64,000 nt of DNA from Halomonas halodenitrificans DSM 735 (GTDB taxonomy: Bacteria; Pseudomonadota; Gammaproteobacteria; Pseudomonadales; Halomonadaceae). How positions within the stretch are numbered: the stretch's first letter is position 1; every line of letters begins with the position of its first letter. The notes below the pieces were generated by a model. The model saw nothing but the letters and a program-made list of their open reading frames with translations, was not told the origin of the DNA and did no database searches. Positions 1-64,000 of this stretch are shown piece after piece. Both the position numbers and the translations under genes were made by a program. The DNA lies in the NCBI RefSeq assembly GCF_000620045.1, contig NZ_JHVH01000002.1, positions 124,001 to 188,000 on the forward strand, read 5' to 3'.

Positions 1-1037
1 ATCACCTGCAGGATGGTGGTGCCTGCCTCGGCAGCGTGCAGCTGTCGACGGGCTTCGGCGACGCGGTAGTCGCTGACGAGTTCAAAGAAGTTCTTCTCGA
101 GTCCCTGGTTGATCGCTTGTGACAGCTCCCGGGTGGGCACGCCAAGCTGCCAAGCCAGCTGTTCCACCGTCAGATTGGCATCCAGATAGGGTCTGGCTTC
201 GGCCATGTGGTTCTCAAGGCGTCGAAGCAGCGCACTATCTATTTCCCTGTCTGGCGCGTCTTGTTTGTCGTCCTGTGCCAGGAGCGCTTCTTCGGCGCTC
301 AGCCCCGAGAAGATGGCGGGCTGGCGCAGGGCGTGGATCAGCAGATAATTGATAAACAGAAAACCGGTGATGCCACCGATAGCGGAGACCCACGCGGCGC
401 TGGCATCGCTCTTGAAGACATGAGCGGAGAGGCAATAGAACAGGCTGAGGGTCCAGACAAGGGCATAACCGATCAGCAGCGTGCGTAGCCAGGCCAGCTG
501 CTTGTTCTCCAGGTTGGAGAAGAGCTGGCGTACCGTGGTGCCGAAGCGGTTGATGGCGCGAACGGTGGCCCAGAGGTAGCCCAGGAAGACCAGGTGGATG
601 GTGGCGGCCAGCAAGGGGGAGGTGAGTACGCCCGGGTGGTCGCGGCTCAGCAGGATCTGCAGCTTGATCTCTTCGGGCTGCAGGTAATACTCCACCAGGA
701 AAATTGCCGATACTGCCAAGAACAGCAGGCTATGCACGGCGTGCCTGGGTACCAGGCGGAACTCGCTATACATCAGTGATTGGGCATAGAGATAGAGCAG
801 GCCCGCCTGAAGCAGGCCGAGCAGCGTGCCCTGATACGCCAGGTTTGGATACTGCAGGGCAAGCCCGGTCGAGTAGAGGAAGACTTCGCTCAGGCCGGCC
901 GCGAAGGTCAGGACGCTGGCCGCCAGCAGCCGGTTGCTGATCAGCCGGAATGTCTCGGGCAATAGCAGGAAGGCGGCCAGGCCCAGCGACTGGATGATGC
1001 TGGTGGCCAGCAGAAGATCGACCAGTGTCAGATACAT
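1..1037 (-). CDS. Membrane-anchored AraC-family regulator (3' end outside window)
   Basis: Reading the minus strand from an ATG at 1037 gives an open frame to the window edge (about 345 codons). The first ~230 residues form six or seven hydrophobic segments (starting MYLTLVDLLLATSIIQSLGL). After a charged linker comes the start of a helix-turn-helix region (TVEQLAWQLGVPTRELSQAI, then SDYRVAEARRQL) typical of AraC/XylS C-terminal domains. The layout resembles the transmembrane AraC-type regulators, which probably sense a membrane or periplasmic signal. The second HTH is cut off, so target and ligand cannot be judged. It is 25 bp downstream of the nrdG-like gene on the same strand, so it may be the last gene of the nrd-ubi operon. 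Confidence 0.7.
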   Translation of the reverse strand, partial: MYLTLVDLLLATSIIQSLGLAAFLLLPETFRLISNRLLAASVLTFAAGLSEVFLYSTGLALQYPNLAYQGTLLGLLQAGLLYLYAQSLMYSEFRLVPRHAVHSLLFLAVSAIFLVEYYLQPEEIKLQILLSRDHPGVLTSPLLAATIHLVFLGYLWATVRAINRFGTTVRQLFSNLENKQLAWLRTLLIGYALVWTLSLFYCLSAHVFKSDASAAWVSAIGGITGFLFINYLLIHALRQPAIFSGLSAEEALLAQDDKQDAPDREIDSALLRRLENHMAEARPYLDANLTVEQLAWQLGVPTRELSQAINQGLEKNFFELVSDYRVAEARRQLHAAEAGTTILQV

Positions 1038-1062
1038 GAAAGCTCGCTCGGATTCTTCCTCG

Positions 1063-1812
1063 TCAGTCCCGAAGCTCGAGGTAATCGAAGTGGCGCTTCA
1101 GCCGGCGTACCAGGGTCTCCAGCGCCTCACGGGACGGAGCGTCTTCGACCGCGTTGCGGTAGGCCGGGTCCAGGCAGCGCTCCAGCCGGGCTGGCTGAAT
1201 GGCGTAGCGACGCACCCCGCAGTCTGCCAGGGTCATGGCCAGTCGTTCCAGCGATTCCAGGGTGAAGTCGCGCCAGTGCAGCTTGGTGCGGCACTCGAAG
1301 GGGATCCTGTCCTCCAGCAGCAACGACAGGCTGAGCGCGTGGTGGCGCCAGATGCCGGGCCGCCCACAGACGCGGTCGAAGTCGGCGCCGCGGCCCTTGG
1401 TGTCCAGGGCCACCCAGTCGAGCCGCGGCAGCAGACATTCGAGCCGCTCGGGATAGGGACCGGCAGTATGCAGCCCCACCGCCAGGCCCAGCGCCCGGCA
1501 GGCGTCGGCGGCGGCGGGCAGGTCCGGATGCAGGGTGGGCTCGCCGCCGCTGAACACCACGGCCTCGATCTCACCGACCCGCGCGGCCAGCAACGCCTCG
1601 AGTGCCTGCCATTCGCCCGGCGCCGGCCGTCGTGCCGGTCCCATGCTGCTCGCCGTCTCGCAGTAGCCGCATGCCAGCGGGCAGCCCTGCAGGTAGACCA
1701 CTGCCGCCCGGCGCCCGGGGAAGGCGTGGTCGTCACGAGCGTCGAAGCCGGCGATCGGCAGTTGGATCGAGCGGCTTGGCTCAGGCACCAGGGGTATCAC
1801 CTCGACACTCAT
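1063..1812 (-). CDS. Second NrdG-like radical SAM activase
   Basis: A 249-residue radical SAM protein with the CxxxCxxC cluster motif in GCPLACGYCE (about residues 44-51), an SGGEP glycine motif (FSGGEPTLHPDLP) and a C-terminal half (HWRDFTLESLERL, YAIQPARLERCLDP) clearly paralogous to the nrdG at 3835-4560. It belongs to the ~240-residue NrdG2 type that makes a glycyl radical on anaerobic ribonucleotide reductase. Its ATG overlaps the stop of ubiV (ATGA), implying translational coupling. No second glycyl-radical enzyme is visible in the window, so whether it is a spare NrdG or serves the UbiUV pathway is open. Confidence 0.85.
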   Translation of the reverse strand: MSVEVIPLVPEPSRSIQLPIAGFDARDDHAFPGRRAAVVYLQGCPLACGYCETASSMGPARRPAPGEWQALEALLAARVGEIEAVVFSGGEPTLHPDLPAAADACRALGLAVGLHTAGPYPERLECLLPRLDWVALDTKGRGADFDRVCGRPGIWRHHALSLSLLLEDRIPFECRTKLHWRDFTLESLERLAMTLADCGVRRYAIQPARLERCLDPAYRNAVEDAPSREALETLVRRLKRHFDYLELRD

Positions 1813-2729
1813 TCCGGCGGGGTGGCTCGGCTGTGATCCATGCCGGGGCGGGCATGCCAGTAGCCGTCGCAGACTTCGGCATCGACCAGGCTGAGTGGAT
1901 CGGGAGAAGGCAACTCGCCCCGGCGCGCCGCATCGAAGGCCTCGACCACCTCCGCCATGCCCGTCGGGCGCGGGCTCAGGCGGGCCACGTTGACGCCCAT
2001 CTCGGCCATGTCGGACACCTCGTGGCGCAGATCCTGGCAGGCCCCGGACAGGGTCTGGATGCCGTTAAGCGTGAAGACCTGCTGGGATTCCTGAGAGCGC
2101 AGTGCCAGCCCTTCGGGGTGCTTCTGGCAGACGAACTGACAGCGGTCCTTGGGTTTCTGGTAGCGCCGTGCCGTAAAGCAGCGAGATGACCAGGCCAGCG
2201 GCAGATGGCCGTAGGCGAATACCTCGCAGGGAGCGTCAAGACCCTGCTGTCGGCAATCGTCCAGCAGGCGAACGAGGTCGACCCGGGACATCTCCACCGG
2301 GGCTTGCCAGCGCTGCATCCCGAGGCGGGAGAGGACCGCCAGGGTGGCCGGGTTGTAGAGATTGAGGGCGGCGCCGGCCACGAAAGTCAGGCCCGCCGCC
2401 GAGAGGCGCTGCAGGGCGCTCTGATCGTTGGCCTCGACCAGGAATTCGCCGTTGTCACACAGCTTGCGAAGATCGCGCAGGTCGGCCTCGGACTCGATCA
2501 GGTTCAGGCTCGAGAGTACTACCTGCTTGCCGCTCTGGATCAGTTCACGGCCGATGCCGAGCCAGTCGTCGAGCTTCATGTCGCGACGCCGCGAGCACAC
2601 CGACTCACCGAGATGAATAATTTCCACCGGCCAGTCGGCGGCCTCGCGATAGAAGTCGGCGTAGCGCTCGCGAGTCCAGTAGAAGAGCACCGGACCGAGC
2701 GACAGCCGAAGCGTGGGGATGGCGGACAT
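1809..2729 (-). CDS. ubiV: UbiV, O2-independent ubiquinone hydroxylation
   Basis: A 306-residue U32-peptidase-like protein. UbiV and UbiU form a heterodimer that hydroxylates the ubiquinone ring without O2, probably with prephenate as oxygen donor. The Fe-S ligand cysteines are visible: one in GESVCSRRRDMK and three in SSRCFTARRYQKPKDRCQFVC. The start at 2729 is preceded by GGAGAG (AATAGGAGAGCCCC then ATG). It follows ubiU by 9 bp and overlaps the next gene by 4 bp. The third usual partner, ubiT (an SCP2-type lipid carrier), is not in the window. Confidence 0.93.
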   Translation of the reverse strand: MSAIPTLRLSLGPVLFYWTRERYADFYREAADWPVEIIHLGESVCSRRRDMKLDDWLGIGRELIQSGKQVVLSSLNLIESEADLRDLRKLCDNGEFLVEANDQSALQRLSAAGLTFVAGAALNLYNPATLAVLSRLGMQRWQAPVEMSRVDLVRLLDDCRQQGLDAPCEVFAYGHLPLAWSSRCFTARRYQKPKDRCQFVCQKHPEGLALRSQESQQVFTLNGIQTLSGACQDLRHEVSDMAEMGVNVARLSPRPTGMAEVVEAFDAARRGELPSPDPLSLVDAEVCDGYWHARPGMDHSRATPPE

Positions 2730-2738
2730 GGGGCTCTC

Positions 2739-3734
2739 CTATTTCCAGCGGCGCTCGTAGGCGCCCAGGGTGGTGGTGGTGCCTTCGGAGACCTCGCCCA
2801 GGCCGGTCATCCAGGCGGGCTCGGTGTGGAAGCGGCCCGGGGCCTGCGCCAGCCGGTCCAGGGCCTGACGCCAGATGCCGGCCACCTTGGATACATAGGC
2901 CGGGCTGCGCTGGCGGCCCTCGATCTTGACTGCCGCGATACCGAGTTCCTCGAGTTCCGGCAGCAGCTCCAGGGTGTTGAGGCTGGTGGGCTCCTCGATG
3001 GCGTGATAGGTCTCGCCGCCCACCTCGAAACGTCCCTTGCACAGCGTCGGATAGCCGGCGTTCTCGCCCTCGCCGTAGCGGTCGATCAGCACCCCGTTGA
3101 GGCGTGACTCGAGACCCCTGGGAGTCTCCTCCCAGCGCACATGGGCCGCCGGGGAGCAGACGCCGCGGGTGTTGGGCGATTCGCCGGTCAGGTAGGAGGA
3201 GAGGTAGCAGCGACCCTCGGCCATGATGCAGAGGCTGCCGAAGGCGAAGACCTCGAGTTCCACCGGGCTCTGCTTCGCCAGGTCGCGTACCTGGGTCATG
3301 GAGAGCACCCGCGGCAGCACGGCGCGCTTGATGCCGAACTGGTCGTGATAGAAGCGCAGCGCCTCGTGGCTGGTGGCCGAGCCCTGCACCGAGAGGTGAC
3401 GGGCGAGGTCCGGGTGGCGGCGGGCGGCGTAGTCGAGCAGCCCCATGTCGGCCATGATCAGGGCGTCGACGCCGAGATCCGCGGCCTGATCCACGGCGCG
3501 GGTCCACATCGCCCAGCCATCCGGCTGTGGGTAGGTGTTGATGGCGCAGAAGACCCGCTTGCCCCGGGCATGGGCATAGTCGATGCCCTCCCTGGCACGC
3601 TTGTCGGTGAAGTTGAGGCCGGCGAACTGGCGGGCATTGGTGGTGTTCTGAAAGCCGAAATAGACGGCATCGGCCCCTTCATCCACGGCGCGCTTAAGGG
3701 CGGGCAAGTTGCCGGCGGGGCAGACGAGCTCCAT
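2739..3734 (-). CDS. ubiU: UbiU, O2-independent ubiquinone hydroxylation
   Basis: A 331-residue U32-family protein starting MELVCPAGNLPALKRAVDEG, the family's hallmark N-terminus. Four cluster-ligand cysteines can be placed in SLCIMAEGRCYLSS, NTRGVCSPAAH and PTLCKGRFEV. It partners UbiV (next gene) in anaerobic ubiquinone synthesis, needed for nitrate/nitrite respiration. An AGGAGG-like site sits just upstream of the ATG (CAGGAGGCTCACC). Upstream is a class II FNR-type promoter, so UbiU heads a sub-operon with ubiV and the second activase. Confidence 0.94.
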   Translation of the reverse strand: MELVCPAGNLPALKRAVDEGADAVYFGFQNTTNARQFAGLNFTDKRAREGIDYAHARGKRVFCAINTYPQPDGWAMWTRAVDQAADLGVDALIMADMGLLDYAARRHPDLARHLSVQGSATSHEALRFYHDQFGIKRAVLPRVLSMTQVRDLAKQSPVELEVFAFGSLCIMAEGRCYLSSYLTGESPNTRGVCSPAAHVRWEETPRGLESRLNGVLIDRYGEGENAGYPTLCKGRFEVGGETYHAIEEPTSLNTLELLPELEELGIAAVKIEGRQRSPAYVSKVAGIWRQALDRLAQAPGRFHTEPAWMTGLGEVSEGTTTTLGAYERRWK

Positions 3735-3757
3735 GGTGAGCCTCCTGTCGTGGGAAT

Positions 3758-3806
3758 CCCGACCATGCTAGTCGACTATTCCCCGCGGACTATTGACTCG
3801 GGTCAT
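3758..3806 (-). promoter_or_regulatory. FNR/DNR-type promoter of ubiU
   Basis: On the minus strand, ATGACCCGAGTCAA (3806-3793) has the full TGAC-N4-GTCA core. A -10-like TAGCAT lies at 3770-3765. A box centred at -41.5 would put the start site near 3758, leaving a 24-nt leader with the ribosome site. The outer bases deviate from TTGAT-N4-ATCAA, which fits a DNR/FNR-type site of moderate strength. Confidence 0.6.
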
Positions 3807-3834
3807 GGCGGAGGCGGTCTGCCGAGCACGCGCC

Positions 3835-4560
3835 TCAGTGACGCAGCTCGAGCCGGAGGAAGGCGTCGCGCAGGTTGGCCGCCAGCGACTCGACGGCCGT
3901 GGAAGAGGGGGCATCCGGCGGTGATATCGCATAGCGTGCATCCAGGCACTGCTCGGCGCGCGCCACCTGGATGGCATAGTGCTCCACGCCCTGTGCGGCC
4001 AGGTCCAGGGCCAGGCGCCGCAGCCCTTCCAGGTCGAAGTCGCGCCAGTGGACCGTGGTGCGGCACTCGACGTCGATATCGCTGGCCAGCAACCGGGCCA
4101 GGCTCTCGCGATGGGCGGCGGCCATGCCGGTCCGGCCGACGATGGCGTCGAACTGTGCATCCGGCCCCTTCACGTCGAGCCCCACCCAGTCGAGATGGGG
4201 CAGCAGCGCCGCCAGGCGCCGGGGATAGACGCCGGCGGTGTGCAACCCGACCTTGAAACCCAGGGCGCGGACCCGCGCGGCGGCCAGCGGCAGATCGGCG
4301 TGCAGGGTGGGCTCGCCGCCGCTGAACACCACGCTCTCCAGCAGGCCCCGGCGCGTTTCGAGGAAGGCCTCGACCCCCGCCCACTCGTCGGGCTCGGCCT
4401 TCCTGGGGGTGAGCATCTGGGGGTTATGGCAGTAGCCGCAGCGCAGTGGGCAGCCCTGGAGGAAGACGACACTCGCCAGGTGGCCGGGATAGTCCAGGGT
4501 GGTCATGGGGGTCAGGCCGGCCACGGGGAGACACGGCCGATGGGGGGCGAAATCTGACAT
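3835..4560 (-). CDS. nrdG: NrdG, anaerobic ribonucleotide reductase activase
   Basis: A radical SAM protein of 241 residues from the ATG at 4560, chosen over an upstream GTG at 4581 because GGAAGG lies 5 bp before it. The cluster motif is GCPLRCGYCHNPQ (CxxxCxxC), followed by SGGEPTLH. NrdG reduces SAM to make the glycyl radical on NrdD. It is longer than E. coli NrdG (about 154 residues) and matches the NrdG2 type. It lies downstream of nrdD and the small glycyl-radical gene in the same operon, consistent with its role. Confidence 0.92.
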   Translation of the reverse strand: MSDFAPHRPCLPVAGLTPMTTLDYPGHLASVVFLQGCPLRCGYCHNPQMLTPRKAEPDEWAGVEAFLETRRGLLESVVFSGGEPTLHADLPLAAARVRALGFKVGLHTAGVYPRRLAALLPHLDWVGLDVKGPDAQFDAIVGRTGMAAAHRESLARLLASDIDVECRTTVHWRDFDLEGLRRLALDLAAQGVEHYAIQVARAEQCLDARYAISPPDAPSSTAVESLAANLRDAFLRLELRH

Positions 4561-4578
4561 GGATGCCTTCCAGGCGGA

Positions 4579-4599
4579 CACCCCGGTGTCGCCGGGGTG
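4579..4599 (-). other. GC hairpin just upstream of nrdG
   Basis: CACCCCGG and CCGGGGTG form an 8-bp stem around a 5-nt loop, between the small nrdD gene and nrdG. No T run follows, so it is more likely an mRNA processing or attenuation structure tuning nrdG against nrdD than a full terminator. It overlaps the rejected GTG start of nrdG. Confidence 0.5.
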
Positions 4600-4617
4600 C
4601 CTGGGTGGATGGGAGAG

Positions 4618-4779
4618 TCATGTGCGGATAGCTGACTCGTTGAAGTGCTCACGCTCACGATGCTCGGCCTGTTTGCCGTGGTTGAACTGGGCGACCGGGC
4701 GGTGATAGCCCATCACCCGGGTCCAGACCTCGCAGCGCTGGCGTTCTTCGGTGGGCAGGTTTTCGACGCTATGGCGCAT
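4618..4779 (-). CDS. Small protein carrying the NrdD glycyl-radical loop
   Basis: A 53-residue protein starting MRHSVENLPTEERQRCEVWT, with a strong AAAAGGAG ribosome site 7 bp before the ATG. Residues 16-50 read as the C-terminal end of class III ribonucleotide reductase: CEVWTRVMGYHRPV with the radical glycine at residue 24, then FNHGKQAEHRER. The large nrdD product just upstream stops before this segment and is in another frame. The reductase therefore seems to be made as two chains, with the radical-bearing tail supplied separately, 41 bp downstream of the nrdD stop. The good start signal and intact motif argue against simple decay; a sequencing frameshift is not excluded. Confidence 0.8.
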   Translation of the reverse strand: MRHSVENLPTEERQRCEVWTRVMGYHRPVAQFNHGKQAEHREREHFNESAIRT

Positions 4780-4820
4780 GTGATGCTCCTTTTTACCTTG
4801 GTTGTCTTGCAGGAAAGGCC

Positions 4821-6542
4821 TCAGGCCGTGGCATCGGCCCGGGCACGTGTCGCCAGGAGTGCCTCGTCGCACTTCGGGCAGAACTCATGTTCTCCGGCCA
4901 GGTAGCCGTGCACCGGGCAGATCGAGAAGGTCGGCGTCACGGTGAGATAGGGCAGGCGGAAGCGGGAGAGGGCGGTGTGCACCAGGGTCTTGCAGGCCTC
5001 GACCGACGAGAGCCGCTCGCGCATGTAGAGATGCAGCACGGTGCCGCCGGTGTAGCGGGTCTGCAGCGGGTCCTGGTGCAACAGGGCCTCGAAGGGGTCA
5101 TCGGTGTGGCCCACCGGTAACTGGCTGGAGTTGGTGTAATAGGGCGACTGTGCCGTGCCCGCCTGCAGGATGCCGGGGAAGCGTCGGCGGTCCTCCTTGG
5201 CGAAGCGGTAGGTGGTGCCCTCGGCCGGGGTCGCCTCCAGATTGTAGAGGTGGCCGGTCGACGCCTGGAATTCCCGCATGCGTTCGCGGACGTGATCCAG
5301 CAGCTCCAGGGCCTGCTGTTGGCCTTCGGGGTCGGCGATATCGAAATGGTCGTCGGAAAAGTTGCGCACCATCTCGTTGAGGCCGTTTACCCCCAGGGTG
5401 GCGAAGTGGTTACGCAAGGTGCCCAGGTAGCGGCGGCTGTAGGGATAGAGGCCGTCGTCCATCCAGCCCTGGATGCACTGGCGCTTGATCTCCAGGCTGT
5501 CGCGGCCGAGTTCGAGCAGCCGGTCCAGCTCCTGGAAGAGTCCCGCCCGGTCGCCGGCGAAACGGTGGCCCAGGCGCGCACAGTTGATGGTCACCACACC
5601 CAGCGAGCCGGTCTGCTCGGCACTGCCGAACAGCCCGTTGCCGCGCTTGAGCAGCTCGGTCAGGTCGAGCTGCAGGCGGCAGCACATGGAACGCACCATG
5701 TGCGGCTCCAGCTCCGAGTTGAGGAAGTTCTGGAAGTAGGGCAGCCCGTACTTGGCGGTCAGGGCGAAGAGCCGCTCGGCGTTGTCGCACTGCCAGTCGA
5801 AGTCGTGGGTTATGTTGTAGGTGGGGATCGGGAAGGTGAACACCCGCCCCTGTGAGTCGCCTTCCTCCATCACCTCCAGGTAGGCGCGGTTGAGCAGGTC
5901 CATCTCGGCCTGCAGTTCGCCATAGGTGAAGGGCTGCTCCTCGCCGCCGATGACCGGCACCCGGTCGCGCAGATCCTCTGGGCACACCCAGTCGAAGGTC
6001 AGATTGGTGAACGGTGTCTGGCTGCCCCAGCGCGATGGCACGTTGAGGTTGTAGATGAATTCCTGCACCGCCTGCTTCACCGCTGGATAATCGAGGCCAT
6101 CGAGACGCACGAAGGGCGCCAGGTAGGTATCGAAGGAGCTGAATGCCTGGGCACCGGCCCACTCGTTCTGCAGGGTGCCGAGGAAGTTGACCATCTGCCC
6201 CAGGGCGCTGGAGAGGTGGCGGGGCGGGGCACTCTCCGCCCGGCCCGGCACCCCGTTGAAGCCCTCGGTCAGCAGCGTGCGCAGCGACCAGCCGGCGCAG
6301 TAGCCGCCGAGCATGTCCAGGTCGTGGATATGCAGGTCGGCCTCCCGGTGGGCCTCGCTCACCGCGGCGGGATAGACCTCGTTCAGCCAGTAATTGGCCA
6401 CCAGCTTGCCGGAGGCGTTGAGGATCAGCCCGCCCAGGGAATAGCCCTGGTTGGCGTTGGCATTGACACGCCAGTCGGTGCGCTGGAGGTACTCGTTGAC
6501 CGTCGAGGCGACATCGACGGCGCCGGGCTGCGGACTTGCCAT
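4821..6542 (-). CDS. nrdD: NrdD, anaerobic ribonucleoside-triphosphate reductase, large chain
   Basis: About 573 residues from the ATG at 6542, preceded by AAAAGGAG; an upstream ATG at 6572 is less likely. The protein makes dNTPs under anoxia by glycyl-radical chemistry. Recognisable parts are the N-terminal barrel start (NANANQGYSLGGL), active-site cysteine regions (GYCAGWS and SMCCRLQLD) and the C-terminal zinc site with CPVHGY and FCPKC pairs. The chain stops about 15 residues after the zinc site, without the RVxGY glycyl-radical loop, which is on the next gene. It also has no room for an N-terminal ATP-cone (E. coli NrdD is 712 residues), so overall-activity control by dATP may be absent. 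Confidence 0.93.
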   Translation of the reverse strand: MASPQPGAVDVASTVNEYLQRTDWRVNANANQGYSLGGLILNASGKLVANYWLNEVYPAAVSEAHREADLHIHDLDMLGGYCAGWSLRTLLTEGFNGVPGRAESAPPRHLSSALGQMVNFLGTLQNEWAGAQAFSSFDTYLAPFVRLDGLDYPAVKQAVQEFIYNLNVPSRWGSQTPFTNLTFDWVCPEDLRDRVPVIGGEEQPFTYGELQAEMDLLNRAYLEVMEEGDSQGRVFTFPIPTYNITHDFDWQCDNAERLFALTAKYGLPYFQNFLNSELEPHMVRSMCCRLQLDLTELLKRGNGLFGSAEQTGSLGVVTINCARLGHRFAGDRAGLFQELDRLLELGRDSLEIKRQCIQGWMDDGLYPYSRRYLGTLRNHFATLGVNGLNEMVRNFSDDHFDIADPEGQQQALELLDHVRERMREFQASTGHLYNLEATPAEGTTYRFAKEDRRRFPGILQAGTAQSPYYTNSSQLPVGHTDDPFEALLHQDPLQTRYTGGTVLHLYMRERLSSVEACKTLVHTALSRFRLPYLTVTPTFSICPVHGYLAGEHEFCPKCDEALLATRARADATA

Positions 6543-6565
6543 GGGGGGCTCCTTTTCGCTGCATG

Positions 6566-6612
6566 TGTCCATATATGGTGTGGGTTGTGTTTTTTAATAC
6601 CATATATTGTGT
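6566..6612 (-). promoter_or_regulatory. Tandem NrdR boxes upstream of nrdD
   Basis: Two near-palindromic 16-mers, TGTCCATATATGGTGT (6566-6581) and ATACCATATATTGTGT (6597-6612), match the AT-rich core and flanks of NrdR boxes. Their starts are 31 bp apart, about three helical turns, the usual NrdR arrangement. They cover the predicted transcription start, fitting repression when dATP/ATP is high. NrdR itself is not in the window. Confidence 0.8.
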
Positions 6613-6618
6613 TCGTGC

Positions 6619-6660
6619 AGGATAGTCCTTAGAGCCGGGTAGAAACCTGACCCAGATCAG
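6619..6660 (-). promoter_or_regulatory. FNR-like box and -10 of nrdD
   Basis: CTGACCCAGATCAG (6647-6660) keeps the TGA(C)-N4-ATCA core of FNR/ANR sites. A box at -41.5 predicts a start near 6612, and TATCCT at 6624-6619 (minus strand) is correctly placed as the -10. This gives an anaerobically activated promoter with NrdR boxes at and after +1. Confidence 0.5.
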
Positions 6661-6732
6661 TCTCGCGGCAGTATCGGAGAATCGGCAGGCGGCACTCCTC
6701 ATGACCCCGATGGGCAGCCCTCGATGGGAAGT

Positions 6733-6757
6733 CCCCCATGGGCAGCGCCCATGGGGG
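6733..6757 (-). terminator. Strong hairpin after the hemerythrin gene
   Basis: CCCCCATGGGC and its complement form an 11-bp perfect stem with an AGC loop, 50 bp after the hemerythrin stop and upstream of the nrdD promoter. No T run follows, so termination efficiency is uncertain, but the position between two transcription units fits. Confidence 0.5.
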
Positions 6758-6806
6758 AGTCGGGTGGCATCAGGCGAGGCGCGGATGGGCAGCAGCGGGT
6801 GGCGGG

Positions 6807-7421
6807 TCAGGCGTGGTCGGGTCGCGCGTCGCACAAGGGACAGAAGTCGGCCTGCTCGCCGTGGCCCAGGCGCAGGCCGGTGTGGTGGTCGGCGACCTGC
6901 CGGTAGAGCCGCTGAAAGCCGGGGCTGCCTTCCGCGGGGCTCGCCAGGGAGAGTCGAGGCGCCAGCTGGTTCAGTTGATCGGCATCGATGCAGCGCTCGA
7001 GCAGCGGATAGACGTGCCGGTTCTCGCTGTGCAGGTGATGGTGATAGAGCTCGCTGAAGGACCGGGCAAGGTTGAGTCGGTTCAGGTCGAGCTCGGCCTG
7101 TGGCGAGTCCTCGGCCCAGCGGTGGAAGGTCGCTTCGAGCGCCTTGCCATCGCGGGTGATCCGCCGGTGTTCCTCGGTGAGCACGGCGAGCAGGTCGGCG
7201 CTCTGTGTATCGCAGTCGGCCAGGCGGGCGAAGAGGACGTCCTCCACCGGATAGTGCCACTCCTCGGGTTGGTGGGTCAGGTAGTGGCAGAGCCTGGCCA
7301 GCAGGCAGTAATCGGGAATCTCGTCGCAGGTGGCGATATGCAGTTGGCGGTCGAGGATGCAGAGCAGCGCCGCATAGCGGTGATGGTCGGCATGCAGGCG
7401 TTCGAAAACAAGGGTTTTCAT
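6807..7421 (-). CDS. Hemerythrin (HHE) domain protein
   Basis: 204 residues from the ATG at 7421, with GGGAGG 4 bp before it; the 18 codons further upstream are not needed. Histidine/glutamate-rich helices (FERLHADHHRYAALL, HYPVEDVLF, LTEEHRRI, YHHHLHSENRHVYPLLE) mark a four-helix di-iron fold that can bind O2 or NO. The C-terminus adds a CPLC pair (ADFCPLCDARP), possibly a metal or redox site. It lies 60 bp behind ric on the same strand, so it probably shares the NorR/sigma-54 promoter and helps with NO or iron handling. Confidence 0.8.
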   Translation of the reverse strand: MKTLVFERLHADHHRYAALLCILDRQLHIATCDEIPDYCLLARLCHYLTHQPEEWHYPVEDVLFARLADCDTQSADLLAVLTEEHRRITRDGKALEATFHRWAEDSPQAELDLNRLNLARSFSELYHHHLHSENRHVYPLLERCIDADQLNQLAPRLSLASPAEGSPGFQRLYRQVADHHTGLRLGHGEQADFCPLCDARPDHA

Positions 7422-7481
7422 GTGGCCTCCCGGGGGCATTGCCGAGGCTTGCGGCGATGCCCCGTCATCTATGTGGCCGGC

Positions 7482-8138
7482 TTAGCCGGCGCGTTCGAAG
7501 AGCAGGTTGTTCTCCAGGTGAATGTGCTGCATCAGGTCATCGCGGAACTCTCCCAGTCCTGTGTAGAGCGCGCGCCAGGTGGTGCAGGCCCCCTTGGGCG
7601 GGGTGATATCGTCGGTCAGTGCCGCCAGCTGCTCCAGGTGTTCACCGTGGTCGTCGTGCTCGTGGCGCATCACGGCGATGGGGCCCTGGGCCTGGGCGGC
7701 ACCGCCCCGGCGCAGCATCGGGAAGAGAACCTGTTCCTCCTTCTGCATATGACTCTCCATCGTCTGATAGAGGGTGGTGAGGAGGTCGGCGAGGCCGTTG
7801 GGGCAGGTGTCCCGCTCGCCGTGGACCTGTTCGACGCGGCGGGCCATGCGCACCAGTTCGGGCAACTGCTGGCGGTGGACCTCGTGATAGCGGGTCAGGA
7901 TATGCTCGATCAGCTCGTCGTTGCTGGCCGATTGCCAGTCGCGCGCATCACTGTCGCCGGCCGGTAGTGTCTCGAGTTCGGTCGCCAGCGCCTCGGGGGC
8001 CAGGCCGATGCGCTCGGCGGCCTCGCGAAGGGTGATGCGCCCGCCGCAGCAGAAGTCGATGTTGTGGTCGCGAAAGATTCGGGTAGCGCCGGGCAGGGTC
8101 AGGGCGATGCGGCCGACGTTCTGTTCGATCAGGTTCAT
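7482..8138 (-). CDS. ytfE: Iron-sulfur cluster repair di-iron protein (RIC/YtfE)
   Basis: 218 residues from MNLIEQNVGRIALTLPGATR; E. coli YtfE has 220. The N-terminal ScdA_N domain has the HNIDFCCGG motif, and the di-iron hemerythrin-like domain has histidines/glutamates in RYHEVHRQQLPEL, ESHMQKEEQVLFPML, RHEHDDHGEHLEQL and QHIHLENNLLFERA. The protein repairs NO- or peroxide-damaged Fe-S clusters. The start at 8138 has a GGGAG 8 bp upstream. It is divergent from norR and served by a sigma-54 promoter, so it is a direct NO-response gene. Names in related bacteria are dnrN, norA or scdA. Confidence 0.95.
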   Translation of the reverse strand: MNLIEQNVGRIALTLPGATRIFRDHNIDFCCGGRITLREAAERIGLAPEALATELETLPAGDSDARDWQSASNDELIEHILTRYHEVHRQQLPELVRMARRVEQVHGERDTCPNGLADLLTTLYQTMESHMQKEEQVLFPMLRRGGAAQAQGPIAVMRHEHDDHGEHLEQLAALTDDITPPKGACTTWRALYTGLGEFRDDLMQHIHLENNLLFERAG

Positions 8139-8195
8139 GGTAGAGGCTCCCGGGGGGCAGAGGATAAAGACGGTCCGAGTGGTACCCCTTACCAA

Positions 8196-8210
8196 GCAAG
8201 TGGCGTGCCA
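8196..8210 (-). promoter_or_regulatory. Sigma-54 promoter of ric/ytfE
   Basis: Minus strand reads TGGCACGCCACTTGC, matching the -24/-12 consensus TGGCAC-N5-TTGC at all fixed positions. The start site should fall near 8184, leaving about 45 nt of leader before the ric ATG at 8138. Sigma-54 promoters need an AAA+ activator; NorR is encoded divergently and its boxes lie about 160-220 bp upstream. Confidence 0.9.
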
Positions 8211-8371
8211 ATTCCCGGCAATCCGTGACAATGGAAGAGGACTGCCAGGAGGCGCCGTTGCCGGCATCGTGAAGAAGGGACGGCGCTCCGGGCCTGTCGC
8301 CGACCCCGAACGGCCCAGCCGTCGAATCATCGATGAGGCCATCGACGATGGACTCTGTGCGCGGCGAGAGT

Positions 8372-8428
8372 GGTGAAAAATACCCGGACGATTTAGGGTG
8401 AATAAAACCCTTCAAGGTGATTCTCACC
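8372..8428 (-). promoter_or_regulatory. Three NorR enhancer boxes
   Basis: Three copies of GGT-N7-ACC occur at 8372-8384, 8397-8409 and 8416-8428, the NorR recognition pattern. Starts are 25 and 19 bp apart. The last box ends directly before the norR ATG and covers its ribosome site, so NorR could also limit its own synthesis. Three boxes is the number known at NorR-controlled promoters such as norVW. Confidence 0.85.
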
Positions 8429-9979
8429 ATGCTTGACGACAGCCTGCTGGCAGACCTGGTGGTCGACCTGCCCAGCGCGGTGCGCCTGCAGCGCCTGGTA
8501 CGCACCCTGCGCGAAGCCTTCCGGTGCGGTGCCGTCTGCCTGCTGCGCCTGGAGGAGGGCTCCCTGGTGCCGCTGGCCCTGGATGGCCTGGTGCGAGAGG
8601 CGCTGGGGCGTCGCTTCGAGTTGGTCCAGCATCCACGCCTGGCCACCATCTTCGCCAGTCGCCGCGCCACCCTCTTCGCCCCGGATGCCAGCCTTCCGGA
8701 CCCCTATGATGGCCTGGTGGAGCAGCAGCCCGGTCAGCCCCTTGATGTCCATGACTGCATGGGCATCGGCCTGTACGTGGAGGGCGAGCCCTGGGGGGTG
8801 TTGACCCTGGATGCACTGGAGGCGGGAACCTTCGATGACGCCGCCTGTGCCGCCCTGGAGCGTTATGCGTTGCTGGTCGAATCCGCGGTAAGGGTCAGTC
8901 GCCTGGAGCGTGATCTGCGCGCCCTGCGCATGGCCAGGCAGGATAGCGGCCTGCCGCTGGCCGCCCCCGCGGCCCGCGATATCCTCGGTCATAGCGGGGA
9001 GCTGCAGCGGCTGCTGCGCGAACTCGACGTCGTGGCGGGAGCGGACCTGTCGGTACTGCTCAGTGGCGAGACCGGCGTCGGCAAGGAGCTCTTTGCCCGC
9101 CGCCTGCATCGCCGCTCGGCGCGACACGCCGCGCCGCTGGTGCAGGTGAACTGTGCGGCGTTGCCCGAGACGCTGGCCGAGAGCGAGCTGTTCGGCCATG
9201 TGAGGGGGGCCTTCTCCGGCGCCACCGCGGCGCGTGCCGGACGCTTCGAGGCCGCCGATGGCGGCACCCTGTTCCTCGACGAGGTGGGCGAGCTGGCGCT
9301 GTCGGTGCAGGCCAAGCTGCTGCGCGCGATTCAGGAGGGCGAGGTACAGCGCCTGGGCGAGGATATGCCGCGCCGCGTGGATGTACGCATCATCGCCGCC
9401 ACCAATCGTCAACTGGCCGAGGCGGTGCGTGCCGGCAGCTTTCGTGCTGATCTCTACCATCGCCTGTCGGTCTATCCGGTGGCCATTCCGCCGCTGCGTG
9501 ATCGAGGGAGCGATGTGCTGGTACTCGCCGGCCACTTCCTGGAGATCAATCGCACCCGGCTCGGGATGCGCAGCCTGCGCCTCTCTCCGGAGGCGGAGGC
9601 GCGGCTGCTGTCCTATGACTGGCCGGGTAATGTGCGTGAGCTGGAGCATGTGATCAGCCGCGCGGCGATCAAGGCCTTGAGCCACGGCGCGCGGCGCGAC
9701 GATATCATTACCCTGGTGCCCGAGTGGCTCGATCTGCCGGCGCCGGAGGCCGCTCCCGCCGAGGCCGCTCGTCAGGAGAAGGCATGGGCTGAGAGGGCAC
9801 GCGAAGAGGCGGCCGCGCCGGTGCCACTGGCGCTGCGCGAGCGCGTTGACCAGGCTCAGCGGACGGCGATCCGTGAGGCCCTCGCGGCCTGTGACGGGCG
9901 CTGGGCGGCGGCCGCCCGGCGGCTCGAGATAGATCCCAGCAATTTGCACAAGCTGGCCCGTCGGCTGGGGGTCAAGTAG
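8429..9979 (+). CDS. norR: NorR, NO-sensing sigma-54 activator
   Basis: 516 residues from the ATG at 8429 (AAGGTGA 8 bp upstream; a GTG at 8417 is the alternative). An N-terminal GAF domain (about 1-170) holds the NO-sensing non-haem iron in this family. The AAA+ domain shows Walker A GETGVGKE, the sigma-54 loop GAFSGA (GAFTGA variant), Walker B GGTLFLDEVGEL and the arginine-finger region FRADLYHRLSVYP. The C-terminal Fis-type HTH ends with SNLHKLARRLGVK. It should drive ric and hemerythrin; no norVW is present here. Confidence 0.95.
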   Translation: MLDDSLLADLVVDLPSAVRLQRLVRTLREAFRCGAVCLLRLEEGSLVPLALDGLVREALGRRFELVQHPRLATIFASRRATLFAPDASLPDPYDGLVEQQPGQPLDVHDCMGIGLYVEGEPWGVLTLDALEAGTFDDAACAALERYALLVESAVRVSRLERDLRALRMARQDSGLPLAAPAARDILGHSGELQRLLRELDVVAGADLSVLLSGETGVGKELFARRLHRRSARHAAPLVQVNCAALPETLAESELFGHVRGAFSGATAARAGRFEAADGGTLFLDEVGELALSVQAKLLRAIQEGEVQRLGEDMPRRVDVRIIAATNRQLAEAVRAGSFRADLYHRLSVYPVAIPPLRDRGSDVLVLAGHFLEINRTRLGMRSLRLSPEAEARLLSYDWPGNVRELEHVISRAAIKALSHGARRDDIITLVPEWLDLPAPEAAPAEAARQEKAWAERAREEAAAPVPLALRERVDQAQRTAIREALAACDGRWAAAARRLEIDPSNLHKLARRLGVK

Positions 9980-10222
9980 CCACCGATCGCGCCAGCCGCC
10001 ATGCATGGAGGGATGGCAGAACATGCCGGCGCTGTCCGAAAGATAGATCCCGGCACTTTGCACAGGCTGCACAAGCTGGCCCGTCGACTGGGGGTCAAGT
10101 AGCCACCGATCGCGCCAGCCGCCATGCATGGAGGGATGGCAGAACATGCCGGCGCTGTCCGAAAGATAGATCCCGGCACTTTGCACAGGCTGCACAAGCT
10201 GGCCCGTCGACTGGGGGTCAAG
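9977..10222. repeat. Two identical 123-bp tandem copies of the norR/TDT gene junction
   Basis: Positions 9977-10099 and 10100-10222 appear identical throughout. Each unit carries a degenerate copy of the 3' end of the convergent TDT gene followed by a degenerate copy of the 3' end of norR. The norR stop TAG recurs at 9977, 10100 and 10223, exactly 123 bp apart. Copies differ from the real gene ends (for example a 9-bp insertion near TTGCACAGGCTGCACA) but not from each other. This looks like slippage or unequal crossover after an older junction duplication. It is not a CRISPR, IS or coding unit. Confidence 0.9.
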
Positions 10223-11273
10223 TAGCCACGGACCGCGCCAGCTGCCATAGATGGTAGAACATGCCGACGCTGGTGGCGGTCCAGGCCAGCAGCACCAGCC
10301 AGATCATCGGTTCCGGGATGCGCATCAGAAACGGCGCCTCGAGGGCCGTCGAGAGGCGCAGGGTGCCGGTGGTGTACATGGCCAGGGGGAAGACCATGCT
10401 CCATAGCTGCGGCTCGTAGACGAGGCGATGGCGACGGATCAGGTGGCGCCACAGCATCAGCCCGACCAGCAACGGAAACCACCAGCTGGCGGTGGCCCAG
10501 AAGAACACCGTGAACCCCAGCAGGAACGGCTTGAAGTCGGCGATCACGCCGCCCTCGGCGGCGCGCAGGATCAGCGTGGAGCCGGCCAGGGTGGCGATGG
10601 CGACCGCCCCCATGTTGATCCAGTAGGGCGGCGTCAGGCTCTTGACCGTCACCTCCAGGAAGGTCAGGCGGTAGAAGATCAGGGTGATGATCGCCAGGTA
10701 GAGCATGCAGCCGATCAGGAACATGCACAGGGCGAAGAAGAGACGCAGGTCGGTCGGCCCGCTCCAGGGCAGAAGCGCGGTGAGGATCGATACCGAGTGG
10801 GTGCTGACCGCCGCCAGCAGCCAGGCGCCGTTGATGCCGCTGGCGAGATTGGGCTTCTCTTCCCGGGTGGTCACGGCGATGAAGAAGAGGTACATGATCA
10901 GGCCCCACAGCGTCAGGCCCAGCCACCAGAACACGGTGGCGATGTCATCGCGTCCCGTCACCAGGTGGACCTGGGTGCCGAGGATGCAGGTGCCGGCAAC
11001 GATGGTGAAGAAGCCCGGGCCGCGGGCGTGATCGACCACATCGCCGGCCAGGCGTCGGGGATAGCGCACCAGGCGAATCAGCGTCAGCCCCCACAGCGTC
11101 GCATAGGCAAGCAGGTTGGCACCCAGCAGCACCCAGGACAGCGCCGTCAGGCCCAGTAGCCGACAGGCGATGGAGGTGGCGCCGGTGGCCATGATCACCG
11201 CGAAATAGCCCGGGAAGAGCCCGGCCGCGGCGCGGTCGACCAGCACCGCGCCGCGCCGAATCAGCGCCGCCAT
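10218..11273 (-). CDS. TDT/SLAC1-family anion channel or exporter
   Basis: 351 residues, about ten membrane spans, with the family's opening FPGYFAVIMATGATSIACRL and later PPYWINMGAVAIATLAGS. TDT proteins (TehA, Mae1, SLAC1, Ssu1) move anions such as tellurite-linked ions, dicarboxylates, chloride/nitrate or sulfite. The ATG at 11273 overlaps the stop of the PLP enzyme gene (ATGA), so the two are probably translated together. Given a sulfur-amino-acid enzyme as partner, sulfite or a related sulfur anion is a reasonable substrate guess. The true 3' end overlaps the duplicated junction. Confidence 0.85.
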   Translation of the reverse strand: MAALIRRGAVLVDRAAAGLFPGYFAVIMATGATSIACRLLGLTALSWVLLGANLLAYATLWGLTLIRLVRYPRRLAGDVVDHARGPGFFTIVAGTCILGTQVHLVTGRDDIATVFWWLGLTLWGLIMYLFFIAVTTREEKPNLASGINGAWLLAAVSTHSVSILTALLPWSGPTDLRLFFALCMFLIGCMLYLAIITLIFYRLTFLEVTVKSLTPPYWINMGAVAIATLAGSTLILRAAEGGVIADFKPFLLGFTVFFWATASWWFPLLVGLMLWRHLIRRHRLVYEPQLWSMVFPLAMYTTGTLRLSTALEAPFLMRIPEPMIWLVLLAWTATSVGMFYHLWQLARSVAT

Positions 11274-12469
11274 CAGGCCGTCGCCTCCGCATCCAGCGCC
11301 TGGCCCAGGTCGGTGAGCAGGTCCTCGGCCTCCTCCAGGCCGACCGACAGCCGCAGCAGGCCGTCGCCGATGCCGCGCCGGGCGCGGGCCTGTGGCGACA
11401 GGTCGGCATGGGAGGTGGTGCAGGGCTGGGTCACCAGGCTCTCGGCGCCGCCCAGGCTGGGCGCCAGGGCGAACAGCGCCAGCCGGTCGGCGACGCGGGC
11501 GGCGGCCTCCCCGCCGCCCTTGAGCTCGATGCCGAGCATGCCGCCGAACCCCGACATCTGACGGCAGGCCAGGTCGTGTCCGGGGTGGGTCGCCAGGCCG
11601 GGATAGAACACCCGCTCGATGGCGGGATGGTCCGCCAGGGCCTCGGCGATCGTCAGGGCGGAGGCGCTGTGGCGCTCGACCCGCAGGGCCAGGGTGCGCA
11701 GGCTGCGTGACAGCAGCGACGCCGCCTGCGGCGACAGCGCCGTGCCCAGATTCTGCCGCCATGGCCAGATGGGCTCGAGGAGCTCGGCGTCGCCCATGAT
11801 CGCCCCGGCGGTCAGGTCGCTGTGGCCGCCCAGGTACTTGGTGGCGCTGTGCACCACCAGGTCGGCGCCCAGTGCCAGCGGCCGCTGCAGCATGGGCGTG
11901 GCGAAGGTGCCGTCTACCGCTACGAGGGCGCCGTGACGATGGGCCTGCTCGGCGACCGCGGCGATATCGATCAGCCGCAGCGTCGGGTTGGTGGGTGTCT
12001 CCAGATAGACCAGCTTGATGCCCGAGGCGAGAAGCGCCTCGAGGGCCTCGGGGTCATGGCCGTCGACCAGGCAGTGGGTCGTGATGCCGAGGGACGGCAA
12101 CTGCCGCTCGAGCAGGGCCATGGTGCCGCCGTAGGCCTCGCCGAGGCAGACGATGCCGTGGCGGCCATGGGTGAGTAAAAGTGCGCTGATGGCCGCCATG
12201 CCGGAGGAAAAGGCCCAGGCTGTTTCGGCCTGTTCCAGGGCGGCCAGGGTCTCCTCCAGGGCGAAGAGGGTGGGGTTCTGACCGTAGCGCGAGTAGAGGG
12301 GCCCGCGTCGACGCCCCTCCGCCACCTCGCGCAGCGCCGCGCTGTCCGGATAGGCGAAGGTGGTGGTGTCGTAGATCGGCATGTGCGGGCTGCCGAAGGC
12401 ATCGCGCTGCCGCTGGCCGTGAATGGCCCGGGTGGCGGGGCCGAGGCGAGGCGTCGGAGTATGGGACAT
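11273..12469 (-). CDS. Cys/Met-metabolism PLP enzyme (gamma-synthase or gamma-lyase type)
   Basis: 398 residues of the trans-sulfuration family. The PLP-binding lysine is in VVHSATKYLGGHSD, the phosphate-binding arginine region in YSRYGQNPT, and the C-terminal FSLG-like segment in LAPSLGGAESLVTQP. Members act as cystathionine gamma-synthase, gamma-lyase, O-acetylhomoserine sulfhydrylase or methionine gamma-lyase, and sequence alone here does not decide. Overlap with the downstream transporter suggests a joint role in sulfur-compound turnover. Confidence 0.85.
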   Translation of the reverse strand: MSHTPTPRLGPATRAIHGQRQRDAFGSPHMPIYDTTTFAYPDSAALREVAEGRRRGPLYSRYGQNPTLFALEETLAALEQAETAWAFSSGMAAISALLLTHGRHGIVCLGEAYGGTMALLERQLPSLGITTHCLVDGHDPEALEALLASGIKLVYLETPTNPTLRLIDIAAVAEQAHRHGALVAVDGTFATPMLQRPLALGADLVVHSATKYLGGHSDLTAGAIMGDAELLEPIWPWRQNLGTALSPQAASLLSRSLRTLALRVERHSASALTIAEALADHPAIERVFYPGLATHPGHDLACRQMSGFGGMLGIELKGGGEAAARVADRLALFALAPSLGGAESLVTQPCTTSHADLSPQARARRGIGDGLLRLSVGLEEAEDLLTDLGQALDAEATA

Positions 12470-12505
12470 GACGGGACCCTTCGAGAGGCGTGGATGGTGG
12501 GGCGG

Positions 12506-14722
12506 TCACGGCGCGTCGACGCCGCCTCGCCCGTGTCGGATGCGCAGGCTGTTGGCCAGGACACACAGGCTGCTGAGCGTCATCGCCACGGCGGCGATGA
12601 CCGGGGCGATCCAGCCGGCCATGGCCAGCGGAATCGCCAGGGTGTTGTAGCCGACCGCCCAGACCAGGTTGCCGCGCATCAGTCGGCGCGCGCGCCGGGC
12701 CAGGTGCAGGGTGTCGGGAATGCGGGCCAGGCCGTCCGGCAGCGTCACCGCGGCAGCCTGGCTCGCCGTGACGCTGGCCTCGCCCGCGGCGATGCCCAGG
12801 CGCGCGCCGGCCAGGGCCAGGCCGTCGTTGACGCCGTCGCCGACGAAGGCGACGCCCCGGTGGCGCTCCAGGGAGGCCACGAAGCGCGACTTCTGCTCGG
12901 GCGAGCGCCCCGCCAGGACGTGCTCCACCGGAATACCCAGGGCATGGGCGATCTCGCCGCAGGCTCGCGGGGTGTCACCGCTGAGCAGATAGAGGGGATA
13001 GCCCGCCGCCTGGAGGCGCGCTATCGTGGCCCGGGCGTCGGGTCGCAGCGTTTCCCGGAACAGCAGCCGCCCCAGGTAGCGGCCGTCTTGCGCCAGGTGA
13101 AGCACCATGCCGTCGTCTTCACAGGCAGGCACCGCGATGCCGTGCTCGCGCAGCCAGGCGTGGCGCCCCGCCAGCGTCAGCGTCGCTTCTCGGTACCAGG
13201 CAATGCCGCCGCCGGGGCGGATATCGCGCCGGCCCTCGGCGGCGAGCGGCGAGACGGTCGTGGCGGCCATGAGCCCCGCGGCGATCGGATGGGCGACGCC
13301 GTACAGGGCGTCGGCCGCCAGCTGCCTCAGTGCCGCCGCGGATATCGCCTCGCTCGGCTCCATCGAGGCCAGCGAAGGGGTGCCGGTGGTCAGGGTGCCG
13401 GTCTTGTCGAAGACGACGACCTCGGTCGCCGCGGCGGCCTCCAGGGCGGCGGGATCGCGAAACAGGATGCCCAGCGCCACGAGGCGGGCGTGGCCCAGCA
13501 CCACCACCAGGGGAATCGCCAGGCTCAGCGCACAGGGGCAGGCGATGATCAGCACCGCCAGACCGTCGATGACGAGCCGGTCCGGCGCCCGTCCCTGGGC
13601 GATGCCCAGCCCCACGGTCAGGGCCGCGGCCGCCAGGATCAGGGGCAGCAGCCAGCGGGCGAGGCGGTCGGCGAGTCGCTGCATGGCACTCTTGCGGCTG
13701 AGCAGGGCGCGCACCGAGCGGGCGATGGCGTCCAGGCGACGCTCGCCGACGCCGGCGGTCACGCACAGCTCGAGCTCGCCGTTGACCAGGCGACAGCCGG
13801 CCTCCAGCCGTGCGTCAAGACCGACGGGACGCGGTGCGGTCTCGCCGCTGAGCGACGAGACGTCCATCTCGCCGGTGCCGGCCACCACGCGCCCGTCCAG
13901 CGCCAGCTCCTCGCCGGCCTGCAGGCGCAGGCGCTGTCCCGGGACGACCGCCCGGGTCGCCGTGGGGCGCCAGGCGCCGTGCTGCCATATCCGCACCTCC
14001 TCGGGCGTCAGGCTCAGATAGCCGCGAATGATCGCCGAGGCGCGGCGGCGCACGCCGCTGTCGATCAGGCGGGCCAGCAACTGGAAGGTGATCAGCATCA
14101 CCGCGGCGTCGAAGTAGACGGCGGACGAGCCATGGACCAGGTGCCATATCGAGACCAGGCTCGCCGCCATCACCGCCGTGCCGATCAGGGTGTCGAGTCC
14201 GGGGACGCCGGCCCGCAGGGTGCGCCAGCCGATGCGGTAGAAGTGGGTGCCCGAGTAGAGAAGCACCGGCGCGGCCATCACCCCGGCGGCAACGGCCAGG
14301 GGCCGGGTGACGCCGGGTTCCACCAGACCCAGGGGCGCCAGATAGATCAGCAGGGACGGCATCATGCTCCACATGCCGAAGAAGACGGCGACCGCCAGGC
14401 GCCACTGCAGCGAGCGCCGCACGGGGTCGATCTCGGCGTCCGCGTCTTCCGCCGCGTCGGGGTCGCGTAGTCGATAGCCGAGCCTGGCCACGACGCGTTG
14501 CAGTCGGGCGAAGGAGGTCGAGGAGGCCTCCCAACGCAGCACGGCAGAGTCGGCGGTAAAGTTGACGGCGGCCTCGATCACGCCGGGCTGGCGTCGGAGT
14601 CGCGCCTCCACCGCGGCGGCGCAGCCGGCGCAGTGCATGCCCTCGACCGCCAGCACCCGCTCGATGTCGGCGGGGGGCGCCGCCTGGGCCCCGCCGGTGG
14701 GGCTCGATACGGCGATGGTCAC
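12506..14722 (-). CDS. ccoI: CcoI/FixI-type copper P1B-ATPase
   Basis: 738 residues from a GTG at 14722 whose bases overlap the ccoP stop (GTGA). An N-terminal heavy-metal-associated domain has GMHCAGC. The membrane CPC motif is in CPCALSLAIP, the phosphorylation site in DKTGTLTTGTP and the hinge in GDGVNDGLALAGA. P1B ATPases of the CcoI type export copper to the periplasm for the cbb3 active site. Its place directly behind ccoNOP supports this over a general copper-resistance role. A longer open frame upstream is a shadow over ccoP. Confidence 0.92.
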   Translation of the reverse strand: MTIAVSSPTGGAQAAPPADIERVLAVEGMHCAGCAAAVEARLRRQPGVIEAAVNFTADSAVLRWEASSTSFARLQRVVARLGYRLRDPDAAEDADAEIDPVRRSLQWRLAVAVFFGMWSMMPSLLIYLAPLGLVEPGVTRPLAVAAGVMAAPVLLYSGTHFYRIGWRTLRAGVPGLDTLIGTAVMAASLVSIWHLVHGSSAVYFDAAVMLITFQLLARLIDSGVRRRASAIIRGYLSLTPEEVRIWQHGAWRPTATRAVVPGQRLRLQAGEELALDGRVVAGTGEMDVSSLSGETAPRPVGLDARLEAGCRLVNGELELCVTAGVGERRLDAIARSVRALLSRKSAMQRLADRLARWLLPLILAAAALTVGLGIAQGRAPDRLVIDGLAVLIIACPCALSLAIPLVVVLGHARLVALGILFRDPAALEAAAATEVVVFDKTGTLTTGTPSLASMEPSEAISAAALRQLAADALYGVAHPIAAGLMAATTVSPLAAEGRRDIRPGGGIAWYREATLTLAGRHAWLREHGIAVPACEDDGMVLHLAQDGRYLGRLLFRETLRPDARATIARLQAAGYPLYLLSGDTPRACGEIAHALGIPVEHVLAGRSPEQKSRFVASLERHRGVAFVGDGVNDGLALAGARLGIAAGEASVTASQAAAVTLPDGLARIPDTLHLARRARRLMRGNLVWAVGYNTLAIPLAMAGWIAPVIAAVAMTLSSLCVLANSLRIRHGRGGVDAP

Positions 14723-15303
14723 TCGGGAAGGGTGAAGCTGTCGCCGAGCGCCTCCACGCTCCAGGCGTCGTGGTCGCCGTGGCGCTCGCGGTGTTCCTGC
14801 ACCCGCGCCGGTTCGATCGCCGGGGCGTCGTTGTCCCAGGCGCCGCGGACATAGCTGAGGACCGCGGCCAGCTCCTCGGCGGAGAGCTTGTCGCCGAAGG
14901 CGGGCATGTTGCCCTGGTAGTCGTCGCCACCCACCGTGATGGGGCCGCTCAGGCCATCGTTGACGATGGCGACCGGCAGGGCGGGGTCGTTCAGCAGCCA
15001 GCGGCTGCCGACCAGCGGGGGAAAGGTGCCCGCCACGCCCTGGCCGGTCGGCTGATGGCAGGCGGCGCACTGGGCGGTGAAGAGCTTCTCGCCGTTCACC
15101 CCACTGCCGGCCGGTTCCTGCACCACGGCGGTACGGCTGTCGCCGCCGGTCAGCGGGGCACCGATGTGCCAGGCGTAGTAGCCGACCCCCCACACCAGCA
15201 GTACGCCAATCCAGAGTATCACCAGGCGCGGTACCGGCCGCTGCCCCTCGCTGGGTTCGGGATTTTCGCGCCGCTGGGCGCGCTGGGTATCACGGGAACT
15301 CAT
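14719..15303 (-). CDS. ccoP: Membrane-anchored monohaem cytochrome c, CcoP-like
   Basis: 194 residues: charged N-terminus, one membrane span (VILWIGVLLVWGVGYYAWHI), then a single cytochrome c domain with CAACH and axial methionine region GNMPAFGDKLSAEEL. Standard CcoP has two haems and about 300 residues; only one CxxCH is present. It overlaps ccoO upstream and ccoI downstream by 4 bp each. The gene symbol is by position. Confidence 0.8.
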   Translation of the reverse strand: MSSRDTQRAQRRENPEPSEGQRPVPRLVILWIGVLLVWGVGYYAWHIGAPLTGGDSRTAVVQEPAGSGVNGEKLFTAQCAACHQPTGQGVAGTFPPLVGSRWLLNDPALPVAIVNDGLSGPITVGGDDYQGNMPAFGDKLSAEELAAVLSYVRGAWDNDAPAIEPARVQEHRERHGDHDAWSVEALGDSFTLPE

Positions 15304-15920
15304 CGGCCTTCTCCTTGCGCCTGGCTCGCCTCCGCCTGGGGCAGAGTCGAGGCGGGATAGGTGTGGTCCAGGGCCAGCAGATAGGAGGTCAGCTCCAGCG
15401 CCTCGCGAGTCGCGACCACGGTGCCCGACTCGGGACCGTAGGGATCGGGTATCTTGACCACATGGTCGCCCTCGGCGGGCGTATCGACCACGCGGAACAG
15501 GAAACGATAGGCGGGCATGATGCTGTCTTCGACCACCGCGCGCGGGTTGTAGAGGTGCAGCAGTTGCCAGTCCACGCTGGGTTGACGCGCCCCGATATTG
15601 AACAGGTCGGGTCCGGTACGCATGGTCCCCATCAGGTGCGGCTGGTCGAAGGTGTAGTCGCCGGGGACCGAGGGCCGCCCCCAGCCGCGTTCGCTGTCGG
15701 CGTTGGAAAAGCCGGGGTCGCGGGGCTGCTGGCTGTGGCAGTAGACGCAGCCATTGGCGATGTAGAGGTCCCGGCCGCGCTGCTGTGCGGTGGTGTAGGG
15801 CTCGAGCTGTTCGGGGACGGCCTCGGAAGACAGCTGCACATAGGGCATGGCCACCAGGGTGAGCATGGCCAGCAGCAGGATGAGTGCCGCCCCGACCATG
15901 ATCGCTAAGGCACGCTTCAT
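15300..15920 (-). CDS. ccoO: cbb3-type oxidase monohaem subunit CcoO
   Basis: 206 residues with an N-terminal membrane anchor (LAIMVGAALILLLAMLTLVA), haem site CVYCHSQ, and the CcoO hallmarks GWGRPSVPGDYTFDQPHLMG and GTMRTGPDLFNIGAR. It passes electrons from the CcoP-like cytochrome to CcoN. ATGA overlap with ccoN upstream and a similar overlap with ccoP downstream mark a tight operon. The methionine ligand is probably in DSIMPAYRFL. Confidence 0.93.
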   Translation of the reverse strand: MKRALAIMVGAALILLLAMLTLVAMPYVQLSSEAVPEQLEPYTTAQQRGRDLYIANGCVYCHSQQPRDPGFSNADSERGWGRPSVPGDYTFDQPHLMGTMRTGPDLFNIGARQPSVDWQLLHLYNPRAVVEDSIMPAYRFLFRVVDTPAEGDHVVKIPDPYGPESGTVVATREALELTSYLLALDHTYPASTLPQAEASQAQGEGR

Positions 15921-17551
15921 TGCTGGACCTCCACGCTGCTGTGCTTGTGCTGGCGTTCACCGGCGCGGAACAGCGTCGGCTGGCGCCGGTCCTTGCCGCG
16001 ACGGGTCAGCATGGCCACGAAGTGTACGGCGAAGACCAGGTGCCCCAGGGTCATCAGGGCACCGCCCAGGGTGCGGGCTTCCAGGTAGGGCAGGGTGAGG
16101 CGCACGATGTCCATGAACGGCGTGTCGGCGTCGAGCAGGGACAGGCCCTGCAGCCAACCGCCCACCGAGAGTGCCACGACGTAGATCAGGATGCCGATCG
16201 AGACCAGCCAGAAGTGCAGGGTGATGAGGGGCCGCCAGGGCCACTCCCAGTTCAGCAGGCGTGGCATGATGAAGTAGATGGCGCCGAACAGGATCATGCT
16301 GAGGAAGGCGTACATCCCCAGATGGGCGTGACCCACGGTGTAGTGGGTGAAGTGGGTGATGACGTTGACGCTGCGCAGCGCCTCCATGGAGCCCTGCAGC
16401 GACGAGACGGTGTACATCAGCGCACCGATCCAGACGAAGCGCAGGGTAGGCGAGCGCCGCAGCATGCCGAAGTGGCCCCACATGGTGCCGTGGTGGTTGA
16501 TGGCGACGGTGATCACCGGGATCGACATCATCACGCTGTGGACGATGGAGAGCGTGACCAGCCAGGTCGGCACCGGCCCGCCCACCAGGTGGTGGATGCC
16601 CACCTGGCTGTAGAACAGCGCCAGCGACCAGAAGCCGATCAGCGACAGCTGATAGGAGATGATCGGCCTGCCCAGGATCTTGGGAATCATGTAGTAGGCG
16701 ATGCCGACCCCGATGGGGGTTACCCAGAGCCCCAGCACGTTATGGGCGAACCACCAGTTGACGGTGGCGCCGGACGCACCGGGGAAGAGGCCGGGCAGGT
16801 TGGCCAGCAAAAAGAGAATGGGAAACCATACCAGGGCGGCCAGCAGGTACCAGCTGGTGACATAGAGATGGGCGACACGCCGGTTGGCCGCCGTGAGCAC
16901 CAGCGGGATGGCGCACAGGGCGCCGCCGATCACGAAGAGGATATCGACCTGCCAGGGAAACTCGAGCCATTCTTCGCCGTCGGAGAGTCCCAGGTTGATC
17001 GATACCAGGCCCAGCAGCATGCCCAGGTTCCAGATGCCCGCCCCCGTCAGGGCGTATCTGCCGCCGACCAGCGCCGTCTTGAACAGGCGAGGAATCAGGA
17101 AGATGGCGGTCCCGACGCCGGCCATGGAGGCCCAGCCATAGGCCACGGCGTTGAGGTGCATGGGGCGTACGCGGCCGAAGGTGAGCCACTCGCTGTCGGC
17201 CAGCAGCTCGGGCCAGTGAAACTTGGCGGAGGTCAGCAGGCCATAGCCGGAGCCCACCAGCAGCCAGAACACCGCCGAGCCTAGCCAGGCCATGGTTGCC
17301 CGACGCGAGGAAAGATCGGCCTGCCCCCGGGCCCTGAGCTCGTCGGCGTCGATGTTGTCGTCGGTCGTTTCGGGCGTCACGGTGCGAGCGGGGTCCTCGC
17401 TGTGCCCCTCCTCGCCCTCGAGGAAGATGGTGCGGGCGGCGAGGGAGCCGTGACCGAACTGGTTGGTGGCAATGGACCAGATCAGCAGCAGCAGGCCCAC
17501 CGCCGACACCACGAAGGTGATGATAAGCAGGATCGCAATGGTTGGAGTCAT
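15917..17551 (-). CDS. ccoN: cbb3-type oxidase catalytic subunit CcoN (variant with extra N-terminus)
   Basis: 544 residues from the ATG at 17551; usual CcoN is about 475. Ligands can be placed: low-spin haem H132 (VRPMHLNAVAYGW), CuB H270 (WWFAHNV), H320-H321, and haem histidines H408/H410 (YTVGHAHLGMY). Tyr314, 44 residues after H270, is where the cross-linked C-family tyrosine belongs, so this is an O2 reductase and not an NO reductase. The first ~60 residues (a membrane span, then NQFGHGSLAARTIFLEGEEG) resemble the small assembly protein CcoS, suggesting a fusion. No ccoQ, ccoS, ccoG or ccoH gene is nearby. Confidence 0.9.
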   Translation of the reverse strand: MTPTIAILLIITFVVSAVGLLLLIWSIATNQFGHGSLAARTIFLEGEEGHSEDPARTVTPETTDDNIDADELRARGQADLSSRRATMAWLGSAVFWLLVGSGYGLLTSAKFHWPELLADSEWLTFGRVRPMHLNAVAYGWASMAGVGTAIFLIPRLFKTALVGGRYALTGAGIWNLGMLLGLVSINLGLSDGEEWLEFPWQVDILFVIGGALCAIPLVLTAANRRVAHLYVTSWYLLAALVWFPILFLLANLPGLFPGASGATVNWWFAHNVLGLWVTPIGVGIAYYMIPKILGRPIISYQLSLIGFWSLALFYSQVGIHHLVGGPVPTWLVTLSIVHSVMMSIPVITVAINHHGTMWGHFGMLRRSPTLRFVWIGALMYTVSSLQGSMEALRSVNVITHFTHYTVGHAHLGMYAFLSMILFGAIYFIMPRLLNWEWPWRPLITLHFWLVSIGILIYVVALSVGGWLQGLSLLDADTPFMDIVRLTLPYLEARTLGGALMTLGHLVFAVHFVAMLTRRGKDRRQPTLFRAGERQHKHSSVEVQQ

Positions 17552-17691
17552 GAGGTGCCTTCGGCTCGGTATCCGCGCGTCCCGGGTCATCATCAAGGAT
17601 CGATGGCCACACCGGCGCATTGGAGTCGGTGCGACGCGGACGGCGCGATACGATGGAGTTCACCCTCAATCTAGGCAGACAAATGGTTAAT

Positions 17692-17733
17692 GTATAATGA
17701 AAATTAAACCGAGGTTGCATCAAAATAATTGAT
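17692..17733 (+). promoter_or_regulatory. -10 and LysR-type dyad in the ccoN/lysR divergent region
   Basis: TATAAT lies near 17692-17697, reading toward the LysR gene; the -35 is weak. ATC-N9-GAT (17719-17733), a dyad of the T-N11-A class used by LysR proteins, lies 11 bp before the lysR ATG. This fits autoregulation and control of the divergent cco operon. The rest of the 193-bp gap shows nothing else I can name. Confidence 0.4.
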
Positions 17734-17744
17734 TCAGAGGGCGC

Positions 17745-18584
17745 ATGGATATCGAGCTGGCGAGAACCTTCCTGGAAATCCTGCGCTGCAGAAGCTTCAG
17801 CGCGGCGGCCGAGTCGCTGCATGTGACCCAGACCACGGTCACCATGCGCATGCGCAAGCTGGAGGAGCGACTGGGCTGCCGCCTGCTGGCGCGCAGCCGC
17901 GGTGGTGTGACCATGACCGCGGACGGTGAGCGCTTCGCCGAGCATGCCCTGCAGCTGGTGCAGTTGTGGGAAAGCGCACAACGAGAGCTGCCGCTGCCGC
18001 GGGGAATACGACGGGTGCTTACGCTGGGCGGCGAACTTAGCCTATGGGAGCCGCTGCTGACCCGCTGGCTGCACACGCTGCGCGACACCCTGCCGTCACT
18101 GGCGGTGCGTATCGAGGTGGGAGAGCGCGAGGCACTGCACGAGCGCCTCACCCATGGCGGACTCGATGCCGCCCTGGTGCACCAGGCGGACTACTGGCCC
18201 AGCCTGCAGGTCGAGCTGTTGCGCGAGGAGCGGCTGGTGATGGTACGTACGCGAGGATCGGGCTCGTCGGCCCCCTACCTCTACGTGGACTGGGGCGAGG
18301 TATTTCGCCGCGAGCACGATGCGGCCCTGCCTCAGTATGCCAGCCCTGTCATCGCGGTGAACCTGGGGCCGCTGGCCCTGCATTACCTGCTCAATCATTC
18401 GGGAATGGGGTACTTCCGCCTGAGCGTCGTCCAGCCCTATCTCCGGCAGGGGCTGCTCGAGCGAGTGCCGGAGATGCCGGAGTTTTCCTACCCTGTCTAT
18501 CTCGTGCACCCCCGCGAGCGTCGAGCCCCCGGGCTGGAGGAAGCCATCGACCTGCTCTACCGGCAGGTGCAGGGGGCGGCCTGA
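17745..18584 (+). CDS. LysR-family regulator divergent from ccoNOP
   Basis: 279 residues. The N-terminal winged HTH (LARTFLEILRCRSFSAAAES, then TQTTVTMRMRKLEERLGCRL) is classic LysR, followed by a substrate-binding-like effector domain. The ligand is not evident. Its start overlaps no other gene and a weak AGAGGGC precedes the ATG. Divergence from the cbb3 operon makes that operon the likely target. Confidence 0.9.
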   Translation: MDIELARTFLEILRCRSFSAAAESLHVTQTTVTMRMRKLEERLGCRLLARSRGGVTMTADGERFAEHALQLVQLWESAQRELPLPRGIRRVLTLGGELSLWEPLLTRWLHTLRDTLPSLAVRIEVGEREALHERLTHGGLDAALVHQADYWPSLQVELLREERLVMVRTRGSGSSAPYLYVDWGEVFRREHDAALPQYASPVIAVNLGPLALHYLLNHSGMGYFRLSVVQPYLRQGLLERVPEMPEFSYPVYLVHPRERRAPGLEEAIDLLYRQVQGAA

Positions 18585-18765
18585 TTCGAGCCGGGGCGCC
18601 AGGCATCGATTCGCGTGGTGGCCCATTGCCAGGCCTTGATGGCGCGCTCGGCAGACAGTCAGGCCGTGGCTGGCTAGCCGAGGGGGCAGTTTATATGATT
18701 GTTTCAGAGTCCAGACGCCGTGTTGGTTGGCTACAGGCGCAAGGCAGCGAGGCGGGAGGTGGTGC

Positions 18766-20151
18766 ATGAGGCCCTGGATACGGCAATTGAGCAGTGGGTT
18801 GGCGGTGCTGGTTGGCTTCGTTGCGGGGGTGGCGTTGCTGATGTTCTTCGTGGCCAATCGCCAGGCTCCCGAGCGCCAGGAGGCGGCGGTATCCGCCACC
18901 CCGGTCAGGACCGTTGCGGTCCAGCCCCTGGATTTTCGTCTGGAGGCGCGTGGCCACGGCGTGGCGCGCCCCGCCGAGACCTGGCAGGCGGTTGCCAACG
19001 TGGCGGGGCGCGTGGTGGAGCGCCACCCTGAGCTGGAGAGCGGTACCCTGCTGCCCAAGGGCACGTTGCTGGTGGCGCTGGATCCCAGCCGCTATGAGCT
19101 GGCCATCGTCGAGGCGGAGGCGGAGCTTTCAAGCCTGGATGGCGAGCTGTCGCAGCTCGAGGCCGAGGAGAAGAACACCGACCGCCTGCTGGCACTGGAA
19201 CAGCAGGCCCTTGCCCTGACCGAGCAGGAGCTGTCGCGTATCGAGCGCCTGGCCGCCAGCGGTTCGGTCTCCACCTCACGGCGCGACGAGCAGCGGCGCA
19301 GCGCCGTGGGGCAGCGTCGGGCGGTGGCCTCTCTTGAGAACACCCTGGCGTTGATGCCCGCGCGGCGCGAGGTGCTCCAGGCCCGGCGTGAACGGGCCGA
19401 GGTGCGCCTGACTCAGGCCCGGAAGGACCTGACGGATACCCGCTTCGAGGCGCCCTATGATCTGCGTCTGAGCGATGTTGACATAGAGTTGCATCAGTTC
19501 GTGGGCAGCGGGCAGAGACTGTTCCAGGCCGAGAGCCTGGCCGCTGCCGAAGTGGAGGCGCATATTCCCATCGGCATGATGCGTCGTCTGCTGGGCGCGA
19601 TCCTGCCCGAGAAGCCCTTCGGTCAGGGGCTGGATGATTTGAACGAACGACTGGACTTCTCGGCGGTTGATGCCGATTTGCTTCTGGTCGGTGCCGAGGG
19701 TGTCGGCTGGTCGGGTGAGTTGATACGAGTGGCCAGCGGGCTGGATCCGGCCACCCGAACGGTTCGGGCCGTGGTGCGAGTCGATCAACCTTACCGTGAT
19801 GCCGGGCCACCGAATCGCCCACCGCTGCAGCGCGACATGTACATACGAGTGCGCCTCTCGGCATGGAGCCGGGCACCCCGGCTGGCGATACCGGCCGGTG
19901 CGGTGCATCAGGGCGAGGCCTGGCTGGTGGGTGATGATCAACGCCTCGAACGGCGGGCGGTGAGCGTGGCCTTCGAGCAGGGGGACCTGGCGGTGATCTC
20001 GGCCGGCCTGGCCCCCGGCGAGAGGGTGGTGGTCGATGACCTGTCCACGGTAATTGCCGGGATGGCCGTCGCCGGGCAGCGTGACCGGAACCTGGAGGCG
20101 CAGATTGCCGGCCAGGCGCTGGGTGAGGAACACGAGGAAGCGCAGCCATGA
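18766..20151 (+). CDS. RND efflux periplasmic adaptor (membrane fusion protein)
   Basis: 461 residues from the ATG at 18766 with GGGAGG upstream. One N-terminal membrane anchor (LAVLVGFVAGVALLMFFVAN) is followed by a biotinyl-lipoyl region, a long coiled-coil hairpin rich in Glu/Arg/Leu (about residues 120-220: EAEAELSSLDGELSQLEAEE and ENTLALMPARREVLQARRER), then beta-barrel and membrane-proximal domains. It links the RND pump to an outer-membrane channel. The stop overlaps the pump start (ATGA). No outer-membrane factor gene is nearby. Confidence 0.9.
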   Translation: MRPWIRQLSSGLAVLVGFVAGVALLMFFVANRQAPERQEAAVSATPVRTVAVQPLDFRLEARGHGVARPAETWQAVANVAGRVVERHPELESGTLLPKGTLLVALDPSRYELAIVEAEAELSSLDGELSQLEAEEKNTDRLLALEQQALALTEQELSRIERLAASGSVSTSRRDEQRRSAVGQRRAVASLENTLALMPARREVLQARRERAEVRLTQARKDLTDTRFEAPYDLRLSDVDIELHQFVGSGQRLFQAESLAAAEVEAHIPIGMMRRLLGAILPEKPFGQGLDDLNERLDFSAVDADLLLVGAEGVGWSGELIRVASGLDPATRTVRAVVRVDQPYRDAGPPNRPPLQRDMYIRVRLSAWSRAPRLAIPAGAVHQGEAWLVGDDQRLERRAVSVAFEQGDLAVISAGLAPGERVVVDDLSTVIAGMAVAGQRDRNLEAQIAGQALGEEHEEAQP

Positions 20152-23100
20152 TCCGCTGGTTTGCCGCTCACCCCACCGCCGCCAATCTGCTGCTGGTGCT
20201 GCTGCTCGCCGCCGGGCTCTTTGCGGCCCCAACGCTCAAGCGCGAGACATTCCCCGATTATCGCCCGACGGAGGTCGGCGTCGAGGTGGTCTACCGCGGA
20301 GCCAGCGCGGCCGACGTGGAGGATGCCGTGTGCCGGCGCCTGCATGAGGCGGTCAAGGGGGTGGAGTACCTCGACGAGTTTGTCTGCGTGGCCCAGGACA
20401 ATCTGGCCAGTGCCACCGCCACCATGCAGGCCGGCGGCGATTCCCTGCGTTTTCTCAGCGAGATCGATACCGAGGTCGCTGCCATCAGCGAGTTTCCGGC
20501 CCGGGCAGACCCGCCGGTGGTGCGCGAACTGCATCGCAGCGACCTGGTGGCGGCAGTCGCGGTCTCTTCCGATATGCCTACCTCGCAGCTCGAGGAGTAC
20601 GCCCTGCGCCTGGAGGAGCGCATCATGGCCTTGCCCGGAGTGGCCAATGTGGCGATTCACGGCACGTCTCAGCGCCAGTGGCAGGTGGAGGTGCCCGGCG
20701 AGGTGCTGGGTCAGCACGGACTCTCGGCCCGCGACCTGGCGCGTCGGGTCTCCGCGCAGAGCCTGGATCTGCCGCTGGGCACCCTGGAGACCCCCGGGCG
20801 CGATATCCTGCTGCGCTTTACCGACCAGCGCCGCTCGCTGCGTGAGCTGGAGAGCCTGGTGGTGGTCTCCGACCCGGCCGGCGGTGAGCTGACGCTGGGC
20901 GATATCGCCACCCTCGCCGAAGCCGGTGAGCGCGATGAGGAGAAGATTGTCTTCAACGGCGAGCCGTCGCTGGTGCTGGAGGTAAGCAAGAGCCTGCGCG
21001 ATGACGCCCTGACGGTAAAGGAGGAGCTTGAGGCGCTGATCGAAGCGGAGCGTCGCCGCTTCGAGGGTGGCGTAACGCTGACCCTGACCCAGGACATGAC
21101 CGGCATCGTCCGCGACCGTCTGCAGATGCTGGTGGCCAACGGCCTGATGGGGCTTGCGCTGGTGGTGCTGGTGATGAGCCTGTTCTTTCGGCCACGCCTG
21201 GCACTGTGGGCGGTGCTGGGGTTGCCTGCCGCCTTCATGGGCGCCTTCCTGGTGATGGGACTCAGCGGGCTCACCCTGAACATGATCACCCTGGTGGGGC
21301 TGCTGATGGCCATCGGCATCGTCATGGACGACGCCATCGTCATCACCGACAGCATCGCCGCCCACGCGGGGGAGAGTGCCTCGCCGCTGGCAGCAGTAGT
21401 CTCCGGGACCCGTCAGGTGCTGCCCGGGGTGCTGTCGTCGTTTCTGACCACCGCCTCGGTCTTCGTCCCGCTCTCCTTCCTGGCCGGCGAGATGGGCGCG
21501 GTGCTCGAGGTTCTGCCGGTGGTGTTGATCGCCGCCCTGGCGGCGAGCCTGGTCGAGGCGTTCTGGATTCTGCCTCATCATCTCGAGGGGAGCGTGAAGC
21601 ATCTGCAGCAGGGCCATGATTCCCGCCTGCGCGGCGCCTTCGATCGCGGCTTCGAGCGCTTTCGCGAGGGCGTGGGAAGGCTGGCCGACCGGGCGATCCG
21701 TTTCCGCCATGGGGTGCTCGGCGCGATGCTTGCTGTGATGCTGGGGTCGGTCGGCTTCATGGCCGGAGGTCATCTTGGCAGCGAGGCGATGCCCGATATC
21801 GACGGCGACGTGCTGGAGGCGCGCATTCTGATGCCCCAGGGTACGCCGCTCGAGCGCACCGAGGCGGTGGCCGAGCGAGTGGCATCGGCCATGAATGAGC
21901 TCGATGCCCGCTATTCGCCCGAACAGCCCGAAGGCGCGGCGCTGGTCGAGGCGATGCAGGTGCGCTTCAACCATAACCTCAGCGCGCGTGAGGCAGGACC
22001 CCATGTGGCGACGGTCAGTGTCGATCTGCTGACCGCCGAGAGGCGTACTCTGACCCTGGATGCGCTGACTGCCGCCTGGCACGAGGCGATCGGCGAGATC
22101 GCGGGGATGCAGCGCCTGATCATCCAGGAGCCGGGTTTCGGCCCCGCCGGGGTGCCGATAGAGGTGCGCCTGACCGGCGAGAGACTCGATGCCATGAAGG
22201 CGGCGGCACTGGAGATGGCCACATATCTCGAGGGCTATTCGGCAGTCTATAACGTCATGGATGACCAGCGCCTGGGCAAGCCTCAGCGCGCTTACTCCAT
22301 GGCCTCGGGGGCTCATGGACTCGGGTTGAGCGCCGAAGAGGTGGCCGGCCAGCTGCGCGCGGCCATGCTCGGCGAGATTGCCGATACCCAGCGTATCGGC
22401 GAGCAGGACATTGAGGTGCTGGTGCGCCAGGCCGAGGCCGACCGCGATGGCCTCGATGACCTGGTCGACCAGACCCTGATGCTGCCCGACGGCAACCAGG
22501 TGCCGCTTTCGGTGGTGACCGACGTGGCCGAGCGCCGCGAGTGGGCGCGCATTACCCGCATCGATGGTCGGCGAACGGTCACCGTGGAGGCCAACGTCGA
22601 TGCCCGCCGGGCCAGCGCTCAGGCCGTCGTCAACGACCTGGTGGATAGCGGTTGGGTGGCGGACTTCGAAAAGCGCCACCCCGAGGTGGCCGTCACCTTC
22701 GAGGGGCAGGTGGCCAGCTCCGCGGAGACCGGCGGCTCCATCGCGCGTGGCCTGTTGATCGGCCTGGTGGGCATCTTCGTGATCCTATCCTTCCAGTTCC
22801 GCAGCTACATGGAGCCGCTGATCGTCATGCTCTCCATTCCAATGGCCTTTATCGGGGCCATCTGGGGGCATGTGCTGATGGGCTACTATCTCTCCATGCC
22901 CTCGTTGATCGGGGCCGCCTCGCTGGCCGGTATCGTGGTCAACAATGCCATCCTGTTGATTCACTTTATCAAGGCGCACCGCGAGCAGGGTCTGGACGCG
23001 GCCGCCGCCGCCGGTCAGGCCAGTCGCGATCGGCTGCGGGCCATCCTGATCTCCTCCACGACCACCATCGCCGGCCTGGCACCGCTACTGGCCGAGACCA

Positions 23101-23249
23101 GCACCCAGGCAGATGCCATCAAGCCACTGGTGATCGCCGTGGTGTTCGGCCTGCTCAGCGCGACCCTGCTGGTGCTGCTGGTGATTCCGGCACTCTATGT
23201 GCTGTTTGACGACCGGGGCTGGACTCGTGGGACATCCGCCAGCAGGTAG
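20148..23249 (+). CDS. RND efflux transporter, AcrB/HAE-like
   Basis: 1033 residues with two repeats of membrane helix plus large periplasmic loop. Characteristic segments are KRETFPDYRPTEVGVEVVYR at the porter start, GLLMAIGIVMDDAIVITDSI in TM4 with the paired aspartates of proton-coupled HAE pumps, and SLAGIVVNNAILLIHFIKAH in the second half. This argues for drug or organic export rather than metal export, though substrates cannot be read from sequence. It forms a two-gene operon with the adaptor. Confidence 0.92.
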   Translation: MIRWFAAHPTAANLLLVLLLAAGLFAAPTLKRETFPDYRPTEVGVEVVYRGASAADVEDAVCRRLHEAVKGVEYLDEFVCVAQDNLASATATMQAGGDSLRFLSEIDTEVAAISEFPARADPPVVRELHRSDLVAAVAVSSDMPTSQLEEYALRLEERIMALPGVANVAIHGTSQRQWQVEVPGEVLGQHGLSARDLARRVSAQSLDLPLGTLETPGRDILLRFTDQRRSLRELESLVVVSDPAGGELTLGDIATLAEAGERDEEKIVFNGEPSLVLEVSKSLRDDALTVKEELEALIEAERRRFEGGVTLTLTQDMTGIVRDRLQMLVANGLMGLALVVLVMSLFFRPRLALWAVLGLPAAFMGAFLVMGLSGLTLNMITLVGLLMAIGIVMDDAIVITDSIAAHAGESASPLAAVVSGTRQVLPGVLSSFLTTASVFVPLSFLAGEMGAVLEVLPVVLIAALAASLVEAFWILPHHLEGSVKHLQQGHDSRLRGAFDRGFERFREGVGRLADRAIRFRHGVLGAMLAVMLGSVGFMAGGHLGSEAMPDIDGDVLEARILMPQGTPLERTEAVAERVASAMNELDARYSPEQPEGAALVEAMQVRFNHNLSAREAGPHVATVSVDLLTAERRTLTLDALTAAWHEAIGEIAGMQRLIIQEPGFGPAGVPIEVRLTGERLDAMKAAALEMATYLEGYSAVYNVMDDQRLGKPQRAYSMASGAHGLGLSAEEVAGQLRAAMLGEIADTQRIGEQDIEVLVRQAEADRDGLDDLVDQTLMLPDGNQVPLSVVTDVAERREWARITRIDGRRTVTVEANVDARRASAQAVVNDLVDSGWVADFEKRHPEVAVTFEGQVASSAETGGSIARGLLIGLVGIFVILSFQFRSYMEPLIVMLSIPMAFIGAIWGHVLMGYYLSMPSLIGAASLAGIVVNNAILLIHFIKAHREQGLDAAAAAGQASRDRLRAILISSTTTIAGLAPLLAETSTQADAIKPLVIAVVFGLLSATLLVLLVIPALYVLFDDRGWTRGTSASR

Positions 23250-23323
23250 TACAGCAGCGGCATCACCTGGAGGGGCAGCAGCGTAGGGATGGCCAACAGA
23301 AGGTAGAACACGCCCCTCGTGTT

Positions 23324-23344
23324 GTTGCTCCCTTCGGGAGCAAC
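23324..23344. terminator. Hairpin between convergent RND and cytochrome b genes
   Basis: GTTGCTCCC and GGGAGCAAC form a 9-bp stem with a TTC loop (UUCG-type closure). No clear T run follows on either strand, but the position between convergent genes fits a bidirectional terminator. Confidence 0.6.
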
Positions 23345-23380
23345 GCTGCCACTGCGTCGATTTGTCTAGACCTCACGAGC

Positions 23381-24010
23381 TCACCGGCTGGGCGGGTGAT
23401 TCTCGAACGCTCTCTTTTCCTGAGTCTCCTCATAGCCGGTGATCATGGGCTTGACCAGGCTGAAGAGCGTCTTGCCCATGGTGGCCATGTAGACGTGGGC
23501 AATCACGAAGATCAGCATGGCGAAGGCCGCGGCGGTATGTACCAGGGCCACGCTGCCCAGGCTGATGCTGTCTTGCAGCCAGACGGGCCACTGGTTGTAG
23601 AACAGATACAGCAGCCCCGAGATCCAGATAGCCGGCGAGATCAACAGCTTGAAACTCAGGTAGGCAAGGCGCTGCAGCGGATTGTGCTTGGCCTGGGTGG
23701 TCTGGCGGAAGGGATGCTCGGCGCCGGTGAAGGTGCCGATCAGGTAGTAGTGGACCACCGCGCCCAGCCTGTCGGTGGTGGGAAGGTACTGGCGCCACTC
23801 GCCGGTAGTGAGGTGCCAGAAGATCGCCAGGATCCACAGGCCGATCAGCGCGTAGGCCGCCAGGCCGTGCAGCCGGGCGGCGGGGCCGAAGCCAAGCGCC
23901 TGGTAGCTGCCGTGGATCTCGAAGCCGGTGAACATCAGAAAGAAGATCAGCACCGCCTGACTCCAGTGCCAGAAGCGTTCGAAGCGTTTGTAGATCATTT
24001 CGCGTTTCAT
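23381..24010 (-). CDS. Cytochrome b subunit (FdnI/PhsC-like) paired with octaheme cytochrome
   Basis: 209 residues, four or five membrane spans, of the Ni/Fe-hydrogenase and formate-dehydrogenase cytochrome b family. Histidines likely to bind two haems b lie in FERFWHWSQAVLIF, ARLHGLAAY, FWHLTTGEW and FVIAHVYMATMG. It would exchange electrons between the quinone pool and the octaheme cytochrome encoded just upstream, whose stop overlaps this start (ATGA). Confidence 0.88.
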   Translation of the reverse strand: MKREMIYKRFERFWHWSQAVLIFFLMFTGFEIHGSYQALGFGPAARLHGLAAYALIGLWILAIFWHLTTGEWRQYLPTTDRLGAVVHYYLIGTFTGAEHPFRQTTQAKHNPLQRLAYLSFKLLISPAIWISGLLYLFYNQWPVWLQDSISLGSVALVHTAAAFAMLIFVIAHVYMATMGKTLFSLVKPMITGYEETQEKRAFENHPPSR

Positions 24011-25647
24011 GAGCGTTTCCTCCGACGCCGAGTCATGATTCGCCCACCGGCGTGGGCCAGGCTGCCGACCAGCACCAGCAGGGCGGCGCTCCAGCCTGCC
24101 CTATCCAGCCAGACGCTGCGGTCCCGGGCGGGAAGGTAGAAGTCGGTCAGCGCCGCCAGCCGTCCGTTGCGCGAGTGGCATTCGCTGCACGCCAGGGCGT
24201 CCTTGCTGGGCGCCACCATGTGGGTGATTGGCCAGTGCATGCGCGTTTCCACGAAGTCGAACTCACCGCTGTAGGGCTGGTCGGCATATTCGGTGCCGGC
24301 CCGGAGCGCCTTGGCCCAGTCGAAGTTCGACCACAGGGCGGTGTCGTCGTCGGCGCTGTAGACATGATTGACCAGCAGGTGCTGATTGACCGGATCGTAA
24401 GGTTGCTTGCCCTGCATGACCTTGAACGGCCAGATGCGTGACGTCGAATCGGCATGGCTGCCCTTGACGCTGTTGATCTCGATGGGCTGCTGGCTGTCGT
24501 CCAGCGAGTCGCTGCGCAGGGTGTAGCGAACTTCACCGTCGAACCAGCGATACTCGGGCACCACGTTCTCGCCATAGCGGAAGTTGCCCTTGGTGCTCAG
24601 GTACTCGAGGTGGCCGTCGTCGTCACGAATCCTGAGCGGCTCGCCATCCTCACCGAGCCGGCCGGCGGTGGACCAATCCCACCAGGTCTTGGTGGCCACG
24701 CCGCCGCGGGCAAATTCGGGGATATGGCAGCTCTGGCAGGCGACCTGATCGACATGATCATTGAGCTTGGTCTTCTGGTGCGGGGCATCGCCGTGGCAGG
24801 ACTCGCAGGAGGCCCGCGAAAAATCGGTGTGTCCCGGGACATCGATCCCTTGAGTATCCCGGGCCGTGGTCAGATAGCGGCTGCCGCTGACGCTGTGAGC
24901 CGAGGTGGTGTGGCAGTCGGCGCAGGCGAAGTCGGCGCCGTCTGCCGACATGTGCACGTCCAGCGACAGGGGGGCATTGATCAGCGATGAATCCAGGTCG
25001 CCGTGCTTGACGCCGTCGCCGCCGCCGCCATAGAAGTGGCAGCTGCCGCAGTTCTGCTTGCTGGTCGGACCGATGTGCTGGGCGACCTGTGCCAGGTCGG
25101 GCGGCTGTCTGGCGTCTTCGTCGCTGGGATCGGGGAGCTCGTAGGCGGGATGCCCGGCGCCGGTGGGGGACTTCCAGTAGCTGCCGGTGGTGTCGTGACA
25201 GACCAGGCAGTCGACACGATTATCTGCGGTGGGCGGTTCCTGGCGCATATCATCCCAGCCGTAGCCGGTGTGGCAGCTGGTGCAGAACGGCTCGTTGGAG
25301 GTCACCGAACCGCAGAAGCTGTTGACCACGTGGCGCTTGCCCAGCAGCTGCCGGGTCTCCGGGTGCATATACTCCCAGGTCCAGTGGGTGGTGGCCTGGA
25401 GCTGCTTGGCCGCTTCGGTGTGACAGCCAAGGCATGCCTCGGTGACTTCGGGACCCGAGGCGAAGGGGCCCTGCAGCTCCTCGAAGTGCTCATGATCCGC
25501 CGTCGAGGGAGCCTGACGGTCCAGGGCGGCGGCTGCCGGTGCTGCATTGATCGCCAGAAGCATGGCAAGAAGCAGTGTGACAAGCGATGCCAGGATGAAG
25601 GCCCTGGCGGCAAGTGCTGCGTATCGAGCCGATGAATATCCCGTCAT
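24007..25647 (-). CDS. Octaheme c-type cytochrome, tetrathionate reductase (OTR) family
   Basis: 546 residues with an N-terminal signal segment and eight CxxCH sites: CLGCH, CTSCH, CLVCH, CGSCH, CADCH, CESCH, CQSCH and CSECH. Early sequence (EVTEACLGCHTEAAKQ, then HWTWEY) follows the Shewanella octaheme tetrathionate reductase pattern. A C-terminal hydrophobic helix ending RRRRKRS anchors it. In vitro, OTR reduces tetrathionate, nitrite and hydroxylamine; the physiological substrate is uncertain. AGGAGG precedes the ATG. The upstream 143 bp contain two AGCTTCGTA copies of unknown meaning and no clear FNR box. Confidence 0.9.
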   Translation of the reverse strand: MTGYSSARYAALAARAFILASLVTLLLAMLLAINAAPAAAALDRQAPSTADHEHFEELQGPFASGPEVTEACLGCHTEAAKQLQATTHWTWEYMHPETRQLLGKRHVVNSFCGSVTSNEPFCTSCHTGYGWDDMRQEPPTADNRVDCLVCHDTTGSYWKSPTGAGHPAYELPDPSDEDARQPPDLAQVAQHIGPTSKQNCGSCHFYGGGGDGVKHGDLDSSLINAPLSLDVHMSADGADFACADCHTTSAHSVSGSRYLTTARDTQGIDVPGHTDFSRASCESCHGDAPHQKTKLNDHVDQVACQSCHIPEFARGGVATKTWWDWSTAGRLGEDGEPLRIRDDDGHLEYLSTKGNFRYGENVVPEYRWFDGEVRYTLRSDSLDDSQQPIEINSVKGSHADSTSRIWPFKVMQGKQPYDPVNQHLLVNHVYSADDDTALWSNFDWAKALRAGTEYADQPYSGEFDFVETRMHWPITHMVAPSKDALACSECHSRNGRLAALTDFYLPARDRSVWLDRAGWSAALLVLVGSLAHAGGRIMTRRRRKRS

Positions 25648-25790
25648 GATGCCCCTCCTGCGAAGTTTTACTTATCGAACAGTCACTTCTTGCCACTCTC
25701 CAGCTTCGTAACGGCTTGTTTTGTGTTGCTCAAGCTTCGTATGTTTCTTATGTATTGCGGTTTGCCCATGACGTGTGATGCCAGTGTCGG

Positions 25791-26102
25791 TCAGGCGCAG
25801 TACTGTTCGTAGAGCGTCAGAATCACCGCCATGGCCTGTTCACTGCTGATGCGATAGTAGATCTGCTTGCCATCACGGCGTGTCACCACCAGGTTATCGC
25901 GCCGCAGCACCGCCAGCTGCTGTGACAGGGTAGGTTGTTCGATGCCCAGCTGCTGCTGCAGCTCGCCGACGTTCAACTCACCCTGCGACAGTTGACACAG
26001 CAGTAGCAGACGATCCGTGTTGGCCAGCGTCTTGAGCAGTCGTCCCGCCTCGTCGGCGCTCTCGCGAAGCCGGGTGATTTTCAATGCGGTGTCTTTTTGC
26101 AT
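25791..26102 (-). CDS. ArsR-family repressor with BigR/SqrR-like cysteines
   Basis: 103 residues with a winged HTH (NVGELQQQLGIEQPTLSQQL, then RRDGKQIYYRI). Two cysteines, C36 in the first helix region (LLLLCQLS) and C102 at the C-terminus (YEQYCA), sit where the sulfide/persulfide sensors BigR and SqrR have their reactive pair. Arsenic-type ArsR cysteine motifs are absent. It is divergent from the BASS/ACR3-type transporter and downstream of the octaheme cytochrome genes, so a reactive-sulfur signal is plausible. Confidence 0.82.
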   Translation of the reverse strand: MQKDTALKITRLRESADEAGRLLKTLANTDRLLLLCQLSQGELNVGELQQQLGIEQPTLSQQLAVLRRDNLVVTRRDGKQIYYRISSEQAMAVILTLYEQYCA

Positions 26103-26121
26103 GGTCTTTCGATGTCTTTAA

Positions 26122-26158
26122 CAGTTGTATAAAACATATTATATTAAAACACAAACTG
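26122..26158. promoter_or_regulatory. AT-rich imperfect dyad, putative ArsR operator
   Basis: A 37-bp AT-rich segment ending in CAGTT and AACTG, with an inner ATATTATAT core, lies between the divergent ArsR and transporter genes. Its base composition contrasts sharply with the surroundings. Operator function is inferred from position and symmetry. Confidence 0.45.
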
Positions 26159-26192
26159 ATTGGCCGCATGATTCTCCGTTTCCGAGGTGATG

Positions 26193-27158
26193 ATGAGTCT
26201 TCTTTCCCGCATGACGCGCAATCTGACGCTGGCGATTCCGGTGACGATGCTGCTGGGTCTGGCGTACGGCCTGGTGGCCCCGAGCGACTGGTTGCGCACG
26301 CTGATCGTGCCGCTGACGCTGCTGATGGTCTATCCGATGATGGTCAATCTCAAGCTGAGCAAGCTGTTCGAGGGCGGCGATATCAAGGCACAGCTACTGG
26401 CCCAGGGGATCAACTTCGCGATCATTCCCTTCATCGCCTTCGGCCTTGGGCGACTGTGGTTCCCGGAGCAACCCTATCTAGCGTTGGGGCTGTTGCTGGC
26501 CGCGCTGCTGCCGACCAGCGGCATGACCATCGCCTGGACCGGATTTGCCAAGGGCAACCTGGCCGCCGCGGTCAAGATGACCGTGGCGGGGTTGATTCTC
26601 GGCTCCTTGGCGACGCCTTTCTACGTGCAGTGGCTGATGGGGACGGCGGTAACAGTGGACCTGGTCGCCGTCTTCCTGCAGATCGTCCTGGTGGTATTTC
26701 TGCCCATGCTGGTGGGCCAGCTCACCCAGGCCTACCTGATTCATCGTCACGGCCAGCAGGGCTACCAGAGGGACTGGGCGCCGAAGTTTCCGCCGCTGTC
26801 GACCCTGGGCGTGCTGGGCATCGTGTTCGTGGCCATCGCCCTGAAAGGCTCGGCGCTGGTGGCCGAGCCGGCAATGTTGCTCGATATTCTCGTGCCGCTG
26901 CTGGTGCTCTATAGCGTCAATTTCATGCTCAGCACCCTGGTGGCGCGGCGGCTGCTGCCCCGGGGCGATGCCATCGCACTGGTCTATGGCACGGTGATGC
27001 GCAATCTGTCGATTGCCCTGGCGTTGGCCATGAACGCCTTCGGCGAGGCCGGCGCCGATGCGGCGCTGTTGGTCGCCGTTGCTTATATCATTCAGGTGCA
27101 GTCCGCGGCCTGGTACGTGAAGTTCAGCGAACGTTTCTTCGGGCCCAGCGAGGCCTGA
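26193..27158 (+). CDS. BASS/ACR3-type (bile acid:Na+ symporter family) transporter
   Basis: 321 residues, about ten membrane helices; starts at 26187 (GTG) and 26190 are alternatives, with GAGG best spaced for 26193. Motifs include LLAALLPTSGMTIAWTGFAK and GTVMRNLSIALALAMNAFGE, the family's conserved unwound-helix regions. The closest well-known relatives include the arsenite exporter ACR3, but the ACR3 cysteine is not obvious and the regulator looks sulfur-responsive. Substrate undecided. The 81 bp after its stop hold no recognisable feature. Confidence 0.8.
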   Translation: MSLLSRMTRNLTLAIPVTMLLGLAYGLVAPSDWLRTLIVPLTLLMVYPMMVNLKLSKLFEGGDIKAQLLAQGINFAIIPFIAFGLGRLWFPEQPYLALGLLLAALLPTSGMTIAWTGFAKGNLAAAVKMTVAGLILGSLATPFYVQWLMGTAVTVDLVAVFLQIVLVVFLPMLVGQLTQAYLIHRHGQQGYQRDWAPKFPPLSTLGVLGIVFVAIALKGSALVAEPAMLLDILVPLLVLYSVNFMLSTLVARRLLPRGDAIALVYGTVMRNLSIALALAMNAFGEAGADAALLVAVAYIIQVQSAAWYVKFSERFFGPSEA

Positions 27159-27239
27159 GTCAACCTGAAGCAGCTCATGGCCGACACGCGACTCGGGTCG
27201 GTGGGTGAGGTGATCGGCTATTTCCGAGAGCGGGGCGGA

Positions 27240-29087
27240 TCAACTCGAACCTTGGGCAGGAGTATTGATATCGAGTCCCGAGCTCCGGGCCAGTGTTTCA
27301 ATCTCGGCGTAGTGGCGCCGATACTCGCCTGAGTCTAGCGGCGCATAGTTGAGGTTCTTCATTGCGCTGGACAAGGCGGTGAAGTACTCCCGGATCGCGT
27401 CCTTGTCGTCGAAGGCGTACTCCGCACTCACCAGCGGGTGGATCAGGGCCAGGCTGCGCCGTTGGCGCTCAGGGGAGGTACTGCCATCCACTGCATCGAA
27501 GGCATCCTGCTGCAGATAGACCAGATCGAGGAAGGCGGCCTTGTGGTAGGTGAGAAAGTCCTCGAGTGTGATGCCTTCATCGCCGGTGACCTGCATCATC
27601 TGGTTGACGTCTTCCCCGTCGTGCAGCAGTTGCAGTAGTTCGTCGATGCGTCCCGGCCATTCCTTGCCGAGACGCTCGGCGATGGCGGGTTCGAGCTCGG
27701 CCCGATAGCGCGACCAGGAGAGCAGGGGATCCACCGCCGGATAGAAGCGCTTGTAGGCGCGCTCGGATGACAGGCCGAGGAACGCCTTGACGGTGCTCAG
27801 GGTCGCCTGGGTCACCGGCTCCTCGAAGTTGCCGCCGGAGGGAGAGACGGTGCCGATCAGGGTCAGGCTGCCGCTGTCGCCGGCGCCGTTACGGATCACC
27901 CCGGCACGCTCGTAGACGCTGCGTACCGCCGAGTCCAGGTAGGCGGGATAGGCCTCTTCGCCGGGGATCTCCTCCATGCGTCCGGAGGTCTCGCGCATCG
28001 CCTGGGCCCAGCGCGAGGTGGAGTCGGCGATCAGCAGCACGTTAAGCCCCATCTGGCGGTAGTATTCGCCGAGGGTGATGCCGGTGTAGATGGAGGCTTC
28101 CCGGGCGGCCACCGGCATCGAGGAGGTGTTGCAGACGATTACCGTGCGGTCCATCAGCGAGCCGCCGGTGGTCGGATCCTGGAGGCGTGGAAACTCGGTG
28201 ATGGTCTCCACCACTTCCCCGGCCCGCTCGCCGCAGGCGACGATGATCACGATATCCACGGTGGAGTGGCGGGCGATGAGATTCTGCAGCACCGTCTTGC
28301 CGGCGCCGAAGGGGCCGGGAATGCAGGCGGTACCACCGGTGGCGATGGGAAAGAAGGTATCGATCACGCGGATGCTGGTATCCAGGGGGCGGCTGGGGTA
28401 GAGCCGCTCGCTGGCGTGGCTGTCGAGCAGGCGCTGCGGCAGCGGTGTACGCACCGGCCAGCGCTGGGCCAGGGTAACCCGGCGCTCGACGCCCGCCGCG
28501 TCGACGAGGCGGGCCACCGGCACGTCCACGGCGAAGCTGCCCTCTTGAATCCAGTTGACCTCCTGCTCGCCTCGGGCGTCGAAGGGCACCATGATGCGAT
28601 GGGTAAAGCGCCCCTCCTGCACGGTGCCGAGGGTATCGCCGGCATGCAGCTTGGCGCCCATGCGTACCCGGGGCGAGAAGGACCACTTGATGGTCGTGTC
28701 CAGCGCCGCCAGGTGCAGGCCCCGGGGAAGGAAGAAGCCGGACTGCAGGGCGATCTGTTCCAGGGGGTTCTGCAGGCCGTCGTAGATCTGCCCCAGCAGG
28801 CCGGGGCCGAGGGTGACCGAGAGCATCTCGCCGGTCTGCTCCACGGCGTCGCCTACCTTGATGCCGCCGGTATCCTCGAAGACCTGGACGTCCGCCCGCA
28901 TGCCTTGCACCCGCAGCACCTCGCCCTTGAGGCGAATATCGCGGGTTTCCTCCGCCTGGGCGGGGCGGATATAGACCACCTCGTTCTTCATCAACCCCTT
29001 CGAGCGTTCGAGGGTCTCGATAATCACGATATCGTCCTGGACACTGACCACCCGGCAATTTCGCTGGGTTGTTCGCTGTATACTCAT
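27240..29087 (-). CDS. atpA: V/A-type ATPase catalytic subunit A
   Basis: 615 residues. Walker A GPFGAGKTVLQ, the bulge domain typical of V/A subunit A in the first third, and catalytic segments CGERAGEVVETITEFPRL and SRWAQAMRETSGRMEEIPGE are clear. It hydrolyses or makes ATP in the V1 head with subunit B. GGGAG precedes the ATG. Unusually, A is the last gene of the operon, 49 bp after the DUF2764 gene, whereas chlamydial-type operons have A before B. Confidence 0.95.
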   Translation of the reverse strand: MSIQRTTQRNCRVVSVQDDIVIIETLERSKGLMKNEVVYIRPAQAEETRDIRLKGEVLRVQGMRADVQVFEDTGGIKVGDAVEQTGEMLSVTLGPGLLGQIYDGLQNPLEQIALQSGFFLPRGLHLAALDTTIKWSFSPRVRMGAKLHAGDTLGTVQEGRFTHRIMVPFDARGEQEVNWIQEGSFAVDVPVARLVDAAGVERRVTLAQRWPVRTPLPQRLLDSHASERLYPSRPLDTSIRVIDTFFPIATGGTACIPGPFGAGKTVLQNLIARHSTVDIVIIVACGERAGEVVETITEFPRLQDPTTGGSLMDRTVIVCNTSSMPVAAREASIYTGITLGEYYRQMGLNVLLIADSTSRWAQAMRETSGRMEEIPGEEAYPAYLDSAVRSVYERAGVIRNGAGDSGSLTLIGTVSPSGGNFEEPVTQATLSTVKAFLGLSSERAYKRFYPAVDPLLSWSRYRAELEPAIAERLGKEWPGRIDELLQLLHDGEDVNQMMQVTGDEGITLEDFLTYHKAAFLDLVYLQQDAFDAVDGSTSPERQRRSLALIHPLVSAEYAFDDKDAIREYFTALSSAMKNLNYAPLDSGEYRRHYAEIETLARSSGLDINTPAQGSS

Positions 29088-29136
29088 TTCAAACTCCCGG
29101 AGCCCATTCTATCGCTGGGGTCGTGACAGGCATTCA

Positions 29137-29835
29137 TCAGCTACCATCTCCCGAAAAAGGTATTCCGTCATTGCCAAGCCCCCGCTCGATATCCGCTCGC
29201 AGGCGACGTTCTGCCGCCTCGGCGTTGTAGCGTTGCCAGGCGGCGACAAGGCGCCAGCGCAGCCAGTAGATGACGACCTCGCGAAAGTCGAAACGATCAT
29301 GGCGCTGCGCCCGACCGAGCCAACGCCAGCTCTCCTCGAACAGCTGCCGTTCCAGCTCCCGGGGGCGGTCGTGCTCCAGATGCTCGCGGGCCTCGGCGAG
29401 CCAGGGAAAGACCGGCCCCACGCCGAACAGTGATGCCTGCCAGTGGGTGCCGATATGTGCCAGGCGCGGACCGAAGCCCCAGGCCTCGCCCGGGAGCGGC
29501 GCGGGATGGCCAAGGCGTCGCCGGCGCAGGGCCGTCATCAGGGTGTGACGTTCGAGCAGGGTCTCAACCAGATCCCCCACGCCATGCTCCACCAGTTGCG
29601 GGGCCGTCAGTCGATAGCGCCGGACATGGACTTCGGTAGAGACATCCATGCCCAGGTGCCGCCAGTCGAGCAGGATTTCCAGCGCCTGCAGGCTGTCGCG
29701 ATGGGCGTCGCTCAGGATCTCGAGACGGTGTGCCAGGCGGATCGCCGAGATCGGCAGGGGTTCGCGCTCGAAAGGCGTGGCGGGCAGGGCCGGCAGGCTG
29801 GCGAGCAGGTCGACGTACTGATGGCGTTTTGACAT
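29137..29835 (-). CDS. DUF2764-type V-ATPase-associated protein
   Basis: 232 residues starting MSKRHQYVDLLASLPALPAT, no membrane span. Its position between subunits E and A is that of the DUF2764 gene in chlamydial and spirochaetal V-ATPase operons. It may fill the role of the missing stalk subunit C. It sits 2 bp behind subunit E. The identification rests mostly on position and the opening YxxLLASLPxL pattern. Confidence 0.7.
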   Translation of the reverse strand: MSKRHQYVDLLASLPALPATPFEREPLPISAIRLAHRLEILSDAHRDSLQALEILLDWRHLGMDVSTEVHVRRYRLTAPQLVEHGVGDLVETLLERHTLMTALRRRRLGHPAPLPGEAWGFGPRLAHIGTHWQASLFGVGPVFPWLAEAREHLEHDRPRELERQLFEESWRWLGRAQRHDRFDFREVVIYWLRWRLVAAWQRYNAEAAERRLRADIERGLGNDGIPFSGDGS

Positions 29836-29837
29836 GG

Positions 29838-30533
29838 CTACTTGACGATGCCTTCGAGCATGGCGCGAAAGCGCGGCTGCAGATGTTGCAAGAGAAGCTC
29901 TGCCACCGCCTCGTCACTGATGTCGAGCTCCATCTGGTGCTCGTGCAGGCGGATACGCAGGCCGCTGGCGTGGTCGCCTGTGGTGAAACACACCCCCTCG
30001 CGCAGCACCTCGCGGGCCTGGGCGACCACGAAGTGGGCAAGCGTGCCCTCCTTGAGCTCCTCGGGGCGGCGACGCAGCTCCTCCAGCCCCAGGACGTCTC
30101 GCGGCAACATCACTTCCACCTCGTTTTCCGCTTCCAGCGGTGTTTCGCTGCGGGTGCGGGCGGCGAGTTCGAGAATCAGACGCTGCAGCAGATCTTCCCG
30201 GGTCAGGGTCTGGCCGACCAGCCGGCGCAGGTGGTCACGAAAGCGGTGGGTCAGGGTGGCCTGCATCTCCAGTACGCTGTCCCGGGCGGCAACCCGCAAC
30301 GCCTCCTTGGCGGATGATTCCAGGCGTGCGGCCTCTTCCCGAGCCTGCTCGCGCCATTCCTGGGCGTCTCGCTCGGCCTGTTCGATCATCCAGGTGGCGC
30401 GCCGCTCCGCATCGGCGACGATGCGTTTGGCCTCTTCCCGACCCCGCTCCACACCTTCGCCGCGTAGTCGTTCGATCAGCGTCTCGACGCCGAAGGAGGC
30501 GCCCTGGAGAGGTGTTTCCTGATCGTTCATCAT
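29838..30533 (-). CDS. atpE: V/A-type ATPase subunit E (peripheral stalk)
   Basis: 231 residues. The N-terminal half is a charged coiled coil (VERGREEAKRIVADAERRAT, QEWREQAREEAARLESSAKE) and the C-terminal half a mixed domain. Subunit E forms the peripheral stalk. GGAGACAAG precedes two consecutive ATGs (30533 or 30530). No separate G/H partner gene is present. Confidence 0.85.
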   Translation of the reverse strand: MMNDQETPLQGASFGVETLIERLRGEGVERGREEAKRIVADAERRATWMIEQAERDAQEWREQAREEAARLESSAKEALRVAARDSVLEMQATLTHRFRDHLRRLVGQTLTREDLLQRLILELAARTRSETPLEAENEVEVMLPRDVLGLEELRRRPEELKEGTLAHFVVAQAREVLREGVCFTTGDHASGLRIRLHEHQMELDISDEAVAELLLQHLQPRFRAMLEGIVK

Positions 30534-30545
30534 CTTGTCTCCGCG

Positions 30546-30995
30546 TTACTGCATGGGGATGTCGCCACTGATCACCAGGGCGAAGATGAAGGCGAACACC
30601 CCGAAACCCTCGACGATGGCTGCCGGCGCGATGGAGAGCCCGAAGATTTCCGGCTTGCTCTTCGCGCTGTTGATCGCCGAGGCGCAGCAACTGCCCTGGT
30701 AGACCGCGCTCAAGAGCAGCGCCACTCCGGCCAGGAGGCCCACGGAAAACAGCCCCGCCGAGGTGGCCTCGGTGACCGGGCGTTGCAGGCTGAACATCAC
30801 CACGATGCCGTAGATGCTCTGGGAGGAGGGCATTGCCGAGAGCCCGATGAAGCGTCCGTGACCGGTCTCGGTCTCGAGCAGGGCGCCGATGGCCGCCTGG
30901 CCGGCGATGGCGCAGCCGATGATGCTGCCGATGGCGCCCAGGGCCATGGGCCCGTACAGGCCTGCCCAACCCAGGGCGATGATCAGTTGCTCCAT
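30546..30995 (-). CDS. atpK: V/A-type ATPase membrane rotor subunit K, Na+-type ligand set
   Basis: 149 residues, four membrane helices as two hairpins, like Enterococcus NtpK (156). Only the second hairpin has the ion-binding carboxylate, E129 (AAIVEGFGVFAF). S58-Q59 (MPSSQSIYG), Q100 (VYQGS) and E129 align with T64-Q65, Q110 and E139 of NtpK, the Na+-binding residues. Na+ coupling is therefore likely. The gene overlaps the subunit I stop by 13 bp. Confidence 0.9.
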   Translation of the reverse strand: MEQLIIALGWAGLYGPMALGAIGSIIGCAIAGQAAIGALLETETGHGRFIGLSAMPSSQSIYGIVVMFSLQRPVTEATSAGLFSVGLLAGVALLLSAVYQGSCCASAINSAKSKPEIFGLSIAPAAIVEGFGVFAFIFALVISGDIPMQ

Positions 30996-32764
30996 GGCGT
31001 GGTCTCCGTTGTCGCGAATGCCGTGAAGGGGTACCCCTCGTCCGAGATACCCCAGTGATAGAACTCGATGAGATTGAGCCGCAGTCCGTGCACCACGCCG
31101 CTGACCACCGCCAGCACGAAGTTCAGCGCGTGGCCGGCGATCAGGATCAAGGCGTAGAGCAGGATGCCCAGGCTCGGAAAGGCCGCCGCCGCGTCCGCGG
31201 CGAGCTGGTTGAAGGTGACCGCCAGCGACGCGCTGGCGAGCCCCAAGGCGAACAGGCGCAGATAGCTCAGGACGTCGCCGAAGGCGCGGGTCACGTCGGT
31301 GAGGGCATAGAGGCCGCCGCCGGCGCGCTTGAGCAGATCCAGCGGCCCGCGCACCGGACGGGTGTCGGAGAAGGCGGCGACGCCCGCCAGCCCCAGGGCG
31401 AGGGCGGCTCCGCCGCCGGTGATGCCGTAATAGAGCATCACGCCGGCCAGCAGGGCGACAATCCAGCCCAGCGGCGCCAGCATCGCGGTCCGCCCGCGCC
31501 GATGCCAGGCGACGGTGGCATTGGCGACGACCAGATGCGCCAGGCCGATGCCTATTGCCAAGCGCATCATCTGGTCGAAGTCGTTGACGTCGAACAGCTT
31601 GAGCCGCGCGAGCCAGGCGTCCGGTGGCGGGTTCCAGCCGAAATAGCCGCCGGCGAGCACGCCGTAGGCGAAGGCACAGCCCACCAGGGCGAAGCCCAGG
31701 TTGCGCACGCGCGTGCCAGCGCGGCTGCGCGCAAGACGCTTTGAGAAGAACAGCACCGCGCCGAGCAGCAGCAGCGCATAGCCGGCGTCGGCGAGGATCA
31801 TGGCGAAGAATACCGCAAAGGAGAAGAAGATCACCCGGGACGGATCCCAGTTGCGGTAGCCGGGCATCTGGTAGAAGTGCACTATCTCCGCGCCGCCGGC
31901 GGTGCGCTCATCGTTGTCGAGCAGTGTCGGCGGCTGGTCCTCGGGAGCCACCGGCTCGTCGAGCAGGGCGAGCCCTCGCCGCTCGGCGAGGCGTCGAGCG
32001 TCCTCGATCGCCCTTTCGGGCACCCAGCCCTGCACGGCGAAGATCGCCTCGCTGTCGCGGGTGAGGCACTGCGCCTGATCCAGGCTCGCCGCATCCTCCG
32101 CCCGGGCCTGATGGCGATGCAACAGATGAATCCAGCGGGTCAGTGCCTCGCGCTCGGCGACCCGCTCGTCGAGGCGCACCACCAGGCGCTGTAGCTCCTC
32201 GCGCAGGCGCCGGCGCGGCACGCTGCCGGTATGGGTGCGCGGCACCGGCAGGGTGTTCACCGCGGGTTCCTCCCGAGCGATCACCGCGATGTAGCGGTTG
32301 CGGTTGTCGCGATGCACCTCCTGCCAGGGCAGGGCGACATCCCCAAGCTGGCGCGCCTTGTAGTGGGGCACCTCGTAGAACCATAGCCGATGGTCGGCCA
32401 GGCTCTCCAGAGGCGGGAACTCGAAATCACCCCAGGGCTCGAGATCCTCGAGACGCCGTCGGGTAAAGTCGATGCTGTCCTCCAGATCCCGGGTTCGGCG
32501 CTGGTTCTCCAGGGCGCGCATGACGATGGCCTGATGGTCGAAGTCGGGGTCGCTGGGCACCTGATGGCGCTTGACGGGACAGTCGAGCAGGTATGCCAGC
32601 GCCTTGCGGGTGTCGCTGGCCACCCCTCCGGCGGGGGCATCCGGCTTTTTCGACCTCAGGTCGATCAGGTGCATGACGCCGAGTCGCTGCAGATCGCGCA
32701 GCGTGTCCTGCTTGCCGCCGCGACGGCCCAGCAGCGTCACCCGGCGCAGTGCCACGATACTCAT
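30983..32764 (-). CDS. atpI: V/A-type ATPase subunit I (a-type membrane subunit)
   Basis: 593 residues: a cytosolic N-terminal half with charged helices, then about seven membrane helices from ~residue 310 (VIFFSFAVFFAMILADAGYA). The ion-channel half includes LSYLRLFALGLASASLAVTF, which holds the essential arginine of a-type subunits, and GHALNFVLAVVSGVVHGLRL. It overlaps D upstream (ATGA) and K downstream. Confidence 0.93.
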   Translation of the reverse strand: MSIVALRRVTLLGRRGGKQDTLRDLQRLGVMHLIDLRSKKPDAPAGGVASDTRKALAYLLDCPVKRHQVPSDPDFDHQAIVMRALENQRRTRDLEDSIDFTRRRLEDLEPWGDFEFPPLESLADHRLWFYEVPHYKARQLGDVALPWQEVHRDNRNRYIAVIAREEPAVNTLPVPRTHTGSVPRRRLREELQRLVVRLDERVAEREALTRWIHLLHRHQARAEDAASLDQAQCLTRDSEAIFAVQGWVPERAIEDARRLAERRGLALLDEPVAPEDQPPTLLDNDERTAGGAEIVHFYQMPGYRNWDPSRVIFFSFAVFFAMILADAGYALLLLGAVLFFSKRLARSRAGTRVRNLGFALVGCAFAYGVLAGGYFGWNPPPDAWLARLKLFDVNDFDQMMRLAIGIGLAHLVVANATVAWHRRGRTAMLAPLGWIVALLAGVMLYYGITGGGAALALGLAGVAAFSDTRPVRGPLDLLKRAGGGLYALTDVTRAFGDVLSYLRLFALGLASASLAVTFNQLAADAAAAFPSLGILLYALILIAGHALNFVLAVVSGVVHGLRLNLIEFYHWGISDEGYPFTAFATTETTPWSN

Positions 32765-33366
32765 GGACTCGCTCCCTGAGTCTGCTTGCGCTTGGCGAGC
32801 TTGGCACGTACCACCGCGGAGCGTTCGCCGTCGGCGAGATGAATACGGATGCGGCGAATATTTTCCCGGGTGCGCGGAATCAATACCTTGTCGAACAGGT
32901 TGACCCGCTGGGTGACTCGCTTGACCGCTCGCTCCAGGCGCCGCAGCCGTTCCCGCTCCACCTGCAGACGCACCGTTAACGCCAGGGCGTCGCGCAGGGC
33001 CTCGCGATAGCGATCCAGCCAGTGGGGCGTGGTCAGCGTCGAATACTCGGCGACGTCGATATCGACGTTCTCGAGGATCGGCAGGTGCACGCCGAGCAGG
33101 TTATGTTCGCGTAACTGTACCCGGGTCACTCGGGCCAGATCGTGAAACTCCAGGGTATCATCACCGGCCATGGGCAACCGGTCGCGCACCCCGACCACCA
33201 GGGCGTCCAGCTCGGCCTCGCTTGCATACAGTGTTTCCCGGGCATGCAAACGCTCGCTGATCAGCTGGCGGCGCTTGAGGTCCAGGGACGGCAGCAGCCG
33301 CCGAAACTGCTTGAGTCGAGACTGCTCCCGGTGCAGGGCCGTCTTGTTGAGTGAGAGTCGTGCCAC
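32761..33366 (-). CDS. atpD: V/A-type ATPase subunit D (central shaft)
   Basis: 201 residues, almost entirely long helices with a basic C-terminus, opening MARLSLNKTALHREQSRLKQ as in V/A subunit D. D is the rotating shaft inside the A3B3 head. Subunit F, its usual partner, has no gene here. It lies between B and I; its stop overlaps the I start. Confidence 0.9.
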   Translation of the reverse strand: MARLSLNKTALHREQSRLKQFRRLLPSLDLKRRQLISERLHARETLYASEAELDALVVGVRDRLPMAGDDTLEFHDLARVTRVQLREHNLLGVHLPILENVDIDVAEYSTLTTPHWLDRYREALRDALALTVRLQVERERLRRLERAVKRVTQRVNLFDKVLIPRTRENIRRIRIHLADGERSAVVRAKLAKRKQTQGASP

Positions 33367-33425
33367 CTTGGTTCCTTACCCCCTGATTGCCCTATCCTGC
33401 GGCGTTCTGATCTTCGATCGGCGCT

Positions 33426-34826
33426 TCAGTCAGCATTCACACCATCGGCTTGCGAGGCAGCCCGGGTGTCCCCGGCGGGCTCCTGCTTCTTGGCGGGAAA
33501 GTACTTGTCGATCAGGTGTTGTTTCATGATCAGCTCCCGGGGTTCGAAGCACTCGGCCAGGGTCTCCCAGGCGAGGTCCAGGGCGCGTTCCAGGGGCAGG
33601 GAGACGGCCACATCCATGAAGCGCGTCTCGAACAGTTCACCGAAGCGCAGCAGCCGCTCGTCGAAGGCGGAGAGTTCGAAGGCCATGGCGCGTTTCTGCT
33701 GGGCGTCCTGGGCACCGGCATAGAGGCGGATCATGGTGTTCATCAGCGCACCGTGGTCCTCCCGGGTGCTCGCGCCGATCACGTGCTGCTTGAGCCGCGA
33801 CAGGGAGCCGAAGGGGTCGATCCGGTCGTCGCGCAGATAGAACTGGCCTTCGGTAATGTAGCCGGTGTTGTCCGGCACCGGATGGGTGATGTCATCACCG
33901 GGCATGGTGGTAACGCTGAGCACCGTCACCGAGCCGGCGCCGTGGAAGTCGCAGGCCTTCTCGTAGCGCCGTGCCAGCTGGGAGTAGAGATCTCCCATGT
34001 GGCCGCGATTGGACGGCACCCGCTCCATGCTGATGCCCACCTCCTTCAGGGCGTCGGCGTAGGCGGTCATGTCGGTGAGCAGCACCAGCACCCGCTTGCC
34101 TTCCTCCACGGCGAAGCGCTCTGCTACCGCCAGGGCCATGTCCGGTACCAGCAGGCGCTCCACTACCGAGTCCGAGGCCAGATTGGTGAACATCACCGTA
34201 TGGGCGAATACCCCGGCGTCGAGGAAGCGTTGCCGGAAGTAGTGGTAATCATCGAAGATCAGCCCCATGCCGCCAAACACCACCACGTCGGCATCGGCGT
34301 GGATGGCGATGCGTGCCAAGAGGGCGTTGTAGGGCTCGCCGGCCACCGAGAAGATGGGGATCTTCTGGCTTTCCACCAGGGTGTTGAAGACGTCGATCAT
34401 CGGCACGTCGGTGCGGATCATGCGGCTGGGCATCACTCGGCGCATGGGGTTCACCGAGGGCCCGCCGATCTCCACACGGCGATCTTCATCCAGGGACGGG
34501 CCACGGTCCATGGGCTCGCCCAGGCTGTTGAAGGCGCGCCCCAGCACGTTCTGGGAACAGGTGACCTGCATGGGGTGGCCGAGGAAACGGATCGACGCCC
34601 GGGTGGTCAACCCGGCGGTGCCGCCGAAGACCTGCAGCGAGACCACGTCGTCATCGATGCGGATCACCTGGGCTAGCACCGTCTCGCCATCGGCCTTGCT
34701 CAGGCTGGCGAGGTCGCGGAAACGTGCCGGCGAGGCTTGATTTCCCTCACCGTGGGGGATACGCACACGGACGATGCCGCCGACGATGCTGAGGATGTTG
34801 CGATAGTGACTGAGGGATTGTGGCAT
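33426..34826 (-). CDS. atpB: V/A-type ATPase non-catalytic subunit B
   Basis: About 466 residues from the ATG at 34826 (MPQSLSHYRNILSIVGGIVR); the open frame runs 25 codons further up without homology-like sequence. Signature segments are GRAFNSLGEPMDRGP, IPIFSVAGEPYNALLARIAI and TDMTAYADALKEV. It lacks the canonical P-loop, as expected for B. It is the first gene of the operon; a GGAGG lies rather far (12 bp) upstream, so the exact start is uncertain. Confidence 0.92.
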   Translation of the reverse strand: MPQSLSHYRNILSIVGGIVRVRIPHGEGNQASPARFRDLASLSKADGETVLAQVIRIDDDVVSLQVFGGTAGLTTRASIRFLGHPMQVTCSQNVLGRAFNSLGEPMDRGPSLDEDRRVEIGGPSVNPMRRVMPSRMIRTDVPMIDVFNTLVESQKIPIFSVAGEPYNALLARIAIHADADVVVFGGMGLIFDDYHYFRQRFLDAGVFAHTVMFTNLASDSVVERLLVPDMALAVAERFAVEEGKRVLVLLTDMTAYADALKEVGISMERVPSNRGHMGDLYSQLARRYEKACDFHGAGSVTVLSVTTMPGDDITHPVPDNTGYITEGQFYLRDDRIDPFGSLSRLKQHVIGASTREDHGALMNTMIRLYAGAQDAQQKRAMAFELSAFDERLLRFGELFETRFMDVAVSLPLERALDLAWETLAECFEPRELIMKQHLIDKYFPAKKQEPAGDTRAASQADGVNAD

Positions 34827-35189
34827 GCCGAGTCGCTGCCTCCACACCGGGGAAGGAGTTGTCACGGCGCGACTCACATGACGCTGCCGGGGACAACGCA
34901 AAATTCGTCGAGGGGAAGGCGCGGTGCTTGGATCACGATTATCTTGTGATATTACACACGAGCATGCCCCTCGGCTCGCTAGAGTGTCAAACAGGAGTGG
35001 TCAATGAACGTCCTCACGATAGCGCTCCTCATGACCGGTCGGTGTCGCCCATGCACTATGCAGTGGATATGGCGTTACTCCCCGCCCGGTATGCTCCAGA
35101 ATCATCTTGTCGGCCGTATATGAGCGGCCTTGATACGGGCATGCACGGGCATGCGGAGCATGAGATTTATGCGACATAATGTTGGCGGG
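34827..35189. other. Intergenic region between V-ATPase operon and arc operon
   Basis: 363 bp without a supported gene. It holds an ATCAC-N9-GTGAT dyad (34933-34951), a -10-like GATAAT on the minus strand near 34947-34942 that could serve the V-ATPase operon, and the left 25-bp direct repeat (35001-35025). No convincing terminator for arcC is seen; CATGC-TCC-GCATG at about 35149-35161 is only a small hairpin. Confidence 0.6.
35001..35025. repeat. Left copy of 25-bp direct repeat bounding the arc operon
   Basis: The 25 bases beginning TCAATGAACGTCCTCACGAT recur exactly and in the same orientation at 40119-40143. Flanks on both sides differ. The two copies enclose the whole arcDABC operon, as expected of a duplicated insertion or recombination site. 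Confidence 0.85.
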
Positions 35190-36101
35190 CTAGGCTTTAG
35201 CGAACACGCGTGTGCCCGCTCTTCCCTCGAGGATGTCAAGCGTATCGACCAGCCGGCCAATGCCGCTGACTCCCCCCGTTTTGGCGAAGTCACTGGCGGC
35301 CGCGAGCTTAGGGCCCATGGAGCCGGGGGGCATGTCCAGTTCGCGGGCTTCGGCAACCGTCAGCGTCTGAATCGGTGCGGCCGTATCCGTACCAAAGTCG
35401 TGGTACACCGCATCCACATCGGTCAGCAGCAACAACGCATCGGCGTCAAGTTGGCGCGCCAGTAGGGCGCTGGCGGCGTCCTTGTCGATTACCGCTTCTA
35501 CCCCGGTCATGCTGCCGTCGTGGCGGCGCAGGACTGGAATACCGCCACCGCCGGTGCAGATGACAATTACCCCCTGGTCCAGCAGCAGCTTCAGCACGCG
35601 CAAGTCGGGAATTTCCCGGGGAGCCGGTGATGGAACCACCCGGCGCCACTTGTCACCGTCTGCGGCAATCTTCCAGCCGTCTGCGGCGGCGCGAGACTGG
35701 GCTTCTGCCTTGTCATAGACCGGGCCGATAAACTTGGTCGGGTTGGCAAACGCCGGGTCGTTCCGATCGACAACGATCTGGGTGAGTAGTGTCGCCACTG
35801 GGTAGTCATGGTCGAGGGCATTCTCCAGTTCCTGTTCGATCAGGTAACCGATCATGCCTCCGGTTTCCGCGCCCAGAACATCCAGTGGATAGGCCTCTTC
35901 CGGCTTGTAGGCCGCGCCCTGCAGCGCCAGCAAGCCCACCTGGGGGCCATTGCCATGGGTGACGACCAGTTGATGTCCGGCACGCACGAGTTCTGCCAGC
36001 GACTTCGCCGCGACCCGGATATTGTTGCGCTGGGTATCAGCCGTCAGCGGTTCGCCGCGTTTCAATAGGGCGTTGCCGCCCAGCGCTACAACGATCAGCA
36101 T
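35190..36101 (-). CDS. arcC: Carbamate kinase (ArcC)
   Basis: 303 residues opening MLIVVALGGNALLKRGEPLT with the GGNAL phosphate loop and later ICTGGGGIPV and DKDAASALLARQLDAD of the amino-acid kinase fold. It makes ATP from carbamoyl phosphate, the last step of the arginine deiminase pathway. It is last in the arcD-A-B-C operon. Codon use looks less GC-biased than in the nir or cco genes. Confidence 0.96.
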   Translation of the reverse strand: MLIVVALGGNALLKRGEPLTADTQRNNIRVAAKSLAELVRAGHQLVVTHGNGPQVGLLALQGAAYKPEEAYPLDVLGAETGGMIGYLIEQELENALDHDYPVATLLTQIVVDRNDPAFANPTKFIGPVYDKAEAQSRAAADGWKIAADGDKWRRVVPSPAPREIPDLRVLKLLLDQGVIVICTGGGGIPVLRRHDGSMTGVEAVIDKDAASALLARQLDADALLLLTDVDAVYHDFGTDTAAPIQTLTVAEARELDMPPGSMGPKLAAASDFAKTGGVSGIGRLVDTLDILEGRAGTRVFAKA

Positions 36102-36135
36102 AGTGTACGTCCTTTATCGACGGTCAGCGTCAGGG

Positions 36136-37137
36136 TCAGGCACCCAGCGTCGCTACCAGCACTGCCTTGATGGTATGCAGGCGATTCTCCGCCTGATCGA
36201 AGACAATTGATGCCGGGCTCTCGAACACTTCCTCGGTCACCTCCATGGCATCGATGCCGAATTCGGCCTGAATTTCCTTGCCCAGGGTTGTCTCCGCATT
36301 GTGAAAGGCCGGCAGACAATGCATGAAGCGGGCTCGGGGGTTGCCCGTTTTTTCCATGACCTTCGCCGTCACCTGATAAGGCATCAGCAGCTTGATTCGC
36401 TCGGCCCATTGCTCCCTGGATTCGCCCATGGATACCCAGACATCGGTGTAGATGAAGTCAACCCCGGCGACGGCCGCCTCCACATCGTCGGTAATGGTAA
36501 TGCGGGCACCGGTTTCCCGGGCAGTGGCCTGAGCCTCATCTTGTATCGCCTTGCTGGGCCAGAGCGCGCGGGGAGCACACAGACGCACGTCCATGCCCAT
36601 CTTGGATCCACCGATCAGCAGGCTGTCGCCCATATTGTTGGCGGCATCGCCGAGAAAGGCATAGGCGACCTCATGCAACGGCTTTTCAACATGTTCCTGC
36701 ATGGTAAGAAAGTCGGCGAGAATCTGGGTCGGGTGAAATTCATCGGTCAAGCCGTTATAGATCGGCACTCCGGCATGGGTAGCCAGCTCTTCGACAACCG
36801 TCTGGCCGAAGCCGCGATACTCGATGGCGTCATATATCCGGCCCAGTACTCGAGCGGTATCCTTCACCGACTCCTTGTGGCCAAGGTGAGTGCCTGAAGG
36901 CCCAAGGTAGGTGACCCTGGCATCCTGATCGTAGGCGGCTACCTCGAAGCCGACCCGGGTACGGGTAGAATCCTTCTCGAAGATCAGCGCAATTTTCTTG
37001 CCGCTAAGCTGTGGTACCTCGTTACCGGCATACTTGGCAGTTTTCAGATCCTTCGCCAGTTTCAGCAGGAAACTGATCTCGCGCGGCGAGAAGTCGCGCA
37101 GGGTCAGAAAATGACGATTCTTGAGGTTGAATGCCAT
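36136..37137 (-). CDS. arcB: Catabolic ornithine carbamoyltransferase (ArcB)
   Basis: 333 residues. Carbamoyl-phosphate site STRTRVGFE, ornithine loop [14 protein letters not shown], and the C-terminal [11 protein letters not shown] are standard for ornithine carbamoyltransferase. Length and place between arcA and arcC mark it as the catabolic enzyme, splitting citrulline to ornithine and carbamoyl phosphate, rather than biosynthetic ArgF. Confidence 0.95.
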
Positions 37138-37154
37138 GATTCTTTTCCTTTTCG

Positions 37155-38384
37155 TCAGGCCGGATCACGCATGGTAGGGCAGCTCATGCAGCGTCCGCCG
37201 CCGCGGCCCCGGCCCAGCTCGGCTCCGGGAATGGCCAGCACCTCGACGCCCGCCGCTTCCAGGGCCGCATTGGTATCAACGTTGCGGTCGTAGCCAATCA
37301 CCACGCCAGGGCTCAGCGTCAGCACGTTGTTGCCGTCGTTCCACTGTTCGCGCTCCCGGTCTGCCGGATTCTCGCCACCGGTCGGCACGACCTCCAGTGC
37401 CTTATAGCCAAGAGCCTCTGCCACTACATCGAACATCGGCCGCGGATCCTGGCGGAAGGTCAGATGCTGCTTGCCTTCGCCGGGGCGCAGGTCATAGCAG
37501 ACCATTTCATCCGCCACCTCCTTGAAGGCGGTGACAACGTTGTCGCCACAGAAGGTGAAGATGGTATCCAGATGCATGGCCGCCCGAGATTTCGGGATCT
37601 GGCAGGCGATGACGCGTTCCGCCGTGCCCTTTTCAAACAGGGCGTTGGCCAGTTGCCCAACAGCCTGTGGCGACGAGCGTTCCCCCATGCCCACCAGCAC
37701 CAGGCCGTTGCCCACCGGCATGATATCGCCGCCTTCCAGGGTGGCCAGGCCATGATCCTGGAGCGGGTCGCCCCACACAACGTCGACCTTGCCGGCAAAT
37801 GTCGGATGGAATCGGTAAACAGCTGCCATCAGCAGCGTCTCGGGTTTTCGGGCTGCCCAGTACATGGGGTTAAGGGTCACGCCGTCGTAGATCCAGGCGC
37901 TGTTATCTCGGGTGAAGAGATAGTTGGGCAACGGCGGCAGTACAAAACCGTAGTGTCCCAGGTGATTGCCGAAAAGCCCGGTCGGGTCAAATGGCAGGTC
38001 GGCCACTACGAGTCCACCGATGAGGTATTCCGCCAGCCTTTCCCCGGGAAGCTCGTCCATCCAGGCGCGCAGGTCGGAAATCATGCCGACGCCGATTTCG
38101 TTCCAGGTAATCCGATGATCCAGGATCCATTTGCGAGCCTCGGCAATGTCCAGCGTCTCCGCCAGCAGCTCATTCATGTCCAGTACTTCGACGCCCTGAG
38201 CGCGCATCAGCCTGGAAAAGATATCGTGATCTTCCTGAGCCTGCTTGACCCAGAATACGTCATCAAACAGTAGCGCATCGCAGTTGGACGGAGTGAGTCG
38301 CTTATGGGCCAGCCCCGGGCGGCATACGATAACCTGGCGGAGAACTCCGGTTTCGGAATGTACGCCCAGTGTTTGTTCAGACAT
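37155..38384 (-). CDS. arcA: Arginine deiminase (ArcA)
   Basis: 409 residues. The N-terminal [20 protein letters not shown], the [13 protein letters not shown] segment with the catalytic-site aspartate, [11 protein letters not shown] and the C-terminal [15 protein letters not shown] with the nucleophilic cysteine are all present. Arginine is converted to citrulline and ammonia. It follows arcD by 26 bp with an AGGAG-like site. Confidence 0.96.
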
Positions 38385-38410
38385 GCTTTATCTCCTCATG
38401 ATGGGCTGCA

Positions 38411-39868
38411 TCAGATAAGCGTGGCTACGCTGATGGCGGCTGTAATGAAAACGGTAAGAATCAGCAGCAACGGCCAGATAAACGCGATCCAGCGGTCATA
38501 GGATATGCGGCCAATCGCCAGCCCGCCGACCACGACCGCAAAGGTGGGATTGATCAGATTGACCAGGCCATTGGCGGACTGGTAGGCCGTGACGACCAGG
38601 TCACGCCCGACATTGGCGAAGTCTGCCAGTGGCGCGAGAATTGGCATGGACAGTACCGCAAGGCCAGAGGATGACGGTACAAAGAAGCTCATCCCCACTT
38701 CGATCCAGAACATTAGATTGATAAAACCGACTTCTGGAAGGCCACTCAATGACATCTCGGCGCTATGCAGGATGGTGTCGGCAATCATGCCCTGGTCCAT
38801 GATTACCACGATGCCTCGGGCCAGGCCGACGACCAGTGCCACGCCCAGCAGGTCGCGGGCGCCATCGACAAAGCTGCCGGTGAGCTTCTTCTCACCCAGG
38901 CGGGCAATGATGCCGATCACAATGGCGGCACCCATGAATAGCGCGCCCATGCGAGCCATCCACCAGTCCTGGGAGGAAACGCCCCAGATCATGACGACGA
39001 AAACCAAAGCGAAAATTACCAGGGCGACGATCTGGGTCTTGTTGAGGGTCGCATCATGAACCCCTTCTTCCCTGTCACCCAGGAAGAACCGGCGCTGGGC
39101 CTTCCGTTGCTTGGCCACGACAGAGCGCGACGGATCTGCCTTGACCCGCTTGGCGTAGTGCATGACGTAGGCTGAGCAAATCAACAGGCCGCCAATCAGC
39201 AGGATGAAGCGCAGCACGATGCCGTCGGTAAACGGAATATCGGCGGCGTTCGAGGCGATGACGGTGGCGAAAGGATTAATGGTGGAGCCAAGTACCCCGA
39301 TGCCGGCGCCGATCAGAATAATGGCGACCCCGGTAATACTGTCGTAACCGGCCGCCATCATTACGGGAATCAAGATCGCGTAGAAGGCCAGCGTTTCCTC
39401 GGCCATGCCATAGGTCGTGCCGCCCACGGCAAACAGCGTCATCAGGATCGGGATCATCCAGATCTCGTGGCCCTCCAGATGGCGCATGGCGCTGCGTATG
39501 CCGGTATCGATGGCGCCGGTAGCGTTCATCACTCCTAGAAAGCCCCCCAGGAACAGAACAAACAGGGCGACATCGATGGCGTTGGCGATATAGCTGTTCG
39601 GGTCGTAGAAACCCGTGGTAGGCGCCAGCATGATATCGACAAAGCCCTGCGGATTGGAGTCGACCATTTGATAGGTGCCGGGTACGGCTACCTCTCGCCC
39701 GACCTCTTCGTTCATGGCGCGATCGTATTGACCCGCCGGGATTATCCAGGTCAGAGCCGCGACCAGTATGATAAGGATAAAGAGGATGGTGTAAGCAGTA
39801 GGAAATCGCGAAGCAAGAGCGTTTTCCGAAACTGCCGAGTGTTTTTTATCATCTGCATCATCAGTCAT
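38411..39868 (-). CDS. arcD: Arginine/ornithine antiporter, YfcC/ArcD type
   Basis: 485 residues from the ATG at 39868 (GGGGAGGT upstream). About twelve membrane helices of the YfcC (DcuC-like) family, with FPTAYTILFILIILVAALTW near the start and ASNAADIPFTDGIVLRF in the middle. First gene of the arc operon behind a perfect FNR-type box, so arginine/ornithine exchange is the likely role; this family differs from the classical APC-type ArcD. Confidence 0.85.
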   Translation of the reverse strand: MTDDADDKKHSAVSENALASRFPTAYTILFILIILVAALTWIIPAGQYDRAMNEEVGREVAVPGTYQMVDSNPQGFVDIMLAPTTGFYDPNSYIANAIDVALFVLFLGGFLGVMNATGAIDTGIRSAMRHLEGHEIWMIPILMTLFAVGGTTYGMAEETLAFYAILIPVMMAAGYDSITGVAIILIGAGIGVLGSTINPFATVIASNAADIPFTDGIVLRFILLIGGLLICSAYVMHYAKRVKADPSRSVVAKQRKAQRRFFLGDREEGVHDATLNKTQIVALVIFALVFVVMIWGVSSQDWWMARMGALFMGAAIVIGIIARLGEKKLTGSFVDGARDLLGVALVVGLARGIVVIMDQGMIADTILHSAEMSLSGLPEVGFINLMFWIEVGMSFFVPSSSGLAVLSMPILAPLADFANVGRDLVVTAYQSANGLVNLINPTFAVVVGGLAIGRISYDRWIAFIWPLLLILTVFITAAISVATLI

Positions 39869-39967
39869 GATACCTCCCCTACCCTTAGCCAAATATTCAA
39901 CGCAAGGATTAGAAAATTTCGGAACTTTCGAGTTTGTCCGGAAGCTTGCCTTTCTTCATGCAACGCC

Positions 39968-40013
39968 AGTCTAGATTGACATGTTTGCTTTGGATCTTTT
40001 TGATTTATATCAA
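39968..40013 (-). promoter_or_regulatory. FNR/ANR promoter of the arc operon
   Basis: TTGATTTATATCAA (40000-40013) is a perfect match to TTGAT-N4-ATCAA. Placed at -41.5 it predicts a start near 39965, and a -10-like TAGACT lies at 39973-39968 on the minus strand. The leader to arcD is about 97 nt. This is the canonical ANR control of arginine deiminase operons. Confidence 0.88.
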
Positions 40014-40118
40014 GCAATGGCTATTGTTTTCATGATTTATAATAAGTATGTATTTGGCTTTATTAAGGAGTCGAATGCTGGCTTCTGATCCGTCTTTGAA
40101 GGGATACACAGGCGAGAT

Positions 40119-40143
40119 TCAATGAACGTCCTCACGATAGCGC
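40119..40143. repeat. Right copy of 25-bp direct repeat bounding the arc operon
   Basis: Exact copy of 35001-35025, same orientation. It falls inside the 3' end of the degenerate open frame read on the minus strand at 40121-40430. The arc operon and its promoter lie between the copies. Confidence 0.85.
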
Positions 40144-40430
40144 CCCGGGCCTCGAGCGTTGCCACATCCATGTCCAGCGGCGCGATCACCTCATTCAGCG
40201 TTGCCATGACGCTGGTCGCCATGCTCCGCTTGCCGAAGACCGAGGGTCGTGCGCCACTCTCGGTCAGTCGGCGCGGTTCCGCGCCATCCCCGACAATCTT
40301 GTCCAGCACGTCGACAACTTCACTACTGGACGGTGCGAGAGTAGCCTCAATGGGAATGTCATCGGTGGTGCCGAGCCATGTAGCCGGCGCCAGTAACCGT
40401 CGCTTTCGTGGCTGGCGCTCTTAATCCGTA
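40121..40430 (-). pseudogene. Unidentified gene remnant upstream of the arc operon
   Basis: A minus-strand open frame without a usable start reads as plausible protein (RQPRKRRLLAPATWLGTTDD, later GKRSMATSVMATLNEVIAPL and DMDVATLEARGAIVRTFI) up to the 25-bp repeat. I do not recognise the family. Joining it across the two repeats (deleting the arc island) would end the frame at a stop about 20 bp later. The remaining 39869-40543 interval outside this and the FNR box shows nothing else. Confidence 0.35.
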
Positions 40431-40543
40431 TCCGGGCACTTCCCCTTGACGCCTGCGCATCCTCGACTAGCTTTAAATGTGTATCTTCATAGCATCTTTT
40501 TGCTGGCCAACGAGCCAGCACCAGAGACCAAACAGGAGGCGGC

Positions 40544-40894
40544 ATGCTTGCTTTCCATCAGTCACACCCGCCCGGAATCCGCTTTGTCGCTGGCCTCTTG
40601 CTAGCGACGTTGGTGGTGGTGGTCGGCACTGCCGCAGCGGATAGTCACGAGGCGACGTCGAACGACGCTACCTGGCTGCCCAGCCTGATCACCGAGACGC
40701 CCCAGGAAGGCTTTGCGCTGGCGGTGACGCTGTCCCAGAAGGGCGTGGCGACCACTCAACCCGATGCCGAGGTGCGCAAGGAGCAGCGGCCCGAGTATGC
40801 CGAGGACCCGGACAGCCTGATTGCCGTCTCCCACGTTATCGCCACTCACTTTCAGACCGTCGCCGCGGCCAACGATTACTGGCGAGACGAGTAG
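40544..40894 (+). CDS. Small secreted protein of unknown function
   Basis: 116 residues: a signal peptide (GIRFVAGLLLATLVVVVGTAAAD) and a short mature part with DSLIAVSHVIATHFQTVAAA. AGGAGG lies 5 bp before the ATG, so expression is credible. No domain is recognised. It precedes the orphan sdhB by 45 bp on the same strand. Confidence 0.65.
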   Translation: MLAFHQSHPPGIRFVAGLLLATLVVVVGTAAADSHEATSNDATWLPSLITETPQEGFALAVTLSQKGVATTQPDAEVRKEQRPEYAEDPDSLIAVSHVIATHFQTVAAANDYWRDE

Positions 40895-40939
40895 CCGCCC
40901 CGGCTGGCCCCGTCAGCGACGAGGCGACAGGAGATTCCC

Positions 40940-41647
40940 ATGATTAAGGTGCGGCTCTATCGCTACCACCCCGAAGAAGATGCGTTACCGCAGATGGAAA
41001 CCTACGAGGTGGAGGCGCGCTTTCGCAAGGCCATGGTGCTCGACGTGCTCGAGCACCTGAAACAGCAGGACGCGACCCTGACCTACCGGCGCTCCTGCCG
41101 CGAGGGGGTATGCGGCTCCGACGGCATGAGCATTAACGGCAAGAACGGCCTGGCCTGCGTCACCTCGGTGGAGGAGGTGCTGGGCGGTGACAACACCCTG
41201 ACCCTGCGCCCGCTGCCCGGCATGCCGGTCATCCGCGACCTGGTCGTCGACCAGACGCTGTTCTTCCGCCAGTTCGAGAAGATCCGGCCCTGGCTGATCA
41301 ATGATTCGGCGCCGACCGCTCGGGAGCGTTTGCAGAGCCCCGAAGAGCGCGAGAAGCTCGACGGCCTCTACGAATGCATCCTGTGTGCCTGCTGCAGCTC
41401 GGCCTGTCCCTCCTGGTGGTGGAACCCGGACAAGTACATCGGCCCCGCCGGCCTGATTCAGGCCTATCGCTTCTTGATCGACAGCCGTGATACCGCCACC
41501 GATGAGCGGCTGGCCGAACTCGATGATCCCTTCAGCGTCTTCCGCTGTCGGCAGATCGCCAACTGCACCTGGGTATGCCCCAAGGGGCTCAATCCGATGC
41601 GCGCCATCGGCCAGATCAAGGCGATGCTGCTGAAGCGAGGCTGCTGA
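40940..41647 (+). CDS. sdhB: Succinate dehydrogenase/fumarate reductase iron-sulfur subunit (orphan)
   Basis: 235 residues with all three cluster motifs: [2Fe-2S] SCREGVCGSDGMSINGKNGL plus its fourth cysteine, [4Fe-4S] CILCACCSSACPSWWW, and [3Fe-4S] region CRQIANCTWVCPKGLNP. It looks intact, but no sdhA, sdhC or sdhD is adjacent. It may be a second copy pairing with SdhACD from elsewhere. RBS AGGAG lies 9 bp before the ATG. Confidence 0.92.
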   Translation: MIKVRLYRYHPEEDALPQMETYEVEARFRKAMVLDVLEHLKQQDATLTYRRSCREGVCGSDGMSINGKNGLACVTSVEEVLGGDNTLTLRPLPGMPVIRDLVVDQTLFFRQFEKIRPWLINDSAPTARERLQSPEEREKLDGLYECILCACCSSACPSWWWNPDKYIGPAGLIQAYRFLIDSRDTATDERLAELDDPFSVFRCRQIANCTWVCPKGLNPMRAIGQIKAMLLKRGC

Positions 41648-41675
41648 CAACCCATCCGTGGACGGAGGCGAGGCC

Positions 41676-42134
41676 ATGGCGTTTCGTCAGGTGAAGGACC
41701 TGCTGGAGTGGATTCATGATTTCCACCGGCAACTGGGCGACCAGTACACCCGGCTGGCCGAGACGGCCCCGGATGAGCGCATGCAGATGGCGCTGGTGTT
41801 CCTGGCCGATCGCGAGAGTCGCCTGCGCGACGGCATGGCGGCCTATCTGGAAGATGCCGACGATGCACTCCTGACCACCTGGCTGATCGACAGCCAGGAA
41901 TTCGGGCATCCCAGCGTATTGAGACGAATCCCGCCCTGTCTCGGCTGCCATGATGTCCAGGATATCCTGGCTAACGTGATGAGCGCCCACCAGACGCTGA
42001 AGGACATGTATCGGCTACGCAGCGAGCTGGCGTCGATCCCCGAGGAGGCCGAGCTGTTTCACCAGCTGGCCGAGGCACAGGAGGCCGAGGCCAGGCTGCA
42101 GACCCGGGACCTGGCCCGCCTCGACATATACTGA
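41676..42134 (+). CDS. Small helical protein of unknown function with CxxCH
   Basis: 152 residues from the ATG at 41676 (GGAGGCGAG upstream), strongly helical and rich in Glu/Leu, like ferritin-like bundles (FHRQLGDQYTRLAETAPDER). A CLGCH at residues 88-92 resembles a haem c site, but no signal peptide is present, so covalent haem is unlikely. It sits 28 bp after sdhB and ends before a strong terminator. Confidence 0.65.
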   Translation: MAFRQVKDLLEWIHDFHRQLGDQYTRLAETAPDERMQMALVFLADRESRLRDGMAAYLEDADDALLTTWLIDSQEFGHPSVLRRIPPCLGCHDVQDILANVMSAHQTLKDMYRLRSELASIPEEAELFHQLAEAQEAEARLQTRDLARLDIY

Positions 42135-42152
42135 CGCGGAACTTCGATGATA

Positions 42153-42187
42153 ACGACGACGCCCCGGCCAGGCCGGGGCGTCGTCGT
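42153..42187. terminator. Strong bidirectional terminator hairpin
   Basis: ACGACGACGCCCCGG pairs perfectly with CCGGGGCGTCGTCGT around CCAGG, a 15-bp stem. It lies 19 bp after the preceding plus-strand stop and 27 bp beyond the hmp stop on the minus strand, so it can serve both convergent units. Confidence 0.85.
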
Positions 42188-42213
42188 GTCGCTGTCAGGT
42201 GGTCGCGCTGGCC

Positions 42214-43383
42214 TCAGGCCACGCCAAGCGGCCGTGAGGGGCCGAAGTGTTCGTAGTGACGCCGCTCGTCGGGGACCCCGAGCTCGGCCAGCGCCCCGTC
42301 GATGGCGGTCATGAAGCCCTGGGGACCGACGAAGTAACAACGGCCGCCCTCGGGTAGGTAGCTGGCCAGCAGGTCGCGATCGATGCGGCCGATGTGGTCG
42401 CCGGCATTGCCCGACTCATGGATGCTGACGGCATGCAGCCGCTCGGGGTGCTCCGCGGTCAGGGCCGCCACCTGGTCACGGAAGGCATGGTGCTCGGCAT
42501 CCAGGGCGGCGTGCAGGTAGACCACCCGCCGGCCCTGGCGAAGGGCATGGCAGGCCATGGGCAGGAGCGGGGTCTGTCCGACGCCACCACTGGCCAGCAG
42601 CAGGGGCTCGTTGCCCTCGATCAGGGTCAGCCCACCGGCCGGCGGCAGTAGCGCCAGGGTGTCACCCACGCTCATGGCGTCATGCAGGTGGCGGCTGACA
42701 CGGCCCCGGGACTCGCGTTTGACCGAGATCTGGTAGCTCTGGCCGTTGGGCAGGGCCGACAGGCTGTAGTGCCGGTAGACCGGCTCATCGCCCAGGGTCA
42801 GCTTCACGCCGATGTACTGGCCCGGCAGATGCTCGGCCACCGGCCCGCCGTCTACCGGCTCGAGCACGAAGGAGCGAATCACCGCACTCTCCTGGCGAAT
42901 GGCGGCGATGCGGAATTCGCGGGGCCCTCGCCAGCCGCCGGGGTACTGCTCGAACTCCCGGTAGCGATACTCCTCCTGCTCGATGAGCAGGCCGGCCAGT
43001 TCCTCGTAGACGTTCTGCCAGGCGGCGGCGATCTCCGGCGTCACGGCATCGCCCAGCACCTCACCGATAGCGGCCATGAGGCATTCGCCCACCAGGGGGT
43101 AGTGTTCGGGGCGGATGTCCAGGGAGATATGCTTGTCGACTACCCCGGCCAGCGTCTCGCGTACCTTGTTCCGATCATGACGCAGCTGCACATAGGCCAG
43201 CACGGCGGCGGCCAGTGCCCGCGGCTGGCCGCCATCGACCTGGTGGGCCTGGTTGAACAGCGGTTTCACCTGTGGATAGCGCTGGAACAGCAGCGGGTAG
43301 AAGCGTTGGGTGATGGCGTCGAGGTGCTCGGCCACCACCGGAGCGGTGGTGGCGATCAGGTGTTCCTGTTCCTGGCTCAGCAT
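42214..43383 (-). CDS. hmp: Flavohaemoglobin, NO dioxygenase (Hmp)
   Basis: 389 residues: globin domain (about 1-140, proximal histidine in VVDKHISLDIRPEHYPLV), FAD domain with RHYSLSALPNG, and NAD domain with LLLASGGVGQTPLLPM and GRCYFVGPQGFM. It oxidises NO to nitrate with O2 and can slowly reduce NO under anoxia. An NsrR-type site lies upstream. It protects against NO from NirS. Confidence 0.96.
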   Translation of the reverse strand: MLSQEQEHLIATTAPVVAEHLDAITQRFYPLLFQRYPQVKPLFNQAHQVDGGQPRALAAAVLAYVQLRHDRNKVRETLAGVVDKHISLDIRPEHYPLVGECLMAAIGEVLGDAVTPEIAAAWQNVYEELAGLLIEQEEYRYREFEQYPGGWRGPREFRIAAIRQESAVIRSFVLEPVDGGPVAEHLPGQYIGVKLTLGDEPVYRHYSLSALPNGQSYQISVKRESRGRVSRHLHDAMSVGDTLALLPPAGGLTLIEGNEPLLLASGGVGQTPLLPMACHALRQGRRVVYLHAALDAEHHAFRDQVAALTAEHPERLHAVSIHESGNAGDHIGRIDRDLLASYLPEGGRCYFVGPQGFMTAIDGALAELGVPDERRHYEHFGPSRPLGVA

Positions 43384-43415
43384 CGAGGGGCTCCGTATCG
43401 GGGAAGGGAGACTTT

Positions 43416-43438
43416 AAAGAGCATCTAAAATACATCTT
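43416..43438 (-). promoter_or_regulatory. NsrR-type operator upstream of hmp
   Basis: Minus strand 43438-43428 reads AAGATGTATTT, a perfect NsrR half-site (AAGATGyATTT). After one base a weaker second half (AGATGCTCTTT, 7 of 11) follows to 43416. It ends about 33 bp before the hmp ATG, where repression would act. The nsrR gene is not in the window. Confidence 0.7.
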
Positions 43439-43489
43439 ATTTCCCCGTGAAGCTATCCTGCGACGCTGGGTCGCAGCCAGGCTCCGGGC

Positions 43490-44056
43490 TCAGTAGGCCC
43501 AGACGATGGCCATCAACAGGCCCCAGGCCAGCACGCCGGCGGCCATGATGGTGTAGGCGGCCGACATGGTATTGATGTCGTTATCGCTGCGTTCGCACAG
43601 CGCCTGGAGGCCGTGATAGACGAGGCTGCAGGAGATGCCCAGGGCCACCAGCACCGCCAGGGCATTGAGCAGCAGGCTGGGAATCAGCAGCACGATGGCC
43701 GATGACCACAGCGGCAGCGGGGCCAGGGCCGCCAGCAGGTAGGCATCGTGATAATCGATGGAGAGCTCGCGGGTACCGTTGACGACGGCCTGGATCAGCC
43801 AGCCCATCACGAAGAACGTCAACAGCTCGGCCAGGAACAGGATGGTGGTGATAAAGCGCCACTCTCTATCGGCGAAGCCCATGACGAAGCCATCGCCGTA
43901 GTGGGTACCGGCGTAGTAGAGCAGCACCGGTGGCAGCAGCGACATGGGCAGCACCAGGCACCAGGCCAGGGTCGGAATCGACGGCTTGCGACCTTGCAGC
44001 GTCTTCCAGCCCGCCTGGCGGGTGAAGGGCAGTTGAATCACGGTCAGCGGGTTCAT
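43490..44056 (-). CDS. Yip1-family integral membrane protein
   Basis: 188 residues with five hydrophobic segments and an N-terminal cytosolic stretch (PFTRQAGWKTLQGRKPSIPT) typical of the Yip1/DUF1282 family, often near respiratory or NO-response genes. No catalytic residues are apparent. It is divergent from the marR gene across a palindrome, and 106 bp upstream of hmp on the same strand. Confidence 0.75.
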   Translation of the reverse strand: MNPLTVIQLPFTRQAGWKTLQGRKPSIPTLAWCLVLPMSLLPPVLLYYAGTHYGDGFVMGFADREWRFITTILFLAELLTFFVMGWLIQAVVNGTRELSIDYHDAYLLAALAPLPLWSSAIVLLIPSLLLNALAVLVALGISCSLVYHGLQALCERSDNDINTMSAAYTIMAAGVLAWGLLMAIVWAY

Positions 44057-44081
44057 GGCGGTATCCTCGTGGGTAGAAAAG

Positions 44082-44096
44082 TATCACTTTGTGATA
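44082..44096. promoter_or_regulatory. Palindrome between Yip1 and marR genes
   Basis: TATCAC-TTT-GTGATA is a perfect 6+3+6 inverted repeat 26 bp before the Yip1 gene and 81 bp before marR. Position suggests an operator, perhaps of the MarR protein, but no known consensus fits well. Confidence 0.45.
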
Positions 44097-44176
44097 TTAT
44101 TGCTTAACCTTTAGGCAGCAACCCCTCTGCTGTCAAGCGGTAAAGAGATTGTCCATGTATACGCAGGATACCCTTC

Positions 44177-44590
44177 ATGAGCGATGACGCCCTTACCAAG
44201 CAGGATTTTCAGCGCCTGTCTCATTTTCGTTATCAGCTGCGCTGCTTCCTGCGCCAGAGCGAGGATATCTGTCGTGAACACGGCCTGACGTCGCTGCAGT
44301 ACCAGCTGCTGCTTCATCTGTTGGGATTCGAGCGGCGTGAATGGGCATCCATCGGCGAGCTGGCGGAACGGCTGCAGGCCAAGCACCACGGCACGGTGGC
44401 GCTGGTCGATCGCTGCGAGCAGCTGGGCCTGGTGGTGCGCCGCGCGAGCCGCGGCGACCGTCGGCGCATCGAGGTCCATCTGTCGCCTCGAGGCGCCGAG
44501 CTGGCCGGTCGAATCGCCGAGCTGCATCAACCGGAGCTGCGCCACCTCCAGGAAGAGTTTCATCTGCCGGGCTGGGTCGAACCGTCTTGA
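44177..44590 (+). CDS. MarR-family regulator
   Basis: 137 residues with the MarR winged helix (SIGELAERLQAKHHGTVALV, then DRCEQLGLVVRR and the wing RRIEVHLSPRG). One cysteine cluster near the N-terminus (RCFLRQSEDIC) could be redox-active. Divergent from Yip1 and upstream of the P450 gene; either may be a target. Confidence 0.9.
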   Translation: MSDDALTKQDFQRLSHFRYQLRCFLRQSEDICREHGLTSLQYQLLLHLLGFERREWASIGELAERLQAKHHGTVALVDRCEQLGLVVRRASRGDRRRIEVHLSPRGAELAGRIAELHQPELRHLQEEFHLPGWVEPS

Positions 44591-44606
44591 ACCGGGAGGG
44601 GACCGG

Positions 44607-44620
44607 CTGACCTGAGTCAA
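44607..44620 (+). promoter_or_regulatory. FNR/DNR-like box upstream of the P450 gene
   Basis: CTGACCTGAGTCAA keeps the TGAC-N4-GTCA core. At -41.5 it would give a start near 44655 and a 27-nt leader to the ATG. The -10 region is weak. Confidence 0.45.
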
Positions 44621-44681
44621 TGCGCATCGGGGCGACTTCTGGTCTCCTGATTGCGTTTCTCACCCCATGCGAGGAGACGAC

Positions 44682-45839
44682 ATGAGTGATACGCGCCATC
44701 AAGACTGGGACCCGCGCGCCGCGAGCGTGCTGAAGGATCAGATCACCGCCTATGACGATATGCGGGGTCGCTGCCCAATGGCCTTCAGCGACTACCTGCA
44801 GTGGTCGCTGTTTCGCCATGCCGACGTGATGCGGGTGCTCGAGGATCACGACACCTTCAGCAATGCGGCCAGCCGTCATCTTTCGGTGCCCAATGCCATG
44901 GATCCGCCATCACACACGCACTTTCGACGCATTATCGAGCCCTATTTCGGCCCCGCGGCCATGGCCGAGTTCGCCCCACGCTGTCGGGCCATCGCCGAGG
45001 GGCTAGTGGACCGCCTTCCCCACGACGATGAGGTGGAGGCCATGGCCGAGATGGGCCAGGACTTCGCCCTGGAGATCCAGTGTGCCTTCATGGGCTGGCC
45101 GGCCACGCTGCACGAACCGCTGCGGGCCTGGGTGAAGCGTCAGCAGGCGGCCACCCTGGCCCAGGATCGCGAGGCGCTGGGGGTGCTGGCGCTGGAGTTC
45201 GATGGCGTGATCCGCGAACAGCTGACCAGCCGGCGTGCGGCCGGCGATGATGCTCCGGATGACGTCACCACCCGCATCATGAACGAGACCGTGGAGGGGC
45301 GTGCGCTGACCGATGAAGAAATCGTCAGCATCCTGCGCAACTGGACGGTGGGCGAACTCGGCACCATCTCGGCGAGCATCGGTATCCTGATGCGTTACCT
45401 GGCGGCGGATCCCGAGCTCCAGGGCCGGCTGCGTGCCGATCGTGGCCTGGTGTCGAGGGCCATCGACGAGATCCTGCGCATCGATGCACCGCTGATGTCC
45501 AACCGCCGCATCGCCACCCGGGCGGTGGAGATCGGTGGCCGGCGCCTCGAGGCCGGTGAGCGCCTGACGATCCTGTGGGGCTCGGTCAACCGCGACGAGT
45601 CGGTGTTCGAGGCGCCCGACGAGGTACGCCTGGATCGCGATTCGGGAGACAACCTGCTCTACGGGGCGGGAATCCACGTTTGCCCCGGCGCGCCGCTGGC
45701 GCGAATGGAGCTCGAGGACTTCATGAACGCGCTGCTCGACGCCACGGTCGATATCGGCCCGCTGCCGGGCCGCCCCGCGGTGCGCGCCCTCTATCCCGCC
45801 GGCGGCTACTCCGAGGTGCCCCTGCACGTGCGCCGCTAG
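44682..45839 (+). CDS. Cytochrome P450
   Basis: 385 residues from the ATG at 44682 (GAGGAG upstream). The haem-cysteine loop is LLYGAGIHVCPGAPLAR (C334), with Tyr replacing the usual Phe. The K-helix is DEILRIDAP, and the I-helix NWTVGELGTISAS differs from the common AGxDTT and resembles CYP116-like NWTGGDL sequences. No reductase is fused and no ferredoxin gene adjoins. Within a denitrification cluster and behind a DNR-like box, an NO-linked role is imaginable, but oxidation of an unknown substrate is equally possible. Confidence 0.9.
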   Translation: MSDTRHQDWDPRAASVLKDQITAYDDMRGRCPMAFSDYLQWSLFRHADVMRVLEDHDTFSNAASRHLSVPNAMDPPSHTHFRRIIEPYFGPAAMAEFAPRCRAIAEGLVDRLPHDDEVEAMAEMGQDFALEIQCAFMGWPATLHEPLRAWVKRQQAATLAQDREALGVLALEFDGVIREQLTSRRAAGDDAPDDVTTRIMNETVEGRALTDEEIVSILRNWTVGELGTISASIGILMRYLAADPELQGRLRADRGLVSRAIDEILRIDAPLMSNRRIATRAVEIGGRRLEAGERLTILWGSVNRDESVFEAPDEVRLDRDSGDNLLYGAGIHVCPGAPLARMELEDFMNALLDATVDIGPLPGRPAVRALYPAGGYSEVPLHVRR

Positions 45840-45869
45840 CCGCCAGGGGCTCATATCCGCGAGGGCGGG

Positions 45870-47093
45870 TTACAGGCCAATGCGATGCGCCCGGTCGGTA
45901 AAGAAGATGCCACTGGGTGACTCGCTGTCGAGGCGCGTGACTTCTTCTAGGGTGTGGGTGTCGTAGATGACCACCCGGTCATTGTCCCGGGCCGAGACCC
46001 AGGCCTGCTCACCCTTGGGGGTGAACTCCATGTGCAGCACCGCCTCGCCCGGTTCCAGGGTGGCGATGACCTCGTGGGTTTCGGTATCGATGACCTGCAC
46101 CACGTCATTGTCGGGGTGGGCGAAGTTCACCCAGACCTGGCGCTCGTCGGGACGACGCATCACGAAGATCGGCTGACCATGTACCGGGACCCGGTCGACC
46201 AGCGTCCAGTCGTCGCTGTCGGCGATCAGCACCTCGTGACGTCCCACCGCCGGTAGCCAGGCCTCGTCGCCGGCCAGGGTCCAGCCTTCCAGATGAGGCA
46301 TCTTGTAGACCGGGAGACGCTCCTCGCCACGGCCGTAGTCGGGCAGGATGCGGCGAACACCGTCTTCCGGGTGCCAGAGATCGAGCAGTGCCAGGCCGTC
46401 TTCGCCGAACAGTCCGGCGATATAGTAGCGTCCATTCGGGCCGATCAGCGCATCGTAGGGCTTCTTGCCGATAGCGGGGAAGCGCGTTACCTCGGGCGTG
46501 TCGTCATGCATGTCGACCAGGTGGATCTCGCCGGCCTCGAACAGGCTGTAGACGAAGCGATTGCCGGGAGCATCCACCAGGCCTACCACCTTGGAGCGCT
46601 GCTGTTCGCCGCTGTCATCGACCCAGGTCGCCGGGATATCGGCGACTTCCTCCAGGCTCTCGCTGTCGAAGATCTTCACGCCGCCCGGCTCGTAGTTGGC
46701 TACCGCCACCAGGGAGCCGTCTTGAGAGACGGCGCCGCCGATGCTGTTGCCCGACTGGATCACCCGGTGGGTGATCTCGCCGGTGAGCAGGTCGACGCGG
46801 CTCAGGCCGCCGTCACGACCGAACACGAAGGCATGACGCGCGTCGCGGGAGAACTTCACCGAGGCGTGAGAGAGATCCCCGAGACCCTCGACACGCTCGA
46901 GGATGCGGCGTTCGCTGGTGTCTACCACCGCCAGGCTGCCGGTCGCGCGCTCCACGATCACGCCGAGGTCACCGGTACCACGCAGCTCGGCGGTGGGGGT
47001 GGCCTGACAGCCGGCCAGAAGGACGAGCAGCGAGACGGCAGCGAGGGGCTTGCGAAGAGCTGGGGGCATCATGGGCATGAAAGAGTCACTCAT
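45870..47093 (-). CDS. nirF: NirF, heme d1 biosynthesis lipoprotein
   Basis: 407 residues. The N-terminus has a lipobox (LLVLLAGC, cysteine ~29) for outer periplasmic lipid anchoring. The rest is an eight-bladed propeller like that of NirS and NirN, ending LDSESPSGIFFTDRAHRIGL. NirF acts late in heme d1 synthesis in the periplasm. It overlaps nirC by 8 bp. In Pseudomonas nirF lies downstream of nirS; here nirCF is divergent. Confidence 0.94.
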   Translation of the reverse strand: MSDSFMPMMPPALRKPLAAVSLLVLLAGCQATPTAELRGTGDLGVIVERATGSLAVVDTSERRILERVEGLGDLSHASVKFSRDARHAFVFGRDGGLSRVDLLTGEITHRVIQSGNSIGGAVSQDGSLVAVANYEPGGVKIFDSESLEEVADIPATWVDDSGEQQRSKVVGLVDAPGNRFVYSLFEAGEIHLVDMHDDTPEVTRFPAIGKKPYDALIGPNGRYYIAGLFGEDGLALLDLWHPEDGVRRILPDYGRGEERLPVYKMPHLEGWTLAGDEAWLPAVGRHEVLIADSDDWTLVDRVPVHGQPIFVMRRPDERQVWVNFAHPDNDVVQVIDTETHEVIATLEPGEAVLHMEFTPKGEQAWVSARDNDRVVIYDTHTLEEVTRLDSESPSGIFFTDRAHRIGL

Positions 47094-47424
47094 CCAGGGG
47101 GTTGTCGTTCTGCAGGTGATCGGCGATCCACCGGGCTTCCTGCTCGGTCAGCAGGCCGTCCCAGCCGGGCATGGCGGTACCCTTGACGCCGTCGAGGATC
47201 AGCGCTGCCAGGCCGTCGCGGCTATAGGCATTCATGCGCGATTCGGGCAGCGCCGGTCCCAGGCCACCGCGTAGCGTCATGCCGTGGCAGGAGCCGCAGT
47301 CCTGATAGAGCAGTGTCTCGAGTTCGGTCACACGCTCGGTGGAGAGCGGTGTCTCGGCCAGGGCGGCGAGCGGCAGCATGCAGCTCAGGGCCAGCAGCGA
47401 GAAGCGAAGGGTAAGTGGCAGCAA
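47086..47424 (-). CDS. nirC: NirC, periplasmic cytochrome c55X
   Basis: 112 residues from a TTG at 47424, chosen because AGGAG lies 8 bp upstream and the signal peptide (LPLTLRFSLLALSCMLPLAALA) starts there. A longer frame from 47484 would run through the promoter. One haem site, CGSCHGM, and the methionine region GTAMPGWDGLLTEQEA. NirC supplies electrons to NirS or to heme d1 maturation. It heads a nirC-nirF unit with its own FNR/DNR box. Confidence 0.88.
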   Translation of the reverse strand: MLPLTLRFSLLALSCMLPLAALAETPLSTERVTELETLLYQDCGSCHGMTLRGGLGPALPESRMNAYSRDGLAALILDGVKGTAMPGWDGLLTEQEARWIADHLQNDNPLDE

Positions 47425-47483
47425 TATGGCGACTCCTGAGGTGAGGGCTGACAAGAGTGTCCCCGCTCGGGCGTTGTGGTGCA

Positions 47484-47497
47484 TTGATTGACGTCAA
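47484..47497 (-). promoter_or_regulatory. FNR/DNR box for nirC-nirF
   Basis: TTGATTGACGTCAA matches TTGAT-N4-ATCAA at 9 of 10 positions. At -41.5 it predicts a start near 47449, 25 nt before the TTG start with its AGGAG in the leader. Confidence 0.75.
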
Positions 47498-47574
47498 CGA
47501 ATGTCACCTATCACAGTGCTTATCAGTAAAACCTGGACGCCTCAATTTCTCTTTATGAGTAGCCTTCGTGTGCT

Positions 47575-47588
47575 TTGATGCAGATCAA
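47575..47588 (+). promoter_or_regulatory. FNR/DNR box for nirS
   Basis: TTGATGCAGATCAA is a perfect FNR/DNR site. At -41.5 transcription would begin near 47623, with a leader of about 148 nt to nirS. Two distinct boxes, 91 bp apart, drive the two divergent nir units. The 347-bp interval holds no other gene. Confidence 0.88.
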
Positions 47589-47621
47589 AGTCTTCCCGGA
47601 AATTGGAGGAGGAAGCATTAA

Positions 47622-49502
<1,881 letters not shown>

Positions 49503-49511
49503 TCGGGAAAC

Positions 49512-49534
49512 GGCGGCGGGCCATGCCCGCCGCC
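49512..49534 (+). other. Hairpin between nirS and nirD
   Basis: GGCGGCGGGC and GCCCGCCGCC form a perfect 10-bp stem with a CAT loop, 10 bp after the nirS stop. There is no T run, so partial termination or 3'-end protection giving more nirS than nirDLGHJEN message is likely. Confidence 0.7.
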
Positions 49535-49558
49535 ACCCACCGCAAGTGAGCTGTGCCG

Positions 49559-50059
49559 ATGCATTGCCAAGTTCCGTATTGTCTCGCCCAGGACCTCGAT
49601 ACGCTGGATCGCCGCCTGATCGACAGCTATCAGCGGGGTCTGCCGGTCTGCATTCGCCCCTTCCACAGCATCGCCGAACGCCTGGGTTGCAATGAGGATG
49701 ACGTCCTTGCTCGCCTCGAGCGCCTCCAGGCTATGGGCGTGCTGAGTCGAGTGGGCCCGGTGTTCGATCATGCCCGAGCCGGTGCCAGCCTGCTCGCCGC
49801 CGTGGCCGTGCCCGATGCCGAACGCGATGCCTTCGCAGAGCTCATCAACGCCGCTCCCGGCGTCAATCACAACTATGCCCGGGAGCATGACTTCAACCTC
49901 TGGTTCGTGATGACCGCACCGGATGAAGCCGAACTGGAGGCGCGCCTCGATGACCTCGAAGCGCGCCTGGGTGTGCCCATCCTGCGTCTGCCGATGCTGG
50001 AGGGCTACCATATCGATCTGTCATTTCCCATTCCCTGGGCCGAGCTGGAGCGCGCATGA
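49559..50059 (+). CDS. nirD: NirD, siroheme decarboxylase component
   Basis: 166 residues, Lrp/AsnC-like, with an HTH-like N-terminus (IRPFHSIAERLGCNEDDVLA) and the AhbA/AhbB core containing NHNYAREHDFNLWFV. NirDLGH decarboxylate siroheme to didecarboxysiroheme for heme d1. The ATG at 49559 is preferred to a GTG at 49553, which would sit too close to its ribosome site. Overlaps nirL (ATGA). Confidence 0.88.
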   Translation: MHCQVPYCLAQDLDTLDRRLIDSYQRGLPVCIRPFHSIAERLGCNEDDVLARLERLQAMGVLSRVGPVFDHARAGASLLAAVAVPDAERDAFAELINAAPGVNHNYAREHDFNLWFVMTAPDEAELEARLDDLEARLGVPILRLPMLEGYHIDLSFPIPWAELERA

Positions 50060-50598
50060 AGACGACCGACGACCCGGGCCACGCCAACCCCGGCGCTGCT
50101 CTTTCCGTGTCCTCGAGAGACGCCGAACGCCGTCTGCGCGGCCTGCTCGAGAAGGGCCTGCCGCTGGCATCGCGCCCCTGGCAGGCCCTGGCCGAGCAGG
50201 CCGGCATGAGCGAGGAGCAGGTGATGGCCTGCGTACGCCGCTGGCAGGCCGATGGCATGATCAAGCGCCTGGGGCTGGTGGTAAAGCACCGCCGCCTGGG
50301 CATCCAGGCCAACGCCATGGTGGTCTGGAACGTACCCGATGCGCGAGTCGCCGAGGTGGGCCGACGCCTGGCCCACGAGACCGCCGTCACGCTCTGCTAC
50401 CGCCGCCCCCGACGCCTGCCGGACTGGCCCTATAACCTGTTCAGCATGATCCATGGCACCCGCCGCGAGCGGGTCGAGGCGGAACTTGCCGCCATGATCG
50501 AGCGACAGGGTCTCGAGGACCTGGAGCACCGCATGCTGTTCAGCACCCAGGCCTATCGCCAGTGCGGTGGCCGCTATGTGGGCGAGGGGGTGGCATGA
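50056..50598 (+). CDS. nirL: NirL, siroheme decarboxylase component
   Basis: 180 residues of the same Lrp-like family, with TLCYRRPRRLPDWPYNLFSM, matching the L/H type rather than D/G. The N-terminal ~20 residues are an extra low-complexity stretch. ATGA overlaps with both neighbours imply co-translation and a fixed complex. Assignment as L rather than H follows the usual D-L-G-H order. Confidence 0.87.
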   Translation: MKTTDDPGHANPGAALSVSSRDAERRLRGLLEKGLPLASRPWQALAEQAGMSEEQVMACVRRWQADGMIKRLGLVVKHRRLGIQANAMVVWNVPDARVAEVGRRLAHETAVTLCYRRPRRLPDWPYNLFSMIHGTRRERVEAELAAMIERQGLEDLEHRMLFSTQAYRQCGGRYVGEGVA

Positions 50599-51053
50599 CG
50601 CTCGATGACCTGGATGCCGTCGACCGCCTGTTGATCAACCGTCTTCAGGATGGCCTGCCACTGGTGGCACGCCCCTACGCAACGGTGGCCGAGGAGCTGG
50701 GCATTGCCGAGGGTGATCTCCTCTACCGGCTGGAACGGCTGCGGGAAGCCGGCGTGCTGAGTCGATTCGGGCCCATGTATCACGCCGAGCGCCTGGGCGG
50801 CGGCCTGACCCTGGCCGCGCTGGCGGTGCCCGAGCCTCGCTATGACGAGGTCGTCGAGACGGTCAACGCCTTTCCCGAGGTAGCCCACAATTACCGCCGT
50901 GAACATGAACTCAACATGTGGTTCGTGCTGGCCACCGAGACGCCGCAGCGCATCGCCGAGACCATCGCCGGCATCGAGGCGGCCACCGGCCTGCCGGTCT
51001 TCAACATGCCCAAGGAGGAGGAGTTCCATGTCCGTCTCCACCTGCCCGTCTAG
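50595..51053 (+). CDS. nirG: NirG, siroheme decarboxylase component
   Basis: 152 residues, Lrp-like, D/G type: DLDAVDRLLINRLQDGLPLV at the start and AHNYRREHELNMWFVLATET in the ligand domain. Start at 50595 overlaps nirL. The end overlaps nirH by 26 bp. Confidence 0.88.
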   Translation: MTLDDLDAVDRLLINRLQDGLPLVARPYATVAEELGIAEGDLLYRLERLREAGVLSRFGPMYHAERLGGGLTLAALAVPEPRYDEVVETVNAFPEVAHNYRREHELNMWFVLATETPQRIAETIAGIEAATGLPVFNMPKEEEFHVRLHLPV

Positions 51054-51591
51054 TTCAACCTCGGTCGAGGAAGGGCTCGACGCCGCCGATCGCGCCATCG
51101 TGCTGGCCACCCAGTCCGGGTTGCCCCTGGTTCCCGACCCCTGGGGCGCCGTGGGTCGCGAGGTGGGCCTGAGCGGGACGGAGGTGCTCGAGCGCATGCG
51201 GGCCATGCAGGCAAGCGGGGTGATCCGCCGGGTCGCGGCGGTGCCCAATCACTACCGGCTCGGCTATGTGGCCAACGGCATGACGGTGTGGGACGTCGAT
51301 GACGCCGAGGTCGAGCGCCTGGGCCGGGAGGTGGCCGCCATCGAGGGCGTCAGCCATTGCTACCGTCGCCCGCGGCACCTGCCGAGCTGGCCCTACAACC
51401 TGTTCGCGATGCTGCATGGGCGCAGCCGGGAAGAGGTCGAGCGCCAGGCCGAGGTGCTTCGCGAGCGCCTGGGGGGAGCCTGTCGAGGCCATCGTATTCT
51501 CTACAGTTCGCGCATCCTCAAGAAGACCGGACTACGCCTGACCGGCAGTCGGCCGGGTGATACCCCCACGGATTCCGGTCGTCGAGGCTGA
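51028..51591 (+). CDS. nirH: NirH, siroheme decarboxylase component
   Basis: 187 residues, L/H type, with SHCYRRPRHLPSWPYNLFAM. The start lies inside nirG, where AAGGAGGAGGAG provides a strong ribosome site. With D, L and G it completes the four-gene set. Confidence 0.88.
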   Translation: MSVSTCPSSSTSVEEGLDAADRAIVLATQSGLPLVPDPWGAVGREVGLSGTEVLERMRAMQASGVIRRVAAVPNHYRLGYVANGMTVWDVDDAEVERLGREVAAIEGVSHCYRRPRHLPSWPYNLFAMLHGRSREEVERQAEVLRERLGGACRGHRILYSSRILKKTGLRLTGSRPGDTPTDSGRRG

Positions 51592-51642
51592 GCCGCGCTT
51601 GCCACTGCGACTCAGCACAGTATTTCTCAGCAGGAGAACGCC

Positions 51643-52860
51643 ATGTTTCGCGTCACCCGCTATATCAAGAGCCTGATGGAGCCGGGCCCCCAGGGTCATG
51701 CCGCTAGAGAGTCGGCGCGCCAGCCGCCTGGCCCGGTGGTAATCTGGAACCTGATCCGGCGCTGTAACCTGACCTGCAAGCACTGCTATACCACCTCGGC
51801 CGATATCGACTTCGCCGGTGAGCTCTCCAACGCCGAGGCCCATGCGGTGCTCGACGACCTGAGCGCCTTTCGGGTGCCGGCACTGATTCTCTCCGGCGGC
51901 GAGCCACTGATGCGCCCGGATATCTTCGAGCTATCACATCGTTCCCGGGAACTGGGGATCTACACCGGGCTCTCGACCAACGGGACCCTGATCACCGAGG
52001 ATAATATCGACGCCATTGCCGACGTGGGCTATGACTATGTGGGCATCAGCATCGACGGCCTCGAGGAGACCCACGACATCATCCGCCAGCGCCAGGGCGC
52101 CTTTCGTGAATCCATGCATGCGGTCAAGCTGTGCAAGGAGCGTGGCATCAAGGTAGGGCTGCGCTTTACCCTGACTCGTGAAAATTACGAGCAGCTCGGC
52201 GATATATTGGCGCTGCTTGATGAGCACGACGTCGACAAGTTCTACCTCTCGCATCTCAACTACGGCGGTCGTGGTCGGCGTCACAGCAAGCAGGATGCCT
52301 GGCATCGCATGACTCGCGACGCCATGACGCGGCTGTTCGACCACTGTCGCGATGAGCTCGAACGTGGCGTCGAGCGCGAATACGTGACCGGCAACAACGA
52401 TGCCGACGGTCCCTTCCTGTTGATGTGGGCCCGTGAACACTTCCCCGAACAGGCCGCGGGCCTGGAGCAGCGACTGCTCGACTGGGGAGGCAACGCCTCC
52501 GGTGAGCGCATCGCCAATATCGACAATCTGGGTCATGTGCACCCCGACACCTTCTGGTGGGACCACGATCTGGGCAGCGTCCGGGAGCGCCCCTTCTCCG
52601 CGATCTGGCGTGACACCCAGGATCCCCTGATGGTCGGCTTCCGTCAGCGTCCGCGACCGCTCAAGGGCCGCTGCGCCGAGTGCCACTACCTGTCGATCTG
52701 CAACGGCAATACGCGGGTGCGCGCCTGGAAGGTCACCGGTGATCCCTGGGAAGAGGATCCTGGTTGCTATCTGACCAACGCCGAGATCGGCGTTGCCGAG
52801 GAGGGTGAACGCCGGGTGGCGGCGCCCTATGAGGCCATCCAGGCCGTCGAGATCAGTTGA
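51643..52860 (+). CDS. nirJ: NirJ, heme d1 radical SAM protein
   Basis: 405 residues. Radical SAM motif CNLTCKHCYT and SGGEPLMRPD are present; the C-terminal SPASM-like part has RCAECHYLSICNGN and DPGCYLTNAE for a second cluster. NirJ removes two propionate side chains from didecarboxysiroheme on the way to heme d1. AGGAG precedes the ATG by 6 bp. Confidence 0.95.
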   Translation: MFRVTRYIKSLMEPGPQGHAARESARQPPGPVVIWNLIRRCNLTCKHCYTTSADIDFAGELSNAEAHAVLDDLSAFRVPALILSGGEPLMRPDIFELSHRSRELGIYTGLSTNGTLITEDNIDAIADVGYDYVGISIDGLEETHDIIRQRQGAFRESMHAVKLCKERGIKVGLRFTLTRENYEQLGDILALLDEHDVDKFYLSHLNYGGRGRRHSKQDAWHRMTRDAMTRLFDHCRDELERGVEREYVTGNNDADGPFLLMWAREHFPEQAAGLEQRLLDWGGNASGERIANIDNLGHVHPDTFWWDHDLGSVRERPFSAIWRDTQDPLMVGFRQRPRPLKGRCAECHYLSICNGNTRVRAWKVTGDPWEEDPGCYLTNAEIGVAEEGERRVAAPYEAIQAVEIS

Positions 52861-52880
52861 GGCCTGAGAGGAGTATCGCC

Positions 52881-53717
52881 ATGCCGTCACACCGTGTTTC
52901 CTATGACCTGGCCGAGGCGCCGTTGGCGCCCGGCGAAGTGACCATCATCGGCGCCGGCCCCGGTGATCCCGGACTGCTGACCCTGCGGGCCCTGTCGCTG
53001 ATCGAGCAGGCCGATTGTCTGGTCTACGACCGACTGGTCTCCCGCGAGGTGCTCGCCCTGGCGAGCCCGAGGGCCCGGCGCTTCTATGTAGGCAAGGCGT
53101 CGCGCTGTCATGCCTTGACTCAGGATGAGACCAACGCCCTGCTGGTGCGTCTGTCCCGCGAGGGCCGGCGGGTGGTGCGCCTCAAGGGCGGTGATCCCTA
53201 TATCTTCGGCCGCGGCGGTGAGGAAGCCGAAGTGCTGATCGACCACGGCGTGAGCTTCCGCGTCGTGCCGGGCATTACCTCCGCCCAGGGATGTGCCGCC
53301 TATGGCGGTTTCCCGCTGACGCATCGCGATCATGCCCAGAGCGTCACCTTCGTCACCGGCCACTGCAAGGGAGATGGCGACCTGGCCCTGAACTGGGCCT
53401 CCCTGGCCGCTCCGCACCAGACGACGGTATTTTACATGGGGCTGGCCAACGCCGAGCGGATCCGTACCGAACTGCAGCGCCATGGCCTGCCGGCCGGGCA
53501 TCCGGTGGCCCTGGTGGAGCGCGGTACCACTCCGGAGCAGCGCCAGGTGATCACCTGCCTGGGGGAGCTGGTCGAGACCATCGAGCGGGAAGCCCTGAAG
53601 CCACCCACCCTGATCGTGGTGGGAGATGTGGTGCGCCTGGCCGGAACCCTGGCTCAGCCTGCGCCGGAGGAGGCCGCCTTTATCGAGGATGTCGTCCTGG
53701 AGCGGGTGGCCCTGTGA
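52881..53717 (+). CDS. nirE: NirE, uroporphyrinogen III C-methyltransferase
   Basis: 278 residues from the ATG at 52881 with GAGAGGAG upstream. SAM-site motifs IIGAGPGDPGLLTLRA, VVRLKGGDPYIFGRGGEEAE and VVPGITSAQGCAAYGG are canonical for SUMT. It feeds precorrin-2/siroheme into heme d1 synthesis. The stop shares a base with the nirN start (TGATG). Confidence 0.95.
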   Translation: MPSHRVSYDLAEAPLAPGEVTIIGAGPGDPGLLTLRALSLIEQADCLVYDRLVSREVLALASPRARRFYVGKASRCHALTQDETNALLVRLSREGRRVVRLKGGDPYIFGRGGEEAEVLIDHGVSFRVVPGITSAQGCAAYGGFPLTHRDHAQSVTFVTGHCKGDGDLALNWASLAAPHQTTVFYMGLANAERIRTELQRHGLPAGHPVALVERGTTPEQRQVITCLGELVETIEREALKPPTLIVVGDVVRLAGTLAQPAPEEAAFIEDVVLERVAL

Positions 53718-55324
53718 TGCCTGATACACGATTCGCCATGTCATCGAGGCTCCTGCTCCTGTTGGCGGCGGGGCTGGCGGCGGGCCTGATGCTGCTCCCC
53801 TCGGCCGCGTCGGCCGAGCCGGCACCGCCGGCCGAGACGCTCTATCAGACCCACTGTGCGTCCTGCCATGGAGAGAGCCGTCTGGGGGGGATCGGGCCGG
53901 CACTGCTGCCCGGCAACCTCTCGCGCCTCGAGCCGGCGGCCGCCGAGGGAGTCATTCGCGACGGCCGTGCCGCCAGCCAGATGCCCGGTTTCGCGGACCA
54001 GCTGGACGAGGAGCAGGTCTCCGACCTGGCCGAGTGGCTCTATCGCGCGCCGGACGAGGAACCCATCTGGGGGCGCGACGAGATCCTGGCCAGCCAGGTG
54101 GTGCATCACCGCGATGGCAGCCTGCCGGACACGCCGCGTTTCGACGCCGACCCGCTCAATCTCTTTATCGTGGTGGAGACCGGCGACCATCACGCCACCC
54201 TGCTCGACGGCGATACCTTCGAGCCGATTCATCGTTTCGAGACCCGCTATGCCCTGCACGGCGGGCCCAAGTACACCCCCGACGGCCGCCATGTCTTCTT
54301 CGGCTCCCGGGACGGCTGGATCACCAAGTACGATATCTACAACATGGAGGTGGTGGCCGAGGTGCGTGCCGGCATCAACATGCGCAATATCGCCGTGTCC
54401 GGCGATGGCCGCTACGTGATGGCCGCCAACTACCTTCCCCACAGCCTGGTGCTGTTCGACGCTCACAACCTCGACCTGATGAAGGTCTATCCGGCGCAGG
54501 GCGAGAGCGGTGAGAGCTCACGGGTCAGCGCCGTCTATGCCGCCCCGCCACGGGGCAGCTTTATTGCCGCGCTGAAGGATATCGAGGAGGTGTGGGAAAT
54601 TCCCTGGCCACTGCCCACCGAACCGGTGGTCTCCACCGGCCATATGGCGACCCCGCTGGCGCCGCAGCGCCACCACGACACGCCCAATTTCCGGGTGCGG
54701 CGCATCCCGGTACCGGACTACCTCGACGACTTCTTCTTCGACCTCGACTACGCCCACGTCATCGGTGCCTCCCGGGGAGGAGAGAGTGACGGCCAGGGCG
54801 GCATGGTGGTCAACCTGGACAGCGGCGAGAAGGTGGCCGACCTGCCCCTGGAGGGGATGCCGCATCTCGGCTCGGGTATCACCTGGGAGCACGAGGGGCG
54901 CCGGGTCATGGCGACGCCTCATCTCACCCGGGCGGCGGTATCGATCATCGACATGACCACCTGGGAGGTGATCAAGACCCTGGAAACCGACGGTCCCGGC
55001 TTCTTCATGCGCAGCCATGCCAACTCGCCCTATGTCTGGGCGGATGTCTTCTTCGGCCCTCATCGTGACCGGGTCCATGTCATCGACAAGGCGAGCCTCG
55101 AAATCGTCGAAACCCTGATCCCCGAACCCGGCAAGACCGCCGCCCACGTGGAGTTCGACCGCTACGGCGAGAAACTGCTGCTCAGCCTGTGGGAAGATGA
55201 TGGCGCGGTCATCGTCTATGACGCCGAGAGCCTCGAGGAGGAGAAGCGCATCCCCATGAGCAAGCCCTCGGGCAAGTACAACGTCTGGAACAAGACCCGC
55301 TATGAAGAGGGCACCAGCCACTGA
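53717..55324 (+). CDS. nirN: NirN, dihydro-heme d1 dehydrogenase
   Basis: 535 residues: signal peptide (SSRLLLLLAAGLAAGLMLLP), haem c site CASCHGES, then a NirS-like propeller ending MSKPSGKYNVWNKTRYEEG. NirN introduces the last double bond of heme d1 in the periplasm and can hand it to NirS. The internal ATG at 53738 is an alternative start. The 183 bp after it carry the nnrS promoter. Confidence 0.94.
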   Translation: MPDTRFAMSSRLLLLLAAGLAAGLMLLPSAASAEPAPPAETLYQTHCASCHGESRLGGIGPALLPGNLSRLEPAAAEGVIRDGRAASQMPGFADQLDEEQVSDLAEWLYRAPDEEPIWGRDEILASQVVHHRDGSLPDTPRFDADPLNLFIVVETGDHHATLLDGDTFEPIHRFETRYALHGGPKYTPDGRHVFFGSRDGWITKYDIYNMEVVAEVRAGINMRNIAVSGDGRYVMAANYLPHSLVLFDAHNLDLMKVYPAQGESGESSRVSAVYAAPPRGSFIAALKDIEEVWEIPWPLPTEPVVSTGHMATPLAPQRHHDTPNFRVRRIPVPDYLDDFFFDLDYAHVIGASRGGESDGQGGMVVNLDSGEKVADLPLEGMPHLGSGITWEHEGRRVMATPHLTRAAVSIIDMTTWEVIKTLETDGPGFFMRSHANSPYVWADVFFGPHRDRVHVIDKASLEIVETLIPEPGKTAAHVEFDRYGEKLLLSLWEDDGAVIVYDAESLEEEKRIPMSKPSGKYNVWNKTRYEEGTSH

Positions 55325-55429
55325 GTAGAAAAGCCGTCATTCCTTGCTGCGCTTGATATCCTGGCCGCCGGCGGTCAGCCTCTCTTCGCTCGCGATAGGA
55401 ATGAACGGCCTTTCTCATAAGAAGTATTT

Positions 55430-55443
55430 TTGATACCTGTCAT
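55430..55443 (+). promoter_or_regulatory. FNR/DNR-like box upstream of nnrS
   Basis: TTGATACCTGTCAT matches the consensus at 8 of 10 positions. Placed at -41.5 it gives a start near 55478, 30 nt before the nnrS ATG. Confidence 0.5.
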
Positions 55444-55507
55444 GGAAGTCGCGAGCTCGTCGGCGCACAATGGTTCTATCCAAGCGTCTTGACCGGGGTA
55501 TCGTGAC

Positions 55508-56719
55508 ATGACCTTCTCCCGCACTAGCCAGATCGCCGCCGCGCCGACATCGCTGCCCGTGGCGCGCCTGGCCTTTCGCCCCTTCTTCCTGCTCGCCGCG
55601 CTGTTCAGCATTCTCTCTCTGGTGGTGTGGTTCGCCTTCTGGCACGGCGATATCCTGCTGCGACCCCAGGGGGGGCTGATGTTCTGGCACCAGCACGAGA
55701 TGCTGTTCGGCTTTGCCGCCGCCGTGGTGACCGGATTTCTGCTGACCGCGGTACAGAACTGGACGGGGCTGCCCAGCCTGAAGGGCGGCCCGCTGCTGGG
55801 GCTGGTCGCCCTGTGGCTTGCGGGGCGTGTCCTGATGGCCTTCCCCCTTGGCTTGCCGGGGTGGCTGGTGGCGGCGGTGGACCTCGCCTTTGTGCCGCTG
55901 GTGGCGGCGGTGATGGCGAGCCTGGTGATTCGCGCCCGGCGTTGGCGAAACCTGGTCTTCCTGCCGGCCCTGGGGCTTCTGACCCTGGCCAACCTGCTGA
56001 TGCATCTGGGGGTGCTGGTCGGCAAGGCGGAGCTTATCCGGCCGGCCGCCCATCTGGCGGTATTGCTGATCACGCTGCTGATGGTGGTGGTGGGCGGTCG
56101 GGTGATCGCCATGTTCACCGCCAACCGGCTGGGGCTGACGCGCAAGGCCCCGATTCCGATACTCGAGACGCTGAGTCTGGGCAGCGTAATGGCGGTGGTG
56201 GCGAGCCAGCTGCTTATTGTCCTGGGAGCCCCGCTGCCGACATGGCTGCTGGCGGGGCTGATGGGGCTTTCGGCCCTGGCCAACGCCGTGCGCCTGTCGC
56301 GCTGGGGTGGCCAGCACAGCTGGCGCGAGCCGCTGCTCTGGGGGCTGCATCTGAGCTATGCCTGCATTCCGCTGGGGCTCGCCATGTGGGCCCTGGCGCT
56401 GCTCGCCGGCAGCCGCGCCGATGCCGCGCTGCACGCCCTGACCATCGGTGGCATGGGCACCATGATGCTGTCGATGATGGCGCGGGTGTCGCTGGGGCAT
56501 ACGGCACGCCCCATTCGCACCCTGCCCGGCATCGGTGTGGCCCTGGGGCTGATGGTCGCCGCCGCGCTGCTGCGCTCACCGGTGCTGGTGATGTTTCCGC
56601 AGATTACTCACTGGACCTATAACCTGGGAATTATCTTCTGGTGTCTGGCCTACGGTGTCTTCCTGTTTCACTATACGGGGCCGCTGCTGTCGCCGCGTGC
56701 CGATGGCAAGGACGGCTAA
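55508..56719 (+). CDS. nnrS: NnrS, haem-copper membrane protein of the NO response
   Basis: 403 residues with about twelve membrane helices and conserved histidines in FWHQHEMLFGFAAAVVTGF, ALHALTIGGMGTMMLSMMAR and GHTARP. NnrS protects against NO stress, including iron-dinitrosyl damage, in denitrifiers. RBS is weak (GGGGTATCGTGAC). It lies between the nir cluster and the nor genes. Confidence 0.94.
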   Translation: MTFSRTSQIAAAPTSLPVARLAFRPFFLLAALFSILSLVVWFAFWHGDILLRPQGGLMFWHQHEMLFGFAAAVVTGFLLTAVQNWTGLPSLKGGPLLGLVALWLAGRVLMAFPLGLPGWLVAAVDLAFVPLVAAVMASLVIRARRWRNLVFLPALGLLTLANLLMHLGVLVGKAELIRPAAHLAVLLITLLMVVVGGRVIAMFTANRLGLTRKAPIPILETLSLGSVMAVVASQLLIVLGAPLPTWLLAGLMGLSALANAVRLSRWGGQHSWREPLLWGLHLSYACIPLGLAMWALALLAGSRADAALHALTIGGMGTMMLSMMARVSLGHTARPIRTLPGIGVALGLMVAAALLRSPVLVMFPQITHWTYNLGIIFWCLAYGVFLFHYTGPLLSPRADGKDG

Positions 56720-56742
56720 CCCGAGACAAGGAACCCCTCGTG

Positions 56743-57129
56743 ATGGAGTACTATCTGGCGATCAAGCACCTGCATATCACCGCCGCTACCCTGAGCATCC
56801 TCTTCTTCATGCTGAGGGCCTTCTGGTCGGTGCGCGAGGCTCCGGTGCTCCAGGCTCGCTGGGTCAGGATCGCCCCCCACGTCATCGATACCCTGCTGCT
56901 GACACTGGGTGTGGTGCTGATGGTGATGCTCTCGCTGTGGCCCCATCAGCATCCCTGGCTCGCCGCCAAGCTTATTGCCCTGCTGGCCTATATCGGCCTG
57001 GGAACGCTGGCCATCAAGCGTGGGCGAAGCACGGCCGTTCGCGGTACGGCCGCCGTGGCGGCGGTGCTCGTCTTCCTGTACATGGTGGGGGCGGCCATCC
57101 GCCACAGCGCCCTCTCCTGGCTGGCGTAA
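56743..57129 (+). CDS. SirB-family small membrane protein
   Basis: 128 residues, four membrane helices, opening MEYYLAIKHLHITAATLSIL, the SirB pattern. Function unknown, although it often accompanies nnrS or respiratory genes. It follows nnrS by 23 bp and is probably co-transcribed. Confidence 0.8.
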   Translation: MEYYLAIKHLHITAATLSILFFMLRAFWSVREAPVLQARWVRIAPHVIDTLLLTLGVVLMVMLSLWPHQHPWLAAKLIALLAYIGLGTLAIKRGRSTAVRGTAAVAAVLVFLYMVGAAIRHSALSWLA

Positions 57130-57217
57130 TTCCCCTGGCCCGACGTGACGTCAGGGCGATCGATTGACCTATACTGACGCCACATTCGTCATATTCATTC
57201 GCGGTAAGGAGCCTGGA

Positions 57218-57535
57218 ATGTCGAAACAGAATCTTCCCTCCGGTGCCGGCCAGGTGGCCGAACAGTTCCCCGAGGTGTGGGATGCCTACGCCGAGCTGGG
57301 CAAGGCCTGTGCCGAGAGCGGCCCCCTGGATGCCCGCACGCGCCGACTGGTCAAGCTGGCCCTGGCCGTGGGGGCGCGCTCCGAAGGAGCCGTGCATTCC
57401 CATGCTCGCCGAGCCCTGGAGGAAGGCGAAACCCACGACGCTCTCAAGCAGGTGGCCATGCTGTCGATCCCCACACTGGGTCTTCCTCGTGGCGTCGCCG
57501 CCCTCACCTGGATCGAGGATATTACCGAGTCCTGA
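57218..57535 (+). CDS. Carboxymuconolactone decarboxylase/AhpD-like protein
   Basis: 105 residues from the ATG at 57218 (AAGGAG upstream), all helical, CMD fold. The AhpD redox motif CxxC is absent: the site reads EGAVHSHARRALEEG, with histidines but no cysteine, so peroxidase-reductant activity is unlikely. It stands between sirB and the aap operon. Confidence 0.75.
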   Translation: MSKQNLPSGAGQVAEQFPEVWDAYAELGKACAESGPLDARTRRLVKLALAVGARSEGAVHSHARRALEEGETHDALKQVAMLSIPTLGLPRGVAALTWIEDITES

Positions 57536-57665
57536 TCGATAGCCGCCGGCGTGAGGCCACGGCGAAAAGCGTTTAATCACCGAATGGCGACGAGTCTCCA
57601 GGGTCTGCTAGTTTCGAGTCTGCTGTATCCGCAACGCTCGACATAACAGACTCTGGAGTCTTTTT

Positions 57666-58694
57666 ATGCGCTACAACAACAAGATGCTCTTATCCCTGCC
57701 GGCGGTGGCGCTCGGCATGGGGCTCGCCGCCAACGCCTCGGCCGCCACCCTGGACGAGGTGCAGGAGCGGGGCGAGCTGCGCTGTGGGGTCAACGTCGGC
57801 CTCTCGGGCTTCTCTTCCCCCGACGAAGACGGCACCTGGCAGGGGCTCGATGTCGAGACCTGCCGCGGTATCGCCGCGGCGGTACTGGGTGACTCGGAGG
57901 CGGTCTCCTTTACCCCGTTGACCGCCAAGGAACGCTTCACCGCCCTGCAGTCCGGCGAGATCGATGTGCTCTCGCGTAACACCACCTGGACCGCGACCCG
58001 GGATAACTCCCTGGGTCTCAACTTCACCGCCACTACCTTCTATGACGGCCAGGGCTTCATGGTGGCCAAGGACCTGGGGATCGAGAGCCTCGAGGAATTC
58101 GACGGTGCCTCCATGTGCATCCAGTCCGGCACCACCCATGAGCTCAACCTGGCGGATTACTTCCCCTCCCGCGATATCGAGATCCAGACCGTCACCTTCG
58201 ACACCCCCGACCAGACCGCCCAGGGCTTTTCCAGCGGCCGCTGCGATATCCTGACCTCCGATACTTCCCAGCTCAGTGCGCTGCGCCTGCAGCTGCCCGA
58301 GCCGGATAGCGTCGAGATTCTCGAAACGTTGATCTCCAAGGAGCCGCTCGGCCCCGTGGTACGCCAGGGGGATGATCAGTGGCTGGATATCGTCCAGTGG
58401 TCGATCTTCGCCATGGTCAATGCCGAGGAGCTCGGGGTGACCTCGGAGAATGTCGACGACATGCAGTCCGACCCGCCCAACCCCCAGGTGGCACGCCTGC
58501 TGGGCGTCGATGGCGACTATGGCGAACAGCTCGGCATCAGCGATGACTGGGCCTACAATATCGTCAAGCATGTCGGCAACTATGGTGAGGTGTTCGCCAG
58601 CACCGTGGGCGAGGATTCCCCCATGCAGATCAGTCGCGGCATGAACGCGCTGTGGAACGAGGGCGGGATCCTCTACGCACCGCCGGTCCGCTGA
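57666..58694 (+). CDS. aapJ: AapJ, periplasmic general L-amino-acid binding protein
   Basis: 342 residues with a signal peptide ending ANASA and the family-3 binding-protein fold (GELRCGVNVGLSGFSSPDED, RFTALQSGEIDVLSRNTTWT). It captures a broad range of L-amino acids for AapQMP. An AGACT-CTGG-AGTCT hairpin plus TTTTT lies directly before the ATG, embedding the ribosome site. The 130-bp gap before it has nothing else recognised. Confidence 0.95.
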   Translation: MRYNNKMLLSLPAVALGMGLAANASAATLDEVQERGELRCGVNVGLSGFSSPDEDGTWQGLDVETCRGIAAAVLGDSEAVSFTPLTAKERFTALQSGEIDVLSRNTTWTATRDNSLGLNFTATTFYDGQGFMVAKDLGIESLEEFDGASMCIQSGTTHELNLADYFPSRDIEIQTVTFDTPDQTAQGFSSGRCDILTSDTSQLSALRLQLPEPDSVEILETLISKEPLGPVVRQGDDQWLDIVQWSIFAMVNAEELGVTSENVDDMQSDPPNPQVARLLGVDGDYGEQLGISDDWAYNIVKHVGNYGEVFASTVGEDSPMQISRGMNALWNEGGILYAPPVR

Positions 58695-58718
58695 CCCACC
58701 CTGAACGTCCAATGACCG

Positions 58719-58748
58719 GGCACCACGCATGGCAACAGGCGTGGTGCC
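58719..58748 (+). other. Hairpin between aapJ and aapQ
   Basis: GGCACCACGC and GCGTGGTGCC form a 10-bp perfect stem around a 10-nt loop, 24 bp after aapJ. Such structures commonly keep the binding-protein message more abundant than that of the permease genes. Confidence 0.7.
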
Positions 58749-58775
58749 GTTTCGGGTACGTCTGCGAGGCTTGAT

Positions 58776-59954
58776 ATGCTGCGATCTTCCTCTCGGGAGC
58801 GGGGGCCGCTATGGCGTGACCCCACCTTCCGCGCCCTGCTGGTGCAGGGCCTCTTGCTGCTGGCGTTGGGGGTGTTGATTGTCGTGGTGGTGTCCAACAC
58901 CATGGCCAACCTCGAGGCCCGCGGGATCACTACCGGCTTCGGCTTCCTCCAGGATCGGGCCGGCTTCACCATTCCCCAGACCCTGATCGACTATTCCGGC
59001 GACAGCACCTACGCGCGCACCTTCGTGGTCGGGCTGCTCAATACCCTGCTGGTCTCCGCCCTGGGCGTCGTGGCGGCCACCCTGATCGGCTTCCTGGTGG
59101 GCATTGCCCGGTTGTCGCCCAACTGGCTGCTGGCCCGACTGGCCGCCGCCTACGTGGAGATATTCCGCAATATTCCGCTGCTGGTGCAGATTCTTTTCTG
59201 GTACTTCGCCGTGCTGCAGGCCCTGCCCAGCCCACGCAACAGTCATTCCCTGTTCGAGACCGTCTTTCTCAACGTGCGCGGCGTGGTGTTGCCCGACCCG
59301 CAGCCCCTGGAAGGCTTCGCCGCCACGCCCTGGGCGTTGCTGCTTGCGGTGCTCATCACCTGGTGGCTGGTGCGTTTCTCCCGGCGCCGCCAGGCCGGCA
59401 CCGGCCGGCCGCTGCCGGTATTCAAGCTGGGGGCCTTGCTGCTGATCGGCCTGCCGCTGGTCACGTTTCTGGTCACCGGCATGCCGCTGGAGTGGTCGAT
59501 TCCCGCGCTCAAGGGCTTCAACTTCCAGGGTGGCGTGACGGTGCTGCCCGAGCTGATGGCGCTGTGGCTGGCGCTCTCCATCTATACCGCCTCCTTCATT
59601 GCCGAGATCGTGCGTTCGGGTATCCAGTCGGTGCCCCAGGGGCAGGTGGAGGCGGCCAAGGCGCTGAGCCTGCCGGGCGGCATCATCCTGCGCAAGGTGG
59701 TGATCCCCCAGGCGATGCGGGTGATCATTCCGCAGCTCACCAGCCAGCACCTCAACCTGATCAAGAACTCATCGCTGGCCACGGCGATCGGCTATCCCGA
59801 TCTGGTCGCCGTATTTTCCGGCACCGCGCTGAACCAGACCGGTCAGGCCATCGAAATCGTCGCCATGACCATGGCCGTTTATCTGCTGATCAACCTCGTG
59901 GTGTCCGCGCTGATGAACCTCTACAACGCCCGTACCCTGCTCAAGGAGCGGTGA
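58776..59954 (+). CDS. aapQ: AapQ, amino-acid ABC transporter permease
   Basis: 392 residues, several membrane helices, with the HisM-type loop SGIQSVPQGQVEAAKALSLP (EAA motif) near 300. Long first half typical of AapQ. Its stop is 1 bp from the aapM start. Confidence 0.94.
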   Translation: MLRSSSRERGPLWRDPTFRALLVQGLLLLALGVLIVVVVSNTMANLEARGITTGFGFLQDRAGFTIPQTLIDYSGDSTYARTFVVGLLNTLLVSALGVVAATLIGFLVGIARLSPNWLLARLAAAYVEIFRNIPLLVQILFWYFAVLQALPSPRNSHSLFETVFLNVRGVVLPDPQPLEGFAATPWALLLAVLITWWLVRFSRRRQAGTGRPLPVFKLGALLLIGLPLVTFLVTGMPLEWSIPALKGFNFQGGVTVLPELMALWLALSIYTASFIAEIVRSGIQSVPQGQVEAAKALSLPGGIILRKVVIPQAMRVIIPQLTSQHLNLIKNSSLATAIGYPDLVAVFSGTALNQTGQAIEIVAMTMAVYLLINLVVSALMNLYNARTLLKER

Positions 59955-59955
59955 C

Positions 59956-61065
59956 ATGCAACCGACCTCGACGCGAACCGAGATGATTCCCGAGCGGCGT
60001 GCGCCCGACATGAGCCGCGGCGCCGTGGGCTGGCTGCGTGCCAATCTCTTCAATACGCCACTCAACGGTGCGGTGACGCTGGTGACCGTGGCGCTGCTGG
60101 CCTGGCTGCTGTGGCCGGCGCTGCAGTGGGCCGTGATCCAGGCCGACTGGCTGGGCAATTCCCGTGAGGCGTGTAGCGGCGAGGGGGCCTGCTGGGTCTT
60201 TATCAGCGCACGCTTCGAGACCATCATCTACGGCTTCTATCCCGAGAGCGAACGCTGGCGGGTGGACCTGGTGTTCCTGCTGATGGCGGCGCTGGTCGCC
60301 TGGCTGGCCATTCCCCGGCTGCCCGCCAAGCGCTGGGTGGGGCTGTTTGCCCTGGTGGGCTTCCCGGCCATCGCCTTCATCCTGCTGGTAGGGGGCAGTT
60401 TCGGCCTCGAGCATGTGCCGACCCGCAGCTGGGGCGGGGTGATGCTGACCCTGACCATCGCGACCGTGGGCATCGTCGGCTCATTGCCCATCGGGGTGGT
60501 GCTGGCACTGGGAAGGCGTTCGAAGATGCCGCTGGTGCGCGGCTTCAGCGTGGTGTTCATCGAGTTCTGGCGCGGTGTGCCCCTGATCACCGTGCTGTTC
60601 ATGGCCTCGGTGATGCTGCCGTTGTTCGTGCCTACCCAGGTGGAGTTCGACAAGCTGCTGCGTGCCCTGGTGGGCATCATGCTGTTCTGGAGCGCCTACA
60701 TGGCCGAGGTCGTGCGCGGTGGCCTGCAGGCGATTCCTCGCGGCCAGGAGGAGGCCGCCAAGGCGCTGGGCATGGGCTACTGGCAGCGCACGGCACTGAT
60801 CGTGCTGCCCCAGGCGCTCAAGCTGGTCATTCCCGGCATCGTCAACACCTTCATCGCCCTGTTCAAGGACACCTCGCTGGTGCTGATCATCGGCCTCTTC
60901 GACCTCCTGGCGATCATCCGAGCGGGGTTGACCGACAGCGAATGGCTGGGCTTCGCCTCCGAGGGCTATGTCTTCGCCGCCCTGATGTTCTGGGTGTTCT
61001 GCTTCAGCATGTCGCGCTACAGCCAGTATATCGAACGGCGCCTGCATACCGGCCACCGTAACTGA
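59956..61065 (+). CDS. aapM: AapM, amino-acid ABC transporter permease
   Basis: 369 residues, partner of AapQ, with the EAA loop [20 protein letters not shown] and a periplasmic insert after the first helix ([20 protein letters not shown]). Together they form the AapQM channel. Confidence 0.94.
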
Positions 61066-61085
61066 CCACAAGGAATCGACCCGTC

Positions 61086-61850
61086 ATGAACCAGGCAAAT
61101 GCCGCCCAGGCCGACTCACCGATGATCGAGATCGCCGGGCTCAACAAGTGGTACGGCGACTTTCATGTGCTGCGCGACATCGACCTGACGGTGGCCAGCG
61201 GCGAGCGTATCGTCATCTGTGGGCCCTCGGGCTCGGGTAAGTCGACCCTGATTCGCTGCATCAACCACCTGGAGGAGCACCAGGAGGGGCGTATCGTGGT
61301 CAATGGCGTTCCCATGACCCGGGACGTGAAGCGGATCGAGCAGATTCGCCGCCACGTGGGAATGGTGTTCCAGCACTTCAATCTCTTTCCCCATCTGAGC
61401 GTGCTGGACAACTGCTGCATCTCCCAGACCTGGGTACAGAAGAAACCCCGCGCCGACGCCCAGCGTACGGCGAAGGAGATTCTCGAGCGCGTACAGATCG
61501 CCGATCAGGCCCACAAGTATCCGGGGCAGCTGTCCGGCGGCCAGCAGCAGCGGGTCGCCATCGCCCGGGCGCTCTGCATGCAGCCCGAGGTCATGCTCTT
61601 CGATGAGCCGACCTCGGCCCTCGATCCCGAGATGATCAAGGAGGTGCTCGACGTGATGGTTGAGCTGGCCCGAGAAGGCATGACCATGCTGTGTGTGACC
61701 CACGAGATGGGATTCGCCAAGACCGTCGCCGACCGGGTGATCTTCATGGACCAGGGGCAGATCATCGAGCAGGCGCCTCCCGAACGCTTCTTCAACCATC
61801 CGCAGTCCGAGCGCACTCAGCTGTTTCTCAGTCAGATTCTCGGGCACTGA
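61086..61850 (+). CDS. aapP: AapP, amino-acid ABC transporter ATPase
   Basis: 254 residues. Walker [10 protein letters not shown], signature LSGGQQQR, Walker [14 protein letters not shown] and switch histidine CVTHEMGF. It powers uptake through AapQM. It ends the operon; 187 bp follow before norC. Confidence 0.96.
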
Positions 61851-61902
61851 ACAGGCGAGGCTGTGCTAGGCTTGTCGATAAGCCGGTTCCCTCCTGAACT
61901 AT

Positions 61903-61916
61903 TTGACCGGCGTCAA
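61903..61916 (+). promoter_or_regulatory. DNR/FNR box for norCB
   Basis: TTGACCGGCGTCAA is a perfect palindrome at its arms, of the TTGAC-N4-GTCAA form favoured by DNR. At -41.5 the start lies near 61951, and TAGGAT (61940-61945) fits as the -10. The leader to norC is about 87 nt. Confidence 0.78.
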
Positions 61917-62037
61917 AGCCTCTAGCCTCTTTCTTCTGTTAGGATTAACATGTATCAGCGATGCATGTTAATAAATCATCAGGCGCCAACAGCAACTCAC
62001 GCGACGCGCCTGCCGGACGAGCAAGGGGGAAAGGCTC

Positions 62038-62490
62038 ATGGCCGACGGTCTCACCAAGTCGGCGGCCCGCAATATCTTCTATGGCGGGTCGTTGTTCTTC
62101 TTTTTGCTGTTTGCCGCCCTGACGGCGCACAGCCACTGGTACATGGTCAACAAGTCCACCGACAATGAGGGGCTCACCGAGTCGGTCGTGGCAGGCAAGC
62201 ACATCTGGGAAAAGAACATGTGCATCAACTGCCACAGCATCATGGGCGAGGGGGCCTACTTCGCACCGGAGCTGAGTAACGTCTGGGAACGTTATGGTGG
62301 TCACCAGAATCCCGAGGCGGCGCGTGCCGGCCTGGCCGCGTGGATTCGCGCCCAGCCGCTGGGTACCCAGGGTCGCCGTCAGATGCCGGCCTACGACTTC
62401 ACCGACGAAGAGATGAGTTCGCTGATCGACTTCCTCGAGTGGACCGATGGTATCGACGACCAGGACTGGCCGCCGCACCCCGCCGGCTAA
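62038..62490 (+). CDS. norC: NorC, cytochrome c subunit of NO reductase
   Basis: 150 residues: one N-terminal membrane anchor (YGGSLFFFLLFAALTAHSHW), haem site MCINCHSIMGEGAYFAPELS, and the axial methionine in RRQMPAYDFTDEEM. It passes electrons to NorB. GGGGGAAAGG precedes the ATG. Confidence 0.97.
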   Translation: MADGLTKSAARNIFYGGSLFFFLLFAALTAHSHWYMVNKSTDNEGLTESVVAGKHIWEKNMCINCHSIMGEGAYFAPELSNVWERYGGHQNPEAARAGLAAWIRAQPLGTQGRRQMPAYDFTDEEMSSLIDFLEWTDGIDDQDWPPHPAG

Positions 62491-62544
62491 GCCACCTGAA
62501 CGCCGATCCGCCGGATAGCGGATGAATCAAGGAGAACGACACCG

Positions 62545-63900
62545 ATGAAATACGAAACCCAGAAGGTGGCATTGCCATTCTTCATGGTGGCCATGGCGCT
62601 CTTTGCCCTGCAGATCGTCTTCGGGCTGCTGGCCGCCGCCGTCTATGTCTGGCCGAACTTCATGGCCGAAGCGATGCCCTTCAACATCATGCGGGCCAGC
62701 CACACCAACCTGCTGATCGTGTGGCTGCTGATCGGCTTCATGGGCTCCACCTATTACCTGATGCCGGAAGAGGCGGAACGCGAGATCCATAGCCCGACCA
62801 TCGCCTATATCCAGCTGGCGATCTTTGCCTTTGCCGGTGCCGCGGCGCTGGTCGGTTACCAGTTCGGGATTCACGAAGGGCGGGAATTCCTCGAGCAGCC
62901 GTTCTGGGTCAAGCTGCTGATCACGATTTCCTTTTTGATGTTTTTGTTCAATACCAGCATGACCCTGCTCAAGGGCCGCAAGACCGCCATCAACATGGTG
63001 CTGATGCTGGGCCTGTGGCTGGCCGCGGTATTCTGGTTGTTCGCCTTCTATAACCCCAGCAACCTCGCCGTGGACAAGCTCTACTGGTGGTGGGTGGTGC
63101 ACCTCTGGGTCGAGGGCGTCTGGGAGCTGATCATGGCCTCCCTGCTCGGTTACCTGTTGATCAAGATGACCGGCGTGGACCGCGAGGTGATCGAGAAGTG
63201 GCTCTATGTCATCGTTGGCCTGGCGCTGTTCTCCGGCCTGCTGGGGACCGGTCACCACTACTACTGGATCGGTGCGCCGAGCTACTGGCAGCCCATCGGC
63301 AGCATCTTCTCCACCCTGGAGGTGCTCCCCTTCTTCGCCATGGTGATCTTTGCCTTCACCATGTTCTGGAAGGGCAGCCGTAATCACCCGAACAAGGCCG
63401 CCATGCTGTGGGCGCTCGGCTGCCCGACCATGGCCTTCTTCGGCGCCGGCGTGTGGGGCTTCATGCACACCCTTCACTGGGTCAACTACTACAGCCACGG
63501 CACCCAGGTCACTGCGGCCCACGGCCATCTGGCCTTCTATGGTGCCTACGTGATGCTGTTGCTGGGCATCATCAGCTTCGCCATGCCCCAGCTGCGCCGC
63601 GTTCAGCCCTACAACCAGGTGATCAACATGTGGGGCTTCTGGATCATGACCGGCGCCATGGCCTTCATGACCTTCACGCTGACCTTTGCGGGGGTCGTGC
63701 AGACCCACCTGCAGCGTGTTCTGGGCATGAACTTCATGGAAGTGCAGGATCAGCTGGTGCTGTTCTACGGCATGCGTCTGGCCTCCGGCGTCGCCGTGGG
63801 CATCGGTGCCTGCCTGCTGCTCTACGCCTTCTTCGGCCCTGCCCGTGAGCAGGTCCCCGCCGGCGGAACCCAGCTGACTTCAGGCACCAATCGCGCCTGA
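62545..63900 (+). CDS. norB: NorB, catalytic subunit of cytochrome c-dependent NO reductase
   Basis: 451 residues, twelve membrane helices. FeB ligands are in WWVVHLWVEGVWEL, including the glutamate that replaces the oxidase tyrosine, and in GTGHHYYWIG; haem histidines are in HGTQVTAAHGHLAFYG. It reduces 2 NO to N2O. The start at 62545 has AAGGAG 8 bp upstream. Confidence 0.97.
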   Translation: MKYETQKVALPFFMVAMALFALQIVFGLLAAAVYVWPNFMAEAMPFNIMRASHTNLLIVWLLIGFMGSTYYLMPEEAEREIHSPTIAYIQLAIFAFAGAAALVGYQFGIHEGREFLEQPFWVKLLITISFLMFLFNTSMTLLKGRKTAINMVLMLGLWLAAVFWLFAFYNPSNLAVDKLYWWWVVHLWVEGVWELIMASLLGYLLIKMTGVDREVIEKWLYVIVGLALFSGLLGTGHHYYWIGAPSYWQPIGSIFSTLEVLPFFAMVIFAFTMFWKGSRNHPNKAAMLWALGCPTMAFFGAGVWGFMHTLHWVNYYSHGTQVTAAHGHLAFYGAYVMLLLGIISFAMPQLRRVQPYNQVINMWGFWIMTGAMAFMTFTLTFAGVVQTHLQRVLGMNFMEVQDQLVLFYGMRLASGVAVGIGACLLLYAFFGPAREQVPAGGTQLTSGTNRA

Positions 63901-63906
63901 CCTACC

Positions 63907-63928
63907 GAGGGCCCCGCGAGGGGCCCTC
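63907..63928 (+). terminator. Hairpin after norB
   Basis: GAGGGCCCC and GGGGCCCTC form a perfect 9-bp stem with a GCGA loop, followed by TTCG rather than a T run. It probably lowers read-through into the next gene. Confidence 0.7.
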
Positions 63929-63955
63929 TTCGATTGAACCTGATGGAGTTACGCC

Positions 63956-64000
63956 ATGACCCTCTCCACCGTGGCGGCGCAGTCTGCCGACCAGGAGATT
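63956..64000 (+). CDS. Start of next nor-cluster gene (partial)
   Basis: ATG at 63956 with GGAG 9 bp upstream opens a frame reading MTLSTVAAQSADQEI up to the window end. Behind norCB this would often be norQ, norD or another accessory gene, but 15 residues are too few to decide. Confidence 0.5.
   Translation, partial: MTLSTVAAQSADQEI

Follow-up and report, generated by a model that had tools for sequence, protein, structure and literature searches.

A class III ribonucleotide reductase locus of Halomonas halodenitrificans that encodes the predicted glycyl-radical loop in a separate, conserved small gene

Class III ribonucleotide reductases (RNR) are described as single-chain NrdD enzymes, as in T. 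maritima, P. copri and T4, and the parts of the literature available to us present the radical domain as the C-terminal part of that chain (PMC9531940, PMC9669993, PMC11226230, PMC4493059). The enzyme reported here differs, in that its loop resides on a separate chain of 53 aa and its core has no ATP-cone. A likeness is found in GrcA (YfiD) and T4 Y06I, which the available sections of one report describe as small stand-alone glycyl-radical chains acting on a core in trans (PMC8683613). Our chain, however, matches the Pfam NRDD family (35.1 bits) with no PF01228 match at E<=1, measures 53 aa against about 14 kDa for YfiD, and appears to be a standing subunit, since the genome offers it no intact single-chain enzyme for rescue. 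The class II NrdJa/NrdJb enzyme of Pseudomonas aeruginosa is likewise a proteobacterial RNR divided into two operon genes, but it belongs to another class and, in the excerpts available, its small chain handles disulfide exchange (PMC4520616), whereas the chain studied here carries the predicted radical site. Phage nrdD genes may also occur in pieces, through introns, inteins and fragmentation; in the cases described in the accessible part of PMC3653736, however, single genes carry insertions or are broken sporadically, and there is no conserved two-gene architecture. In the literature searched, much of it in excerpt, we found no account of a cellular NrdD that is split. A separate loop may be mentioned by Siedow 1999 or by Wei 2014, the latter said to deal with the class III RNR of N. 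bacilliformis.

The window, by which we mean the whole 64,000-nucleotide stretch of H. halodenitrificans DSM 735 that was analysed, carries nrdD, a small open reading frame (ORF) and nrdG2 in that order on its minus strand (Table 1), and the range 4618-6542 and the ORF coordinates given in a preliminary description of this locus were found correct on re-reading the sequence. An in-frame ATG upstream, at 6572, is a possible alternative start for nrdD. The C-terminus of the large chain reads CPVHGYLAGEHEFCPKC-DEALLATRARADATA-stop, and the zinc site is therefore complete and the radical loop absent; the corresponding Cys-His-Cys-Cys set is given as the zinc ligands of the T. maritima enzyme in the portion of PMC4493059 at hand. 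The 53-residue ORF encodes MRHSVENLPTEERQRCEVWTRVMGYHRPVAQFNHGKQAEHREREHFNESAIRT and carries RVMGY together with an FNxGKQxEHxxR segment. It is separated from the nrdD stop by 41 bp (4780-4820), which places it in another frame (41 mod 3 = 2), and AAAAAGGAG sits 6 nt ahead of its ATG. The preliminary description had claimed this arrangement in its main parts, that is, an nrdD that keeps the zinc site but ends before the radical loop, and a loop on its own ORF with a strong ribosome site and ATG, and both the sequence and the profile matches bear it out. The class III RNR features found at the locus are an NRDD barrel core, a radical-glycine loop and an NrdG activase; since the loop is taken off the core polypeptide by a stop, a gap and a frame change, we regard the locus as a split variant and not as a standard NrdD.

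Table 1. Coordinates of the split nrdD locus within the window.
Feature	Position	Strand	Remarks
nrdD large chain, 573 aa	6542-4821	minus	Barrel core, MCCR finger-loop motif, zinc ribbon
Zinc-ribbon region of nrdD	4869..4919	minus	From sequence
Small chain, 53 aa, glycyl-radical loop protein	4618..4779	minus	Pfam NRDD positions 531-562, E 8.2e-9
RVMGY	4705..4719	minus	Gly24 is the predicted radical site; from sequence
AAGGAG ribosome site of the small ORF	4786..4791	minus	Inside the 41-bp gap
nrdG2, radical-SAM activase	3835..4560	minus	TIGR02495 NrdG2, 188.7 bits, cut-off 131.15 (scanned from 4557)
NrdR-box-like site ATACCATATATTGTGT	6597..6612		Upstream of nrdD; 2 mismatches to the consensus

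The Pfam NRDD profile matches the large ORF over positions 2-531 of 562 (E 1.2e-169, 566.1 bits, cut-off 26.2) and the small ORF from position 531 to the end, and because it divides at this point between them, the two ORFs together make up one complete family member. When the small chain alone was compared with the PDB, no chain was matched at E<=10. The NCBIfam model PRK08270 (1006.7 bits) covers the large chain from profile position 98 to 650 of 684, a late beginning which indicates that the N-terminal part is missing; in agreement with the absence of an N-terminal ATP-cone remarked on in the preliminary description, the Pfam scan gave no PF03477 match in the window NrdD. This loss is separate from the split, as the ATP-cone is kept in all four other split large chains scanned, those of C. 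necator, Shinella, Sulfuricurvum and Bradyrhizobium. The NrdR-box-like site is the sole one in the window with four or fewer mismatches to the consensus, and 20 mononucleotide shuffles gave a mean of 0 sites with three or fewer.

In the genome of the same strain, a draft of 52 contigs, PF13597 has four matches, namely two cores and two C-terminal pieces, and stop codons divide core from small piece in both copies. The second split operon lies on an 8.6-kb contig with the same gene order and a 48-bp gap; its small ORF is in the same frame as the core, but the core stop and one further stop lie between the two. The two cores are identical at 516 of 573 residues, with 35/32/157 changes at codon positions 1/2/3 (dN 0.06, dS 0.49), and the two small chains at 39 of 53, with 13/12/15 changes (dN 0.25, dS 0.57, dN/dS about 0.44), so that this small-chain pair alone is weak evidence of constraint. 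The second copy may be of foreign origin, its contig being short and contamination of the assembly being rated at 1.15%. No other NrdD-type loop was found in this genome beyond the two small chains. PF01228, the glycyl-radical domain of the PFL type, gave no match in the whole genome (control: matches in 3 of 14 genomes), and thus neither PFL nor GrcA is expected; a spare part of the PFL type was rejected as a candidate on this ground. Two RNR large subunits of class I/II type are also encoded, so the split enzyme need not be essential in this organism.

A recurrence of the split in related bacteria, raised as a check in the preliminary description, was confirmed among Halomonadaceae, where 24 of 121 genomes match and 23 of these have core and radical piece as separate matches. 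A continuous nrdD at the same locus in close relatives was looked for and none was seen: the sole fused gene of the family (in G018) scores 64 bits against the window core, compared with more than 1000 for the split ones, and hence belongs to another NrdD type. In the genus sample the small chain is present in 22 of 61 genomes, in an open frame of at most 134 aa except in two genomes, both of which are split when read directly, the frame being open by chance. Matches were found in 38 of 369 genomes of the class sample, with separate pieces in 28, fused genes in 7 and partial ones in 3 by hand count; in all 15 of the 28 that were fetched (L189-L203) the core is encoded by one ORF and the small piece by another, and at a few loci the two overlap by some ten to twenty nucleotides. 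At phylum level 66 of 397 genomes match, 16 with a separate piece and most others with a single chain (again by hand count), and in one of the 16 (G678) a stop is read through within the core match. A scan of genome contigs returned at least 579 stretches with at least 577 relatives; among the best 80, which were analysed, the core ORF lies upstream of a separate small ORF in 77, and in the other three the fetched stretch, which reached up to 6 kb to either side, contains no core ORF. In one further case (L218, genome G771) the small gene and nrdG stand together on the same strand about 9 kb from nrdD.

The split is seen in many proteobacteria. It is also common to many Pseudomonas and Stutzerimonas genomes, and named plasmid records place it on C. 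necator H16 pHG1 and in C. metallidurans CH34, P. denitrificans, B. japonicum, Shinella and Sulfuricurvum, the Actinomyces oris and Acidiphilium genes of the same collection being fused. C. necator H16 has a large chain of 676 aa without the loop and a small gene of 66 aa, and the large chain by itself has a computed mass of 76,191 Da; the H16 NrdD was reportedly given as 76.2 kDa by Siedow 1999. As NrdDG is said, in the available text of PMC2864759, to be essential for complete denitrification in C. eutrophus H16, a split enzyme seems to function in vivo. A search covering proteins of 0.55-1.75 times the query length found relatives of the small chain in 3597 database clusters at E<=0.01. Annotations name the large chain a ribonucleoside triphosphate reductase with the split uncommented, and the small gene 'nrdD', 'oxidoreductase', 'hypothetical protein' or no feature at all; some databases label the small chain 'anaerobic ribonucleoside-triphosphate reductase'.

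At the 77 homologous loci with both ORFs, the small ORF behaves as a gene in its own right. Its chosen start is ATG in 77 of 77, and a ribosome-site word of at least 5 nt precedes it in 72, compared with 861 of the 13,283 ATGs that these loci contain, a count inflated by the choice of the start with the best ribosome site within 150 nt. The gap from the NrdD stop ranges from -26 to 258 nt (median 38, four overlaps), and the relative frames are divided 31/28/18, the last figure being the same frame. Purifying selection on the small chain is strong: 802 pairs that are 80-99% identical show 2486/2044/9971 changes at codon positions 1/2/3, and the median dN/dS over 795 pairs is 0.076, with the reservation that the pairs, drawn from the small-chain cores of the 80 loci, including the three that lack an NrdD core, and of the two own copies (82 in all), are not independent and that, as the loci were found by two core patterns, conservation inside these patterns is partly selected. 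Alignment of 30 small chains (that of the window and 29 of the 120 matches listed) has 23 invariant columns, and RVMGY does not vary in any of the 30.

Split and fused forms have interchanged in evolution, and the split is not universal in the subfamily. With the C-terminal region of a tethered Billgrantia chain as query, 7999 matches were obtained; among the best 120, 71 are fused, the linker measuring 5-49 residues (median 19), and the other 49 stop short of the loop. Eleven of the fused linkers contain an internal Met, and in four proteins (P0121, P0172, P0206 and P0231) this Met is followed by a start like that of the small chain, which, judging from sequence, looks like a re-fusion of split genes. 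A first tree gave 5 changes of state, at least 2 of them forced. A tree of 71 rows (43 split, 28 fused), obtained by adding 22 of the 71 listed fused matches and dropping four long-branched rows, gave 13, of which strongly supported branches force at least 3; before either tree was built, the split rows had been thinned by shared words. Function is unlikely to depend on a tether that is gained and lost and differs in length.

The small chain is found without any core as well. In IMG/VR, 180 stretches matched, with 173 relatives, and in the best 80 (L085-L164, 58 distinct cores) it is a separate ORF in every case, with no NrdD core ORF in the fetched stretch of any of the 80 (window-core model, E<=1e-5) and no NrdG2-like ORF (E<=1e-3). 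Forty-eight of these virus records were searched whole and gave the C-terminal piece only, although such records are often fragments and the missing core is thus not proof. These core-less chains on virus contigs are new here. Of 182 nearby ORFs we scanned 86, and portal, terminase, head, baseplate and endolysin families are among those matched. Six residues of the 38-residue core, R2, N22, G24, K25, E28 and R32, all outside the patterns used to find the chains, are invariant in 56 virus-contig and 82 bacterial chains. In four of the 58 distinct virus-contig chains (L088, L099, L102 and L116) we also observed a Cys-rich stretch (C...C..C) before the loop, resembling a second zinc ribbon.

Stand-alone copies also occur in bacterial genomes. 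An Oxalobacter chain (L079:5362-6603) lies between an endolysin and an Rz-like spanin in a prophage-like lysis cassette, the neighbours of two others (L044 and L068) match a phage connector and a tail protein, and on the Allochromatium plasmid pALVIN01 the small chain adjoins a CHAP-domain gene. Two neighbours of the L247 chain had no PHROG match, and no phage gene was seen by eye near the L219 and L249 chains. The genomes of L044, L068, L079 and G387 also hold one split NrdD operon each, and G898, G899, G900 and G387 have one to two extra small chains beside a single split NrdD. The matching PHROGs family, phrog_4132, is annotated as of unknown function. Among cultured phages, tblastn with the window chain at E<=1e-3 hit a single one of 50,697 records (ANMV-1), and a virus-contig chain as query found 2 at E<=0.01; this near absence weighs against a general phage trait. 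The ANMV-1 record (L208, KP703175), from a virus of uncultured archaea, encodes at 3686-4120 a 144-aa protein with an NrdD radical loop, and PF13597 found no NrdD core in the whole 38 kb.

From these data we infer that the locus is best read as a class III RNR that obligately consists of two chains, the radical chain docking in trans, and it is highly probable that we are dealing with a two-gene enzyme in which the small chain likely docks in the core barrel and would be charged there by NrdG2. The radical-bearing chain is likely an independent, possibly replaceable, subunit, and the stand-alone virus-contig copies agree with a part able to function away from its own core. Presumably, the two separate chains assemble, NrdG2 activates them in the docked state, and turnover follows: the small chain would thread its loop into the core barrel, where NrdG2 would charge Gly24 in the manner in which YfiD is charged on cleaved PFL (PMC8683613, as far as excerpted), and the radical would then pass from Gly24 to the finger-loop cysteine, which is of the MCCR type (PMC9669993, available part). 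Oxygen would cut only the small chain (6 kDa), which could be replaced and the core reused, a likely benefit, and such an exchange after oxygen damage is plausible. An AlphaFold2 model of the two chains of a close relative, joined as one tethered chain, has the NrdD fold and places the small-chain part at the radical-loop end of solved class III enzymes; since the chain modelled was a tethered read-through and its alignment included natural fused relatives, the model is no test of free-chain association, and 5 of the first 21 structure rows align no further than model residue 540-541, short of the small chain. For biochemists, the locus offers an enzyme that is naturally in two parts, so that its radical chain is open to labelling, swapping and titration.

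That the split might be a sequencing error or a decaying pseudogene was a fair concern as long as it was based on one assembly, and the preliminary description had named such an error as what would overturn it. We give this explanation practically no credence and reject it, as the second copy in the same genome and the relatives show the same split and the small chain is under purifying selection. It is also very improbable that recoding, by frameshift or stop read-through, joins both ORFs into one normal NrdD. Continuous relatives do exist, and the ORFs share a frame at 18 of the 77 loci; against this, the relative frames are mixed, the gaps variable, the small ORF keeps its own ATG and ribosome site, the two genes are about 9 kb apart in G771 and the small chain also occurs with no core at all, and recoding was rejected accordingly.

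With two chains accepted, the question is what the division does. A permanently tight two-chain enzyme that works like a fused one, with no exchange, is a serious contender, if slightly on the doubtful side: split forms are mixed with fused ones on the tree, which is what an irrelevant tether would predict, and the order core, small chain, NrdG is kept in most fetched loci, but the stand-alone viral copies and the extra genomic ones suggest a use for the chain by itself. The same copies, both the core-less ones on virus contigs and those beside a single split NrdD, favour a small chain that is taken up fresh by the core after oxygen cleavage and reactivated, the split being an oxygen-recovery device, and so would the habits of many named carriers, which we take to be facultative denitrifiers. 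This possibility extends the two-chain reading and does not oppose it, and it has a precedent in YfiD/GrcA and T4 Y06I, which restore cleaved PFL according to the available sections of PMC8683613, where it is suggested that other glycyl radical enzymes may have spare parts too. Unlike PFL with GrcA, however, the window's genome has no intact single-chain NrdD to rescue, which would make the small chain a normal subunit and not a spare; moreover, the NrdD of E. coli is a single chain, so facultative life needs no split, and overall we hold a recovery device to be possible but on balance doubtful. If the radical chain does exchange, this would help explain life with an oxygen-killed enzyme at the oxic-anoxic border, and the question of spare parts for enzymes other than PFL, as posed in the available part of PMC8683613, becomes directly testable. 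More tentative still, and in our judgement rather unlikely, is that the NrdD radical loop is a mobile, interchangeable cartridge taken in trans by split cores, with phages carrying a copy, in some cases next to lysis or virion genes, that would plug into the core of the host and be charged by its NrdG; if true, this would give ribonucleotide reductases their first example of a radical spare part, one borne by viruses.

Regarding the wider surroundings of the two-gene locus, hemerythrin-like and RIC/YtfE-like ORFs were recognized by eye upstream of nrdD, with a regulator of sigma-54 type on the other strand, and these ORFs (6807-8342, minus strand, and 8417-9979, plus strand) look like a nitric-oxide or denitrification setting. 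A second radical-SAM ORF (1063-1812, minus strand) reaches 136.8 bits with the NrdG2 model (cut-off 131.15) in a window with one NrdD. It lies downstream of two U32-peptidase-type genes, at 3734-2739 and 2729-1809, which we take to be UbiU/UbiV-like.
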